A DNA stretch of 64,000 bases from positions 419,102-483,101 of the forward strand of contig SMSO01000025.1 of the NCBI GenBank assembly GCA_004764695.1. Direction: 5' to 3'. Numbering within the stretch: position 1 is the stretch's first letter; each line of letters starts with the position of its first letter. The notes beneath the pieces are model-generated. The model was not told where the DNA came from. It did no database searches and saw nothing but the letters and a program-made list of their open reading frames with translations. A program made the position numbers and the translations under genes. Shown piece after piece: positions 1 through 64,000 of the stretch. The DNA is from Schizochytrium sp. TIO01. Taxonomy: Eukaryota > Sar > Bigyra > Thraustochytrida > Thraustochytriidae.

Positions 1-310
1 CCTTCGCTCCACTGCTCCGCCCTCTCCTCGCTGGATGCTGCTCTGGTCGCTTCCTCGCAGTCCTTCTACTCCAAAGCTGCAGTTTGCCGACGTCGAGGCG
101 CCTAAATCCGCCTTTTTGAGTCCTCTTTCCTTCGGAACCTTGCCAGCTGTGGCTCCGCGGCTCGGAGCTCTTTCCGCTAACAACTAAGTAAGTAGGCCTA
201 ACTAGCTAAGCAAATGGGTACTATGAATAGTACACACAATCAATGAATGAATGAATGCAGAAGCAACAGAATAGGCGACTTAGACTGACTGACTGTTTGA
301 TCAACTGATT

Positions 311-336
311 AATCAATCAATCAATCAATCAATCGA
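311..336. repeat. (AATC)n microsatellite
   Basis: About six perfect AATC units grade into CGATC at the right end. Confidence 0.85.
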
Positions 337-494
337 TCACTCGCTTGCAATTCGATTCCTTCTCTGCCACAGGTCCTTCGCTGCGCTGCTCTCCGAGAGT
401 CCTCGCTTCGCTGTTTGTTCGTTGCGCTTCTGCGGCCGACTTCGCCTTCTTGTTTCTCGAGTTCGAGGTCTGTTGTCTGTTTGCTTCTCAATCA

Positions 495-551
495 ATGTAT
501 GTATGTATGTATGTATGTATGTATGTATGTATGAATGAATGAATGAATGAA
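495..551. repeat. Compound (ATGT)n-(ATGA)n microsatellite
   Basis: About nine ATGT units switch to about five ATGA units, the pattern of a point change spread by slippage. Confidence 0.9.
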
Positions 552-900
552 CGAATCGATCGATTCTTTCTTTCTATGTTTGTTTGTTTGATAGTTTGAT
601 AGTTTGTTGTTGATCTGTTTGCGGTTTGATCTTCGTTTCTTCTGCTGGTGGCGAGCGACCGCGTGAGTTGGGCAGGGTCTGTTCGCTTCTGCAGCAGGGC
701 TGGAGCGCAGAGTCTGCTGGCGCTGTTTATTGATTGGGCTCGAGAACAGCTCGTGCCGACGGCGTTGAGTTATGGGTTTGCTGACCGTGCTGCGCGGGCG
801 CCGGGACTCCTAAGGCGACTCCTACGGCGCCCTGCTTCGCGCCTATGGTTGGCTAACTCGCTAACTGACCATTTTTTCAACTCGCAAACTATTTTTAATT

Positions 901-3490
901 GAAAGAAAGAATGGGAAAGAAAGAAAAAAAGAAAGAAAGAAAAAGAAAAAAGACTAGGTCCTACTGATACTTAAAGTTTTATTATTTTTATTGTTATTAA
1001 TGTATAGTTAATCTATCATAAGCATGGATCTGCATGTGAATAGACACATGTTTTAAAGATTTTAAAAGAAACTCCGGCTAGCTCGTTGTTAATAGTTCGT
1101 TGCGCAAGGAAAGGAAAGGGAGTTTTTTCTTTGTATCTATCTGGCTGTCTGCTGTTCGGAAGATCGCAAGCAGGCGATTTTTCACTAACGAGTGTTGCGT
1201 TGAGGATTGGTTGGACGAAGGAGGTCTTAGTGGCTTGTACCGCGTGTAGTGTTGGCTAAACAAACTGGGGAGATGAATGAGTGAAACTTTCTGTCGTGTG
1301 TGAGTGGTTTGAGATGAAAATAACTATTTACTTTTCATCTTTTTACAGTAAAAATAAATAAATATATATATATATATATGTATATAAAGACAACACAGCA
1401 GAGCCTTCGTAAATCATCATAATAACCGCATCTCGTTAGAATAAAAGAGAAGACCTGTCCAATAGGTATGTCATAATAAGAAACCTCTCATCAAAATGAC
1501 TTTAAAATACTGTGAATTAGACCCTCTTTTATTTAATGCTTCTGGTACCTACATGCAACAAGAAGAAGAAATATTAAGCGAGCGAGCATGAATTAAAATC
1601 ATGGGGAAACACTCCGACAGCTACCGAGTTGTCCGAAGCAAGACGAAGTTCACCATTCTTAGAGTTGTACAACTGTCCTTCCTCTTCCCCAGTGTTGTGG
1701 ATTCAGTCGTGGCGAGATGTATTTTAATTCGGAATTTTACATTAATGATTCTTTAACATATACAATATAATCAAATATTTTTTTAAAAAAGAAAAGAAAA
1801 GAAAAAAGAGAAAAAAGAGAAATGTCTAAACCAACTTCAATGTAGCTCCGGCCTGCTACGCGCTTGCAGGATGCACGATGTGTGAGCTGGCTTCTTTTCA
1901 ATTTAAACAGCCCACGATGCAGTCGGGGCCGCTATTCTCTTGCCCCCGAGTTGAGGTCATTATGACCAACAGAACATTCTTTTCTCCATCTAAACACGCT
2001 GAAAGTGGCGGCTAAGCCTGTCCCATTCGCCCTGTGCCAGGTTGCCCCTCTGCCCAAATTCACCTTTTAATTTTGAAAAGAAAAGATTTCAATTGTAAAG
2101 TAAAAAGAGTGCGGAGCTTTTTTAAATTTGAATCAAACAAAAAAAAGTAGAAAGGTTTTTAATTAAAATACTGCATGTTTTTGTTAAAATTTAAAACAAT
2201 TTTCAAATATCCTGAGAGGAGGCATGCAAAAATAAAATACACAGGAGAGATACTTCATTTACAAGGAGTAAGTTTCATTCGCCAAAGGAAAGTTAATAAT
2301 CACAATAACATTAAATATTAAATATTATTTTAATTATTCATTATTCACTAAATATTTAAAACAGATTTCAAAATAGTCATGGATTTCATTTTATATTTCA
2401 GGAAAGAAGGAAATGAAAAATTGTAAGATTGGCGAAGGACGACTCGATTGTCTGTCCCATCCATTTTTCTACTCAATTTCAGACTTTTCACGCTTTGGAA
2501 GAGACAACCAGGAAGAGATTACCAAGCGGTTTAAACAATCCTACTTTCGGGCGGTCCGTCCATATTGAATGTGAGTGAGTGAGAAACAAACAATTGTTTT
2601 TAAATTAAGAAATATAAAATATACTCTTCTTTCGTAAAGCTAATCACAGTCGTCGCTCATTTTTATTTCACTAAGAAGCCATTTTGATTCTCTTCTTTAT
2701 CCCTGTCTGACCTACTACATTTTTGTCTTTTTTTATTGTATGATATGCTATGCAGGAGTAATATCACTCTAGCTGCGTCTGTCTGTTTGGATGGGTTCAT
2801 TTCTGTTACACTCGTTTGTGTTTAAAAGTAGAAAATGAATGACCTGTCAAGCCTAGTGAGTTCTACATAATATCGTTATCCGACTCACAAAGTTTTCTTG
2901 TTAGACTCAGTTCGGAGCACAATCGATTTGGAGAAAATCCAACATTATTATGATTAATTAAATACAAGTTATATTTAAAAAAAATACACATTACTTTCAA
3001 GTTTGAGGCATGCAAGTAAAAAATGAAATAGAAAAGAAGAAGTATTTTATTCTCCTTACAAAGCATGGTAGCATAGCAAGTGGTATTTTATTTTAGTTTA
3101 GTTTAGTTTAGTTTAAAATTTAAAAGCCTTATCTAGTAAAAAGAAATCTTGAAATTCGAGAGGGAGAGAAAGAATGGTAATTTATTTCAAACAGAAAAAG
3201 AGCGATGATGGTTGTAGAAATCAACGCGAGCGTCGACTGTTGGAACCAGCAGGCACTTGCAAAAGTCTAATTCCTTTTCCCAGATGATAGTTTGTTGGAT
3301 TGACAGACTGCTGTGATGGTTTTTGTTGGTGCAAACGATCATGTCTGTTGCATGAGTATATATGCATATATAGTTACGCACAAGAACTCGGTAGGGTTCA
3401 GACAAACAGCTCCTACTATGTTCTATGAGACCTGAAATAAATGAATTAACCATTTAAATAAAACAAAAACTAAAAACTAAAAAAAACCGG
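901..3490. other. AT-rich, gene-free block
   Basis: This stretch has AT- and purine-rich sequence with A/G tracts (about 905-955, 1785-1820), a TA repeat near 1363-1379 and a TTTAG repeat near 3093-3115. Three AATAAAATAC decamers (either strand) lie at 2231, 3042 and 3083. Only short chance frames occur. Confidence 0.6.
1362..1379. repeat. (TA)n microsatellite
   Basis: About nine TA units lie in an AT-rich block. Confidence 0.85.
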
Positions 3491-4843
3491 AAACATGGTT
3501 CACTGGAATCTCAATCGTTCTATTCACCAAGGGTTTCTTTCTATGGTGCCTTCGCAGGAAAGCGAGCGACTGGAGCGGCTGGCCAACAAGTCGCGCGTAC
3601 CTTTTCTTTTCTTCAAGGCAACGGGAGAAAGTAATATCTCCACGAAAAAGACAAGCGATGGTATCTCTGAAATTCATTGGACATGAATCTGTCTCCGACC
3701 GGTGAGAATAAAAGGTCGTCGCTCTGCTCATGCGTCAGTAAGTTGTTACCATCTGGCTGACAACTTGGATAAGCGAAATCAAAGCGAGGGTTTGTCGTGA
3801 ACAGACGGTTAAGCATGCTATTTTGTTACATGCTCGCCATGCTCTCCCTTGTTTTCAATAAAGAACGAAGGACGCAAGTCGTACGAAGTACCATTGAACG
3901 ACCATGCTCCCATTGCACTCTTCTAGTACCTTTCAATCTTCGACTTTTAGATTTCCTTTCCTCCTTCCTTCCTTTCCTCCTTCCTTCCTTCCTTCCTTCC
4001 TTTCTTCCTTCCCGCTTACTTGCTATTATAAATCAACTCACTGCTCACTCTTTAGGTTCATGATCCCCAATGAAAGCGCTGCAGTGCAAGTCAATAAGTC
4101 CCTCTTGCAGATGTGCTCACTACATCCACCATGCTGTTGTCTCCTAGCTTCAGGCCGATGATCTCTTTTCTTGCGAGTTCGGACTAAAACAACGCAATAT
4201 ATTGGGGCGATGACGTTCCAGTGGCTTACGAGTGCATTCAAGATCTTCAGTTCAACGCATTGCGGTATATCAAAGTCATTTGCATGCGATCTGCGAAGAT
4301 TTTGTCCATATTCGGCCCTAAAATATGCCGCCGCCAGAATTGCGCAGTCTTTATATATTGGAGACCATAGATGGGATGCATCAACGATTCCTCAAGCTCC
4401 GCTTGCTTCTTTCGGAATTTGTTTGTCAATCTTCCTCACGAATGTTATGAAACCCTTGCTTTGGAAACCTTATCTTTGCGATAAAACACATTTTCACACC
4501 AACTTGGATATAACAACTTGAACTTGGTAGGTACTAATTCATGGTTAGCAGCAGTGCGTAGCCTTGCTTTAGAAGAAACAATCTAAATACGGGAAGATCA
4601 AGGAGATCTTGGGCCCACAAGAACTTCACTTCTGCTGCAGGCAACGGACTCTTCGCATGACGCAAAGGTTTCTTTTTCTTTCTCGTCTCAAACCCCCCTT
4701 TATCTGCAATCGCACCACAATCCACCCACGTAAAGTTCGCAGGATACGGCGCTCTGCCATTGAATCCAATCCAAACCAAATATTACATCTCCACAACCGC
4801 CATTGCAACTGCTGAGATGGACTTGTCCTCAATCTCATCTAAA

Positions 4844-4846
<3 letters not shown>
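3491..4846. other. No gene recognised
   Basis: Mixed-composition DNA with overlapping short frames on both strands, none with a recognisable domain. It contains the CTTCC tract at 3952-4013. Confidence 0.5.
3952..4013. repeat. CTTC/CTTTCC polypyrimidine repeat
   Basis: A 62-bp uninterrupted pyrimidine tract of CTTCC, TTCC and CTTTC units. Confidence 0.85.

Positions 4847-4894
<48 letters not shown>
4847..4894. repeat. Compound (TA)18-(TG)6 microsatellite
   Basis: Eighteen TA units pass directly into six TG units, giving a fully alternating purine-pyrimidine stretch that could adopt Z-DNA or cruciform forms. Confidence 0.95.
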
Positions 4895-5277
4895 CTTCAG
4901 GGAGTACTGCCATCATTCATTGCAGACACAGGTCTGCTCCGCCAGACAGGCTCAGCAAAAGTATCTCTGCCCGGCAGGAGGAGCAGCATCGGGTCGCCTC
5001 GCCGACCGGCCCAGCTCAGGAGCAGGCGCCAGAGCAATCGCAATCCGGTGGATGGGCTGTCTCGATCACTCAGCCACAGCTTTCACTTGGTTCCCTAACA
5101 GTAGTAAAATTATCACGGTTCTTCTTCGATTTTCCAAATTAGACGGACGCGAGCCCCATACAAGCGAGAGGTGACAGCCAGCATCTGTCCAACCAAGAGA
5201 CCAAAGCCACAAGTCCCTGGAGGGCAGAGCGCAGAGCTCAGAGACCCGTTGATGAAAGAACGACAGGAATGGCGAGA

Positions 5278-5476
5278 ACGACAAGTTTGACAAGTTTGAC
5301 AAAAGGCTGACAAAGGCTGACAAAGGTTGACAACATTGACAAGTTTGACAAGTTTGACATAAGTCTGACAATATTGACAACATTGACAAGTTTGACAAAG
5401 TTTGGCATGTTTTGACAAAGTTTGACATTTTTTGACAAAGTTTGACAACATTGACAAGTTTGACAAGTTTGACAAG
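5278..5476. repeat. Degenerate TTTGACAAG minisatellite
   Basis: Around 20 imperfect 9-11 bp units (TTTGACAAG, TTGACAACA, GCTGACAAA and others) run for about 200 bp. All three reverse frames and one forward frame stay open through it, which creates repetitive pseudo-proteins (VKLVKLVN, CQTCQTCQ) that I do not regard as genes. Confidence 0.85.
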
Positions 5477-5757
5477 CTGTTTCGACAAGCGTGGATGGGC
5501 AAGAAAGAGGCCGTTGCTCTGGCCCACGACCATGTCGCGGAGGGGCAGCGGCAGCAGGTTGTCCACGAGCCACGAGGGCTTTCGTTGAACCATGTCCCGG
5601 GGATCCTGCCGCCCGATGTGCATGGGAGTAGACGAGTTACGAATGCTTGGTTCGAGGCGGAGGGGTGCACCTTGGGCGAGGTCCACCGGTTTCTGTGGAG
5701 GAGCCCCTGCGAGATGAGGGCGCTGTTGCTGCCTGCGCCATGCGGCTCGTGGCCTTT

Positions 5758-5812
5758 CATGTGATGTCATGTGATGTCATGTGATTCATGTGATTTCATG
5801 TGATGTCATGTG
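5758..5812. repeat. ATGTGATGTC tandem repeat
   Basis: About five copies of a 9-10 bp unit (ATGTGATGTC, with ATGTGATTC variants) follow each other. Confidence 0.85.
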
Positions 5813-6352
5813 CGCTTTACCAGTTCGACTTGATCTGCTGCTCGCCGTCTTCAGGGTTTCCGTTCAATATTTCAACATCCCTTGAGCAGCAGTCCGGCGT
5901 CAGTCGATGCCGTTGATGTTGGCTCTCTCTCGGACGCCGAAGCGGAGGAGGAGGAGGAGGCGGAGGAGGAGATGGGCTCCTACCGTCGAGTCCTCCCCGG
6001 GCGCCATCGACTTGTTACAAGCCATCAATTTGTTTGTTGGCGCCCAATGCGACTTCCGGGCACACCGAATTCATTTGGTCTGCTGCCTGCGTGGTCTTGC
6101 GCTGCTTCTTCGTAGTCTGCAGACCAAATTGCTTACAGGGGCGAATGCCTCACTCACGGCAATCCATCGATCCATCAATCCATCAATCCATCAGGTAAGT
6201 TTCTTCGCGATGGCCATCTGTCGCGGCGATCGGGCTAGCGATCGAGGTGGAGAACCTTGGCGCTACTCCGGCTGGACTGGCTTTGGTCGAAGCTCCTGTA
6301 ATCCGCTCCGTTGGAAATGCAAATGAGAACGAGAATGAGAATGAGAAGGAAA

Positions 6353-6383
<31 letters not shown>
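6353..6383. repeat. (GCTT)n microsatellite
   Basis: About eight GCTT units. The same motif recurs at 24601, 26796, 27804, 30150 and 31843, and as CAAG at 20311 and 22013. Confidence 0.9.
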
Positions 6384-6619
6384 CGTTGGCTTGGCGGCCT
6401 CCCAGAGATAGAGATTGAGATTGGGCTGCCTCCGTGCCAGGTCTCCTTCTACTGCTTGAGGAGAACTAGCTGGCCGGTCAGGTGTCGAAGAAGGCGGTAC
6501 GGGGAGGATGCCTTGGCCGCCTGAAATCGATTGCGACTGCGGCAGTCTCCCTGGTCCCAGGTTTCAAAGTACGGGAGAAAGAAGCCGCGCAAGGGGAAGA
6601 AAGCAAGCAAGGAGTTTAC

Positions 6620-6643
6620 ATGCATGCATGCATGCATGCATGC
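6620..6643. repeat. (TGCA)n self-complementary microsatellite
   Basis: Six units of a palindromic tetranucleotide; it can extrude as a hairpin. Confidence 0.9.
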
Positions 6644-7364
6644 CATTTATTGCAGCATCATTCGTGACCAGCTAGCTGCCCAGCTGATTCATGAAAGGAT
6701 GGATCGCGATGCTCTGGCTCGTGTACAGCAAACTCACGTCTAAAGCTGGTGGTGCCTAGTCGATAGGCTTTCGCAAACAAGCAGGCAATCTATCTCCCCG
6801 ATGGATTAATCAATTAAATAGCACATAAGCAGCATCGCGAGGTTTCACAATTTGAGCGTGAGTTCATATTCCCAAAGTCGAGAGAATTGAACTCCAAATT
6901 GGTAAACAAACCATCCATTAATGTGATCAATCCATCAAACAGCCAAATCAGTGAACGAATGAATGAATGAATAAGCAGACGAATGCCGCCTTGGATCTAG
7001 CCTCAGCATGCAAGAATCGAAGTCGTCAAAAGTCAGCCTCAGACTTGTAATTAACTTAAAGTCGAAGGCAGCTCGAGCGCGCAGGCAGGCGTTTGTTGTA
7101 ATTACAGTGCCGGCGTGCGTGTGAGGCGACGGAGCTCCAACGCAGCGATGGTGCTGCACAACAAGAACAAGCCAAGCTCAAGTAATGAACGATAGATAAT
7201 AACTGAGCACTCTTCCTCCAAAAGGAGCTCTGGAGTTCCGAGGGACGCTCGTTATTTCCATCTTTCCGACATCTTCTCTGCAGGAATTGCCAGGAGCCGG
7301 CGGTCATAGAGTTGCGGCTAAGGGGCGCTAGCTGGGAAGACGGAAGCCACGGCACAACAGAAAC

Positions 7365-7365
<1 letters not shown>

Positions 7366-7397
<32 letters not shown>
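7366..7397. repeat. (GTTA)n microsatellite
   Basis: About eight units at the boundary between a GC-rich and an AT-rich stretch. Confidence 0.9.
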
Positions 7398-7399
7398 GG

Positions 7400-9683
7400 T
7401 TGTAAAGAGGCGACTTTCTTTTACAAAAATAAAATATAAAGTATAATGTAATGTAATATAATGTAATGTAATATAATAAAATAAAAAGGAAGAAACAAGA
7501 ATTTATGTTATTTTAAGAAGGAATATGCGTCGATGCATAGAATACTGTCGCTTGAAGAACAGAACAACCAACAGCCGAATTGAAGCGGTCAACTCGAGGC
7601 CAACCAACAGACATTTGAGACTCCGACGCCGCGAAGAGAGCGAGGAAGTTATCAGACGAGGTCAATGCCAACAAACTAACAATCAGAAAAGGCCTTCCTG
7701 GGTCGGGAATTGGTTCTTTGGAGAGAGGCGATTGACTCCTTTTAGAGGAACATGCGGCGGTGATGCTAATGTTGCACTAGGGCGCCTACCACCTAGCGAG
7801 GTTGAAAAGTGGTCACATTCTTTCTTCGATCAGGTTGAGACGATGTATACAAAAAGGCTCGCTCACCTTGGCAAACTCCATGGCCACTCAAGCTGGGAGA
7901 ACATTTGTGGTTGGTAGAGGCAATTGAAGAAATACACGGGTGATTGTTTTGGCTTGACTTTTTACCCAAGTTGCTAAAAGATTTTATCAACTTAGCACCT
8001 CTGACTAGTGCGAGTGAAACTACGCCATAGACACCTCGAATGGTGAGCAAGCTTAGTTTTTAATATAAACACAGAACAAAAAGAAAGACCTTAGTTTAAC
8101 AAGAAATGATGTCAGTGAATAGAAATGAAACGGAATGGAAAACTGAAAAGGAATGAAGATGAAAATTAACTGTTTTTAATAATCAACTGGGTGGTGGCTC
8201 ACAAGATTGATGCTATATAATGTTTTGACTTTAGTTTTCTATTCATAATTGCGCTAAAGAGTGACTACGTGCCCAGGCCTGATTGCTGGAAGGGATAGGT
8301 CGGATAATTGCAAATGTTCTCTCGTGACGCAGTCAACCTAGATTAAAAAATGTGCTACAGAATCTGAGGATTTGTACAGATGTTTGAGATCTGTGCCTTG
8401 CAAGTTGGCGTGCACCTTGGAATCGACTACATACTTATTTCTTTTGTTACAATAAACGCATACAGTTTCTCCTTTCACTCTTTATTGATGACACTAGTTG
8501 CTACCGTATTTTACCCGAACAAACTGATTTTCCAAATTTTAGAGCGCCCAATATTCTAGTTAGCTTGCATACAGTGGGTGCGTTGAAGTTTGGGTGGGAC
8601 TATGCTTACAACCCTCAAATGATATTGAGCCTTCATACGGAAGTGCATACTTCCGACAGCTAAGGAACAGGGATCAAAGGCTGACTTTCATGAAAGTTGG
8701 CAGAATCATGAAAGTCAGCAGAAACTTTAGCAATTTCAAAATATTGATTTTGTACAAAGATGAAGAATTCCGTAACTATGTGCAGGCTATAGATAGGCCG
8801 ATGCTAATAGGTATGCATGCGACTTTATTTTTGCTTACCTACTATTTTATCGGGTTGAAAGTTTAGACGGTCTTTGTGAGATCTCGCAAACCCAGAGTTT
8901 TACACTGCAAAAATGAGCGTTTTAATTATAGGATGACCAGGCGTCCGAGCCCATCTCCTGGTGGGAATCATTCGTTTTGATTGGGCTCTCAGCTTTGTTG
9001 TGTCGTTCTGGAAAACATCGATTGTCTCTCGCTCGCTCGCTCATTTAATATAATATTTTATACAAAATGCTCACCCACAAAGAATGCTCAAGTTTGAGTT
9101 GATTGGGAGCACACAATTTTGAAGAGCCAGGTCGAATACAAGGGCCAAAAGAAGTGGGCCCTTTTCTCTTTTCTTGTAGCCTCCTTGTTCTCATTTCAGA
9201 TACCTATCATAAAAAATATTTATGCTCGCTCGTTTTGGTTGATCTTACTACTTTAGATGGTGGTGGGTAGTGGCATAGAGGTTAATGCCTGCTACTTGCA
9301 AAACGTGAAAATATGCAACCCTGTATTCTTCAAATTTAGTAAGATTTGCTCCTTTACACGACATAAAGAAAGCTAGCTCCATTGCAAGTTGCACTAGATC
9401 TCAGACACTGTTTCTGGGCTTCAGTCGTGTCCTGCAACAAATGCCTGGCACGCTGCACGGGGGTAAATTTAGAACCACGCGGATTACAAATCCTTCTCAA
9501 TAAAGATCGAGACCACAGCGAATGAAAATGTATTACAACGGCTATGGATGCTTGCCAGGCTCGCTAGTTGCCCGACTTAAAGACAAGAAAAGATTTTCAC
9601 ATCATCCTCAGTTCTCTACTAAAAATTAAGTTGTGCCAAGCATGCTGCATGCCATTTGGACCAAAGCGATATCAACTGCATCA
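7400..9683. other. No gene recognised
   Basis: AT-rich at the left (AATGT/AATAT repeats at 7442-7485), then mixed DNA. Frames at 7525-7917 and 8594-8866 are open but match no family. A 12-bp inverted repeat lies at 8680-8719. Confidence 0.5.
8680..8719. repeat. 12-bp perfect inverted repeat
   Basis: GCTGACTTTCAT (8680-8691) is the exact reverse complement of ATGAAAGTCAGC (8708-8719), with a 16-base loop. It could form a hairpin in DNA or RNA. Confidence 0.8.
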
Positions 9684-9695
9684 CCCCCCCCCCCC
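9684..9695. repeat. Homopolymer C12
   Basis: Twelve consecutive cytosines. Similar runs lie at 15518-15527, 25990-26005 and 33519-33532. Confidence 0.95.
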
Positions 9696-10010
9696 TTAGA
9701 TTTATTACGACTTGCTTAAGTTCCTGCTTCTACCAACACCGCTGCTGCTGCCGCTGCTTCTGTAATTACTTCTTCTCTTAGAGCTCAGTCCCCGGAAGAT
9801 AAATCAGCAGCTGAAGCTGCACAGCCAAAATGCGAAATCGTCTGCTGTCCAAGGGCGCAACACGTCAGATCTTGTAACGAGTGCCCCAGCGAAGCTTGTT
9901 AAGCTCACATCATTAGGGAAGCATACTACTTTCCTGCAATGCGTTCTTCCCCGACCCTGTTCCATCTAACTATCTCACACGCCAACTTCTTAAGCTCTTT
10001 TTCCAAGTGA

Positions 10011-10034
10011 CACTCACTCACTCACTCACTCACT
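10011..10034. repeat. (CACT)6 microsatellite
   Basis: Six perfect CACT units. The same unit follows CATT repeats at 16863. Confidence 0.9.
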
Positions 10035-10534
10035 GCACTCGTCGCAGGAGTTGTAGAATGGGGTAGAACAAGAACAAGTCTTTTCGTCACTCTCGCGCAA
10101 GAAAGGAAAGCAACCTCTGTGCCTCTTCGTGGTCTTGCCAGTGCGTGCCTCCTGCTGCCCCACGTTTGGTAAGCTCCCTTCGTCCTCGCGAGATCCGAGA
10201 TTACAGCGCTGGCATGATGGACGTCCAAGCCCTGGCACTTTGTTTCCCTAATACCTCAATCTTGGGCCAATCCGCATTCTCACGAATCTCGCTCGCCAAC
10301 TCGTGCCACGCTGCCATTCATTCATTCATTGCATTCATCCATCCGTTCACACGTTCGAGATGGCGTCCATAAATCTATCTTCTCCTCCTGAATACCTGGC
10401 AAGCAAGCTACCCCCAGCACGTTGACCCCATACCCCAGCACGTCTGCAATCCGGAACCACTTCCTCTTCGAGCGCCGGAGACCTCAAGGTTCCTACCTCT
10501 CCTTACGCTGACCTCCATCGCTGCCTACGCTCTG

Positions 10535-10602
10535 CTCTGTAAGAAGGCGATCTGTAAGAAGGGCTCTGTAAGAAGGGCTCTGTAAGAAGGGCTCTGTAAG
10601 AA
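10535..10602. repeat. 14-bp tandem repeat (CTCTGTAAGAAGGG)
   Basis: About four and a half units; the central copies are exact and the first is altered (GCGAT in place of GGGCT). Confidence 0.85.
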
Positions 10603-11182
10603 CCGGGAGTGAGCTCTTCGCTGCTTCGCTACTCTACTTCGTACTTTGCAGCCCTCGACGGCCAAGCCAATCTCGAAAGGCGATCGGGTGCGTGCGTGCG
10701 TGCATGAGATAGATAAATGGTGAGTGAGACGGAGAGGTGTCTGCAGGATTATTGATGCTTGAGCGCAGGGTTTACGAGTAGGGAGTGGGTGGCATGAATC
10801 GAGTTCTCCCAAACCTCATTCCAAAAGCGTGCGCTGTCGTGGAGCGGAAGCTGCTCCAAGTGCCGCTTCGCTTCGTGGATGGATGCACTTGACCCGTGAT
10901 CGCTGATCGTGGACCAATTGATTTTGGCCAGAGCCGACGGTGATGAAGCTGCAGCCTGAACGCCTTCCAAGGCGCCTAGCGAAGCCAGCAAGAAAGCAGG
11001 CAGGCAAGCAAGCAAAGTTAGCTTGCGTCTTGCCAGAATTGATATCATCTCCAAGTCGCTGGCCGAGTCTAAGTTTCCGAGTTTCGGGACACACGGCACC
11101 TTTTCCATATATTCAGAGCTCCTCATTGCGATTGCGATTGCAATTGCAATGTAACAATCAATCACAGCGGTGGGTAGCATAG

Positions 11183-11213
11183 GTAGTAGGTAGGTAGGTA
11201 GGTAGGTAGGTAC
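11183..11213. repeat. (GTAG)n microsatellite ending in GGTACC
   Basis: About seven GTAG units run into GGTACC. GTAG/GTAC-rich patches recur at 17355, 20463, 41988 and 53860. Confidence 0.85.
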
Positions 11214-11430
11214 CTTTGAAAAACTAAGTTGGTTGCAAAAGGCCCTTGCAATTACGTCAGGTTTCGTCATTTTTGCAAGTGCCCTTTCCATGAAGGGAGA
11301 GCGATTAAGGGTGGGTTTTCAGGATAGGCAGTAGGTAAGCGAAGCTCCAATCTTTGTTTTCACAACGTAATCTCATGTTTGTAGATACTGGGAAGGCACT
11401 GCTTTCTGTTTCCTTGCGCGAATTAAGACA

Positions 11431-11960
11431 CACGCACACACGCTTATTACATTTTATTAAAAAAAGAAAGGAAAGTAAAAAGAGAATGTATTGATTGTTC
11501 TCTATTGTAATAATTATAATTGTAATAATGATTAATTAGCCAACATCATATGCTTTTTATTATGATATTATATTTTATTGATTAAAAAAAGAAAAGAAAA
11601 GAAAAGAGAACTAAAAAGCAGATGAAATGGAATCGCCTTGAGTTGAAAAGGGGCATTTATTTGGATATCATAATTACAATTGGCGTTGTTGTCCTTCGAA
11701 GCTTTTAAACTCTGGCAATCCAAAAAGAATGGAAGAAGGAAACGATTCTTTCCGTATTCTGTTCTTATTGTAAACCAATCTCACCACTTTATTCTCCATT
11801 CCGTATTTTCCAAAGTTGCGTTCCTTCTGCTTTCGCCCTTTTTGTTGCACATTCCAAACCTTCTTCAACATACGTTTCTACTTCCTCCAAAAAGGAAAAA
11901 AGAAAAAAGAAAAGGAAAAAAGGTTCAACAAATAAAGAAATCTTGAACTCGATCTCACGT
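11431..11960. other. AT-rich, gene-free block with AAAAG tracts
   Basis: Contains repeated GAAAA units near 11587-11608 and AT-rich filler; no gene seen. Confidence 0.6.
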
Positions 11961-13140
11961 GCGGAGGGAAAGCCAGAAAAATAGAATATGCAGCTCGAGC
12001 AATTTAACCTATCTATCGCAGTGCAGTTCGATTCGCTTGTTTTCCCAAACTCAACCTCAACTTTCCTGTGCACGAGTCTCTCGCATGGGATCAGATCAGG
12101 GGTCCGAGCCCGTAGGAGTCCGCACGACTGGCTTGCAGGCACTCAAGCGAGGCAGCCCAATATTGGAAGCGGAGGCGGCGCATTTGCAAAGCGAGCAAAG
12201 CAGTTGCTATCTCTATTAGGTTCTATTCACCTATTAACAACAAAGAGCACCAAAATATAATATCGCAGGAAAAGGAAAAAGGATTAGAGGTGCCTAATAA
12301 ATTAAATGCGATTCTCTTTGGAAATCAACAATAAATCAAGGTGATCTTGAGGTTTTTATGATGAGTCATTCATTCTGCTCGCTCTGTGACGATAATCGTG
12401 CGTGCGTGCGTGCGTGCAGTCTTCATGCAGATGGGCGAGACAATGAATGCCTTCACGGACATCGACACAGACTGTCACTTTCCGCAGGAAAAACTCAAGT
12501 CTGAAAAGTCGGATGATGATCCCTAGCGATGGTAATGGCCGAAGGAGGGTCATGCAAATGCCAATGTAAATGCGAATACGAATGTAAATGTGCGATCAAA
12601 TGCGATGATGCGATAGCGATGGCGGAAAAGCGGCAGCGGGGACGCCAATGTTTAGTGGTTCAGAACGAAGAACTTGCCGATTCTGGCATTAACGAATCAA
12701 CGATTTGAGCATTTTGTTTGCGGTCATGAGGACGATTATTGAGCCAATCGTGCTGCACGGGGATGCAACTGATGGAGATATGCTGTGTAATCGCACCAAT
12801 CAGCTGCGTTTGGAACTCCGGCGTTTTCCACGCTGTTCTTTAATTCTGCCCGCATAGCACTCCCTCTTCTGGACGCTAGAAACCACGGCAAGTGCTTCAT
12901 ACCTGCTTTGCAAATAGAAGACCTGCACATTCCCAAAGCGTTTTGCAAAAGTGGCAATCGGAAGGAATCGGGCCCGGAGGAGCCAAGAGCTGAATATGAG
13001 CTGGTGCAAACTTTGTTTAAATCTCACCGCGTGGACCAATTGTGCTGGCCATACACCTCTGACCTTCAACACATACGCACGCACCTGCCTTGGTACGTAC
13101 ACAAGCAAGATATAACCCATTGCACTTGCGAAAAAAAAGA
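11961..13140. other. No gene recognised
   Basis: Mixed DNA with a (GTGC)n patch near 12400-12417 and an irregular AAATGYRAATG stretch at 12555-12610. Frames are short or rely on non-ATG starts. Confidence 0.5.
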
Positions 13141-15671
13141 GCACTAAAGCTTGTGAAATAGGGTATCGATGACACGAAAAACTGTATTATGTATGTAGAC
13201 CCTCTATTTTTGTTTGTTTGTTTGTTTATTTTTTTCCCTTCTGAGACTATACTACATTTTTCTTTTATAATTTCTGAAAACCCAGCCAGGCTATAAATAA
13301 AGAGATAAAAATCTTTCTTTAAAGGAAATAATCAACATGGATTTAGTGGCGTCAGCTCAACGGGTGGCAGGCACTACAAACTTCGAGCACTGTATCGGTC
13401 TCGCGGACCTGCGGAGGAGTCGGAAGCATCAATACAGCTACCTTGGGATACACATGAGACTTGGAGTTTTTGAGTTTGTAAGGCCACGCCAAAACTAGGT
13501 TTGGGCACCTTTGTAAAAGCTGGGTTGTAGTGTTCAGTGAGAATACTCACCCACCTCTTTTGACCAGAGACGTGGTTCTTGTAATCCCATTGGTTTGCTT
13601 GTCTCCTTAAGGTCAAGATTGGCAAATCGGCGAGCTGCACCCAGTTCCTACAACGGTGCTGTAAGAGTGTTTGACACAGAGATTGATAACTATGAGCTTA
13701 CATTGTGCAACTGTTTATACACAATAAGCACACCCGGGACGGCTCATGGGAACCAGATGATGCTGATAAGTCTCTCTCGATCAATTTCAGAGTACTCTAC
13801 AATTTAACTTCTGTACCTCTTTGCTTCGTCGAACGTGAATTTCCAGAGTACTTCACTCAAGAGCAAGATGTCCTACCTGCTCTATTCGGCAAAAATTGAT
13901 GTTGAGCATGGGATTTCAGACCCACATGTGTGAAGACTGGAACTTCATTTGCACCCATAGCCGACACTGAGTGATAAACGGCTTTCTTAAAAGTGTCACA
14001 TACTAAGGTAAGTTTGAGTGCTGTCTTTGCTCTTGCCAGTCATTCAATAATGAGAATGCTTGGCTACGAACTTATAACTAAAAAGTGGGCGATTCAAGAT
14101 TGTGAAGAGAGACCGGTTTTCTCCAATCTCTGCTGTGTTTGGGTGTTGCACAAAGATAAAAAGTTACTGAACGAGAAACGCAATTCTTAAGTCAATGCAC
14201 TTCGATTCGTGACGCTGCAGTTTGCATTCTTTAATTCCATGCCAAGGCTCTAAAAATTTGATAGTCGATCCGTACAATTCATCAATGCAACCTTGCGCGG
14301 CCAAACTGAGTCTCCACTCGGCCCATATTAACCTTTTGTCGGAGTTTGGGCATGTGAATCCAGGTTGGTGCGATAGAAAAGCTATTCAGATGTTTTGAAG
14401 ACTCTTGAGCAACATCATGTTTCTTACTTTTATTTCTGTTCTTTCCAAAGAGAGTGAGCTTGCTTCGAAAGGGTGGTTTGGTTTCCTGCAGAAATAGTTG
14501 CTACTTAGAAGAAATCAGATGCCCGCTAATAAAGCAAGCTGTATTCTTCCATACGCTGCCTGTCAAACATCTTCAAATCCTTGGTCATCTGATCAATGAT
14601 AAGTTAGCTGGCAGAGACGTCGTCAGAAGCACTGTAAGGAGACCAATCGATAAAGAAAATGTTTATCACATTCATACGTAGCTTGCAATCAAACCACGGA
14701 GAATGCAAAGGACTATAAAGTTCAGAGAGCCACAATACTAATTTGCTTGAGTTTAGGGAATTTATTAAGGGCAAATAATAAATATCATCATCATCATCTA
14801 CATATTTCAAGGTTCGGCAAGGTGACATACCAAGTCGCAAATTCTATATGCTCTTCCGGTCAATCGCAATCACACTGCTTTATCAGAATAAATCAGTATA
14901 AGTGTATCATCGTGCTATTGTCAGGTTCCTCTCATACTGCTATCCATGTCATCTGATTGAGAAAATGTACGTTAAAGTAGGAACTCTAGGCTGGGTCGCT
15001 CCCGCGATATAGTCATCTTGGTATTTTCCTTGTGTCGAACTATGTATAAGAAAACAAGAACTTTAATGCTCCATCTCAGAGAGAGAAATTTCAGATTATA
15101 GTAATGAATAGGTAGCTTCGATTTGGTTATATTCTTTCCAACACTTTCCAGCTTTATCAAGACAAAATCTTAACACAGCGCCGACTCGAGGATAGTGTAG
15201 CTTTCAAGTATCTTTGTCAAGTTCAAGTTCAAGTCACAAAACTTTCTTTTATATCTACGTTGAAAAGAAAAGAAAAGAAAAGAAAAGGCAATAGGGCTTC
15301 CATTGAATTCATGATTCGCGAAGAACACAAACTCATACACAAGCGCAAGGTAGCTAAGGTACGAATGAGCCAAAGTGGTCGGTCCTGATCCTAATGCCAG
15401 CTTACCAGCAGACTCGTTGTTTCATTACTTGTTTATGTCAGTGCTAAATTACGAACTTTGGTCTGGCCAGTTTCCAGGTTAAACTACACAACCTCCACCC
15501 AGGTCTTTTATATATATCCCCCCCCCCTAGAATAAAAGTAGAAAAAAGGTTTTTGAAGCAATGACTTCCGCCATTATGTATAAATAGAAAAGAAAAAAAA
15601 AGGTTGTCTTATTCTTTTCATTGAATAAAGTTTACTTATATTAAAATAAAATACAAAATGAAAATAATAAT
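13141..15671. other. No gene recognised; many short frames
   Basis: Mixed composition with a TTTG run at 13207-13228, GAAAA units at 15265-15287 and a C10 run at 15518-15527. The 14454-14681 frame contains VKHLQILGHL, a string that recurs in degenerate form at 49327 and 31125. No domain is recognised. Confidence 0.45.
15518..15527. repeat. Homopolymer C10
   Basis: Ten cytosines follow a short TA repeat (TATATAT). Confidence 0.95.

Positions 15672-15712
<41 letters not shown>
15672..15712. repeat. (AGAA)n microsatellite
   Basis: About ten AGAA units. An AATAAAATAC decamer lies just to the left at 15645. Confidence 0.9.
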
Positions 15713-15714
<2 letters not shown>

Positions 15715-16135
15715 GAAAGATAGAATAGAAAGAATAATTTCCAATCCCTAGTACCTGATCCCTGTTGCCTAGTACCTGTAATTATACATAGAGAAATGGA
15801 AATAAGAATAAAATAATACCACGCACACTTTAGGAAAAGGAGTACAACGTCACAGTAAGAATTATGATAAATTAACCCTCTGAATGAAAGACATTGGGAA
15901 TGAAAGACAAGGTGCGACAAAGTAGTGTGAGGGAGAATTTGAGTGCAAAATTGAGTCAATGATCAACCGCACAGAAACACTCAGGCCAAGATCATCAAGA
16001 CAATTAGAAGGACTGCGAGTGCAAATACAGGAGGGCCCAGTTGAGGAGGAGAGCAATTCAATCCCAAAGTACAAAAACCGACTCACTCATCACGGAGTAC
16101 GGTCAGCCCTACACCTTGCTTTGAGCATTGAAGTG
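15713..16135. other. No gene recognised
   Basis: Mixed DNA with a short imperfect duplication of TAGTACCTG (15749-15779). Confidence 0.45.
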
Positions 16136-16187
16136 CTCTAATCTAATCGTCTCAGATCTTACTCTAATCTAATCGTCTCAGATCTTA
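16136..16187. repeat. Perfect 26-bp tandem duplication
   Basis: The 26-bp unit at 16136-16161 is repeated exactly at 16162-16187. Identity without any change suggests a recent event or gene conversion. Confidence 0.95.
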
Positions 16188-16758
16188 AGTCGGTGCGAGT
16201 TCCGCCAATTTCACTACATCGGCACCATCATTTGCGAAGGTTGGCGGCGTCTTTCCGAATACTACTTCCTCTGTGTCCTTGATCGCAGTGGAATAGAAGA
16301 CAGCCGTGTCTAGCTAGCTAGCTATTGAACAAGCGTAAAACTGAAGCATTTTTTCCACGAGCCACCTTGCTTGGCCTGTCAGGCACCACGAGCTTCCGCT
16401 GATTCAGATGAGCCGCAAACATCCTAAACGAAGCTAGTCGAGTCTAGCTTTGAAGAAGATCGCAAAGATCCCGGACTCGTTTGACAATGTAGTTACATAC
16501 AGTCTCTACAATAAATGTGCAGAAGATAAGAAGACAACCAAAGAGGACTTTCGATCTATAGACAAAAAAGTGAGGGGGCGGACCACGCGTGCAATCATGT
16601 ATCCATCCGCCGCGATCTTGCACATTGACTGCGCCTTGGACTTACTATCGGCTGGCAACGGGCCAGAAGCCCACGGCCTCGTTGGAAGCTCGCTAGGTGC
16701 GTGGATTGTGCGCCTTGTTTGGACGTCCGGGCCTCAGCTTGCTTTGGGCATACATTTG
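16188..16758. other. No gene recognised
   Basis: A forward frame from 16450 stays open into the CATT repeat, but its amino-acid sequence shows no domain and its end is only the repeat (FIHSFIHS). Confidence 0.5.
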
Positions 16759-16890
16759 CATTCATTCATTCATTCATTCATTCATTCATTCATTCATTCA
16801 TTCATTCATTCATTCATTCATTCATTCATTCATTCATTCATTCATTCATTCATTCATTCATTCACTCACTCACTCACTCACTCACTCACT
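16759..16890. repeat. (CATT)26-(CACT)7 compound microsatellite
   Basis: Twenty-six perfect CATT units (16759-16862) pass without interruption into seven CACT units (16863-16890), then further CATT fragments to about 16911. It is the longest microsatellite in the window. Confidence 0.97.
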
Positions 16891-16911
16891 CATTCATCGC
16901 TTCATTCATTC

Positions 16912-17290
16912 GTAGAGGAGGAACATCTTTTCTGACTGAAGCGTGTGGCCTCAAGCTTCTCCAAAAGCGTGTGCTCGAGAAGAGCTTTGATTGACGCTGT
17001 ATATTCTCGGAGTGCCTCGGAAAGCAGACGAGCTAGCACGCACACGCCAAAATAAAAATGGCTTGAGTTCGCTCTAGCTGTGACGTGAGTCATGGCACTC
17101 CTGAACTTCAGTCAGGATCTTCTTTCCTTGGATTCAACTTGAGGCAAGCCAGCAGATACATCGCAATGTGTCAACGAGCTCCAAGTCTTGCTGTAAGGAG
17201 CGAGCCTCGACGGTATGCGCGTACGAAGTTCACGGGTTTCGTGGTCCTGATCAACCACCCTTTGGGTGCCATCTCACACACTTGATTCCT
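16912..17290. other. No gene recognised
   Basis: Unique-looking mixed DNA with short frames only. Confidence 0.5.
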
Positions 17291-17720
17291 TGCAAAAAGA
17301 AATGAGTGAGCTGTAATTCGCTTTTTTTTGTTATTGCCTTTTTCTTTGTTGGTCGGGTAGGTAGGTACTCAATCGTTAACTAGCTAGCTTACGTACTTAC
17401 GTACTTATTTATTGACGTACTTACTTAAGGCTTCAATGAAGTTCGACGTCATCTTGTTATCTGAACCTACTACTTCACTTCAAGGTTTCAGTTGTTTGCT
17501 TTTAGACAGCTTTACAAAAACCTGAGATGCGTTTATTTATTTATGTTCGAAGTCTCCTCGAAAATAGCTAATAGCAGCTACAATGTGTGTGGATATTAAT
17601 TAATACTGTCCATAACAAAAATGAAAGAAAAAAGTACTCATTATTTTAAAAACTGTTTAAATATTAAACTGCAAAGTTTTAAAATGAAAAGGGAAAGAAA
17701 TAAAGAGGTCTCTTTGTCTT
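17291..17720. other. AT-rich block with TAGC/TACG patches
   Basis: A GTAG patch (17355-17368), TAGCTAGC and CGTACTTACGTACTT sequence (17385-17420), then AT-rich filler. No gene seen. Confidence 0.5.
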
Positions 17721-18645
17721 AGGTAGGAAGTAGTACTATCTTCGTCGTGGGTCTTTCATTATATTGCTGCCCAAGTGCGTTTATGTTGGTTGGTCTGCTA
17801 CTCCAGCGAAGTGACCCGTGGCACACCAGCATGGCAGGCATTCTCCAACGCTGCCGCACCAGCACAGCTTGCCGCACGAGGAGAAGACGAGGCCGACAAC
17901 GTGGAGGACTGGCCACCTTTTAGCCTGCCTTCAAGCGAGCTAGCTAGCCGTCCAAATCTACGCTACTTTCAGGTAATTTATGGTGTTCTGGCAAATTCGC
18001 TTTAGAGAGCTGCATCGTCAGAGATGGCCTTGAAAACCTACTTGCTCAGCAGTTGTCATTTCGTGGTGCGTGCTATTCGGTGAGTAATGGGGCCTTTCTA
18101 AATTCATTCGAGTTTGTGATGAAGTTGTTTTCCTGTTGTGGTGGTGGCATTTGGAGGCATGCTCATCGCTGAGACGGTAAAGCTCTAAGCGCGAAGGCCC
18201 GTCTGCGAATTATCAACCAGCCAGCTTGCCTCTGGACGCAGGGTTCAGGTAGGTGCCACTAGTTTGCAAGATGTTCAGAACGGTTCGATCGAGTAAAGCA
18301 GCATGGCCACGCGCGGGCTAAACAAGTTGAAATCAGTGTCCGAAGGAAGACCGACTACCCCTTTCAGCGCCAGCCCGTTAGAAGCACCATGGCGCTGGCC
18401 TCTGGCACGAGAGGCCTACCCGAACTTCACAATAAAAAATGAAGTAGAGATTCGAGCAGCTTGGGCAGCACTCCTTCTTCATTTCTCTACAGAATTTGGC
18501 CTTTGGCCTTTGAACAATCTATAACCCATCCGGTCAGACCCCTCGTCAAGAGTGCGCCTCTGAAAGAATCGACATCAGTGAACTCACCCACAAAGTATTT
18601 ACCAAGGGGCAAGTTTGGTGCTTTGCAAGCGAGTGGACGGCCTTA

Positions 18646-18675
18646 TTTGTTTGTTTGTTTGTTTGTTTGTTTGTT
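18646..18675. repeat. (TTTG)n microsatellite
   Basis: About seven and a half units. Confidence 0.9.
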
Positions 18676-18910
18676 GTTGGTTTGATGTTTGTTGGTAACA
18701 GGCATCCGTCCATTTAGTCGTTTGAGATGAGTCCCGCTCGCGAAAGGGATTTTGCCGCAGTTTTCACATGCCAGGACAGCAGAAAAGACAAGAGAAGAGA
18801 CCGTGTTTGGTATGTACGAATGAAAGAACTTCACGACAAGATCGGAGAAACAAGCCCGCAACCGACCCTGTCGCGAGTCAATCATTCGCTGCTGCTCCAC
18901 GCGTTATGCG

Positions 18911-18949
18911 TGGATGGATGGACGCACGGATGGATGGATGGATGGGTGG
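18911..18949. repeat. (GGAT)n microsatellite, interrupted
   Basis: GGAT units are interrupted once by GGACGCAC and end in GGGTGG. The matching TGGA unit recurs at 35706. Confidence 0.85.
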
Positions 18950-19260
18950 CGAGACTTCTTCACCACGTGCTGCAGCTCAGAGCTTCTGCACTCAATACGT
19001 GCCAACAAGCTGCACGTCGTTATGGTTATTTCGTCCGCGCTTGCCCCGACCTGGCAGGGTTGTGGAGCTTCGATGTATGAAAGGGCAACAATCAAATCTA
19101 ATTATTGCCAAAGAACAAGTAAGAAGCAGAGAGCGCATATTGTTCCTCTATACCGCTGGTTCGAGGCAAAACGAAACAACAATAAATGTAGTGGCCGAAA
19201 CAGAGATAGATAGACTTAGTCTCACGTATTACTGTTAGGTACTCGCTTGCTTGCATTGAC

Positions 19261-19680
19261 TGACCGACTTACTTTTAGTTGGGTTCTTCTTTTTTCCTTA
19301 AAACTAAAAAGTTACAAAAAAGTTATTATTGTAGAGTTATCATTATTATTCTTGGAATAATGTATTTTTTTCCTTCTAAAAATAAATACAATACAGATGA
19401 TGTGACATGGCGGTGAAAAACATAATGATAATAAGATAATTGCATTGGTATTTTATTTATTTGCCAGTAAAGGAAGAAAGCATTTCAATTGAAACTAAAA
19501 AGAAAAGATATTAAGTGAAAAATAAATAAATATATATATATATATATATATATATTACAGAAAAAGAGAAAGCCAAAAATTGAAACCGAATAAAATACAA
19601 AATAAAATACGCAGCTCTACTTTTTAATTTAATAAATATATTTATTAATTAAAAAATGAAAATGAAAAATGAAAAAGGCC
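19261..19680. other. AT-rich, gene-free block
   Basis: Contains a (TA)13 repeat and three AATAAAATAC decamers (19448 on minus; 19589 and 19601 on plus). Confidence 0.6.
19530..19555. repeat. (TA)13 microsatellite
   Basis: Thirteen TA units. Confidence 0.9.
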
Positions 19681-19713
19681 GATGAGAGAGAGGACTTCGG
19701 TAGTAGTAAGTAC

Positions 19714-19734
19714 CACTACTACTACTACTACTAC
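19714..19734. repeat. (ACT)7 trinucleotide repeat
   Basis: Seven ACT units, preceded by TAGTAGTA on the same strand, which forms a short inverted arrangement. Confidence 0.9.
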
Positions 19735-20310
19735 CCGATTGTCTTGGTTCAAAGTAAACTTTATTTTCCCAAGAACAAGCTTGAGTGGATTCAGTTATTG
19801 TTGGCTTGCATCACCAAAAGTAAGTATCTGTGTATCAGTAGGTAGTTCGGTTGCTTGTAGAAAGGAGCAAAAACTAAACAAAAACCTTCCCAGCATTCAA
19901 AGAAAACGACGATAGAGTTGCGATTACAAATAATTCAAGTTGTGAAACCTTAAAAGGTACCTTCGAAAGCAGAAAGGTATGGTCATCATGAGCCACTCAA
20001 AAGCGTGGTGCTTCTAGAAAGAGCGCCGCTTCTATGATCGCCTCGCTTCAGGACCCATTGACCATGCCGTCCGAAAGGTGGAGTCGGGTCTCTCAATACT
20101 CGGAAGAAGCTTTTTAATAGTCCTTCGAACTACATTTGGACAAAATCTTGCACGTATGAAAGGCTTTAACCCTAAAAGAAAGTATGCAGACAGGTGAGAT
20201 CTTCTCTCGAAAAAAGCAAACCAAAACCATCAAGAAAGTAGTTAGCTAGCTGAGCAAGCTCTCTATTTACTCATTTACGACTTGTTATAAGTACTTAATG
20301 AATGAATAAC

Positions 20311-20337
20311 CAAGCAAGCAAGCAAGCAAGCAAGCAA
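20311..20337. repeat. (CAAG)n microsatellite
   Basis: About seven units; complement of the CTTG class. Confidence 0.9.
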
Positions 20338-20462
20338 ATAAGCAAAACAAAGTAAACAAATGAATGCTCAGGTACCTTGAAAACTGCCATTATTGCAGCC
20401 AGCTGGCTAATAAACTCGACGGACTGATTGAGCTCTTTCAAGATACCTACCTAGCTCGCTAT

Positions 20463-20550
20463 GAGTAGGTAGGTACTTATTGCCTACTCACGTACTTACG
20501 TACCTACTTGTTTACTTACTTACTTACGTACTTACCTACTTACTTAGTTT
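20463..20550. repeat. Irregular GTAG/TACT/GTAC repeat patch
   Basis: About 88 bp of alternating GTAGGTAG, TACTTACT and CGTACTTACGTACC units. It is self-complementary in parts and so can fold. Confidence 0.8.
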
Positions 20551-21060
20551 CTTGCTTCGCGGAGACGCCGATGATCCCCTCCGAGAAGAACCTAGCCCAC
20601 CAACAGACTGCCCAAGCCGTCAGCCAGGGGACGCATACACACCATTATGCATTCAAGACGACGCCGCTCATTCGAACCAGATGACGCCTGGGAATCCTCG
20701 ACAATGTGAATCAACTCCGGTGTTGATGAACATAAACCCTAACGCAATGAAAGCTATATGCAGTAGGTAGGGAGTAAGAGCCTACAAGGGAGAGCTGCTA
20801 GCTGGCTTAGTTTAGCTTAGCTAGCTATAACGCTAGAGCTAGCTAGCTTGGTCATGTTCAAGTTTGATTATTCGGGTAACTGCAACTAATGAAGAACGGA
20901 TAAGAGAGCTTGAGCTAACTTCGAGTAGACGGAGGAAGAGTGCGAATGATGGTCACGATGACGACCCAGAATAACACTTCTAGTCATGAGAGCATTGCTT
21001 TTACGTGAGCTTTTCGCCCGTCCGGGTAAAAGGCGCCTCTGCGTGTGCTGCTTTCATTTC

Positions 21061-21260
21061 GTTTGCCGCTTTTCTCTATATATACTTTTTTCTTTTTCTT
21101 TTCCTTTCTTTCTTTCTAAATACAAAGCATATGAACGCAGGCATCCATATTTTTTTATTTTTTTATTATTTTTTTTAAATGGTGGATTTTAAAGGTTTAT
21201 ATGCCTATTTTAATTATTAGTTGAAATTTTAATGTAAAAAAATATGGTTGAATTTGTTTC
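21061..21260. other. T-rich block
   Basis: Pyrimidine- and T-rich sequence with no gene. Confidence 0.6.
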
Positions 21261-22012
21261 CCGTCACTGGAGGAACATAACAGGTAATAAAAATGATGAG
21301 GTGCCTCGAATCCCGCCATGTTCAGTTTCTGAAAACTTCAGCTCGAGCGGGATGGTTTGCAACATAGTTGTGCGAAAGGAGGCGCCAGAGAAGGTATCCA
21401 ACTATCCTACGACTGCCTGCCGCCCTGTCGACAGTCCCACCGCCAGCGAGCCCAACCGCGAGCATCTCGAGAGAGAGAAAACTCGAAGCGCGGCGAACGA
21501 TCAGAGGGGACAGAGGCTCTTTGGCAATCGATTATTACAGTGGCCAACTGAGAAGAAGCACAAGAGGAAGAAGAAGATGGTTTATGACTGTTCTCTTTCG
21601 AAATGAGCGCATGAATGAATGAATGAATAAATGAAGGAAGGAAGGAATGAATCCGCGGCGCGGTTCTTTGCAAACAATTGCGGCGTTGAAAAGCTTCAAG
21701 CTTTCGAAGAGAGTTATTCAACTCGAGCGCCTGCTCTCCAATCGATGCCTTCCTATGATCTCAGCCGCAGTCATTCATTGGCATTCGAAGGGTTGCCGCT
21801 TTCTCTAATCAAAGTTCTTCCCAATCGCGTGGGAAAAGCGGCGGTGGACAAGAACCCGAGTGGCCGAACTGTGAAAACTAACTGTCCTCAAAGCTTCTCT
21901 AGAGCAAAAGCGAAAGCGACCAGCACATCTGGCGGTACAAGCGAACAGCACAGCCGGCTTCTGCACCCGAGGTTTAATGGCCTGGCTAGCTAGCTGGCCT
22001 CTGAAAGAAAAT

Positions 22013-22048
<36 letters not shown>

Positions 22049-23055
22049 GGGATGAACGACTGCAGCGAAGCATGAAAGGGGAGAGACACCCTCACTCGTA
22101 TTCTCATGATGGACTTATTACAGCAATAAAGCAATAACAGAGACACAGCAGGTGCTTGTAGACTTTTTATGAATTTATAGTGCTTAGTTTCCATCCTTGT
22201 TTTGCCTGCTTTGTCCCAGTTTTAGTGCTTCTTGAAACAAACGAACAAATGAGTAAATTCCGCCAATAATTAACCAGGCACATGACATGAAGGTGAAAGC
22301 AGAGTGCCACCGAAGCCCATAATTTCCATGAAAAGCTCGTCCTTGCTGCATGCAAGCTTCAAGAGCGGTGCCTTGCCTTCATTTCGCACCGTATTCTGCG
22401 TTTTGCTCGCAGCCCGTCGATGCTCGCGGCTGGCATCTATATCTAAACTCGAGCCAGCTTGGGACGATCGCTCGCCATTCGTTGCTGTCCTTCTGCTCAT
22501 GGCCTCCAGGCGGGCGGCCCTTGGCTCGCAGCGCACAGCGGTTGTAATGAGTGATCTTGGAAAAGGTTCGCGCCAAATGGTTGAACGAGAACAGCCATAA
22601 AGAGCATCGCAGCAGAGAGGGAAAATCTACAGCGATCACGTAGAGCGAGCTGTCTGTCCTGAGAAGAGGCGGGCCGACAGAATCGCTGTGCAGCGAAAAC
22701 GGTATCAGTGAGTGGGCGGCATCCGTAGTTCTTGCTTCTGCTTCTGCTGCCGCTGCTGCTGTTGCTGTCGTTGACGGTGGCGGAGGACGGAGACTGAGGC
22801 TGCCAAGGCACCTAATGCGAGAAAGTCTGATTGGGCTCGGACTCGGCTTGAAAGACGGCGGAACTCGAAGAAATCAATTGAAGCCTCTGGCTTGCCTGGC
22901 CGGCCCACAGTGAAAGGTCCGACGTGTCTATTCCCACCTTCCCTGGCTTGTATATAGAGAGCTGTGGGCTGTGGGCTGTGGGAGGAATCCCCCTCCCTCC
23001 AGATATAGCAGCACACAGGTTGCGAAGAGAGAGGCCCATATTTTGATTGCTAGAG
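21261..23055. other. No gene recognised
   Basis: GC-rich to mixed, with TGAA (21610-21638) and CAAG repeats. Open frames on both strands (for example 21244-21606 and 21631-21993) have no domain and overlap one another. Confidence 0.5.
22013..22048. repeat. (CAAG)9 microsatellite
   Basis: Nine CAAG units. Confidence 0.95.
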
Positions 23056-23064
23056 TTCTTTCTT

Positions 23065-23095
<31 letters not shown>

Positions 23096-23138
23096 CTTCT
23101 TTTTTTCTTTTTTTTTTTTCTTTCTTTCTTTCTTTCTT
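23056..23138. repeat. 83-bp homopyrimidine tract with T29
   Basis: Only C and T occur over 83 bp, with CTTT units flanking a 29-T run (23067-23095). The arrangement is roughly mirror-symmetric and could form triplex DNA, or it could be a retroposed poly(A) tail in reverse. Confidence 0.9.
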
Positions 23139-24240
23139 GTGATGAATTGATTGAAATTAATGATTTCAAAGAGATTGCCACTCGGAGCTGCGAGTGCCTT
23201 GGCCTAGCGTCATGGGCGTATAAACGACTAGAATTTTCAATGACGGGACAACTGCTGCGTTTGCCTTCGCGTGCGATTTAAGAGTTTTTCAATGGAGGCA
23301 GAAATGAACACGACTGTCGGCCAATCATGTGAATTTAGAAGTTATCTCACACCTGGCAGGACAGAAGATGCCGACGTTGAAGTTTGGAAAGTACCCTACA
23401 TTCGATGTTCGATCCCGAACCTGTTCGAGAGCAAAAGATTTGCTATTGCGGGCGATCATGCCTGGCTGTTGATAATAAATTCCATCCATGCTGAGTTTTG
23501 AAACTTTTCTGAATTGGGCCTAACGGCAGCATTTGTTAACATTCACCGACTTTACATTTTCCGATTTAGCCGGCAGTAAGTCATTCGGCCCAATGTAACC
23601 TTGGGCAATTGCTCGGAGCTATCTTAACATGATAGTCTTGCTCCAATGGTGCCTTTGCTGTTCCATTAGCAGCATCACCAGAACTTCAGAATTTGTACGG
23701 GGCGAAACGTTGCATAATCAATTTAAATTACAAAAAGGGAATTAACCACACTACTTTCATCAATCGCATCGGAGTTCAAACGCTCCGACCAGTGGAACGT
23801 CGCAAAGAACGCACTGATTCTCTTGAGCAGGTTGCGTCTACTACTATCTGGTAACTTCAATGTTCCTCGTCCAAGAATGAGCTTTCAGGACATCCATCAG
23901 TTGATGCGTTTCTCTAAAAAAAGGAATTCTTTCATATTCGTCATTCTGTGAGCAGGAGAATCTTTCGTGGCAGCGTCTTCATAGAAAAAGCATCCACCAA
24001 CCAATTCAATTCACACGTCGGTGCCCATATTGTGCATGTCGTAGCTCGGCGCCGAGGCCCTCACAGCGCTTGGAAAGACAGCCATGCTGTGCTGTGTGCT
24101 CCAGGACAATCCTTAGCTCCTAGCACAGCCGCTTAGCCGGTCTTAGGCATTGTGGGGTTTTGTAATTCTCACGACTGAACCTTGATCACCACAGCAGCAC
24201 ACTACTAAACTACTGCTACCACCACCCTTCCCTACTTCTC
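23139..24240. other. No gene recognised
   Basis: Mixed, repeat-poor DNA with short frames. No domain or RNA gene seen. Confidence 0.5.
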
Positions 24241-24598
24241 ACTATTTTTTAAAATAACAAATAATTATATTTCTTACAATACAAATACTAAAAAAAAAAT
24301 AATAACAACCTTTGGCTAACTGAAGGACTCTGACTGATAGAAGGACTGATTGTCCCTTCCAGTTTGTCTCTAGAGATAGATGAGCTCTCCATACCACGCC
24401 CGTATACCGCAGCACTTCTTTGTTCCATTTCGTCCAACTTCCATCGTGACCATGGATGGCGCCAAGAGCTCCAAGCCCGATCGAATTCGCGAAGCTTGGC
24501 AGACGATTGAAGAGTGAGAGTGAAATGAGTGAGAGCCGCTATCACTCAAGCAGCGCCCTGTGCTTATGGGCGCTTTACTTATTCGTGAACAGCTTTCT

Positions 24599-24600
<2 letters not shown>

Positions 24601-24650
<50 letters not shown>
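24601..24650. repeat. (GCTT)12 microsatellite
   Basis: Twelve and a half GCTT units, then TCGC variants. Confidence 0.95.
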
Positions 24651-24651
<1 letters not shown>

Positions 24652-25550
24652 CGCTCGCTTACTTAGTTGTTCGCGAGCGATCGACTCGGTCCAGCTGTGC
24701 TGACTAAAGAAAGCTAAAAGCTGTTTCGAGGTAACAGTTAATATGGAGAAGCACTGTAGCTAGAACAGAAACCATATCGATTTCGGGATAGAACAAACCC
24801 CCGGGTAGGCTCTGAGAGAGACAGAGACAGAAAGGGTTGATAGGTGCCTACGTAGCAGTTTTCAAACAACGCCTGCAAGATTCCAAATGCTTGACTGACC
24901 TACTACTAGATGACTGGCTACAGACTATCGATTACATGAATTAAAACCCAAGATCAAATTTCATGCCTTTCTGCACGCCGCTCTCTCTCTCTCTCTCTCA
25001 TACACACACGCACAGGCGTGAATTTACTGACACCACAATTAGTGTCTCCGAGTCGAAGCTTAAGCTAGCTTGCTTCCTTGTTACGATATGCTTCCACGGC
25101 AGCTGTAGTTTAAACATTTAACATCATTCTGCAGCGGTGGACATCACGAGTGCCTGCTTGAATTTATAAAACCTTTGGTAGCGAGCGAGCGAGCGAGCGA
25201 GCACATCATGATGGTGATGATGATGATGATCATCATCATTATATGCTGGCAGTAGCTTCCCCCATTCGAGGCTCGCAATAAGTCCTCGACATCTCGGTTT
25301 CTGAATTCTCGCATTTCTGAGGCCTCAGCTGCTTACGAGGTACCACCCACCCACCTCCTTACGTTTCCAAAATCCATTTCCAATTCCATCTCCACTTCCA
25401 CTTCTGATCCTAGCTAGCTAGCTAGCTAGCTCCAGTTCTAATCTCAACCCCGACTCCTCCATTTTCCACTACGGCTTCCACGAGAGCTTAGGATCTACGC
25501 GGCAGCGCGCCTGATCCTCCCTCTGCTCCCCCTCTTGGACTTCGATCGAC

Positions 25551-25620
25551 CCATCGCAAGCTCAATCCATCGCGAGCTCAATCCATCGCGAGCTCAAGCT
25601 CAATCCATCGCAAGCTCAAA
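25551..25620. repeat. 16-bp minisatellite (CCATCGCRAGCTCAAT)
   Basis: Four units at 25551, 25567, 25583 and 25605. The third carries an extra 6-bp AGCTCA duplication. Confidence 0.9.
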
Positions 25621-25989
25621 CAATCGCTCACTCAGTTGCGGAGTCTGTCTGTTTGTCCGCCAAGCTGTATAGCACGCAGTAGGTACCTACTGTGGAGAAG
25701 TGGCCTGCTGCCTTCCACCTTGTTTCGAGGTTCGCAGTCTGTTCGTTTAGCGCCCTTAATGTACTCCTACGCTCTTCGATTGTCTCTCCTCTCCCAAGAG
25801 CGCCTTCCAACTCGGTCCCCGTGAACTGCATTCCCGAGGTTCGCCACGAGCCTCGAACAGGAAGCGTCCGCGGGAGCTCCTCGCTACTCACTCACTTAGT
25901 TAGTTGGTCCTCGCACAAGCGTCCCTGGCTCCGTCCGGACGCACGGCTGCGAACCAACCTCGAGTCCAACTTCTTAACTTCTTCTCTCT

Positions 25990-26005
25990 CCCCCCCCCCC
26001 CCCCT
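25990..26005. repeat. Homopolymer C16
   Basis: Sixteen cytosines, the longest C run in the window. Confidence 0.95.
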
Positions 26006-26955
26006 CGCTCTTTTATATCTAGCTTGCTCGCACATTTATGTGTGGCTGCGGAGAGACTTCTTTCTTTCTCTCTGCTCCTTTCGCCTGCGATCTCAAACTG
26101 CACTTTAGTACTACGATCCCATGAATGGCGCTTTACTTGAACAAGAAAAGAGCGGCAGCCGAGACATGAGTGAATGAATGAGTGAATGAATGAGTGAACG
26201 ATTGAGTGCGATGCTGTGGATGTTTGACTTTATTTTCATAGAATATCAAATCATGAAGATAAATTAATTGACGATAAATAATAAAGAATGGCCGATTGCT
26301 CAAGCAAGCAAGCGGTGTCTTGAGAAATAACCTGATGCAATGCAGCGCATCGCGTGGAACGAGCGACTCGAACGGATGTGCGAACGAGCGAACGAGCGGT
26401 GACTGATTTATTCCTCGCAGCGCAGCGTTACGCTAGACTGTCTCACCTTATCTTGCTTGTCTTACCTTGTTCTCAGCCCTGCACAACAAACCGCAGAGAC
26501 GCCAACAACGACACGCTTGCTGTAAAGATCTCGGTCGGCCGAATCTCGCGGTATCCGCAAGCAAGAGCACCACAAGCAAGCAGTCAGCCAGCCAGGCAAG
26601 CAAGCAGGCCAACGAATAATCCAAGGCAAGCTATCTTGAGACCTCCTCGAGTCCTTCCAGTCGAGGGAGCGAGCCTTAACTCTGTGGTGGCCGCCGAGGA
26701 AGGCGGTGGTCGTGGTCTCGAAACAGATCCCGAGTTCCCGCCTCTCCGACTCGCGAATCGGTAGCGGCGAGGAGGGCGAGGAGGCTTCCTTGCTCTTGCT
26801 TGCTCTTGCTTGCTTGCTTGCTTGGTCTGCTTTGTGGGCTCTTTGTGGACTCTTTGTGCCACGGGATGCCTGCCTCAGCTCACGAAGCAAACATCGCCTT
26901 GGCTCCAAGAGAGATTGCTTTGGCGCCGTGCCACGTACAGATGGGGTTTCAGGAC

Positions 26956-26998
26956 AGAAGAAGAAGAAGAAGAAGAAGAAGCAGAAGAAGAAGGACAG
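26956..26998. repeat. (AGA)n trinucleotide repeat
   Basis: About 43 bp of AGA units broken by one GCAG. Confidence 0.85.
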
Positions 26999-27054
26999 AA
27001 GCCCAACCCTGGGTTGCGGCTCGTTGGTCTGGGTTTTGTCTGCCTGCCGGCATT

Positions 27055-27104
27055 TCATGCATGCATGTATGTATGTATGTATGTATGCATGCATGCATGC
27101 ATGC
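27055..27104. repeat. Symmetric (ATGC)n-(ATGT)n-(ATGC)n repeat
   Basis: ATGC units flank a core of five ATGT units. The outer ATGC blocks are self-complementary, so a hairpin with an ATGT loop is possible. Confidence 0.9.
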
Positions 27105-27424
27105 TTCTGTTTGCTCGTCTATGGACGCCATCTGGAGATAGTTCAAGTGCGAATGCTCGATTGACGAATCGATGGATCGATCGTTCGATCCACGAGGCTG
27201 CATATGCTAAGCTGCAGGCCAAGCTGCCGAAGACCGTGGCGGCGACCGAATGTGAATGCATGTCGTGGACCTGGAACAGCGGCGAAGAACGAAGTTTATG
27301 TACGAATGCAGCTATTATGCCACTCCATCGCATTGCATTCGGCGGTTGCAGCGCATCGCAGCGCATCTTTTCAGGAGCGAATCCACATTGCGTTATCTTA
27401 TATCTTATTTATTGCATTCAACGT

Positions 27425-27452
27425 ATTCATTCATTCATTCATTCATTCATTC
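27425..27452. repeat. (ATTC)7 microsatellite
   Basis: Seven units of the CATT class. Confidence 0.9.
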
Positions 27453-27592
27453 TTTTTAGCACAGCCGGAAGCGCTTCTGCAGACAGCGTGTGTCGCGACG
27501 AGGATGGAGTTGCGTCGCAATTGCTGCAGACCAGACGCAGCTCCAAGCTTGCTCGCTGCACTCGCTCGGGTGGCTTGAGAGCGGACGGCCTT

Positions 27593-27628
27593 GATCGATC
27601 GATGGATTGATTGATCGATCGATCGATG
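27593..27628. repeat. (GATC)n/(GATT)n palindromic repeat
   Basis: GATC units with GATT and GATG interruptions; self-complementary. Confidence 0.85.
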
Positions 27629-27802
27629 GAGACTTCGCTGCCTTTGGTTTCTTTGTCCTCCTTAGCTTTTTGAAAGTAACAAGTGCCAGCAGGAAGAGAG
27701 CGCACTTTCGCCACAGAAGTTCAACGTGCCGAGTCTTCGGTCGAACCAGGGTTCCAAAGGCGACGATTAACGCGGCATCCTTCTTCCTACGCTCGCTTCC
27801 TG

Positions 27803-27803
<1 letters not shown>

Positions 27804-27838
<35 letters not shown>
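27804..27838. repeat. (CTTG)n microsatellite
   Basis: About nine units. Confidence 0.9.
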
Positions 27839-27928
27839 AAGTTAACCCTCTCGATGGCTGTCGACCACAGAGCATTTGGGGCGCGCAATCTTATTGCACT
27901 CCGATTAGTCTGCGTTCTGATGCAAGAG

Positions 27929-27983
27929 CATTCATTCATTCATTCATTCATTCGTCTATTCATTCGTCTATTCATTCATTCAC
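27929..27983. repeat. (CATT)n microsatellite with CGTCTATT interruptions
   Basis: CATT units interrupted twice by CGTCTATT, which itself has been duplicated with the repeat. Confidence 0.85.
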
Positions 27984-28000
27984 AGGTGAAACTGTTTCTC

Positions 28001-28560
28001 AACTGTATTATGTATGTATGACCTGCCGTCTTATTTTCTGCTCGCTTTTTTCGCCGATGTATTTATTTTGTGAAATAAGATGAAAAAACTTTTTATCTGC
28101 AAGCTACTAGAAACCAGGCGTGGTAATTGAATTTAAAAAAGAAATGCCTTAAATTTAAACAGTTCTGAAAATTGAGTTTTAAAAAATTCCTTTTTACGTC
28201 GGAAGTTGTATTTTATTGACATAAAAAATATGAATTTGCGATAAATAAAATACGCGACAGAAATTATATTATTTTAAAATAAAAAATTAAAACGAAGCAC
28301 ACACACCAAACTATTTTAAAACAAAATTTTCAAAGTTAATATACAAAATAAAATTAAATACGTTTCTGTATTTTTTAACTTTTAGTACTAAAAGGTTAAT
28401 TTAAAAAATGTTTGTTTAAAAATGTTTGTTTAAAATTAATAATTATTAATGGATTGTATTTTATTCAAACCAACAACAAAAAATACATAAAGAAGAGAAA
28501 GAAGTTTGTAAAATACAACCTGAAAAGGAAAAGCGTCTTGAGAACAAGTCAATGCCAAAA
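28001..28560. other. AT-rich, gene-free block
   Basis: Strongly AT-rich with three AATAAAATAC decamers (28208 minus, 28244 plus, 28456 minus). A short open frame at 28412-28750 has no domain. Confidence 0.6.
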
Positions 28561-29400
28561 ACTAAGATGGATTGAGTCCTACATTACCAACCTATTATGT
28601 ATTTACGCGCGGAGAAGAGGGAGATTGATCACTGCTTTCCCTGATCAGATCTATTCTCTCTCCGAAAGAGGTGGGAACTATCAAAAAGGGAGTGATCAGG
28701 TGTACCGAGTTGCTACATCGATGAGGATTTTAAGAAACCCTGGGACATGAAAACTGCGAGCGAGCAAACAAACTAACGCTGGCACTCGAGGCGTCCGCCG
28801 CCAGCAACACGTCGTGGCGACCATGGGCTATCTGCCTCGTCAGCCGGCTGGCGGCCCGATCTTTCGCAATCAGCAAGGCCACGCACGAATGACTTTACTA
28901 CTTCGAGCATGTCTTGCAGGACACACATCGGTTCTCTGAAGAACACAACTTTCAGAAAAGAAAAAGAAAAATTGCCTTTCAATGCAATTCATTCATTCAT
29001 TCATTCATTCATTAGAGGGAACAAACCGTGTGGAAGAAAGCGTGAGAAAAGGACAAAACGACACTGTTGTGAATGCCAAACTTGTGTGGCCCACCCATTT
29101 ACACCGCAAACCACCAAAAAAATAAATCCGCTGCCCAGGGATCGGGATGCTTGCATGGATACTTTTACACCTTTTGTGCACAGGGCCTTTCGAGCGAGGA
29201 TGGCTGTGTATCTGCTCTCCTGTCGGATGAGCTATGATTATATATTCATACAAACATACAGACATACGTACGTATACGTTCACGTATCCTTTCTTTCTAT
29301 CTTTCTTTTATTGTGCGACGCTCCCTCCTTGCAAAGTGAGAAAAGAGAAAGAGAGTATCGGCACTTGCAAAATCTCTCGTTTTCATTCGTGGCTTTTTGG
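28561..29400. other. No gene recognised
   Basis: Mixed DNA with a CATT repeat (28987-29013) and a self-complementary TACGTACGTATACG patch (29266-29279). Confidence 0.5.
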
Positions 29401-29640
29401 TTTCCTGATTTTTTGTTTTGTTTTTCTTTTCTTTTTTTAAAGTTTACGATAGTTTTAATTTATTAAATATTTAAAATAATTAGACGGTTTAATTTTAATA
29501 CAGAGAAGGAGAAAAGGAGAAGAAGAGGAGAGACTATCTTCTTTCCCCCCCCTCTTTCTCTTCTTTCTAAGGCGTAAGTAACTAAATAAATTAATAAATT
29601 AATAAATTAATTAAGACATTATTGGTGCAGGCCGTGAGTT
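29401..29640. other. AT-rich block
   Basis: T-rich then A/G-rich sequence, a C8 run near 29545 and AATTAATA repeats (29584-29613). No gene. Confidence 0.6.
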
Positions 29641-32600
29641 CCTTCGAGTTTGAGTATGCCGCGCTGACGACAACGAAAACATAGCTCAGGCCGCTCGCTG
29701 CGCTGTCTGCAATCCACAGGCAATAGATCGCAGGAACCGGAGACCAGTTCGCTCGCCACCGCCACCAACCAACCCAGAGGCTTCAAGAGAGACAAGCAAC
29801 TTCCTGTCCCTCACTAGCGTCCTTGCTGCTAGAGCCGCAGTGTTGGGGTACGTACAACAGGTGAGTAGCATGCAGGCAAGCACAAGGATGCCTCCGCCGA
29901 CCCCGTCTCCAAGTCCAAGGCGGTGGGAGGCCCGGCAAGGCTCAGGAAACCAGGCCACCCTCGGTGGAAGAGCTTGCCATCAATTGCCTGTGCGTGGGCC
30001 TGGCGGCGACCAGGCCTGAGAGGCCACCGCCGCCTGGCGAGGAACCTCGTCATGAGCATTACCAACAACTCGTCGCGGCGATTCTGCCCTGCTGAAGCGA
30101 CCCTGCGCGACGAGCACCATCGGGCGGCTTGAAACAGCCGCGACGAGCTTGCCTGCTTGCCTGCTTGTTTGCTTGCCTGCATAAACAACTTTGACCAGCT
30201 GCAGGCGATCGTACTGGGGACGCTCACGAGCAGACTCGGCTGAGGATGTTGATGTTGACGGTGATGATGATGAGGAGGAGGAGGAGCACCTCCATCATCA
30301 ACAGCAATGGGTCCGCTCGGCGGTCTGGGTTCTTCTAGCTAGAGCTAGGCGAAAGCCGAGTTTGTGAAAGGAAGTATGACGGAAATATAGCGAGTTCACG
30401 AGGGACCCGAGCCTCGACCCAGGCTTGCTTGCCCAAGCCGGCACAGCAGGACATAAGCCACTGCGCTGAAGACTTGGAGGCCAGTTCATTCAGAGCGCGA
30501 GCCTTAGGAAGCCTGCAATACTCTCATGAATCGCAAGCTGCTGGAAGAATAAACTCGAAGGACCACGCCCAATGGTGCCGAGTTCGACCACGCCGCGGAG
30601 ACGGATGGACAGATCCGCGTCGCCTTCCGATAAGGTCAGTGAGCTCGGCCGCCGACCCGAAGTCTTTCAATCAAAGATATTACGGCAATCTCCATCGATC
30701 GACACGGCGGTGGAGGATACGAGGTTCGCCAAAATGTTGAAACGCAGTCGGCAGTCTTCAAGGAGTTCTTGGTGCGGCTTATTGCTTCACTCGTGCGTGG
30801 GTGAAAGCGGCTAGGCCATCGCTGCTCAGTCGAGGCCTACCCGCCAGCTGTGCGTAGACACAGTGAGCTCTACGAACTAGAGGCCAGGTAGAAGGACCTT
30901 CGTTTCTGTACCCAGGCAGTCAATTGAGTGAGATAATTGTTCAACTCTGAACCTTGGGTTTGCTTGTTCTTGCAAAAGAGATTGAGGGGTTTATGAAAGT
31001 TTCAGTGTTTGACACGGATGGCTTTGTAGATCAGCGCACTCGCATCCACATCCAACTTGCTCTAAGAAACTACCTGCTCGGCAGGCCAACTCAGATCGAA
31101 CTTGAGCTCTTGCTCACAAGGTCTTTAGGCTATCTTCAAGTCCTCGGACATCCCTTTCACGAAATGTGAATCTTGCTCCACGCTGACGTGCTACCCCCAA
31201 ATCACACGAGACCTGCGGCACGTTCTTATTTATCATCATCGTCATCATCATTATTTATTTATTTATTTATTTTTGATTTATTTATTCTTTATTGCCTTCT
31301 TATTGTTATTATGAAATATCTTACTTTCTTTCTTAGTGAAAAGTGCTCCATCAAGGCGTGCTAGCACTCGAATTCTTGCTTGCGAAGTTGTGATCGAATA
31401 AACTCCGCTCCTGATTCCAAACCGAGGAGAGCTTCGCAAGCGATTCATTCATGAATTCGACCACTTGTGAGTCGAAACTGGCAGAGGCACAAGCTCGCGA
31501 AACTCTGTAACTTTCCTTCCTCGGTTGTCTTGCGAATTACACCAGCGGACCCTCCATTCCTTTGTGCATCATCCAAGTTTCATTCAGGACAAAAAGGGTC
31601 CGCGGCCGCCTCGTTTTGCACCTCTTTAGGCACTTGGTCGCACCGCCGCAGTTTGGGAGACATCTTGGAAAGGAAGTCAGCGACTGAGCTCTCCGAGTCA
31701 AAGGATACCCATCCATACTTTCACCTCGAGACGCGAGCCAAAGCCCTCGGCCAAAGGCAGAGCCTCCTCTTCAAGAGCGAGACACCTGGCCAGCATGTTA
31801 TGTCATCCAGTCGATGCGATGCTTATGCCTGTGCGGAATTCAACTTGCTTGCTTGCTTGCTTGCATTCATGTATAAATGCAAGCAAAGCATACATACCCT
31901 TTGAGGAAGGATGATTCTTCCGGGCCGACCTTAGTGCCGAACGATGTGCCGGATACCTCCAAGAATCAAAATACTGACTCAGGCTCGGGACACGCCGGAG
32001 CTTTGGCAGCAGTTTGCAGTGCTCCAAGCAGCTATATTGGGTCTTGGTTATAGCCATGCAAGTGCAGATCCCCAAATTTGGAGAGCACGTCCTTCGCAGA
32101 TGAAGATGAAGAAATGCATATTTAATTTGTTTTTCCAAGTTTATAAATTAAATTTGTAAAAAAAAAGAAGAAAAAGAAAAAGAAAAAGAAAAGTTCAAAA
32201 AATCATTCTAAAAAGGAATGAGAGTATTCAGCCAGCCCTACAAAAGAGAGAGAGAGAGAGAGAGAAAAGAAAAACTCACGTTTTGGTGAAAGCGGGGAAG
32301 CCTCAGAGAATCGCCATAGCGAAACGGCGCTGTCACGCACAGGCAGCCAAACTAAGTTCTGACGCGCCTTGCCAGCCTTCGCCTGCCCGCAGCCCAAGTT
32401 GTACTACAATTTTAATCTTCTTTCACCCCCACTTTTCAAGAACAACAACAAGAAGAAGCTTATGCAGCTAGCTAGGGAAAAAGACTGCAGTGAGCTTATT
32501 TAGCACAGCAGTGCAACGGGTGTGTACTCACTCAGTTTAGGACCATTACTCTCACAGGATGCAGTGACATTGCAATCAATCGGAAATTCGCTCTCGAGCT

Positions 32601-32966
32601 TCGTCGGGATTTTGATTTTGACTGCGTATGAAGACGAAGACGAAGAAGAAGTTAGCGAGGGTGGTGGTGGAGGTGGAGTTGCGTGCGAGGACACCGGCCA
32701 GGCCAGCTTTCTCACGGAGCGGATCTCCCTCCACCGCCCGAACTGTTGAGCAAACGACGCTCCCGCGACCACGGCAGGAACCGGCGAATCCCGATCGATC
32801 CAAGCTTCTGCGTTAGAAGTCACGCGCGATGCTTCATATCAGACCATGGATGGAGGCAGACGTTTGCGATGACGCAACCTTGGCGAGCAGGCAAGCAGGC
32901 GAGCAGTTGGCCGTGCGATCGTCAAGCCCCTTCCCTCTTCAGGGCGACAGCCGTGGCGCACGATGG
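29641..32966. other. No gene recognised
   Basis: GC-rich to mixed, with CTTG (30150-30176; 31843-31862), GATGAT/GAGGAG (30261-30285), TTTA (31252-31272) and GA (32246-32264) repeats. Frames such as 31467-31904 are open but match nothing. Confidence 0.5.
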
Positions 32967-33068
32967 CAAATGCAAATACAAATACAAATGCAAATACAAA
33001 TGCAAATATAAATGCAAATATAAATGCAAATGCAAATACAAATACAAATGCAAATGCAGATGCAAAAG
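32967..33068. repeat. Hexanucleotide array (CAAATG/CAAATA)17
   Basis: Seventeen hexamers, mostly CAAATG and CAAATA in mixed order with TAAATG variants. The plus-strand frame reads as Asn-Ala/Asn-Thr repeats. ATGCAAAT, an octamer-type site, occurs several times. Confidence 0.95.
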
Positions 33069-33700
33069 CGCGACGGACAGCAGACACCCGAAATCCTCGA
33101 GTCGTTCCCGTGTCCTTTCGCTGCCAGTTGCCAACAATTGGTCCCCACCTGACCAGAGGACGGCAGCGCTCAGGTCCTGCCGCTGTGATCCCAGGGCGGT
33201 GCTCAGGAACCGGCCGCGAGGACATATTGGCAACTCTGCGATTCCGGAGCTACCAAGAACAGCGCTTCTTGTGCCTCGATGGCCACCATGTTGGAATTTT
33301 AGACAAGAGAGAGAGCTATGTCTGTAACTCTGTCTGTAGTAAAGGCCAACAGAGAGAAACCGATTGGCTGTGTATGCATATGCGTGTGTATGCAAATGCG
33401 TGTGTATTTATGTATGTATGTATGTATATCTGTTTATAGAACTCTATCGCTCGAAGTGTGATCAATATGTGCACAGGATTGGGTGAGAATTGGGAGCCAA
33501 GAGGGTGGCTTGGGTCCTCCCCCCCCCCCCCCGTGGAGCAAGGTTTGTGATGGAAACGCGTCAGGATTCTCGGAGCTTGCGGCAGCTGGCTCGCGTGAGA
33601 AGGCTGGGCACGTTTCCGTGGTTGGCAGAGTGGAGTGTTGAAAGAAAGTTTGCAGCGCAGTTTCCAAACTTGGGGGCTAAAAAATGCGAAATACATTTTC
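33069..33700. other. No gene recognised
   Basis: GC-rich DNA with a TATG repeat (33408-33428) and a C14 run. The open frame at 32683-33327 runs through the hexamer array and has no domain. Confidence 0.5.
33519..33532. repeat. Homopolymer C14
   Basis: Fourteen cytosines. Confidence 0.95.
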
Positions 33701-34150
33701 TGCGTTTTTCTTTCAAAGATTTTTTGGTTTTTGTTTTATAATAAATCTTGAAATTATAATCGATAATTTATATTTTAAAAAAATAAATTTAATACATATA
33801 ACTTGAACAAGATAATAAACTATCACAGGAACACAATTGAGGGTTGCACAAAAAAAACAAAAAACAAAAACAAAAAAACTCAGTTTGGGATGATGATCGT
33901 AGTTTATAGCGTTGCTTTTTTAAATTAGGGCACCGCCCGTTTTTCATCTAAATATAACGCACTGGGTCTGTGAACCAGAAAAAGACACGATATCGGATCT
34001 CCTTTGGAGTAAAACCACTTTAATAATTTCCCTATTTTAGAAAAGAAGAAAGAAGAAAGAAACGCTTTGGTCGCTCAACCTGTATTATTGATAATATTAT
34101 TATTATTAATTTAAAACACACAAGAAAAAACTCTTGCGTGGGAAGAAAAA
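33701..34150. other. AT-rich, gene-free block
   Basis: A-rich with CAAAAA units (33850-33878) and TTATTA patches. No gene. Confidence 0.6.
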
Positions 34151-35322
34151 AACACTCACCAGCTCGCCACGAGATTTTCCTTTCCCCAAGGAGCTTCTTC
34201 GAATAACTTCTTTTGGCGGAGAGCTCAGCGAATACTCGAAAGCAACAACTCAGCTGCCGTCATGTAGTACAAGATGGTGAGCCATGCTCGCAGGCAAAGC
34301 GCCCAAGGAAGTCATCATCCAACACGTTGGTGGTAGCTACAGCGACGCAAACTGTTCAATTATCTATCACAAGCTCACACAGGGTGGCTCTCGTTACGGC
34401 TGAGAATCCGACAGTCTAACTTCAGAGAAGCGGCCATTTTGCTGATCAAAGTCAAAGAGCATTCGGCCTAGGGCGAAAGATAAGATCTTTTGGGTGATCT
34501 GCACTGGAGAGCAATTCGTTTGGTATGCCTGGTCCGAGTACTTCATAGCGAACCTGTCGGATCAGCTCAAGACATGGAGGACGCCAAGACGGACGATTGG
34601 TACTCGATCGACAGTGATTGGTTCATCACTGCTCATGTAGTCTTGGCTACCTGCTCAGTAACGGGGGGGAAGCTGGCCTTCCTAAACTCGCAGAATCCTA
34701 GGCATGTGTCAGTTTGCGTCCACGGCTCCTTCATCCCGCAAGCGAGATCAAATTTGCCTTCGCAGGTTCTCCAGTAGGAATCCGAGCACGCCTGGAAGTA
34801 GGTTGCATGCGTAGAATCAAGGCAAGCGACAAGCAAGGGAAACAAGATCCGAGAACACCGGCACAATGCTTTTTCATATGAACACCGTTGTCCACAACTC
34901 ATCCCAAATCTAACTTCGAAGCTACTTACTCGGCTTACTCAGTTGCTCCGCTACTTCCTTGCTTCCTTGCTGTCCTAACGAAATTGTTTGTGAGCTGATT
35001 TCGCGCTTTTGTCACGTCTGCCACAGCTCCATCGTAAACAAGTAAGTACCCGACCCTATTCCAAATCCAAATGTGCTGCGCCCATAAACTTCAGGTCTTG
35101 CCCAAACACAGCTACGCGACCAAGATCCTCGCGCAATCGACTTTTGTAAGCCTTTTCCTCCGACGAATCAAACCTTGGGCCCCACTTTCATCTAGAGTGG
35201 CCACAACAACTACAAACGGCTTCCGGCGTCCCTTAATTCCAACCAATAATTGTTCCATCCTCGCCTCGATTGGTAGTTCCTCTTCTTCTTCTTCTCTCCA
35301 AGCAGAAATTAATAACGTGCTT

Positions 35323-35377
35323 GCTTTGCTTTGCTTTGCTTTGGCTTTGCTTTGCTTTGCTTTGCTTTGCTTTGCTT
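35323..35377. repeat. (GCTTT)11 pentanucleotide repeat
   Basis: About eleven GCTTT units with one inserted G near 35344. Pentamers are rare here, where tetramers dominate. Confidence 0.9.
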
Positions 35378-35705
35378 TCGGCTGTGCTTTCCTGATTTCT
35401 GTAAGCAAGGCGACCGCTGTAAAGTGTCCCGTCCTCGTTCCTGTGCGACGACCTTCTGACAAAATAGAGCGTCGTTGCACATTTGCCATTCTTGAACGAG
35501 GCCCGTTCGAGCTCGGGATGCGAGTTGGGCGCAGCACGGTCGCACCGCCAAAGCTTGCCGCAATCAGCAAATCGTGCCGCCATCGCTCTCTTATGGTTGG
35601 CCGCTGGGCGAGTCGGGAATGTGCGATGGATGCCAGCAACGATGATGACGCGTGAGCTGTGATTTCGAGGGTTGAAAGAAGTACCGATACCTCTGTTATG
35701 AATGA

Positions 35706-35730
35706 AAGGATGGATGGATGGATGGATGAG
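35706..35730. repeat. (TGGA)n microsatellite
   Basis: About five units. Confidence 0.85.
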
Positions 35731-36130
35731 ACGCCTGAAATCAGGATCCGACTTGGTCCTGGAAACGTGCGGGAATTTCATCTGCACGTGTGACGTAGTT
35801 GCAAGCAGTCACTCATTCCTGCGAAATCTTGGCGTGGAAGGTCGTCAGGCTCGATGTGGCTGGCATCTCCGTCGGCGCTTCCGAGTGATCGATGTTCCTC
35901 CTCAACTTCGGCAAAGCGTCCGCGGAAGAGATTTTATTCCCCTCGCGGCGATGGTTTGTGAGACCAAGTGAAGTTGTTAGTTCGCAGGTCGAGGTTTCTC
36001 GTAAGATTGTGATTGAGGCCAGAGTCGATTCAATGTCGCGAGGGTCGCAAGGCGCTCGGACTGCGCTACCGATGGACTACATTGTTTAGGTTAGTTCAAG
36101 TTCAAGTCCACCCTTGGTAGAAAAATCGAA

Positions 36131-36620
36131 GCCACCCATCCAATTCGAGATGCTTTTTTATTTTTATTTAGGCCTACATTCGTTGTTTTTTTTTGTTTTG
36201 TTTTGTTTTTCGCACCACGTAACGACAAGTTTCCTACACGAACTTTTTGGTATTATTTTTACTTAAAAAAAAAAAAAAAAAAAAAAGACAAGCAAAACGT
36301 TTATTTGAGAAAATTTGCAATGTATGTTTCATTAAATCGGTTCTTATCTCTATTTTCAGGACAGCTGTGTCATGCATGATCTTCTCTGGGCTTTCACAGA
36401 AGCGCTTACCTAAATAAACAAAACTCAAACCTCTGTTAAGATGTGATTTTTTTTTTGTCTTGTTTGTTTTAAAAGGCATCTTGATCTATTAATATTTTCT
36501 TTTCTTTTTTTTCCTACAAAAAAAAATAAAATCTGAGACTGTTTTTTATTTTATTAAACAGTTATTTTTTTAAAAAAAAAATAGATTAATGTCTCGTTTT
36601 AATTTTAATTTTAAAAAAAT
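36131..36620. other. AT-rich block with A22 and T runs
   Basis: Contains an A run of about 20 at 36266-36286, TTTTG units (36191-36210) and further A/T runs. No gene. Confidence 0.6.
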
Positions 36621-38173
36621 ACAACTTGGAGGAAATGTGTTCTACATTACTTCGAACTTTTCCAAATTTGACCTTGCCTCAATAGCTTTATCCTATCACT
36701 CCTCAGAATCAGAGATCCACAAGGACAGCCTCCTTTGGGTGAGCCCCCCCCGAAGGTCCGATGACATCTTCCTAATGAATGCTAGAATCATCTCAGTGTA
36801 TATTTTAAGACTTCAAAAGAATTTGAGCGAGAGAGCGAGAGATGAAAATGGTGTGGTTTACCACAACGTTTTAGGGTATGATACCCTACAATTTTCCTGG
36901 AAGATACTTCGATCACAACTCGACGAAACGACCAAAGCCCATGCCAGCCAGAAAATCAAATACAACAATACCTAAACCTAAGCTTGTGTTCTTGATTTAG
37001 TTTCCCAAGCCTTCCGAAGCACAGCCAAGATGCTTGCTTACGTATACCGGACAAAACCATTTGGTAGAACAATCTCGCAGACTGCAGAAAATGCATCGCC
37101 TGTTAGATGAGACAGGCCTTAGTTTCACATTAGCGATTTCTGTCCCAAGGATTTGGACAAAACGAGAAAAAGTCATGTGCACGATCTCTCATTTGTCTGT
37201 CGACCACGCCCTAAGGATCGAGTGCAGTCCGTCTTGGATCAACAGATCTCAGGCCTTTTGAATACCCTGATGTATCGTACATAGGCGACATTTAGTAGTC
37301 CAATCAAATTTACCATTCGATTCATAAGGAAACATTAATTCAAACACTTGAAAATTTGATACCAAATGCTTTAGTGAATCTTAAGGTATGAGCGTCCTCA
37401 TGAAACCATCGGAGGTAGTCCAAATCGAGCCACATTTCCCACCATCTCCCGCAAATCCATACTAAAATGCTACGAGCCATCCCAGGTATCCCTACAAAGA
37501 GCTAGATTACTCTTCTCGTAACTTCTCCTTTACATTTACATCATCCGGGAGAATGAGCACAGTTCTGAGGTCCTCAACAAGGTCTGCCACTTTTTTGATT
37601 TCCCTGTTGCTGTTTTTTCATGCCAGGTTCTTGGCATTCTACTTTCAGCTTCAATGGTCATCAATATATCGAATCAGCAAACTACGCCTTCATGATGAAG
37701 AACGGTGTGTACTAAAAACTCTATGCCAGACTCATACACCTCTTACTACCTATTGATATGGTTCTGAAAGTTCTCCCCTTTCTTTTGTTTACTATGTACT
37801 AACGAGGTACTAGTGAGTTGTAGTACCTTCATGATATACTAATTTCGTCATCTTGTCTTCTTCATACCATTGTTCATGTCGAATAGGTATTCTTCATCTA
37901 CGTTTCTACAAAGTTCGTGGATAGCTTGACGGAGATTGATGCAGTGTCGAGCAGCATCATTATGTGATGTGATCTACCCTATCGATTTCTTCGCCGCATT
38001 AACTGCATTACGTACCTTGCATTAGAAATTATTGAATTGTAATAAAATAGAAAATGATTTCCATTCTTCAACTAAGCTGCGGAGCACACAGTCGTGCCGA
38101 GGCCTTGCGGCAGAAGACGTGCCTCGCGACATCCTCCTTGCGTTGAGTATATTTCACAATCTTGCAAGGCATC
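36621..38173. other. No gene recognised; transition to gene-rich part
   Basis: Mixed DNA. A frame at 36589-36975 (128 codons) begins with an ATG and is fairly protein-like (VFYITSNFSKFDLASIAL), but no family is recognised and its A/T-rich start looks accidental. Confidence 0.4.
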
Positions 38174-39028
38174 ATGTCAGACGCAGAAGCCGGGGCTGTC
38201 GCGGATACCTGGGTGGTCGTGAGGTCGCATGACCCGCTGCCTGGTGGCCTGGGACGTGTATGCGCCTGGGCCAAGCAGCTAGAGGGCCTCGTGGCTGGCA
38301 TGACTGTGAGCGTGGACACGAGCGGGCACGACAAGGGCGTCGTTCTTTCTAAATTTCGTGAAAATGGACTTCCCGACTGGGTCCAGGTTCACGAGTACTC
38401 GGAAGCAGATATGATCGCCAAGTACCCGGTACTTGATGAGGAAATGAAAGCCCACCCAACGTTTGCGTTGACCAAAGAGCTCAGCACCGGCAAGTACTCC
38501 TTCGCATGGGGCTTTCATTGCTGTGCGCTCAACCTTTGGTTTCAAGAGTTTCAGCAGGAGAAGAAACCAGCATTCGTTTGGGTGCTTGAGGACGATGTAG
38601 GCTTCACAGGCAACCTTGCCGATTTCTTGCGTGCCACGGCCTCTGAGACTGCAGACCTACTTGCTGATACCTACAAGCCGGTCACAGAGACGTGGTGGTG
38701 GTGGGACTTTGGTTCTAAGGCTTACCTCTCCGCAGTGAGCCTTGAAGAGCGATGCGAGGCCCGCGAGCACGTTCAACGCTTCTCGTGTAAACTCCTCGAT
38801 GACCTCCACCACCTTGCAGAAACACAGCGTTGTATTGCATGGTCAGAACAGGGAACACCTTCACTATGTAGACACCTTGGCCTCGAATCCAAGCAGATCG
38901 ACTTGGACTTCATCTCATCGGCTAATTTTTCTTGGGACACACGAATCGAGGAAGACAAATGGGCCGAGTTTATGAGTGCAGATACGCCAGAGTCTCGCAA
39001 CAGATTTTACCACGCCCTTAAGTTTTAG
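38174..39028 (+). CDS. Putative glycosyltransferase-like protein (GT-A-type acidic motif)
   Basis: This is a complete 284-residue reading frame. An in-frame TTG lies 12 bases upstream, but the ATG at 38174 (protein begins MSDAEAGAVADTW) is the natural eukaryotic start. It opens with a short strand-like segment (TWVVVRSHD, residues 12-20) and has a hydrophobic strand ending in an acidic motif, FVWVLEDDVGF (134-144), which resembles the metal and nucleotide-sugar site of GT-A glycosyltransferases. Nearby are a WGFHCCALNLWF segment (112-123) and a run of four tryptophans (174-177). There is no signal peptide or membrane helix, so a cytosolic enzyme, or one whose anchor is missing from this model, is possible. 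I could not assign a named family; the transferase call rests only on the EDD motif and its context. It is the first credible gene after the 38-kb repeat-rich region and stands alone, about 4.8 kb from its neighbour. The coding call is firm and the function is weak. Confidence 0.6.
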   Translation: MSDAEAGAVADTWVVVRSHDPLPGGLGRVCAWAKQLEGLVAGMTVSVDTSGHDKGVVLSKFRENGLPDWVQVHEYSEADMIAKYPVLDEEMKAHPTFALTKELSTGKYSFAWGFHCCALNLWFQEFQQEKKPAFVWVLEDDVGFTGNLADFLRATASETADLLADTYKPVTETWWWWDFGSKAYLSAVSLEERCEAREHVQRFSCKLLDDLHHLAETQRCIAWSEQGTPSLCRHLGLESKQIDLDFISSANFSWDTRIEEDKWAEFMSADTPESRNRFYHALKF

Positions 39029-40924
39029 TGTCCTCTCTTCTTCACTGCATTGTACAGGGCTAGTGGTCTTTCCTGTGTTAGTTCTCAAACTGCTGCCAAA
39101 TGCAGGGCGCTGCTTTGTTTATGTTGAGTTTAACCTGTTGTCTTTTTCAGGGATGATTCAGCTTCTTGTTGCTTAATTCACAATTAAACAATTGTCGAAT
39201 CATACAATTGTCTTTAAATATCCGAACAGGTCTTGTTCGTTTTGATAAATCTGTTTAATCCTTAGGTGATTCCATCTTGATCATTTTCTATAATAATAAT
39301 AATTTAAAAAATCATCAAGACACTTTTTATAAATGGAAATAAGTTTATGCTTTTAATTTTTTGTATCCTGACTTCAAGCACAAAAAATTTCCATAACCTA
39401 CTTCTCATGCTAGTACTCAGTTGTATTGCCTTCGAAAAATCATTTAACGCAACTGAGTTAGGTTCGGCCTCGACTAATTTTGTTGGTTTTGTGGTGAATC
39501 GCGGAGCAAACTACTGTTCCTCTCGGTTTAACTCAACGAGTCGCGATTAGTCGACTACAAGTCAAACTCGGCCGACAACCTTTGCTTTCAAACAACAAAG
39601 TTTATTGCCATGATACCACAGTCAACCAGCAGACCCAATGATATCTCACCGCCGGTTGTCTTTAAAAGCTCTATTAGATATATTTGCAGTCGTATCAGCT
39701 TCTTCAAATTGGTAGCCGCCATAAACGTCAGCTTATAATCAGTCACAACAGAAAATATATGTGGAGAGTTTGCGACCATGTAGGTTTTGTCGCACTGAAT
39801 ATAGAATCCCTTTATATATGTCACAGAACGCAGTGATACCACAGTTGGCAGATGAGACTGGTTCGTCTTTCCAAATGTTGACCAGAAAAGGAACCTTGAG
39901 GTTTCTCTCTTCTTTTTAGCCTCTTTCAGCTAAGAGGCAGTAGGAGAACGTCGAAATGCTTTCGCTCGCTTTGATCGACGTACGTTTGAGCAAACGGCCC
40001 GCAGCGGAACTTTTGCTGAGTTTTTACAGAACTGAGCTAACCACTCAAGATGTAAAAGGTACAACATTCTATTTCTGCTTGACAAAACCCGAACAAGCCT
40101 AAGAGTATCGATGTTGTTGTATTGGCTCAAATTGCGAATAGGTTAAGCTGCTCGACTTTTTTTTATATGTGGTCCCATTGATATACTTTTGAAAGTAAGA
40201 GTGTGATAATCTGAAGCAGGGCTGAGACTCGAAGAAGCAGGCACTTTTATGCGATGCCATGGCGATATAGGATTGATGCCTTTTGTTTTTGTTCTATTAT
40301 AAAATCTCAGCGAAATTGAAGGCAATGTGGCACTATCATGACATTAAGAGTGAAGCCCCAAAAGTTACTTGCTTCGTCCAAAGAAAAATAAAAGATACAC
40401 ATAGAATGGTAGCGAGTTCATGTAGCTCTCACTTTTTGAAGCCAAACTTGCATCAGAACAAAACGATCTATAGAATAAAAAAGCAGTACTATTATTATGC
40501 ATCCTTAATTATGCCCGATAAATTTAGGAGACGATGGTCGAAGTAGAAGCCAAAGAAGTCTTTTTTAAAATAAATAAAGACAAGTACAAGGATTTCTTTT
40601 CAGCTGTCCTGGGAAAACGTGAAAGAAATTGGCATTGCAGCTATCGTTTGGTACACTTGGGAGCTATTTTCTCCTTTTCCTGCAGATTTGGCTAGATTGA
40701 CTAAGATAATTATAGCACCACGTGAATGTTTCAAAAAAGATTCAGAGAAAGCATTACAGTCCGTAACTATAGTTAACTTTTAGTTACAGGCGTATTCGGT
40801 CATATCTAGTTAGCCTTCGATAAAGCAAACCTTACATGGATAATTGAGGACAAATTCCTTGTAATGACTCCTCGAAGAGAACTCAAGACTAAAACATGGG
40901 TCAAACCAAGGTTTATGTTATGTC

Positions 40925-41028
40925 ACATCAAGCAAAGGTAACGTGGTGTTGAGATCTAGCCACAGGCAGGTCCGTTACATCAAGTAAAGGTAGCGTGGCG
41001 TTGAGACCTAGCCACAGGCAGGTCTGCT
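40925..41028. repeat. 52-bp tandem duplication
   Basis: The unit at 40925-40976 is repeated at 40977-41028 with a handful of differences. Shared landmarks are ACATCAAG, AAAGGTA, CGTGG, GTTGAGA and CTAGCCACAGGCAGGTC. Confidence 0.9.
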
Positions 41029-43020
41029 GCGTTAAGAAAGATGGAGTTACTCTGGGAAGTAATTCCCTTCCCCAGCAGCATTATTAAGGATATAGTTGAC
41101 TATGCAGGCAACTTATTAAACGTCACGCTCTCAGCGAATTGCTTCTTTATTATTAAAAGTATACTTTTTTTTAATGGAAACAATGAGAATATTTATTTGC
41201 TTTACCGTACATGGCGGTGGGGAAGGTTGACCTCACAGTTCCATGATCAATAAAGGATACAACTCTCTGCATTCACCTTCATTCACGATGTGGAAACTCA
41301 CGTCCGCATACACATGAACTACACCACGATCACTCCCCTATTATCTTTGGAGGTCCATTGTCGTTGTAAATCTCACAGCCATCTCCTTGTTTCTAGGCTT
41401 TGCTTCTCCAGAGCAATTCACAGCCTTTGCCAAAACACTTCCTGCATTGCTATCCAAGTTATATATGCATACCTTTGCGTATGGCCTTGTATTAGCCTTG
41501 TACTGGCCTTGCGTGTGGCCTTGCGATGGCATGTCACTTTTACTCTATAAGTCTAAATGAGTCGATGTCTTCTCGGAGGCATCACTCAAGGCCTAGGTAA
41601 ACTTGGTGTATACCCATCTTACAATAGATCTTACAAGTGTGGAGAAAGTTTTATTTACAGAGTTTGCCCGTGGATTCCACAAAGCATCATCTTACAGGAT
41701 GAGATTATCACTTCCTTGTCAGATCTCTTGAGTTAAAATGCTTTAGCTTGGGTAAGGTAAAAACCTCAGCTCACAAGAATCACTGTTCGTTTGAGGATAC
41801 GTTCTCCGTCATTCATTCACAGGGGCTAAATTGTCACTTTCCGTGGCGGAATGGATGCTCTCGCTTTTCTTACTTCATACCACTACTGGACAATTATCTC
41901 ATCAGTTCAGCATACCAATGAAGGACGTTCAGGCACAAGAGTAGCCGCACTGTTTCGTGTCAAAGAAATACCCAGCATCGAAGAAAGCTAGTACCTACCT
42001 AGTCGGGTACCTACCTACCTACCGATCCCCACAAATTTATCACTCGCACGACCGTGCATCTGAGCTCGACACATTTCTCTGCCAAAGACCATGAACGTTC
42101 CGCTCATCCAAGAACCAAAATCCTGGATGAACAATCATGGTGATGATTTAGCTTGGCTAGCACCCGTCCTTTCCTTAAGGTCGCTACACCAGTTCTGCTC
42201 CATGAGTCATCACGCACTTGGTTTCTGCACTGGGCAGTTTAAGCCCTTCTTCTAACCCGACCCTTCTTGAGTCTCGGTGGGCAGCTCTGCACAGAGCAAG
42301 AGCAAGAGCAATTCAAGCAGGGATGAAGTAACGCTCGCCGGCAGCAGGAGTTGGAGCCGACTGCGACATCAGTCCTCCTTCAAGTTGGCCATCGACCTCG
42401 CCCCCTGCTACACAAGAAGCCTTCAGAAAGCCACGAGTGGCCGGCCATTCCTTCCTTGCACGATACCCCCAGCTCTCCATTCGCTCCTTCGCTCCTTCGC
42501 AGGAAGCAGCCGTCACGCTCGTCTCTCACGCAGCGATCATACCCAAGAACTCCAAGCAAGCGCATCGATGTAATTAATGATCAGTCATCCAAGCAAGCGA
42601 ATCAACGCGTGATCGTCTCAGAAGTAGGTAGTGCAGGTGGGTGGGCACCTGCCGCAGGTATTCATCCCTTCATTCATTCATGCACTCATGCACTCATTCA
42701 TTCACCTGCAAGGTCCGCCGGCGCTCTTTGAGGGGTGCCATTCGACGCGTGGCTGACCTTGGAAACACCTCCATCGACGGGGGTATTTGCACGATGTCGA
42801 TCGCCCTGCGCGAGTGGGGATGCGGGACTTGGAAACGCCCGGTGTGGATGAATAACGATTCGCCAAAGTCAAAGCACACATACATCCATGCATACATCCA
42901 TACATACATACATCGATACACATCGAAGTTCATTGCAACAGACATTCCACTCGCACAAACAAGCAAGCTCTCGCATCAAGTTCCTGTGCACCTCTGCTCT
43001 TGCCAAGGCAGCGCCAATCA

Positions 43021-43060
43021 TGCGTGCGTGCATATATACATGCGTGCATGCATGCATGCG
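43021..43060. repeat. (TGCG)/(TGCA) patch
   Basis: Irregular TGCG and TGCA units around a TATATA core; alternating purine-pyrimidine. Confidence 0.8.
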
Positions 43061-43449
43061 TGTAGTGCCTGAGTGAATTAAATTACACTACACTCCTCGA
43101 AGCATCGAAGTGGCAAAGTTTAGCAGGCACTGTCCACCTGCAAGTTCTTGCCGATCGATCTCGCAGGATTGTGGACTTCGCGACGCGTGCGGATTGCTTG
43201 CGTTGTGCTGGTTATTGTAATCAATCCAAGAAAGCAATCAATCCAAGAAAGCAGCCAACCAACGAAGCAAGCAACCAGGGAAATCGAGGCTCTGATCCCC
43301 TTCCACAGCGCTCGAGATAGCGCTGATTTCCACGCCAAACTACTTATCAAACTTACAATGAGCGAGTCCGATTCGCTTTGGCATTAGTGCCAATTAGTGA
43401 ATGAGGGCCTAATCGACGAATGGAACTCACGAATGAGTGAAAGAACTCA

Positions 43450-43477
43450 TGAATGAATGAATGAATGAATGAATGAC
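43450..43477. repeat. (TGAA)7 microsatellite
   Basis: Seven units; the last sizeable microsatellite before the gene-dense part. Confidence 0.9.
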
Positions 43478-43857
43478 TTTTTATTTATATTTAGATTTAT
43501 ATTTTTATTTTTATTCTCATTTTGCTGTTTTTGGTGTTGTTTTTATGATTGTTTTTGTTTCTTTCACTTCTCTGTACCTAGCGGTACATAGGTAAGTCCT
43601 AACTAGGGTCCAGCTAGTAGCCACATAGCTAGTTGGCTACCCTGGATGTATTATGATGTATAATAGAAATGGAAATAATAATAAAGAGTTTCGGAGTGTG
43701 AGTGAACAAAAAATTGAGCATCACGATCGACGATCGAATTGCATTCGATTCGCATGCATGCATCGTGCGTGAGGGTGCAGAGCTCGATCATAAGGGATTT
43801 CGCGCAGGCCGTGGGTGCGTTTGGCAGGGTCGGGTTGCGTGGGCCCCGAGAAGCGGC

Positions 43858-45675
43858 ATGCGCGCTCGGTCCGGAGGCCGCGGCCCGCAGGAGGCCGGCG
43901 CCAGTGGTCATGGTGACCTAGAGAACGGCAAAGTCGGCGTCATGGCAAGCACAGCTAGCGCTGCTGCCGGCGTTGCGTGGCTCAAGGAGCAACCGAAGTT
44001 TGCGGCTTTGGTTTCGGCGGTCGTTGTGGCTTGCCTGCTGGTGCTTGCAGTGCACAGAGCTCCGGCAACGAAAATTGAGGACCCTTCACAGCAGCTCCAG
44101 GGCATGATGTTCATCGACAAAAACCTTGACCCTGCGGCTGGAATTAGCGCAGAAGGCAACAACTACAACGTAGACAATTATAACGTTATTAGTGATGACA
44201 GCTACGAAATTGGTCATGTGAGCTCGTCTTTAGGTTTGAAAGACGACTCTGGTTCTTCCGAGGAAGATTCTGGTCAAGAATCCAAGAGCTCAGGATTGAG
44301 CTTTGCGTCACCCTCTTCACTTCTAGGTTCGTCCATATTGAAATTTAGGGCGTCAATGATCAGTCGGATAGAGAGCAATAAAGAATCCCAAGATGCTGAT
44401 GCCGATGACCTTGGAGAAGATTCAATGTCCGATGAAGATCAAGGTGAAATTGAAGAAGGGTCTGAAGAAGGCAGGCTCTTTACTGATGATGGACTTTTAC
44501 GAGGGGCAGATGATGGATACACGGGACCCAAAGCGGACTCCATTACAATCGTTCATCTTGGAGACGGCATGTTGAGCCAAAATATCAACCTCCACATCTA
44601 TGCAAAGGGATTCGATGCCAAGAGCTCGTACAAACATCTGTGGAGCGAAGTCGCACCCTTATGGCGCGGTGAATCGGATCTCACCATTGCCAACTTTGAG
44701 GGCACTTGCACGCCCATCACGGGCCAGATTCCACGCAAGTCGCTCAGCAAGATCACCAAAGCAAATTATCGCAGCGTATACACAAGCAGTGTATCCGCGG
44801 GTGGATTTAACTACCCGCCAGCGCTTGCAGAGGGAATGTATGATGACGCCAAGATTGATGTCATTACTCTCGGTCACAATCATATTTTCGATCGCGGCAT
44901 TCCTGGTGTAGGCGTTACTAAGCGCACGCTCGAAGACATTGGACTGGTGACGGTTGGCGTGATGGATCCCTCTGAAGCCTCTTCCGATGAAGTTGACACA
45001 AGGAACGTACCAGAGCGCTGGTACCAAATTGTGCGACGAAAGGGCTGGAAATTGGCTCTCCTATCATGCTGTAATTTTGACTTCGGACAGAATTGGGCGC
45101 CATATATTCTTCACTGCAAGGATATTCTGCGCATTGTGAAAGGCCATATTCGTCCGAACCACCCAGATCTCGATGCCATCATTGTGCTTCCTCATTGGGG
45201 TACTGAGTTTGTAGCACAGACCACACCAAGACAAGCGCAACTTGCAGATCAATGGGCTAAGGCAGGCATTAGTCTCGTTCTTGGTAACCACCCGCATCTT
45301 GCGCAACGTGCTACTGCGGTATATAACGAAAACAAAGAGATGACCACGTTTACTGTGTTTTCCTTAGGAGGTCTCTTTGGCGGCCTTGGTCAGCGGAGCA
45401 AAGAAGTGATACGACCGCGTGCCTCGGCAGTCATATATACCAAGCTAAGCAAGAATGAGAGCGATGAAACCATTGTTGATGCTAGCTTCGCACCTATTTG
45501 CGAAGAGTTTGAAACCAACATGCCAGCTCGTGCCCTCAAAGTGCGCCCCATTCCGACGTACACCACCAAAAGGTGTAATGACGAAGAGCGCATAATTAAG
45601 GGCCTTTTCCAGCCTGCTGCAAGACAGCGAAGCCCGGAAGAAGTCATGGCTGCGATTGAAGCTAGCAAGTTGTAA
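43858..45675 (+). CDS. CapA-like (poly-gamma-glutamate synthesis type) metallophosphatase-fold protein, type II membrane
   Basis: This 605-residue protein belongs to the PGA_cap/CapA family (calcineurin-like fold). The order is: basic, glycine-rich N-tail (1-45); one membrane helix at about 48-65 (ALVSAVVVACLLVLAV); a Ser/Asp/Glu-rich stem (about 95-225); then the CapA domain. The family motifs are visible as HLGDGM (233-238), NFEG (279-282), GHNH (339-342), LPHWG (444-448) and GNHPH (477-481), followed by VFSLGGLFGGLG (500-511). In bacteria CapA/PgsA acts in polyglutamate capsule synthesis. A eukaryotic secretory-pathway copy suggests surface-polymer or glycan chemistry, which is inference. 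The frame stays open upstream to a GTG at 43702, but the first in-frame ATG is 43858; a second ATG at 43942 (MASTASAAAG) also keeps the helix and is an alternative start. It runs convergently with the GPR107-like gene. Family call is strong; substrate is unknown. Confidence 0.85.
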   Translation: MRARSGGRGPQEAGASGHGDLENGKVGVMASTASAAAGVAWLKEQPKFAALVSAVVVACLLVLAVHRAPATKIEDPSQQLQGMMFIDKNLDPAAGISAEGNNYNVDNYNVISDDSYEIGHVSSSLGLKDDSGSSEEDSGQESKSSGLSFASPSSLLGSSILKFRASMISRIESNKESQDADADDLGEDSMSDEDQGEIEEGSEEGRLFTDDGLLRGADDGYTGPKADSITIVHLGDGMLSQNINLHIYAKGFDAKSSYKHLWSEVAPLWRGESDLTIANFEGTCTPITGQIPRKSLSKITKANYRSVYTSSVSAGGFNYPPALAEGMYDDAKIDVITLGHNHIFDRGIPGVGVTKRTLEDIGLVTVGVMDPSEASSDEVDTRNVPERWYQIVRRKGWKLALLSCCNFDFGQNWAPYILHCKDILRIVKGHIRPNHPDLDAIIVLPHWGTEFVAQTTPRQAQLADQWAKAGISLVLGNHPHLAQRATAVYNENKEMTTFTVFSLGGLFGGLGQRSKEVIRPRASAVIYTKLSKNESDETIVDASFAPICEEFETNMPARALKVRPIPTYTTKRCNDEERIIKGLFQPAARQRSPEEVMAAIEASKL

Positions 45676-46843
45676 TCTTTATCTTAATACTGCAACGGGC
45701 TTTTTCTTTTAAATAGGTGAACTTGTTGGGGGCTGGGGATACCTCAACATTGATGCTGCAAAACTCATTGTCTTGGTCCGTTCACTTCGTATCCAAAAAA
45801 CATGCTTCTTCTTGGCTGCGTAAATTGTGAACGAATATGCATGCGAAGAAACGCGTATCGAACGTGCAATCAGCTTGTCCTTAAGCAAAGGCTAGCTGCT
45901 TCAGTCTATCAGGTTTATCAGGTTAGCGAGCCGGCTGTTGCAATGATACCACCTCGGTATGTCCTTCGGCCCTTCAGTTTGACATCAAATTCAAAGCATC
46001 GTTTCGTAATCTTGCTCTTTCTTTGCACATTCCCGATAGAGAAAGTCGTAGTGATAGATTTGATAGAAAGGAATGCGAGGGGTATGGATAATTAGATGCT
46101 CATTTCATCACCTCATACAATTTTTAAGGCCTTCCTTATTGAATCACACTTTATACCGTGCCAGAATACAAGTCCTGTCACTTTGCGTAAAATCTTTTTC
46201 AAAAAAATCTTCTTCTCTTTAATAAAGTTTCTATTTGGGGGGTTCTGATTGGTCAAGACAAACTTGTTGCGTGAAAACTCAATTTGTTTCCGTTTTTCTC
46301 TTCTAAAGTACCTAGGCACATTCTACACAAGGAAAGTTTTCAAGATTATTTGTATAAATCGATGAAGTTCCTGAGAAGCGTTAATGCCTATCCATCCTTA
46401 CGAAATATTAAAATTTTACCTCGCTGTAAAAAGAGAGGCTTACAATGATAACATTGCAGGAAGAATAAGCTATTGATGGTAGAGAACAGTACATCACCAG
46501 TACTATGCACCATAGAGTTTTAAAACACTTTCTAGGCCACCAAACAGTGCTATGCTGTGATGGACGGACGAAGTTTCGCTTCTTGGTGGCTTGGCATGAG
46601 CGATCCTACAGACAGACATGTTACTTGGGTAATGGCTTTTAGGGTCAAAGAGTTTATTGCAAAAGCTTGCGTACGCGCACTTGTACTGGTCAAATGATCA
46701 AGAACGCAGCATTATTTATATGATCGTATGGAAGTCGTGAGTGTATCTGGTTTTCATAGCACAATGGCAATAACAGCAATAACAGCATCAGCATCCGGAG
46801 TGATAACAAGGGGGTGGTAGCGAAGCAAATTCAGAGCGAACAT
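45676..46843. other. Intergenic between two convergent genes
   Basis: Shared 3' space of the CapA-like and GPR107-like genes. TTTATT at 46653-46658 reads AATAAA on the minus strand, about 190 bases after the GPR107-like stop, and may be its polyadenylation signal. Nothing else is recognised. Confidence 0.5.
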
Positions 46844-48337
46844 TTATACAGTCTGCATCTGGTCACCCCGAGTAGCCTGAGAAGCACCCCGTGCCTGGTT
46901 TTTGTTCGTCTCACCCATTTCCAGACCAAACTCTTCACGGTGTTCATCGTCGTTGAAAAAGTGGTCCTCGTCAAGTGGGTCGTCCGTGTCATAATTCGCC
47001 ACACGGCGGTTTGAAGTGTACTCATCGTCTTCCTCAATACCATACTCGCCATCATCCTGAGGAATTTTGAGGTATGCACTGCCTTCAACAGGTTGGAATA
47101 GATAACCAATGAAGCCGTAAAAGAGTACCGCAGCGGCTTCGCGAAGAATATGAGCAACATACAAGTGGCGAAAGTTCATTGCATTCCCTGCAAGAAAGAC
47201 AATGATGCGAGTAAAGTAAATGTAAGCGAAAACAAGCAAATAAAATCTGCGAAACTGCTTGAGCTTGGCAAGGTTGATCTGACCCTTGCCATCGATCTGA
47301 GCCTGGCTCTCCAAGAACTGAATGTGGGAGTAAATGGGGACTGTTACAGCCAAACAACAAACAAGGTCCACCAACTGGAAGACATTCTCCCACTTCATTT
47401 CGGCAGATGATCCACGAGTGAGCTCATCAGACACGACAAGCGCAATGTTGGCTACAACCTGCATAGAGAACACGGCCATGAGGAACTTGCGCTCGCGCTG
47501 GCTTAGCGCTGGCTTGAGCAAGGACCAACCCGTACCAATCATAATGATAACGACGAAGAACATGATTGTACGAAGAGCACGGAGAACGTGAAATAGGAAA
47601 TTCCATGTGATTGAGTAGCCGTACACCTTGACATAGTGCTTATCAAGCGCCTCGGCAAATACGGCAAGCGCTTTAAGCAGGATGATCACAGTCATCATGT
47701 GATGTACCTTGTGCACACTCAGTTTGCGCTTACGCAGTACTGACGCCCACGCGACCATCATGCCAAAGAAGATGATTCCGAAAAAGAAGAGGATCATCGG
47801 CGTCGGCATTTCTCCGGCTGTTAGGTAGTTCGGGCCCTTGTTATACATATTCGTTCGCAGACTGTATGAGGCGCCCACATCAGGGCCACAACGCACAAAA
47901 GAGATATCATAGATTCCCTCATCCTTGACGGTCACCTGGTGAGAGATTCGCTTGGATGCTGGCAGAGATTCGGCACTGTTAAACTCAATGATACCAATTA
48001 ATTGTAGCTCTCGAGTCTTGTCGATTGGACACTCACGCTTTGACCCAGAGGCGTACTCTTCTTTAATTTCCTCATGGAATGCGTCCAAAACCATGTTTTC
48101 TGATTCTGCGAGATGCACAAGGAATGCTGCACGTGCGTTTGCCACATTGTCAGTGAACTTGAAGTTGTCAACCTCGATCTGAACAGTACCGCCTTCCACA
48201 AGTCCAAATTGTTCTACGGCATACCACCGCTGCTTATCATCATTCGCATCGAGAGAGACTTTGAGTGCCTCGCTCGCCACCAGAACGCTGCACGCGACGC
48301 CGATAGACGTTGTTAGTGATTGCCAGAACCGCACCAT
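46844..48337 (-). CDS. GPR107/GPR108 (PTM1)-like seven-transmembrane GOST protein
   Basis: This complete 497-residue protein has a cleavable-looking signal peptide (1-24, ending ASEA) and a lumenal domain (25-178) opening with the family's beta-strand pattern GGTVQIEVDNFKF (49-61). Seven membrane helices follow, at about 179-199, 212-230, 242-266, 284-303, 317-337, 362-382 and 390-415. The signature GTGWSLLKP (268-276) between helices 3 and 4 matches the GW-S-hydrophobic-KP motif of GPR107/108 and yeast Ptm1 (Lung_7-TM_R family). The cytosolic tail is strongly acidic (435-475). Relatives sit in Golgi and endosomal membranes and act in trafficking; the GOLD-like lumenal domain may bind cargo. 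Length is usual for the PTM1 branch. The gene is convergent with the CapA-like gene and divergent from IDO. A three-copy ACTTGTTC box array lies about 245-295 bases upstream. Family assignment is confident; no ligand can be inferred. Confidence 0.9.
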   Translation of the reverse strand: MVRFWQSLTTSIGVACSVLVASEALKVSLDANDDKQRWYAVEQFGLVEGGTVQIEVDNFKFTDNVANARAAFLVHLAESENMVLDAFHEEIKEEYASGSKRECPIDKTRELQLIGIIEFNSAESLPASKRISHQVTVKDEGIYDISFVRCGPDVGASYSLRTNMYNKGPNYLTAGEMPTPMILFFFGIIFFGMMVAWASVLRKRKLSVHKVHHMMTVIILLKALAVFAEALDKHYVKVYGYSITWNFLFHVLRALRTIMFFVVIIMIGTGWSLLKPALSQRERKFLMAVFSMQVVANIALVVSDELTRGSSAEMKWENVFQLVDLVCCLAVTVPIYSHIQFLESQAQIDGKGQINLAKLKQFRRFYLLVFAYIYFTRIIVFLAGNAMNFRHLYVAHILREAAAVLFYGFIGYLFQPVEGSAYLKIPQDDGEYGIEEDDEYTSNRRVANYDTDDPLDEDHFFNDDEHREEFGLEMGETNKNQARGASQATRGDQMQTV

Positions 48338-50649
48338 ATCGGTTGCTGTTGTGAAGCTTCACGTCTCTATCCAACCAAGCAACGCTCGTGGATCCCAAAG
48401 TACCCACGCGCCTCTATATACCAACGCGGCCACCAGCAACAGCACCAGCACCAGCAACAGCAGCAACAGCAGTGTCGGCCGTCCGACAAGAGCTGTAGCG
48501 ATCGGTAACTGCAAGCTTTCAGCATCTTCTCTGACGTGGCGAAATTCGTTTTTCAATTTATACGTCCTTATATTTTTACTCCACTTGTTCTAAATATACT
48601 TCACTTGTTCTATTATAAATACGACTTGTTCCAACATTATGTTCCATTATATCACGCCACAACATGCTATCCCACATTTCCGAAATATCTATTATAGGTA
48701 ATAAATAGGCTTCATAGTACGATACGTACTAAGAGAATCAGACTCTCTTACCGCCGCGTGAAAACTTTTATTGTTTACATTATTGTTATCTTTTCGATGA
48801 GGTTTACTGTGAGAGGTTGTAATGGCGTTGAAGGCAGCGACTTCAGATTAGAAAACAAGGGGACAGCAACAGAAAAAGCCGCCAGGAACCACCACATGGG
48901 CTGCAGATTAGTAATCGTAAAGAGGACGCCTTGAGATTTGAGTGATAAATTGAGGGATTTTTCTTAAGTAAGGGTTTAGGTTGCGACTCAACAATGTGAC
49001 CAACGAGGGATACAGAAATTTACACCAAATTTGTTTCGAAACTTATAACTGGTCCAAACCCAGTCCATCCCACGCTGGGTCCAAGAGACGTGTGTTGCAA
49101 TAGTGATGTTTATTGCATTACGACCCGGTCATAGACTGTCTATGCAGTGCTCTGGGTTGGTGTGATTCCAACACAAAAGCGGAAAAGCTGCTTTTGACAC
49201 TGCAGTGCCAAAAAAGTTCAAAGCTGTACGTTGCTGTCAATTTCTCACAGTTTGTTGAGAATTTGGTAGCATAAGCTATCTGTAACAATAGACGTAAAGA
49301 GCTGCTGTATAGGTATTCAAAAGCAGCTCCTCGTCAATCATCTTCAAATTGTTGGTCATTATCGTTGTGTAGATCCTGTCTAACAGAGCAGGTTCTCATA
49401 TATCAACCCTGAGGCTATGCTGCTCACAATGGTTCACCTCCTCAACTTGAGATGTTGGCCACCGCCTTGTATCACACAAATGAAGCAAACTTTGACCGAC
49501 TAAAATCCTTCCATCTCTTTACTTCTAATCTCATGAGCAATGTAGGATGGTTTTTGTATATCACTGTAGAGCACATTTGCGATCAATCGCCTCACTTCCA
49601 TAGCCGCAGCCATCTCTATTTTACTGTGCCTTTGCCTAGCCCTTTATATTGCATTTCTCCAACCCGGACGCCCCTCTTTCGAAGGTTTTAAGTAGGTGCC
49701 CAGGTAGTAATGTAAACTGCAAGTTCTTGCAATCTCGTGGTTCTTATTGTACACTCGATCATCATGAAAGCACCTCAAAGTTCTTGACATGCCTTCCTTG
49801 CGCACCATAATCGTCGCTGTGAACTTCACTATCTTCACACTCCGTTATGCGCACCCAATCGTCGTCAGCCGTTGTGCATTGCAATCGCCTCTTCCCAAGA
49901 ACTCTTCAGTAACGAGGCGTCCTTTCCAGGGAGGTTTTCGCTATCGTTACTGTTGGCTGTCTTGCATCGGTACCCTCGCCAGCCTGACGCAGAGACGTTC
50001 GAGGACAGCAAACTGCACGACACATGGAGTGGCATGTGAGGCGTTGAACGGCACTCGAAGTATTGGCAATTACTCCATTGCTCGCCAAACCTGAGTCTGT
50101 GCGATGAACTTTTCAATGACTGACGAACTGACTTAAGTTTGAGCTTGACTCGGACTGTTCATAATACCTGACTGTGGAATGGAGAATAAACCCATAAATT
50201 CTCCAAGAAATAGTCAACTATAATCAATTCTCTACTGTAGAGGATAACTAAAATTAAAACTGAGAGGAAATTGCGAATTACATGTAAGAAGGTAATAGAA
50301 AATCAAGCAAGCGGCCGCGCTCTGTCAATCCTCGATCCCCGGCCGGTGATCGGACCGCGGGCGCGCGGGCGCAGCTCGCCGTCCGCAGGCAGTAAGTCAA
50401 AGAGGCCTTTACGAGGTCACCTCTCACCTCTCCTCCCCCTCTTCGTGCTCTCCGCAGCTCCTTCGTCCTTTTCATCTGCCATTCGTCGCGATCGATTTGC
50501 CGACGACCACGCCTCCCTCTCTATCTCGTGCCCTTACGAAGCCTCAGCAGGAGGTCCGAGGTCCAGCTCTCCCCGCGCAGAACTTGCTCCAAACTCGATC
50601 TTCCCTCGGGGGGCTGTTTGCGAGAGGTCTTGTTGAAGAGTAGGGCACC
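48338..50649. other. Divergent intergenic region (GPR107-like / IDO)
   Basis: Leader of the GPR107-like gene includes a CAGCAACAG patch (48432-48472). The ACTTGTTC array follows. The right 400 bases are GC-rich and pyrimidine-rich and probably hold the IDO leader. A short frame at 49327 reads LLVNHLQIVGH, similar to one at 14558. No gene seen. Confidence 0.5.
48583..48631 (-). promoter_or_regulatory. Three-copy GAACAAGT box array upstream of the GPR107-like gene
   Basis: On the plus strand ACTTGTTC occurs at 48583-48590, 48603-48610 and 48624-48631, a spacing of 20 and 21 bases. AT-rich spacers such as TAAATATA and TATTATAAATA lie between them. On the minus strand this reads GAACAAGT three times, about 245-295 bases upstream of the start codon. 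Two-turn helical phasing suggests bound factors, though a decayed tandem repeat is possible. Confidence 0.4.
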
Positions 50650-52416
50650 ATGGAGGACACAGAGGCACTTTGGGATCCATCGAAGGAGGGCTTCTTGCCC
50701 GCAACGCCCAATATCATATTCTTCTGCGAGGCGCTGCGACCCCATACTGAAGCCTACTCTGAGCTTCCATCGTTGGCCCGAGAGCGTTCAATCGCTCCTC
50801 GCCTCGAGGCACTCCCTGTCGTGGACGTAGTCTTCTCGTATGAGGCCTATTATGACCCGCTCTCGTGCGTACTGCTCACCAAAGCCGAAGAGTGCGAGTC
50901 GGTATTCTCTCTTTTTGCAATCCTTGCCAGTGCCTACGTTCACCAATCCAGGGTTGAGTTTGAGCGTGAGGATGAGCCAAGTCAAGATGGTGCGGAAAAG
51001 CAGAACTCGAACCAGAATCAGGATCAAAAGCAAAATGCGGCCCCGATCATCCTTCCAGCATGCATCAGTGTGCCCTTGAAGCAACTTGCAGAGCGTATTG
51101 GGCGTAAACCAATTTGGGACTATGCGGGATGTGTCCTGGCAAATTGGGTGCTGATTGATGAGTCAAAAGACGTGAGTTTGGAGAATATTCGTATTTTGCG
51201 AACCTTCACACGGACTCGTGCTGAAGAGTGGTTTTACATGGTGCATGGAGTGATTGAGTACCATGGAGGACTGGCCATCCGATCTGCAATTGCTATCAAT
51301 AATCTTATAACCACACCGCTCCGCCAGGATGAAGAGGTTGACGCAAAGCTTATTGCACGGATTGTCATGAACTTGAGGTATATTGGAGAGGCACTCAGCA
51401 ACATGAACACAAATCTCGGCAGGATGCGCGAAAACTGTCGCGAGGCAGACTTCTTCAACATTGTGCGCCCATGGTTGAGTGCGTGGCCCGCGCCTGGTGT
51501 TGTGTACAGCACAAAGGATTCCCACGATCTATCACCCGAAATGTACACTGGTGGATCTGGTGCACAGAGTTCAATCATGCCTTGCATTGACGCGCTTATG
51601 GGCGTCGGCCATGGTGCCGAAAAAGCCGGAAAGCTTTCAGAGGCTGCCGCCCAGCACCTTGCTGGCCGTGCCGAGTTTATGGCTGCGCTGAAAAGGTATA
51701 GGGCCTATATGCCACCGCCTCACCGTGATCTAATTTCCAAACTTGAGTCCTCGCCCAGCTTGCGTGACTACATTGCCGACTTGGAAAGTTTCCAGGCTGC
51801 TCTTTCTGAGAAGTCCCGCACTCCAAACCTACCATTGGCCGAGAGCGAGCAGCTTATTCGCCAATCCATTAATTTCGGGCAGAACGCTATGCACCTTAAG
51901 CGTGCATATAATGAGGCCATGGAGCAAGTTGTAAGTTTCCGCCTTAAACATGTTGGTGTAACTATTTCTTACATCACCAGCCAGGCAAAGCGTCGAGCGG
52001 AACGATTCAAGTCCTCAGGCAAGGCTGCAACGGGCGAAGCACTACTGAAAAAATCTTCTGAGGGAACTGGCGGTAGTAACTTCAAGTTTCACCTAACGCA
52101 GCATCTTAGAGATAGCCGAAGCTGCCTCTACGACTTGCCACGCTCTGTAGAACCTCCACCCGAGCCGCCTTCGTCGCACGTCCTTCCTGGGCTTGGCGCC
52201 TGGTTGCCTCGTGCGAGTCCTTTTGGTCGCTCCCCGAATCCTAGTATGTTCTCTCCGCTCCCATCTCCGGCTGTGGGTCGCCCAGCCGTGCAGCGATCTG
52301 TTGTTATGACCCCAGGGGGCGCCCTGCACACAACTACGACCACGACCACAACTACGACCACAACCACAACTACAACAACTAAAACCACCTCTCCATCATC
52401 ATCATCACTTCACTGA
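50650..52416 (+). CDS. IDO: Indoleamine 2,3-dioxygenase
   Basis: This haem enzyme opens the indole ring of tryptophan to give N-formylkynurenine, the first step of the kynurenine route. The 588-residue protein matches IDO along its length: YAGCVLANW (158-166), corresponding to human Tyr126/Cys129; ADFFNIVRPWLSAW (266-279), with F268 and R273 matching human Phe226 and Arg231; GGSGAQSS (301-308); RAYMPPPHRDLISKLESSPS (351-370); and SFRLKHVGVTISYI (429-442), where H434 is the expected proximal haem ligand. EGTGGSNF (471-478) matches the C-terminal GTGG loop. It is much longer than the usual roughly 400 residues because of a Gln/Asn/Glu-rich insert (about 102-131), an insert at about 371-415 and a Pro/Ser/Thr tail (485-588) ending in a near-uninterrupted threonine run. 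The start is well fixed: an in-frame TAG lies 9 bases upstream and the context is ACCATGG. No targeting signal is evident, so it is probably cytosolic. Confidence 0.93.
   Translation: MEDTEALWDPSKEGFLPATPNIIFFCEALRPHTEAYSELPSLARERSIAPRLEALPVVDVVFSYEAYYDPLSCVLLTKAEECESVFSLFAILASAYVHQSRVEFEREDEPSQDGAEKQNSNQNQDQKQNAAPIILPACISVPLKQLAERIGRKPIWDYAGCVLANWVLIDESKDVSLENIRILRTFTRTRAEEWFYMVHGVIEYHGGLAIRSAIAINNLITTPLRQDEEVDAKLIARIVMNLRYIGEALSNMNTNLGRMRENCREADFFNIVRPWLSAWPAPGVVYSTKDSHDLSPEMYTGGSGAQSSIMPCIDALMGVGHGAEKAGKLSEAAAQHLAGRAEFMAALKRYRAYMPPPHRDLISKLESSPSLRDYIADLESFQAALSEKSRTPNLPLAESEQLIRQSINFGQNAMHLKRAYNEAMEQVVSFRLKHVGVTISYITSQAKRRAERFKSSGKAATGEALLKKSSEGTGGSNFKFHLTQHLRDSRSCLYDLPRSVEPPPEPPSSHVLPGLGAWLPRASPFGRSPNPSMFSPLPSPAVGRPAVQRSVVMTPGGALHTTTTTTTTTTTTTTTTTKTTSPSSSSLH
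52329..52388 (+). repeat. Coding ACN trinucleotide repeat (polythreonine) in IDO
   Basis: A mixed run of ACA, ACT, ACG and ACC codons encodes an 18-threonine run, then Lys-Thr-Thr, near the IDO C-terminus. Mixed codons mean that it is not a pure microsatellite, so either slippage was followed by point change or threonine content is selected. Confidence 0.8.
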
Positions 52417-53572
52417 TAATTTGTGCCTTTGCCATTTAAATTGGGGAAGGCGGGCGCTAAGCGCTCTTGATTCTATGCACACATGCACATGCATAAGCAC
52501 CACCACTAGCGGGTGGATGTATGCATTGATTGACCCAGAACGTCGCTGCGAGATTAGTGATGCCCGTGCACGAGTTGCGTGCCTAGTATTGTTTGGATTT
52601 ATTACATTCATGGTATTCTTTGTCGCTTTGTTATTTGTTGTTATTAAACTCCTTTCCACATCTATTATGTGTCTTGCCTTTTTTTCTCCTCGCACCTGAA
52701 ATAATCATTACTTTGCACTGGGATCCAGAATAGCTTGTACTTAACTATCTAAATCAGCAAGTAATTGCTTACTAACTTCGCCAAGGCGTGTATTAATATT
52801 CCAAGAAAAAGACAAAAATGAAGTTGGTATCTTCGAGTGAAATAAAAAGGAAGTTCACGGTGGCGAGGGAGACAATATTGTCCTTTTTAATACCACGAAA
52901 TCAGATCCTATTGTCTCCACCTCCCAAGATTATTTTGACATGCTTTGCTTCATTCTAAATCATGGTAACGGAAATCTCAATCTAGGTAGTCATATACTGC
53001 AGCTCATTCCCAACCGAGTCAAGCGTATCAAAAACAAACTTGCATTCTTGAAACTTTGAACCCAGGTTCTTTTCTTATGGCCCCAATCTCATGCAAAAAG
53101 GGAAACAGCTTGGCGTGAAACCAGGTACTAGGTGATACTCCTACTGGCATGCACTTAGTGGCAGTAGACAAGTGGGAATCTGCGTAACAGAGCTTAATTG
53201 CTTCAATTCGGCAGTCCCATGAGGTGTTCTTGTGAGTCCCAACCCCATGCTTGCACACAGAAATCAATGTTGAATCCTGTCACCAACGGCGCTGCCAACT
53301 AACCTCCCCCGAACAGCAGATTACAGTTGTTAGTATGATCGGTATTCAATCTCAAGAACGATATCTTTCCCTTCTATTTTCACAGCTTCCGATATTCTGT
53401 CAATGCAAAATCTCTCCATACACTTCAGGAGGCACTGCACTGCCTACATCGCATTGCATTACAGTACATTATAATGTATATTACTTAGGTACCCAGGTAG
53501 TACGACGTACGTTCTCTAGCTAGATGACTACCACTAAATTCAATGCATTTACTCTATGAAAACCGGTCACCA

Positions 53573-53613
53573 CTGATCAATCATCGCTGATCAATCATCG
53601 CTGATCAATCATC
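53573..53613 (+). repeat. 14-bp tandem repeat CTGATCAATCATCG, three copies
   Basis: Copies start at 53573, 53587 and 53601; the first two are exact and the third differs at its last base. Each contains the palindrome TGATCA. It lies about 490 bases upstream of the sulfotransferase start, so it may be regulatory, but a simple minisatellite explains it equally well. Confidence 0.7.
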
Positions 53614-53988
53614 AGCTAAGCGAGTCGGCTACGAGATCTGTACCCCCTAAAACAAGACCATCCACTGGTTATAAGCCACTGCAAGCCGTCAATTGTCCAA
53701 ACAAATACCCTCGAAGCTTTCAGGACCTCCCAACCGCCCTGGAACACCTAACAGATAGCTCTCTCTATGTATTTGCTCATTCAAGTAAGCTCGCTCATAG
53801 CGATTTTCATGCACCCTTTTGATTGTTGTTTGTTGTTTTGCTTTTATTCATGGACAGCTAGGTAAAAGGTAGGTAGGCTCCTAGCACAGTTAACAGCAGA
53901 AATTAGGTGTGTTTATTCTAATGAGGTGCTACGATGACTAAAAATGAAAGAAAACTGATTACAAAAAGCTTTGTTTCATTGTTAGTTC

Positions 53989-53996
53989 TATAAGTA
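53989..53996 (+). promoter_or_regulatory. TATA-like element upstream of the sulfotransferase
   Basis: TATAAGTA lies 108 bases before the ATG at 54104, which would allow a 5' leader of about 80 bases. Support is only sequence and position. Confidence 0.25.
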
Positions 53997-54103
53997 ATCT
54001 CTTCGTTCGATTGGGCGCCAATCTCAAAAACGGTGCGCCGTCGAGGCGTCGATCTTGGCCCAGGTGCGGCCCAGTCGCGCTCTGACTTGCGCAGAATCTC
54101 AAC

Positions 54104-56500
54104 ATGCGGCGCATTGGCACTCACAGGGGCTCAGAAGAGCAGGCGGTCGCGCCAAAGTTGTCGCTTGCTGCAAATGGCGCGGCATCGCGGCATGGCAGTG
54201 CCAGATGGGGCTCGCAAAGGAGGCTCGTGACCGCTGCTGCGATTGTCTTTTGCTGCTTCGTGGCAGTACTGCTTCTCGTGTCTAGGGACGTCGGGACTAT
54301 GCAGCGAAAACAAGAGTTAGCTCTGCTAGATGTTGTCGAAACCTCCGTTGAAAGCGTGGAGCGTGAACTCAGCAGGGACCAGAACTCGAACTTGTTGGAT
54401 TCCAAGACTGACTCGAAAGTAGATACAACGAGCTCTGATGATTTGTCAAGTTTAAAGAATTCTGCGGTGCCTGCTAACGTTGATACTTGGAAAGGTGAGT
54501 CCGAGCTTACCCGTACAATGACCTTGCCGCTGAAGACACCACCTGAAAGTGGAACACGGAGTGCCAGTCACGAAGAAATCTCTGAAGGTGACACCACAAG
54601 CGAAAATGACATTACAAGTGGGGACTCTGCGAGTGATAATTTCTCTAATCGAGATGATGGCCGAAATGATGATCGTGAGGAGAGAAAAGAGGTAACACTC
54701 AGAGGTGGCGCTGAAAATGGAAAATCTGTCAGTCGTGGAGGCCAAGCGTACAGCAACAAGAGTGGCCGCCATCATCCGCAACAACAGCATCTACAGAAAC
54801 GTGACAAGTTTGAGCTACGTAAATACGGTAGTGATGATAAGCTAAGCTCCGGGAACGCAGTGGCAAAACGTGGCCAAAAGGGCTCAGTGCATCCCAGAAA
54901 GTCTTATATCGAGCTGCTAAAACGCGTATTTGCGGCTTCAGTGTGCTATGCAGACGCATTGGAGGGATCCCAACGCTTAGATCTTAAACAGATTTGTTGC
55001 GATGTGTCAGTGAAGCCCCCTTTTGATGATTCCAAGGAAACGGAGGAGGAGAAAGTCTCTATGTGCCTACCAGGACTTGTCGTCATGGGTGCGCAAAAGG
55101 GCGGAACCACCGCGCTGCACTCGTATCTTATGCTGCATCCACAACTCATCCCGCCACGAAAGAAGGAGCTCCATATTTTTGATATTGACCGAAATTTTCA
55201 GGCTTGGCCTGCCCAGCTAAAAACAGCCTTCATACGTTCCGCACCGTCAAAATCCTTACTTGGTAAACTAGCTACCAAGTCGACGTCATCCGTCACCCCG
55301 GGTATTGCCTTTGAATCAACCCCTTCATATATAGCTTCCACCTTAGCTTGTGAGCGTATGTCGACCTTCCTTTCCCCTTGGACAGTTTATGTTGTTATTT
55401 TGCGAGATCCTGTAAAACGATTGTGGTCTGAGTTCAACATGAAAGCTCGTCGTATGCAAAATCAAGACATGACATTGAGGAGTATCGTGGATAATGTTGA
55501 TCAACTTGATTCGTGTTTTATCAACAAACTAGAAGAAGGAGATGATAAGAGCGCATGGATCAACGCCTGTCGCGGAGATCTTCGTCGCGTACTCAAGGGT
55601 AGCTCCTCCAAAATCTCTCAGGTCATTCGCATCCTCTCCAAGCCAGATTATGCTCCCAAATTCTATGAACGCTGCCTCAAGGATGTGGAAGATATGACCT
55701 TTGAAGATTTGCGTGATTGCGCTCGTATAGAAGGTGTACTGCGCGAGAAGCTTCCGGATATCCGTGAAGATATCATAAATGAGCAAAAATTTCTCCAGCC
55801 CTGCATGCAAATCGCTGCAAATAACAAATTTGATGAGTCTCGGAATACAGTGAGCACAGATCTATGGAGCAACGCTGATGACTTATGCGATAAACGCTTG
55901 GAAGAGCAGTTTTGTGCTCACTGTAGCAAGAACCCTAAACCAGCAAAGTGCTGGCAAAGTTGTTGGGACAGCCGCTTCGAAGAAATATCCGCTGCTGCCT
56001 CAGAAATGGGCTGCCAACGCTTGACACGGAATAGTACCTACCCACCACGGAAAATTCGCACTAATTCTGCTTGCGCTGGAAAGCTTTGTTCTTGTTATCC
56101 TGCAGCTGCGAACATGGCTGATATCTCGAAGAACTTTTTATGGCGCGGTCTTTACTATCCGCAAGTTGAGCAATGTCTGCGCTATATTCCTCGTTCTCAA
56201 ATTATCTTCCTCGACAACGATGACTTGCGCCGCAACCCACAAGATGCTCTCCACCAGATTACACATAAGCTAGGCGTCTCTTCCCTACCTTATGGAGACA
56301 CTGGTTATACTTATAAAGATGCAGAGGAGGAATTTAACCGCAAATACCCAGAATTCGGAACGACAACAGGCTGGTCTGCTGAAGGTCTATCCTCTTTGCC
56401 GATGCCCGGAGATATTGAACTCATGCTTAGACAGTTCTATAGCAAACCAAACAAGTTGCTCTTCAAACTCATTGGACGGAACTTCGACCATTGGCTGTAA
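54104..56500 (+). CDS. PAPS-dependent sulfotransferase, type II membrane (heparan/carbohydrate sulfotransferase-like)
   Basis: This 798-residue enzyme would move sulfate from PAPS to a carbohydrate or protein in the Golgi lumen. It has a basic N-tail (1-40), a signal-anchor helix (41-60), a long polar stem rich in Ser/Asp/Glu/Lys (65-270) and then a sulfotransferase domain. The 5'-phosphosulfate loop is LVVMGAQKGGTTALHSY (325-341, K332). KKELHIFD (353-360) carries the probable catalytic Glu355, and FESTPSYI (403-410) resembles the family EK[ST]PxY element. The 3'-phosphate site is VYVVILRDPVKRLWSEF (428-444; R434 and S442). The C-terminal GLYYPQVEQCLRYI (682-695) and IIFLDNDDLRRNPQDAL (700-716) fit the family end. 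Between them is an unusual insert, about 455-670, rich in cysteine. An in-frame TGA lies 21 bases upstream, supporting the ATG at 54104. Family is secure; acceptor unknown. Confidence 0.92.
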   Translation: MRRIGTHRGSEEQAVAPKLSLAANGAASRHGSARWGSQRRLVTAAAIVFCCFVAVLLLVSRDVGTMQRKQELALLDVVETSVESVERELSRDQNSNLLDSKTDSKVDTTSSDDLSSLKNSAVPANVDTWKGESELTRTMTLPLKTPPESGTRSASHEEISEGDTTSENDITSGDSASDNFSNRDDGRNDDREERKEVTLRGGAENGKSVSRGGQAYSNKSGRHHPQQQHLQKRDKFELRKYGSDDKLSSGNAVAKRGQKGSVHPRKSYIELLKRVFAASVCYADALEGSQRLDLKQICCDVSVKPPFDDSKETEEEKVSMCLPGLVVMGAQKGGTTALHSYLMLHPQLIPPRKKELHIFDIDRNFQAWPAQLKTAFIRSAPSKSLLGKLATKSTSSVTPGIAFESTPSYIASTLACERMSTFLSPWTVYVVILRDPVKRLWSEFNMKARRMQNQDMTLRSIVDNVDQLDSCFINKLEEGDDKSAWINACRGDLRRVLKGSSSKISQVIRILSKPDYAPKFYERCLKDVEDMTFEDLRDCARIEGVLREKLPDIREDIINEQKFLQPCMQIAANNKFDESRNTVSTDLWSNADDLCDKRLEEQFCAHCSKNPKPAKCWQSCWDSRFEEISAAASEMGCQRLTRNSTYPPRKIRTNSACAGKLCSCYPAAANMADISKNFLWRGLYYPQVEQCLRYIPRSQIIFLDNDDLRRNPQDALHQITHKLGVSSLPYGDTGYTYKDAEEEFNRKYPEFGTTTGWSAEGLSSLPMPGDIELMLRQFYSKPNKLLFKLIGRNFDHWL

Positions 56501-57469
56501 ATTGATATCAGCCTTTGAAAACCCTGCCTACTTCCTTCCCCGTCATAAATGCAAGTGGGCCCTGTGTTTTTCCCCTGTTGGCTTTTTCTTTCTCTGTGTC
56601 TGCCTATTGTCGAGACTGAAAACTAATCTAGCGAATCGCTAGTTACTCTAAGAGACATTTGTTTTGCACCGACACGAGCACTAGTTGCTGTCTCTAGAAA
56701 CACATGATACACATTACGTGATTCACCTGACGCTAGTATAAGCGCGTCTGCTAACACATGAGGTCAGCGTAGTAGAATGTTTTGCTGTGTCTAGCCACAA
56801 CAAGTAATGACTTTTTTTATTTGTGTGTTTTAATTAGTAAGAAAACAAACAAACTTCTAATCGCATGCCCTTTTCCTCCTGTACATTTTATGGCTCCCGA
56901 TCCTGCATAGAGCCTCTTATTAACTTACAATGTGAATAACATACTGGTTGGTCCTGATCTGAGAAAATAAGCACCAAGTGAAGCGTCTGTGCATTCATGT
57001 TGAGAGACTCCTCGAAGCGAACCAACAACAAAAATTTAGGATACACATTTTTTTTTCAAATATACATTCCTACCATTTCTCAAATCTTTTAATACTGTAA
57101 GATTCACTAAGAAAGGAACTCCTCCTCCAAATTCGTTTACTTTGTTTTTTCTTCTGAAGCAAATGAACGGGAGAACAGAGTGAGTGAAATGGTAAATAGA
57201 TTCAAAGTGTTCAGCAAGTTTTGTAAAAAAGGTGATGCCTAGTACCCTAACAAGTGCAAAAATTCATGCATAGCACACAAGGATATGTAGCTGAAATTAA
57301 GAACAATCAAGGGAGATACACGACGTGAGAAACAGGATTTACCTTCTTTAAGCTAAAGAGCATGCACAAAGACAGGGTCTGTAGATACGAAAGTGATTAG
57401 CAGTTTGGCAGATTTTACGGGCATGCACAAAGGACACAATGTTGAAGCTCTTGTGAACGTTTGATTGCT
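56501..57469. other. Intergenic between two convergent genes
   Basis: Shared 3' space of the sulfotransferase and CYP51-b5 genes. AT-rich with no repeat array or gene. Confidence 0.5.
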
Positions 57470-59368
57470 TTACTTGGCAAGGTTGCCGATGTGGTAACGT
57501 TGCAAGAGAGTAGGGACAGTGGACGGGTGTTGGGGTCCGGCGATAGCCTCAGTGGCGTCCTTGCCACCCCAGTTAATGATAGCGTTGTCACCACCCTGGT
57601 GAAGGTCCAAATAAGTGGTCACATCGTAAACCTTGTTCTTGACAATGATCCAAAGAGAATCCTTGGTGTTGTGCTTGGCAACCTGCTCGGCAGTGTACAC
57701 ATTTTTAGCCTCCTCGGCAACATTGCTGGGCTCCTCGATGGCATCATCAGCTGCGGAGGACACAGGCTTGGACAGAACCTTGCGCTCCACCTTGCGCTCA
57801 AGCGAGAGCGGGGTTGCGCGGCGCTTGAAGCGGACCATGTTAGGTCCCTTAGGGGGCACGACCATGGCTTCATAGTCCGGCTCCGGGAATGGAGTTACAA
57901 GCTCGAGCTCATAGGTAGCCAAAATAACTGAAAGGATCGTGCGGACCTGCATGAAAGCAAAGGTCTCACCCATGCAAGTGTGCAATCCAGCACCGAACCC
58001 AATAAAGCTGTACGGCTTGAGCTTAGCGATGTTGAAGTCATCCCAGCGAGAGGGATCAAACTCATCCGGGTTCTCAAAGACCTCCGGGAGTCTCTGTGCA
58101 ATGGCGTTAGAGACCATAGCACGGTGGCCCGCAGGAATGTAAGTGCCGTCCGGCATGGTGATGGGCTTCATGACCTGGCGCATGAGCATGATGAGAGGGG
58201 GGTGCATGCGAATTGCCTCCTTGACAACCTTGTACATTTCAACCTCCTCCTTTACGACATCGTGCGATACCTTGCCGTCCGCAAAGTCACCAGGGGTCTC
58301 CTCGAGCGAGCACATCTCATCAAGCACCTTGTCCATAACCTTGCTACCCTTGCTGCGTTGGTCCTCAAGCAGGAACAGGAGCGACCAGGTGCTCACAATG
58401 GAGGAAGTGTGCTGGCCAGCGAAGAGCGCAGCAAGAATCATTCCTGCGATCTCATCATCAGTGAACTTAGTACCATCAGAGTATGTGAACTCCATAAGAG
58501 TTTTGATCATGTCGTTGCGAGAGGCAGCTGCTTCGGGGTCAGATCTGCGCTTGGCAAGAATACGTCCAAAGAGGGCAGAGATCTCAATACGAGCGTGGTC
58601 GCGGATCTTGTGGGCTTCAATGGGGGCGTTGGGGAAGAACACAGAGAGCGGGGTGAGGCCGTTATCGAGGTGGGCGTAGAGTGTAGACATCTCCTTGAAC
58701 ATCTCGCCACGAATCTCAGGACCCAAAAGCGTAGCACTGGCAGTGTTGATAATGAGTTCAGCGAAGCACTTGTGAAGGTCAATTGTTCCACTCTCACCCC
58801 AGTGGGAGTTCAGGTAGTCCTTCGTCTCCTTGGCAATCATAGGCGGGTAGTTCTTGAGCACGGAAGGCCGCAGAGAACGGCCCAGAGCACGCATCTGTTG
58901 GCGACGCTTCTTGAGCGGGGAGTCATACACGACGCCCTTGCCGAAGATGGGCTTCATGAAACGGTAAGGGCGAGCCTGATCCATCTCCTCGTCGGTGGCC
59001 TCGAAGAAGACCTTGTGGGCGTCGGCACCAATCAGAAAGGTACATTTCTCGGCAACCATGTCGATCGTAAACACGTTTCCGCATTCCTTGTGACCTTTAC
59101 GGACAAATCCAAGAGGATCTGCGGCAAACCCAATAAAGTTGCCGACCACAGGGATGTTTGAGCTGAAGGTTGGGGGCAAGTGGTAGCCGGCAGGAGCCTT
59201 GTCCTTGGTGGCCAGGCGGTAGAGAGTAATGAATGCGGCAGCAGCGACAATAATCACAGCCACAAGGGTTCCAACCCAGCCTCCGACAGTCCAGGCGAAT
59301 CCAAGGGCTCCCGAGGACTCAATCTGAGCGCCAACATCTGCAGCAGAGCAGATCACAGCAGACACCAT
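57470..59368 (-). CDS. CYP51: Sterol 14-alpha-demethylase (CYP51) fused to a cytochrome b5 domain
   Basis: The 632-residue protein is a membrane-anchored P450 with a C-terminal electron-carrier domain. The anchor helix is about 31-50 and a proline-rich hinge (HLPP, 63-66) follows. P450 motifs are YRFMKPIFGKGVVYDSP (135-151, the CYP51 B-C region), the I-helix AGQHTSS (317-323) with the His characteristic of CYP51, EAIR (384-387, ExxR) and FGAGLHTCMG (458-467) with haem thiolate C465. After a linker (516-556) comes a cytochrome b5 domain (557-630): LDLHQGGDN holds haem ligand H590 and GPQHPST holds H614. Their 24-residue spacing equals that of classical b5, although the usual HPGG reads HQGG. 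The enzyme removes the 14-alpha-methyl of lanosterol or obtusifoliol in the ER; the fused b5 would supply electrons. An in-frame TAG lies 12 bases upstream of the ATG. It is divergent from the ankyrin gene. Confidence 0.95.
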   Translation of the reverse strand: MVSAVICSAADVGAQIESSGALGFAWTVGGWVGTLVAVIIVAAAAFITLYRLATKDKAPAGYHLPPTFSSNIPVVGNFIGFAADPLGFVRKGHKECGNVFTIDMVAEKCTFLIGADAHKVFFEATDEEMDQARPYRFMKPIFGKGVVYDSPLKKRRQQMRALGRSLRPSVLKNYPPMIAKETKDYLNSHWGESGTIDLHKCFAELIINTASATLLGPEIRGEMFKEMSTLYAHLDNGLTPLSVFFPNAPIEAHKIRDHARIEISALFGRILAKRRSDPEAAASRNDMIKTLMEFTYSDGTKFTDDEIAGMILAALFAGQHTSSIVSTWSLLFLLEDQRSKGSKVMDKVLDEMCSLEETPGDFADGKVSHDVVKEEVEMYKVVKEAIRMHPPLIMLMRQVMKPITMPDGTYIPAGHRAMVSNAIAQRLPEVFENPDEFDPSRWDDFNIAKLKPYSFIGFGAGLHTCMGETFAFMQVRTILSVILATYELELVTPFPEPDYEAMVVPPKGPNMVRFKRRATPLSLERKVERKVLSKPVSSAADDAIEEPSNVAEEAKNVYTAEQVAKHNTKDSLWIIVKNKVYDVTTYLDLHQGGDNAIINWGGKDATEAIAGPQHPSTVPTLLQRYHIGNLAK

Positions 59369-61310
59369 TTTCTTGACGATCTAGTACGTGGTTTCTGATA
59401 AACTTGAATTAAGGTTTGGCTTTAGATACGTCGCTATCGTTACCAATCCTGAGATACGATAGCACAGTCAAGCAGCACAAAGGATGTGTACGTTTGTTTG
59501 TTTCTTGGTGATTATGTATAGAGTAGAACAAGCAAGAGAGATCCTGAATCCCTCCCACACAAGTTAAAACAACAACCTTCAAGGATTCTGCGACCCCTGC
59601 GTTGTCTACGCAAGAGGCAAATTAAAAACGCACGTATGCACGCGCGCAGACTAGCCAGTAAGTTTGCAAGCAAGCAAGCGAGCGAGCGAGCGATCGAGCG
59701 ATCGATCTGCCCCGGCCGCTGCTGATTCAGGTCTGCCACCTGGGCTTAAGCGGCCGCTACTTTTTGCAGTCTATAGCCTACTTACACCCTCCATTCTCTA
59801 CTGTGCCTCCCCCTATACTCTACTTCGAGCCCTTCTTTACCTCACTTTACGTTCCACTATAACCCACTTGTGCCTCAGTCAGTTATCATTCATTCATTTG
59901 TTCTCTAATTATCGTATCATCGTCACTTTTTTTCACAGCTTTTTATTATGACGCCAACTAACAAAAGTCCTTTTTATGCTTTCCACCTTATCTCCCATAA
60001 TAATTGCCCACACAATAACCTTTCTACTTAAGGTGCTCTTCTCCGCCATGATCGCGCAAGCGTGAAAACCCCTTCCGCAAACAGGGGGTATATTGCAAGT
60101 ATTATCGGTATCTGTGAACGTACACCCATAAAGTCTTATATTACCGGGATGCGCATGTGTGGGGGATGACGTGCGGAGTGCCCCCCGAATGCCGTCGCGC
60201 GCTTGCGATTATCGGTTTGATACGGGTTTAAGGAGGGCTCAAGGGACGCCAGCTCGACGCAGCTGCTTGCGCACTCCCCTTTCGGCCGTCTTTGACGATG
60301 AAGTCGAGGGCAATCTCCGCCCCGAAGAAACCAAGGACGCCCAAGGACGCTTTCCCGGCGGCACCTGCTCCTCACCACGACCTTGTCAGCCCTCGCTGAC
60401 CAGCTAGCTGCCGGCCTTGACGGGCTTCGAGGCTGCTTGATCGTCATACATACACGAATTCCGTCATCGCTGTATTACACTAAATGAGCGATTTAGGGAT
60501 ACATTTTTCTATTTTATTGCTAAATTTATTTAGAACTATAAACTTTGAGGTTCATTCGATCATTCGTTCACTCCTTTATACACATTTACAATGATAAGAA
60601 ATAGAAATAGAAGAATTGGCGTTGAAAGGTGCAGTCTTAGGCAAACAAAAGCATGAGCGGAGATGGCCAAGAGGCAACTAGGGAGGTACCTCGGTGCTTG
60701 CCTAGTTTGGAAAGTAATGGAGTAGTATTCTGGGGAAATGGGCCAAAAGTAGTGTCTAACAGCATGCACGAGTGGACCTTTATTTCTATTGCATTTATGC
60801 CCGAGTTCGTCAATGTGTTTGATTCTGTTTATATTTATTGGTTATGAATATATGAAGTGGAAAACTGATGAAATAGTAGGACTACCTATGTAGTTCAGGT
60901 AATAGCAACTTGGCACTTGGGCATGTCAGGTACTACTGCGCAGGTACTACTGTAACTGCTAAGTGGATTGCACACAGGGTGGTGTGCAAAGGATACCATC
61001 ATGAGCTCAGAACTTGAGCCTCGAAGGGTGGCGCAGAAAAGGCCGCCGCTCACTGAGATGACGAGGAGAAGAATTGTATCCAAGCTCTGTTATGAAATCT
61101 GCCTTGCAGTGCTGCCATGAAATAATGTTGAGTCTCGAAGGGATCATATTCGGTTTACAATTTTCAACATTAATATTCTTAGAAAAAAAATTTTTAAATG
61201 AAATGAATTTTTTTTGTGATGTGAGAGGAAAAACTCGAAGGAAAAACTTTTAATTAAAAAAAGGTGCGCGATGACGCAACGTGAAATAAACGAGGGTCGT
61301 TAAGCCATTA
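59369..61310. other. Divergent intergenic region (CYP51-b5 / ankyrin)
   Basis: Includes a GCGA/GATC patch (59675-59707), GC-rich DNA at 60160-60430 with no recognised frame, and AT-rich DNA toward the ankyrin promoter. No gene seen. Confidence 0.5.
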
Positions 61311-61386
61311 ATTTAGACCCTTTTAACTAAAGTGGTATCAATATAGACCCTTTTAAAATGGCAGAGTTGCATATAGGCCTTTTTGT
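61311..61386 (+). promoter_or_regulatory. Three-copy TAGACCCTTTT motif array, 30-bp phase
   Basis: Copies of ATATAGACCCTTTT-like sequence begin at 61311 (ATTTAGACCCTTTT), 61341 (exact) and 61371 (ATATAGGCCTTTTT). The spacing is exactly 30 bp, while the sequences between copies differ, so only the box is conserved. The array lies 38 bases upstream of a TATA-like element and 158-230 bases upstream of the ankyrin start. It looks like a phased binding-site array, but its function is inferred from layout alone. Confidence 0.5.
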
Positions 61387-61423
61387 GGATGCGAAATTTA
61401 GTCGATGAAAATCCAACGAAACG

Positions 61424-61431
61424 TATAAATA
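61424..61431 (+). promoter_or_regulatory. TATA-like element of the ankyrin gene
   Basis: TATAAATA sits inside the 14-bp palindrome ACGTATAAATACGT (61421-61434). A start site about 30 bases downstream would fall near 61454, at or just after the first upstream ATG (61453) and before the main ATG (61544). Confidence 0.4.
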
Positions 61432-61452
61432 CGTTCGATTAAATCAAACGAA

Positions 61453-61617
61453 ATGAGTTCTCACATGGACAGCCTCGGCGACGACTCCACAGACTTGGTC
61501 TGCGAGGAATCGGAGTGGCCTTGCGAAGATTGCGAGGCCGGCCATGCGCGGCTTCGGGCTTGGTGGGGAGGACTTAAGCCATGCAAAACCAAGATTTGTT
61601 GGCCCTATGGACGCTAG
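61453..61617 (+). other. Overlapping upstream ORF (54 codons) at the ankyrin gene
   Basis: An ATG at 61453, with a second in-frame ATG at 61465, opens a 54-codon frame that overlaps the ankyrin start at 61544 in another phase and ends at TAG 61615-61617. Its product begins MSSHMDSLGDDSTDLVC and is acidic and Cys-containing. It may be a repressive upstream ORF. Alternatively it may be the true first exon: a GT at 61563 and an AG at 61616-61617 are in matching phase. A third possibility is that transcription starts downstream of it. Confidence 0.35.
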
Positions 61618-63673
61618 CGACGATGTGCTGACGAAATCGCGGGTCGCTAAGGTGCTCCTGGCGAGGAAATCTGGCACGAGCCCAGAGGCCTTTGGGCTTT
61701 CCCAAGAGCCAAGTTTGCTGGTGAGCAATAAACATGATGCATTCGATGATGGAGAACCTGCAACCCAGGTTGTAGAAGACGAGACCAGGCTTGAGGAAGA
61801 TCACCATTCTGAGGGCTCCACTTACTTAGGCCTCACCAACAGTGGGAATGGGGTCCGTTTGCGGAGCACAAAAATCGAAGATGCCCGACTTTCATCATCT
61901 AAATCAGGCACGAGGCTTGTTGATGCAGCATCAAAGATGAAAAAACCTAGACCTCATGTCGTGGAACGACTCAGACGGGCAGAACAGGCAAACATTACTA
62001 GCACTGCCCCTACCATGAAAGTGTACTTTTCAGACAGCGAAGATGAGGACGATGATTTTACACATTTCCGCCGGAGCCCGCATGGAGTCACAAGAGTCCC
62101 CTCATCTAGCGAGTTCCTGCGAACAGAAAGTGAAGAGTTTGTTTACCACACACGAAAGCGGGCAGGTTCGCGAGGTACCTTTCTTGATAGGCGAGACATT
62201 GTCGATGAAGCAGCCGAATTTATACTACGCGAAAACCGATCCCGAGCAATGCACGATTCAAGTTTTAGAAGTGGGGAGTCAAACTCACGAGGTAGCGATG
62301 CAGTAAATGCTATTTATAAAGTTCTGTCGGAGCAGGAACAACGCCACAAGATTGTAGCAACACAACACCAGCAACCAGAACAACATCTACCTCAGCAACA
62401 AAAAGATATATCTCAATTACAACAAATTCAGCAAAGGTATGCATTTGCCCCACAAGTGTCACAGGCTCAACAGCAACGTAATCAGCGAACTGATCGGCAG
62501 GGCATGCATAATTTAAAGCGCCAAGGTATCCCCCTTGCTTCCCCTACTTTACTTGAGTCTGTGGCAGCTTCCCAGGAGCACCTGAATAGATCATTTCGTG
62601 GATTCTGTGTTGATGACAATGCAGATACCCAACGGCTTACCTTTACCCCGTTCTGCCAAGCTTGTGTTGAGGGTAAGTCTGATCTCGTCTCTAGCATTTT
62701 AGACGCGAGTGCAATGTTTCCTGATCGTCTAATTGATGCTAAAAATCATCTTGGACGAACTGCATTACATTGTGTCACTGCTCTACACCGCGGCTCTTTC
62801 CATGCAGCGCACGAAAGTGTCTTGCGAATTCTTCTTCAAGCTGGGGCAAATACCGATGATCGAGATAAAACAGGCTGGACACCCCTTTTCTACGCAGTCC
62901 AAAATGAGCACCGCGCAGCTATTCGGCTCTTGTGTGAGTATGGCGCCAATTTGTACTTGCGTGATCACCCAACGTGGGTCATTGATGCAATGTCTTCACA
63001 AGCGGCCATTACTTTATTGGAGGAGGTTGCAGCTGATGATTGCGATATGACTGACCTTGAATCGTCACGTAATTTATTCACATTGTGCCGGGACCTAGGG
63101 CATACAGCTCTGCTTGAGTACCTTGTGACTTACACTACCATTCGGATCGAATCTCCTACTCGACTTTCATGGGGCTTTCAAGCATTAATGCCAGAAGTAG
63201 ACGACATAGAGGAGAACGTTGTATTGATTCGCTGGAGTGCAATGACAGAGACACAAGACTTTGATGTTTATCTTCACGTGGTGGACACGATAGCTTCCGC
63301 AGCGCAGAACAAATTATCTATCCCACCCTCGTTTAGTATTGATAGAGTCGAAAGTGAGTCTCTGCAGTCTCTCCTCCAACATGCCACGTGCACAATTCAA
63401 CAACGTATCCGTTCTTTGCATCGTTTTCAATTGCAACACGGCGACCAGAATGATGTCAAACGGGATTTGCTCAGTGCATTGCTTGGGATAGCTGATGAGG
63501 GGGGTCCACTGCATCAGCAAGAGACTCGTAGTCGTCGCAATTCTGTGCATTCACAAGGCCAAGGAATGAACTCATCAACAACAACCGCCGGCCCGATGAT
63601 CTCAAAGCCACCCAAACGTATGACCTTGGAGCATATTGGGCCGGGCTATGTCCAACCGAACAAATGCTTCTGA
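61544..63673 (+). CDS. Ankyrin-repeat protein
   Basis: The 709-residue frame encodes a largely disordered N-terminal half followed by ankyrin repeats. Visible parts are an acidic, Ser-rich N-region; an acidic cluster YFSDSEDEDDDF (161-172); a Gln-rich segment (about 274-313); and three ankyrin units at about 367-402, 403-442 (GRTALHCV at 404-411, LLQAGANTDDRD at 430-441) and 443-476 (GWTPLFYAVQNEH, LLCEYGANLYLRD). A mixed alpha/beta C-region (about 505-640) has no family I recognise, and a polar tail follows. Such proteins are protein-binding scaffolds; no enzyme domain is visible. The ATG at 61544 gives the longest clean frame, but an earlier ATG at 61453 opens an overlapping frame. The 3' end is also in doubt: a GT-AG intron at 63618-63684 would skip this stop and add 71 residues to a 763-residue product. 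The upstream region has a TATA-like box and a three-copy 30-bp-phased motif. Confidence 0.8.
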   Translation: MRGFGLGGEDLSHAKPRFVGPMDASDDVLTKSRVAKVLLARKSGTSPEAFGLSQEPSLLVSNKHDAFDDGEPATQVVEDETRLEEDHHSEGSTYLGLTNSGNGVRLRSTKIEDARLSSSKSGTRLVDAASKMKKPRPHVVERLRRAEQANITSTAPTMKVYFSDSEDEDDDFTHFRRSPHGVTRVPSSSEFLRTESEEFVYHTRKRAGSRGTFLDRRDIVDEAAEFILRENRSRAMHDSSFRSGESNSRGSDAVNAIYKVLSEQEQRHKIVATQHQQPEQHLPQQQKDISQLQQIQQRYAFAPQVSQAQQQRNQRTDRQGMHNLKRQGIPLASPTLLESVAASQEHLNRSFRGFCVDDNADTQRLTFTPFCQACVEGKSDLVSSILDASAMFPDRLIDAKNHLGRTALHCVTALHRGSFHAAHESVLRILLQAGANTDDRDKTGWTPLFYAVQNEHRAAIRLLCEYGANLYLRDHPTWVIDAMSSQAAITLLEEVAADDCDMTDLESSRNLFTLCRDLGHTALLEYLVTYTTIRIESPTRLSWGFQALMPEVDDIEENVVLIRWSAMTETQDFDVYLHVVDTIASAAQNKLSIPPSFSIDRVESESLQSLLQHATCTIQQRIRSLHRFQLQHGDQNDVKRDLLSALLGIADEGGPLHQQETRSRRNSVHSQGQGMNSSTTTAGPMISKPPKRMTLEHIGPGYVQPNKCF

Positions 63674-63684
63674 ACGTGCGGCAG
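63618..63684 (+). other. Candidate 67-nt GT-AG intron in the ankyrin gene
   Basis: The segment begins GTATGA and ends GCGGCAG, with a branch-like TTCTGAAC about 10 bases before the acceptor. Removing it deletes the apparent stop at 63671-63673 and keeps the reading frame into the downstream open frame. The pyrimidine tract is weak. All other genes here read through without introns, so this would be the exception. Confidence 0.4.
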
Positions 63685-63902
63685 CTATGAACGTGCCTTC
63701 ATTACTTTCACTTCACCTTGCCCATATTGAAAATGCCTCCCAATTTTGTTGGACACTATCTTCTGAAGTGCGTGAACTTATTCCTCCAGATGCACTATGT
63801 CTCTTTGAAGTAACTCATGCAAGAAATGAAGGAATTTGCGGATATTCCTCAGTATTTCCAGTTTTTCAATCTGCAGTCAATAACTGCGAGGAAATCAATT
63901 GA
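63685..63902 (+). CDS. Possible second exon of the ankyrin-repeat gene
   Basis: The frame just past the ankyrin stop is open to the TGA at 63900-63902 and has protein-like composition (starts MNVPSLLSLHLAHIENAS). If 63618-63684 is removed as an intron, the split codon C|CT reads Pro and the joined frame continues through these bases without interruption. The extension would add 71 residues after Pro692, including a hydrophobic/amphipathic stretch (LLSLHLAHI) and an ELIPPDALCLFEV segment. No domain is recognised. The alternative is that it is 3' untranslated sequence with a chance open frame, or that an assembly frameshift separates the two frames. Confidence 0.4.
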
Positions 63903-64000
63903 AACTTTTATTTTGTAACTATACTAAATTATTGAGAAAAAAAAAATCAATATTCAACAGTTGGAGCAAAACTGTGCGGCAGATTGACCGGAGAGTACAG

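Follow-up and report, generated by a model that had tools for sequence, protein, structure and literature searches.

The sterol enzyme CYP51, which is widely conserved and a target of azoles, consumes two electrons per round in three rounds. The locus described here raises the question of whether such an enzyme and a cytochrome b5 are made as one polypeptide and, if so, what the tethered b5 would do for the reaction. The window, that is, the whole stretch of 64,000 nucleotides analysed from Schizochytrium sp. TIO01, contains on the minus strand at 57470-59368 a frame that runs from ATG to TAA without an internal stop and encodes 632 aa. Along the chain follow, in this order, an N-terminal anchor, a CYP51, a linker of 40 residues and a cytochrome b5 domain:

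57470..59368, minus strand: gene for the CYP51-cytochrome b5 fusion of 632 aa, in one unbroken frame (translation and Pfam)
59213..59299, minus strand: N-terminal hydrophobic anchor, about residues 24-52 (judged by eye from the translation)
57815..59185, minus strand: CYP51 catalytic domain, residues 62-518 (Pfam p450 66-509; best PDB CYP51 match 62-517)
58958..58966, minus strand: Y135-R136-F137 of the B' helix (substrate gate), with a plant-like Phe and an Arg before it (alignment; rule taken from passages of PMC11089504)
58400..58420, minus strand: I-helix motif AGQHTSS, residues 317-323 (translation, alignment)
58208..58219, minus strand: ExxR motif EAIR, residues 384-387 (translation, alignment)
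57968..57997, minus strand: haem-thiolate loop FGAGLHTCMG, residues 458-467, ligand C465 (translation)
57695..57814, minus strand: linker, residues 519-558, without Met (Pfam borders, codon and splice-site scan)
57479..57694, minus strand: cytochrome b5 domain, residues 559-630 (Pfam 1.4e-21; PDB b5 matches)
57590..57601, minus strand: HQGG with the first haem ligand H590 (read from the DNA; alignment to b5 structures)
57527..57529, minus strand: second haem ligand H614, 24 residues after H590 (alignment to b5 structures)

Domain layout and continuity of the chain

Pfam places a P450 domain at residues 66-509 (E 5e-58) and a Cyt-b5 domain at 559-630 (E 1.4e-21, scoring 76.8 bits where the cut-off is 23.7), and with this b5 E-value a chance domain match was rejected. 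As Pfam reports only these two domains, the chain carries no flavin or NAD(P)H domain that would make it a self-sufficient P450-reductase fusion; a C-terminal ferredoxin was not found either, the b5 being there instead. Two residues follow the b5 domain and the chain ends in IGNLAK, so that, unlike in canonical tail-anchored b5, there is no C-terminal membrane anchor. Since the chain begins with a hydrophobic segment and stops at the b5 domain, as judged by eye, the b5 appears to have no anchor of its own.

Much of this architecture had been proposed in a preliminary description, whose coordinates and length agree with the translation of the minus strand from ATG to TAA. The three CYP51 motifs that it named are all present at the residues listed above, and the b5 domain that it placed after a 40-residue linker coincides with the Pfam match. 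The linker range that it gave (58,000-57,660) proved too wide, as it also covers the last part of the P450 domain and the first part of the b5; the linker itself spans 57695-57814.

The continuity of the protein across this linker was addressed by codon usage and by a scan for splice and start sites. Codon log-odds per codon are positive in frame for both the linker (+0.34) and the b5 part (+0.47) and negative in both other forward frames, with one reverse frame of the linker weakly positive (+0.16); third-position GC is 0.66 in the P450 part, 0.68 in the linker and 0.64 in the b5. Sites resembling a splice donor (GTATG or GTGAG) occur four times in the fusion frame, at CDS nt 441, 572, 973 and 1400. 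The last of them, a GTGAG at residue 467, precedes the linker, and neither the linker nor the b5 part contains a strong splice donor of the type GTAAG, GTATG or GTGAG. No methionine is found past residue 511, which leaves the linker and b5 without an ATG of their own; a short product initiated at Met511 is formally possible. An artefact, in which two adjacent genes or exons are read as one or a splice drops the b5, would draw on the GTGAG at nt 1400 and on the existence of intron-bearing genes in this genome, such as a b5 gene (L026) whose intron begins GTAAGT. However, an intron beginning at nt 1400 would also excise the part of the P450 just past the haem cysteine, and the stop-free frame, the lack of strong donors and of a start codon in linker and b5, and the coding-type codons of the linker all argue against this explanation, which we consider hardly credible. 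The single-chain reading of the preliminary description is thus supported by the open frame, the coding-type codons and the donor scan, and by the genome search, in which no other locus matched at CYP51 level. In the neighbourhood of the gene, the adjoining frames are sulfotransferase-like (54104-56500, plus strand) and ankyrin-repeat (61544-63673, plus strand), and no link with sterol synthesis was seen in either.

Identity and probable substrates of the CYP51 part

CYP51 proteins are recognised by the I-helix motif AG(Q/H)HTSS, the ExxR motif and the haem-thiolate signature FxxGxxxCxG, and the P450 part of the fusion has a motif of each of these three classes. Its closest solved relative is the PDB group 6q2c (6q2c/7uwp), with 44% identity over residues 62-517, and the identity of the P450 domain to the Methylococcus CYP51 is 36%. 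With an E-value of 1e-60 or less, 55 distinct PDB sequences match, and every one bears the name CYP51 or sterol 14-demethylase; the nine NCBIfam P450 models that match the fusion are every one under their cut-off. The 6q2c/7uwp group is most likely the Acanthamoeba castellanii enzyme, as 7uwp is discussed within work on A. castellanii in passages of PMC11089504. Unlike the fusion, the solved A. castellanii chain has no b5, and it carries Gln before the Phe of the B' helix where the fusion has Arg.

A six-frame search of the organism's own 64-Mb genome matched the fusion to itself at 1446 bits and to the next best locus at 62.8 bits; such a search ignores introns, and a gene split into many short exons could escape it. 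A spare paralogue was therefore rejected, within the reach of that intron-blind search. Being the sole CYP51-level match, the fusion is probably the working sterol 14-demethylase, as a cell that makes sterols with a single CYP51 would be expected to have a functional one. Other families of sterol steps matched in the genome are a squalene/oxidosqualene cyclase-type (one), ERG4/ERG24 (two) and a sterol methyltransferase C-terminal domain (one).

The substrate gate gives an indication of what the enzyme would accept. According to passages of PMC11089504, Phe at this position of the B' helix is linked to a preference for C4-monomethyl sterols, e.g. obtusifoliol, and an Arg before that Phe, as in Naegleria fowleri, to a looser choice of substrate. 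With Y135-R136-F137, the fusion enzyme therefore probably uses obtusifoliol and also lanosterol. Such dual use would fit the sterols described for Schizochytrium in parts of PMC10174431, where cholesterol and stigmasterol are made and one CYP51 is listed; the words 'cytochrome b5' and 'fused' are absent from the main text of that paper.

Carrying a b5 is not a general habit of the P450s of this genome, a possibility that was rejected by two counts. Of 28 P450 hits, only the CYP51 lies, by coordinates, no further than 10 kb from a b5 hit. Among the tails of 22 P450 loci inspected, two of which score identically while stops make one (L058) unreadable, it is again the CYP51 only that ends in b5. 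Elsewhere, seven P450 hits in at least six frames lie together within about 21 kb (C31:8129811-8150788).

The tethered b5 and the proposed supply of electrons

Histidines past residue 558 are found at 566, 590, 614 and 626. Solved b5 structures, of which 2ibj is the best, match the C-terminal part, and H590 and H614 fall without gaps on both haem ligands of these structures with the canonical spacing of 24, as had been predicted in the preliminary description. The substitution of HQGG for HPGG that it reported can be read directly in the DNA. Among 30 b5 loci of the genome, 27 have HPGG, two HPGS and one, the fusion, HQGG. The same Pro-to-Gln change in the Euglena delta-5 desaturase left 81.7% of the activity (PMC3423564), which indicates that at least one fused b5 can tolerate it; HQGG need not kill the domain and would be compatible with a functional b5. 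Compared with housefly b5, the differences near the haem include Pro to Q591, Phe to I609 and Gly to Q613, and these substitutions could lower haem affinity or shift the potential.

The b5 of the fusion is also poor in acidic residues. In the stretch that starts two residues ahead of the first His and ends at the second His, housefly b5 has eight and the fusion four. Over the whole domain its D+E count of 7 is the joint lowest among 28 b5 domains of the genome, and its net charge is 0, with just two of these domains more positive; the comparison covers 28 of 35 b5 hits, the other seven being L026 and L038, which are split by introns, and five that lack a locus. A similar trait has been described in desaturase b5 domains, which have fewer acidic residues near the haem than free b5 (passages of PMC3423564). 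A tree of 34 short b5 domains, built without plant CB5LP, was unresolved, its bootstrap did not settle and the fusion b5 could not be placed. Four bacterial b5 domains in that tree (L098, L099, L101, L102) have extra residues before the second His that the fusion b5 does not have; these four also read HPT where others read HPG.

Regarding redox partners, the genome encodes a separate diflavin reductase of 692 aa with FMN, FAD and NAD domains in Pfam (L068), nine hits to the b5-reductase-type FAD domain, and further b5 proteins, one of them intron-bearing and apparently free-standing. With these present, the fusion has not replaced the usual partners. Among the other b5 proteins, whose enzyme labels were assigned by eye (the family scan was applied to L009, L068 and L074 only), b5 is joined to desaturases and to acyl-CoA dehydrogenase-, FMN dehydrogenase-, fumarate reductase- and sulphite oxidase-like proteins (L010-L037). 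A 224-aa frame (C31:787459-787953; L009:1477-2148) has two tandem b5 domains and a C-terminal hydrophobic stretch, and eight b5 domains with long polar linkers are spread over adjacent frames of 802, 419 and 196 aa (C13:1643025-1646937, minus strand; L015, L018, L020-L022, L028-L030), as a multi-b5 gene or an array. Additionally, a 512-aa frame (C31:6760241-6760975; L074:586-2121) combines an N-terminal hydrophobic segment, a b5-like domain and b5-reductase FAD and NAD domains. Its b5 region has one Pfam match and, by eye, a second, MAPR-like repeat. It is a second fusion of P450-helper modules in this genome.

We propose, with a probability of roughly 0.6, that the gene provides the cell with its sterol 14-alpha-demethylase, to whose C-terminus a cytochrome b5 is permanently attached, and that the reductase gives the first electron and the tethered b5 the second. 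This reading is supported by the single frame, both Pfam domains, both axial histidines and the presence of a separate reductase. In this proposal, the N-terminal helix would hold the chain on the ER with both haem domains facing the cytosol. NADPH-P450 reductase, from its separate gene, would dock on the basic proximal face and deliver the first electron; the tethered b5, reduced either by the same enzyme or by NADH-b5 reductase, would then supply the second electron, in every one of the three rounds of oxidation, to the oxy-ferrous P450. A transient contact at high local concentration, in which the b5 would make way for the reductase, is suggested by the weak acidic patch of the b5 and by the 40-residue linker. 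Tying electron delivery to sterol demethylation is most likely the function of the fusion.

A further test is offered by the proximal face, which according to passages of PMC9519919 has a low positive charge in the fused bacterial CYP51 and more in eukaryotic CYP51s. In the fusion, the haem bulge has Leu at 462 and Thr at 464 and thus no basic residue, whereas helix C has a charge of +8 against +3 and +6 in two compared CYP51s. The low-charge face expected of fused CYP51s is therefore seen in the bulge and not in helix C, a mixed result that counts in part against the tethered-donor proposal.

Other roles of the b5 were weighed against this one. A b5 reductase might pass both electrons through the tethered b5, so that CYP51 would run without P450 reductase. 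Free b5 usually has too high a potential for donating the first electron, and the separate P450 reductase-type gene and the very basic helix C, which suits reductase docking, further oppose this NADH route. The b5-reductase-type FAD frames of the genome would allow it, and Arabidopsis seeds that lack either ATR1 or CBR1 have more of the CYP51 substrate (passages of PMC13155568); overall we regard it as unlikely. Somewhat less likely still, the b5 could be an allosteric effector or stabiliser without electron transfer. Some P450s are stimulated by haem-free b5 (parts of PMC9539407) and the ligand pocket of the fusion is divergent (HQGG, Phe to Ile), but both axial histidines and the profile match are retained, and a haem site without a use would probably have degenerated. 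Finally, the b5 could serve neighbouring sterol oxidases in a metabolon, besides or instead of its own P450, given that sterol desaturation is also supplied by b5 (PMC9539407, same sections); tethering would favour its own P450, and the genome has other b5 proteins for such tasks, including the tandem b5, which is hydrophobic at its C-terminal end, and the apparently free-standing one. This last role appears improbable, slightly more so than the allosteric one. The tethered b5 as donor of the second electron remains the preferred reading.

Relation to known CYP51 electron partners

The preferred mechanism rests on two parallels, the Arabidopsis CB5LP, with its reversed anchoring, and the bacterial CYP51-ferredoxin fusion. 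The latter is the closest known architecture. Methylococcus capsulatus CYP51fx likewise carries an electron-transfer partner on the CYP51 C-terminus through a linker, of 20 residues there and 40 here (passages of PMC9519919); unlike the present b5, its partner is an iron-sulphur ferredoxin and its host a bacterium. In the same passages, the contacts of the bacterial fusion are transient, efficiency of electron transfer was not gained, and the fusion is argued to aid localisation rather than catalytic efficiency (PMC9519919). The lack of an efficiency gain is a warning that tethering need not speed electron transfer. Among 15 bacterial CYP51 loci, 14 of which reach the C-terminus (L096 ends with its contig), two (L084 and L086) end in what looks by eye like a ferredoxin, and a b5 tail is absent from all 14. 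In one bacterial order, 86 of 145 genomes match query P0001, and among the matches listed none covers both the P450 and the b5; scans of viral contigs gave no relative.

The Arabidopsis system CYP51A2/CB5LP resembles the fusion in that a b5-type carrier for CYP51 is held by an N-terminal anchor and not by a C-terminal tail (passages of PMC13155568). There, Arabidopsis CYP51 is reported to depend on CB5LP as its electron carrier, and b5 to be nonessential for the yeast and animal enzymes. The same sections of PMC13155568 agree with the statement of the preliminary description that eukaryotic CYP51s normally work with separate partners. Unlike the b5 of the fusion, which belongs to the CYP51 chain, CB5LP is a stand-alone b5 with its own N-terminal anchor, reported in those sections of PMC13155568 from plants, including red algae, only. 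The built-in b5 might also be obligate, the demethylase depending on it for each second electron, and would then be a non-plant, independent answer to a b5 requirement of the CB5LP type; this stronger form is doubtful, although possible.

Among other membrane oxidases, b5-fused fatty acid desaturases and hydroxylases also have a covalent b5 (passages of PMC3423564 and PMC8918992), and desaturase b5 domains share with the fusion the low acidity near the haem (PMC3423564); unlike the P450 of the fusion, their catalytic domain is di-iron. The oomycete P450 fusions described in passages of PMC4486971 join a P450 to a peroxidase/dioxygenase rather than to a b5. A natural CYP51-b5 fusion was not found among the papers listed in a limited search of open-licence full-text literature, and examples annotated in databases yet not published may exist. 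A CYP51 with a C-terminal redox partner is thus known in bacteria, and the eukaryotic b5 version appears to be new so far as that literature was searched.

As a natural single chain, a CYP51-b5 fixes both the partner and the stoichiometry, so that point mutants of one protein can show what b5 does in the three reaction steps. The fusion, which probably keeps an electron carrier permanently next to CYP51, would be among eukaryotes what the CYP51-ferredoxin is in bacteria, and would suggest that CYP51 has gained a C-terminal electron carrier on more than one occasion.
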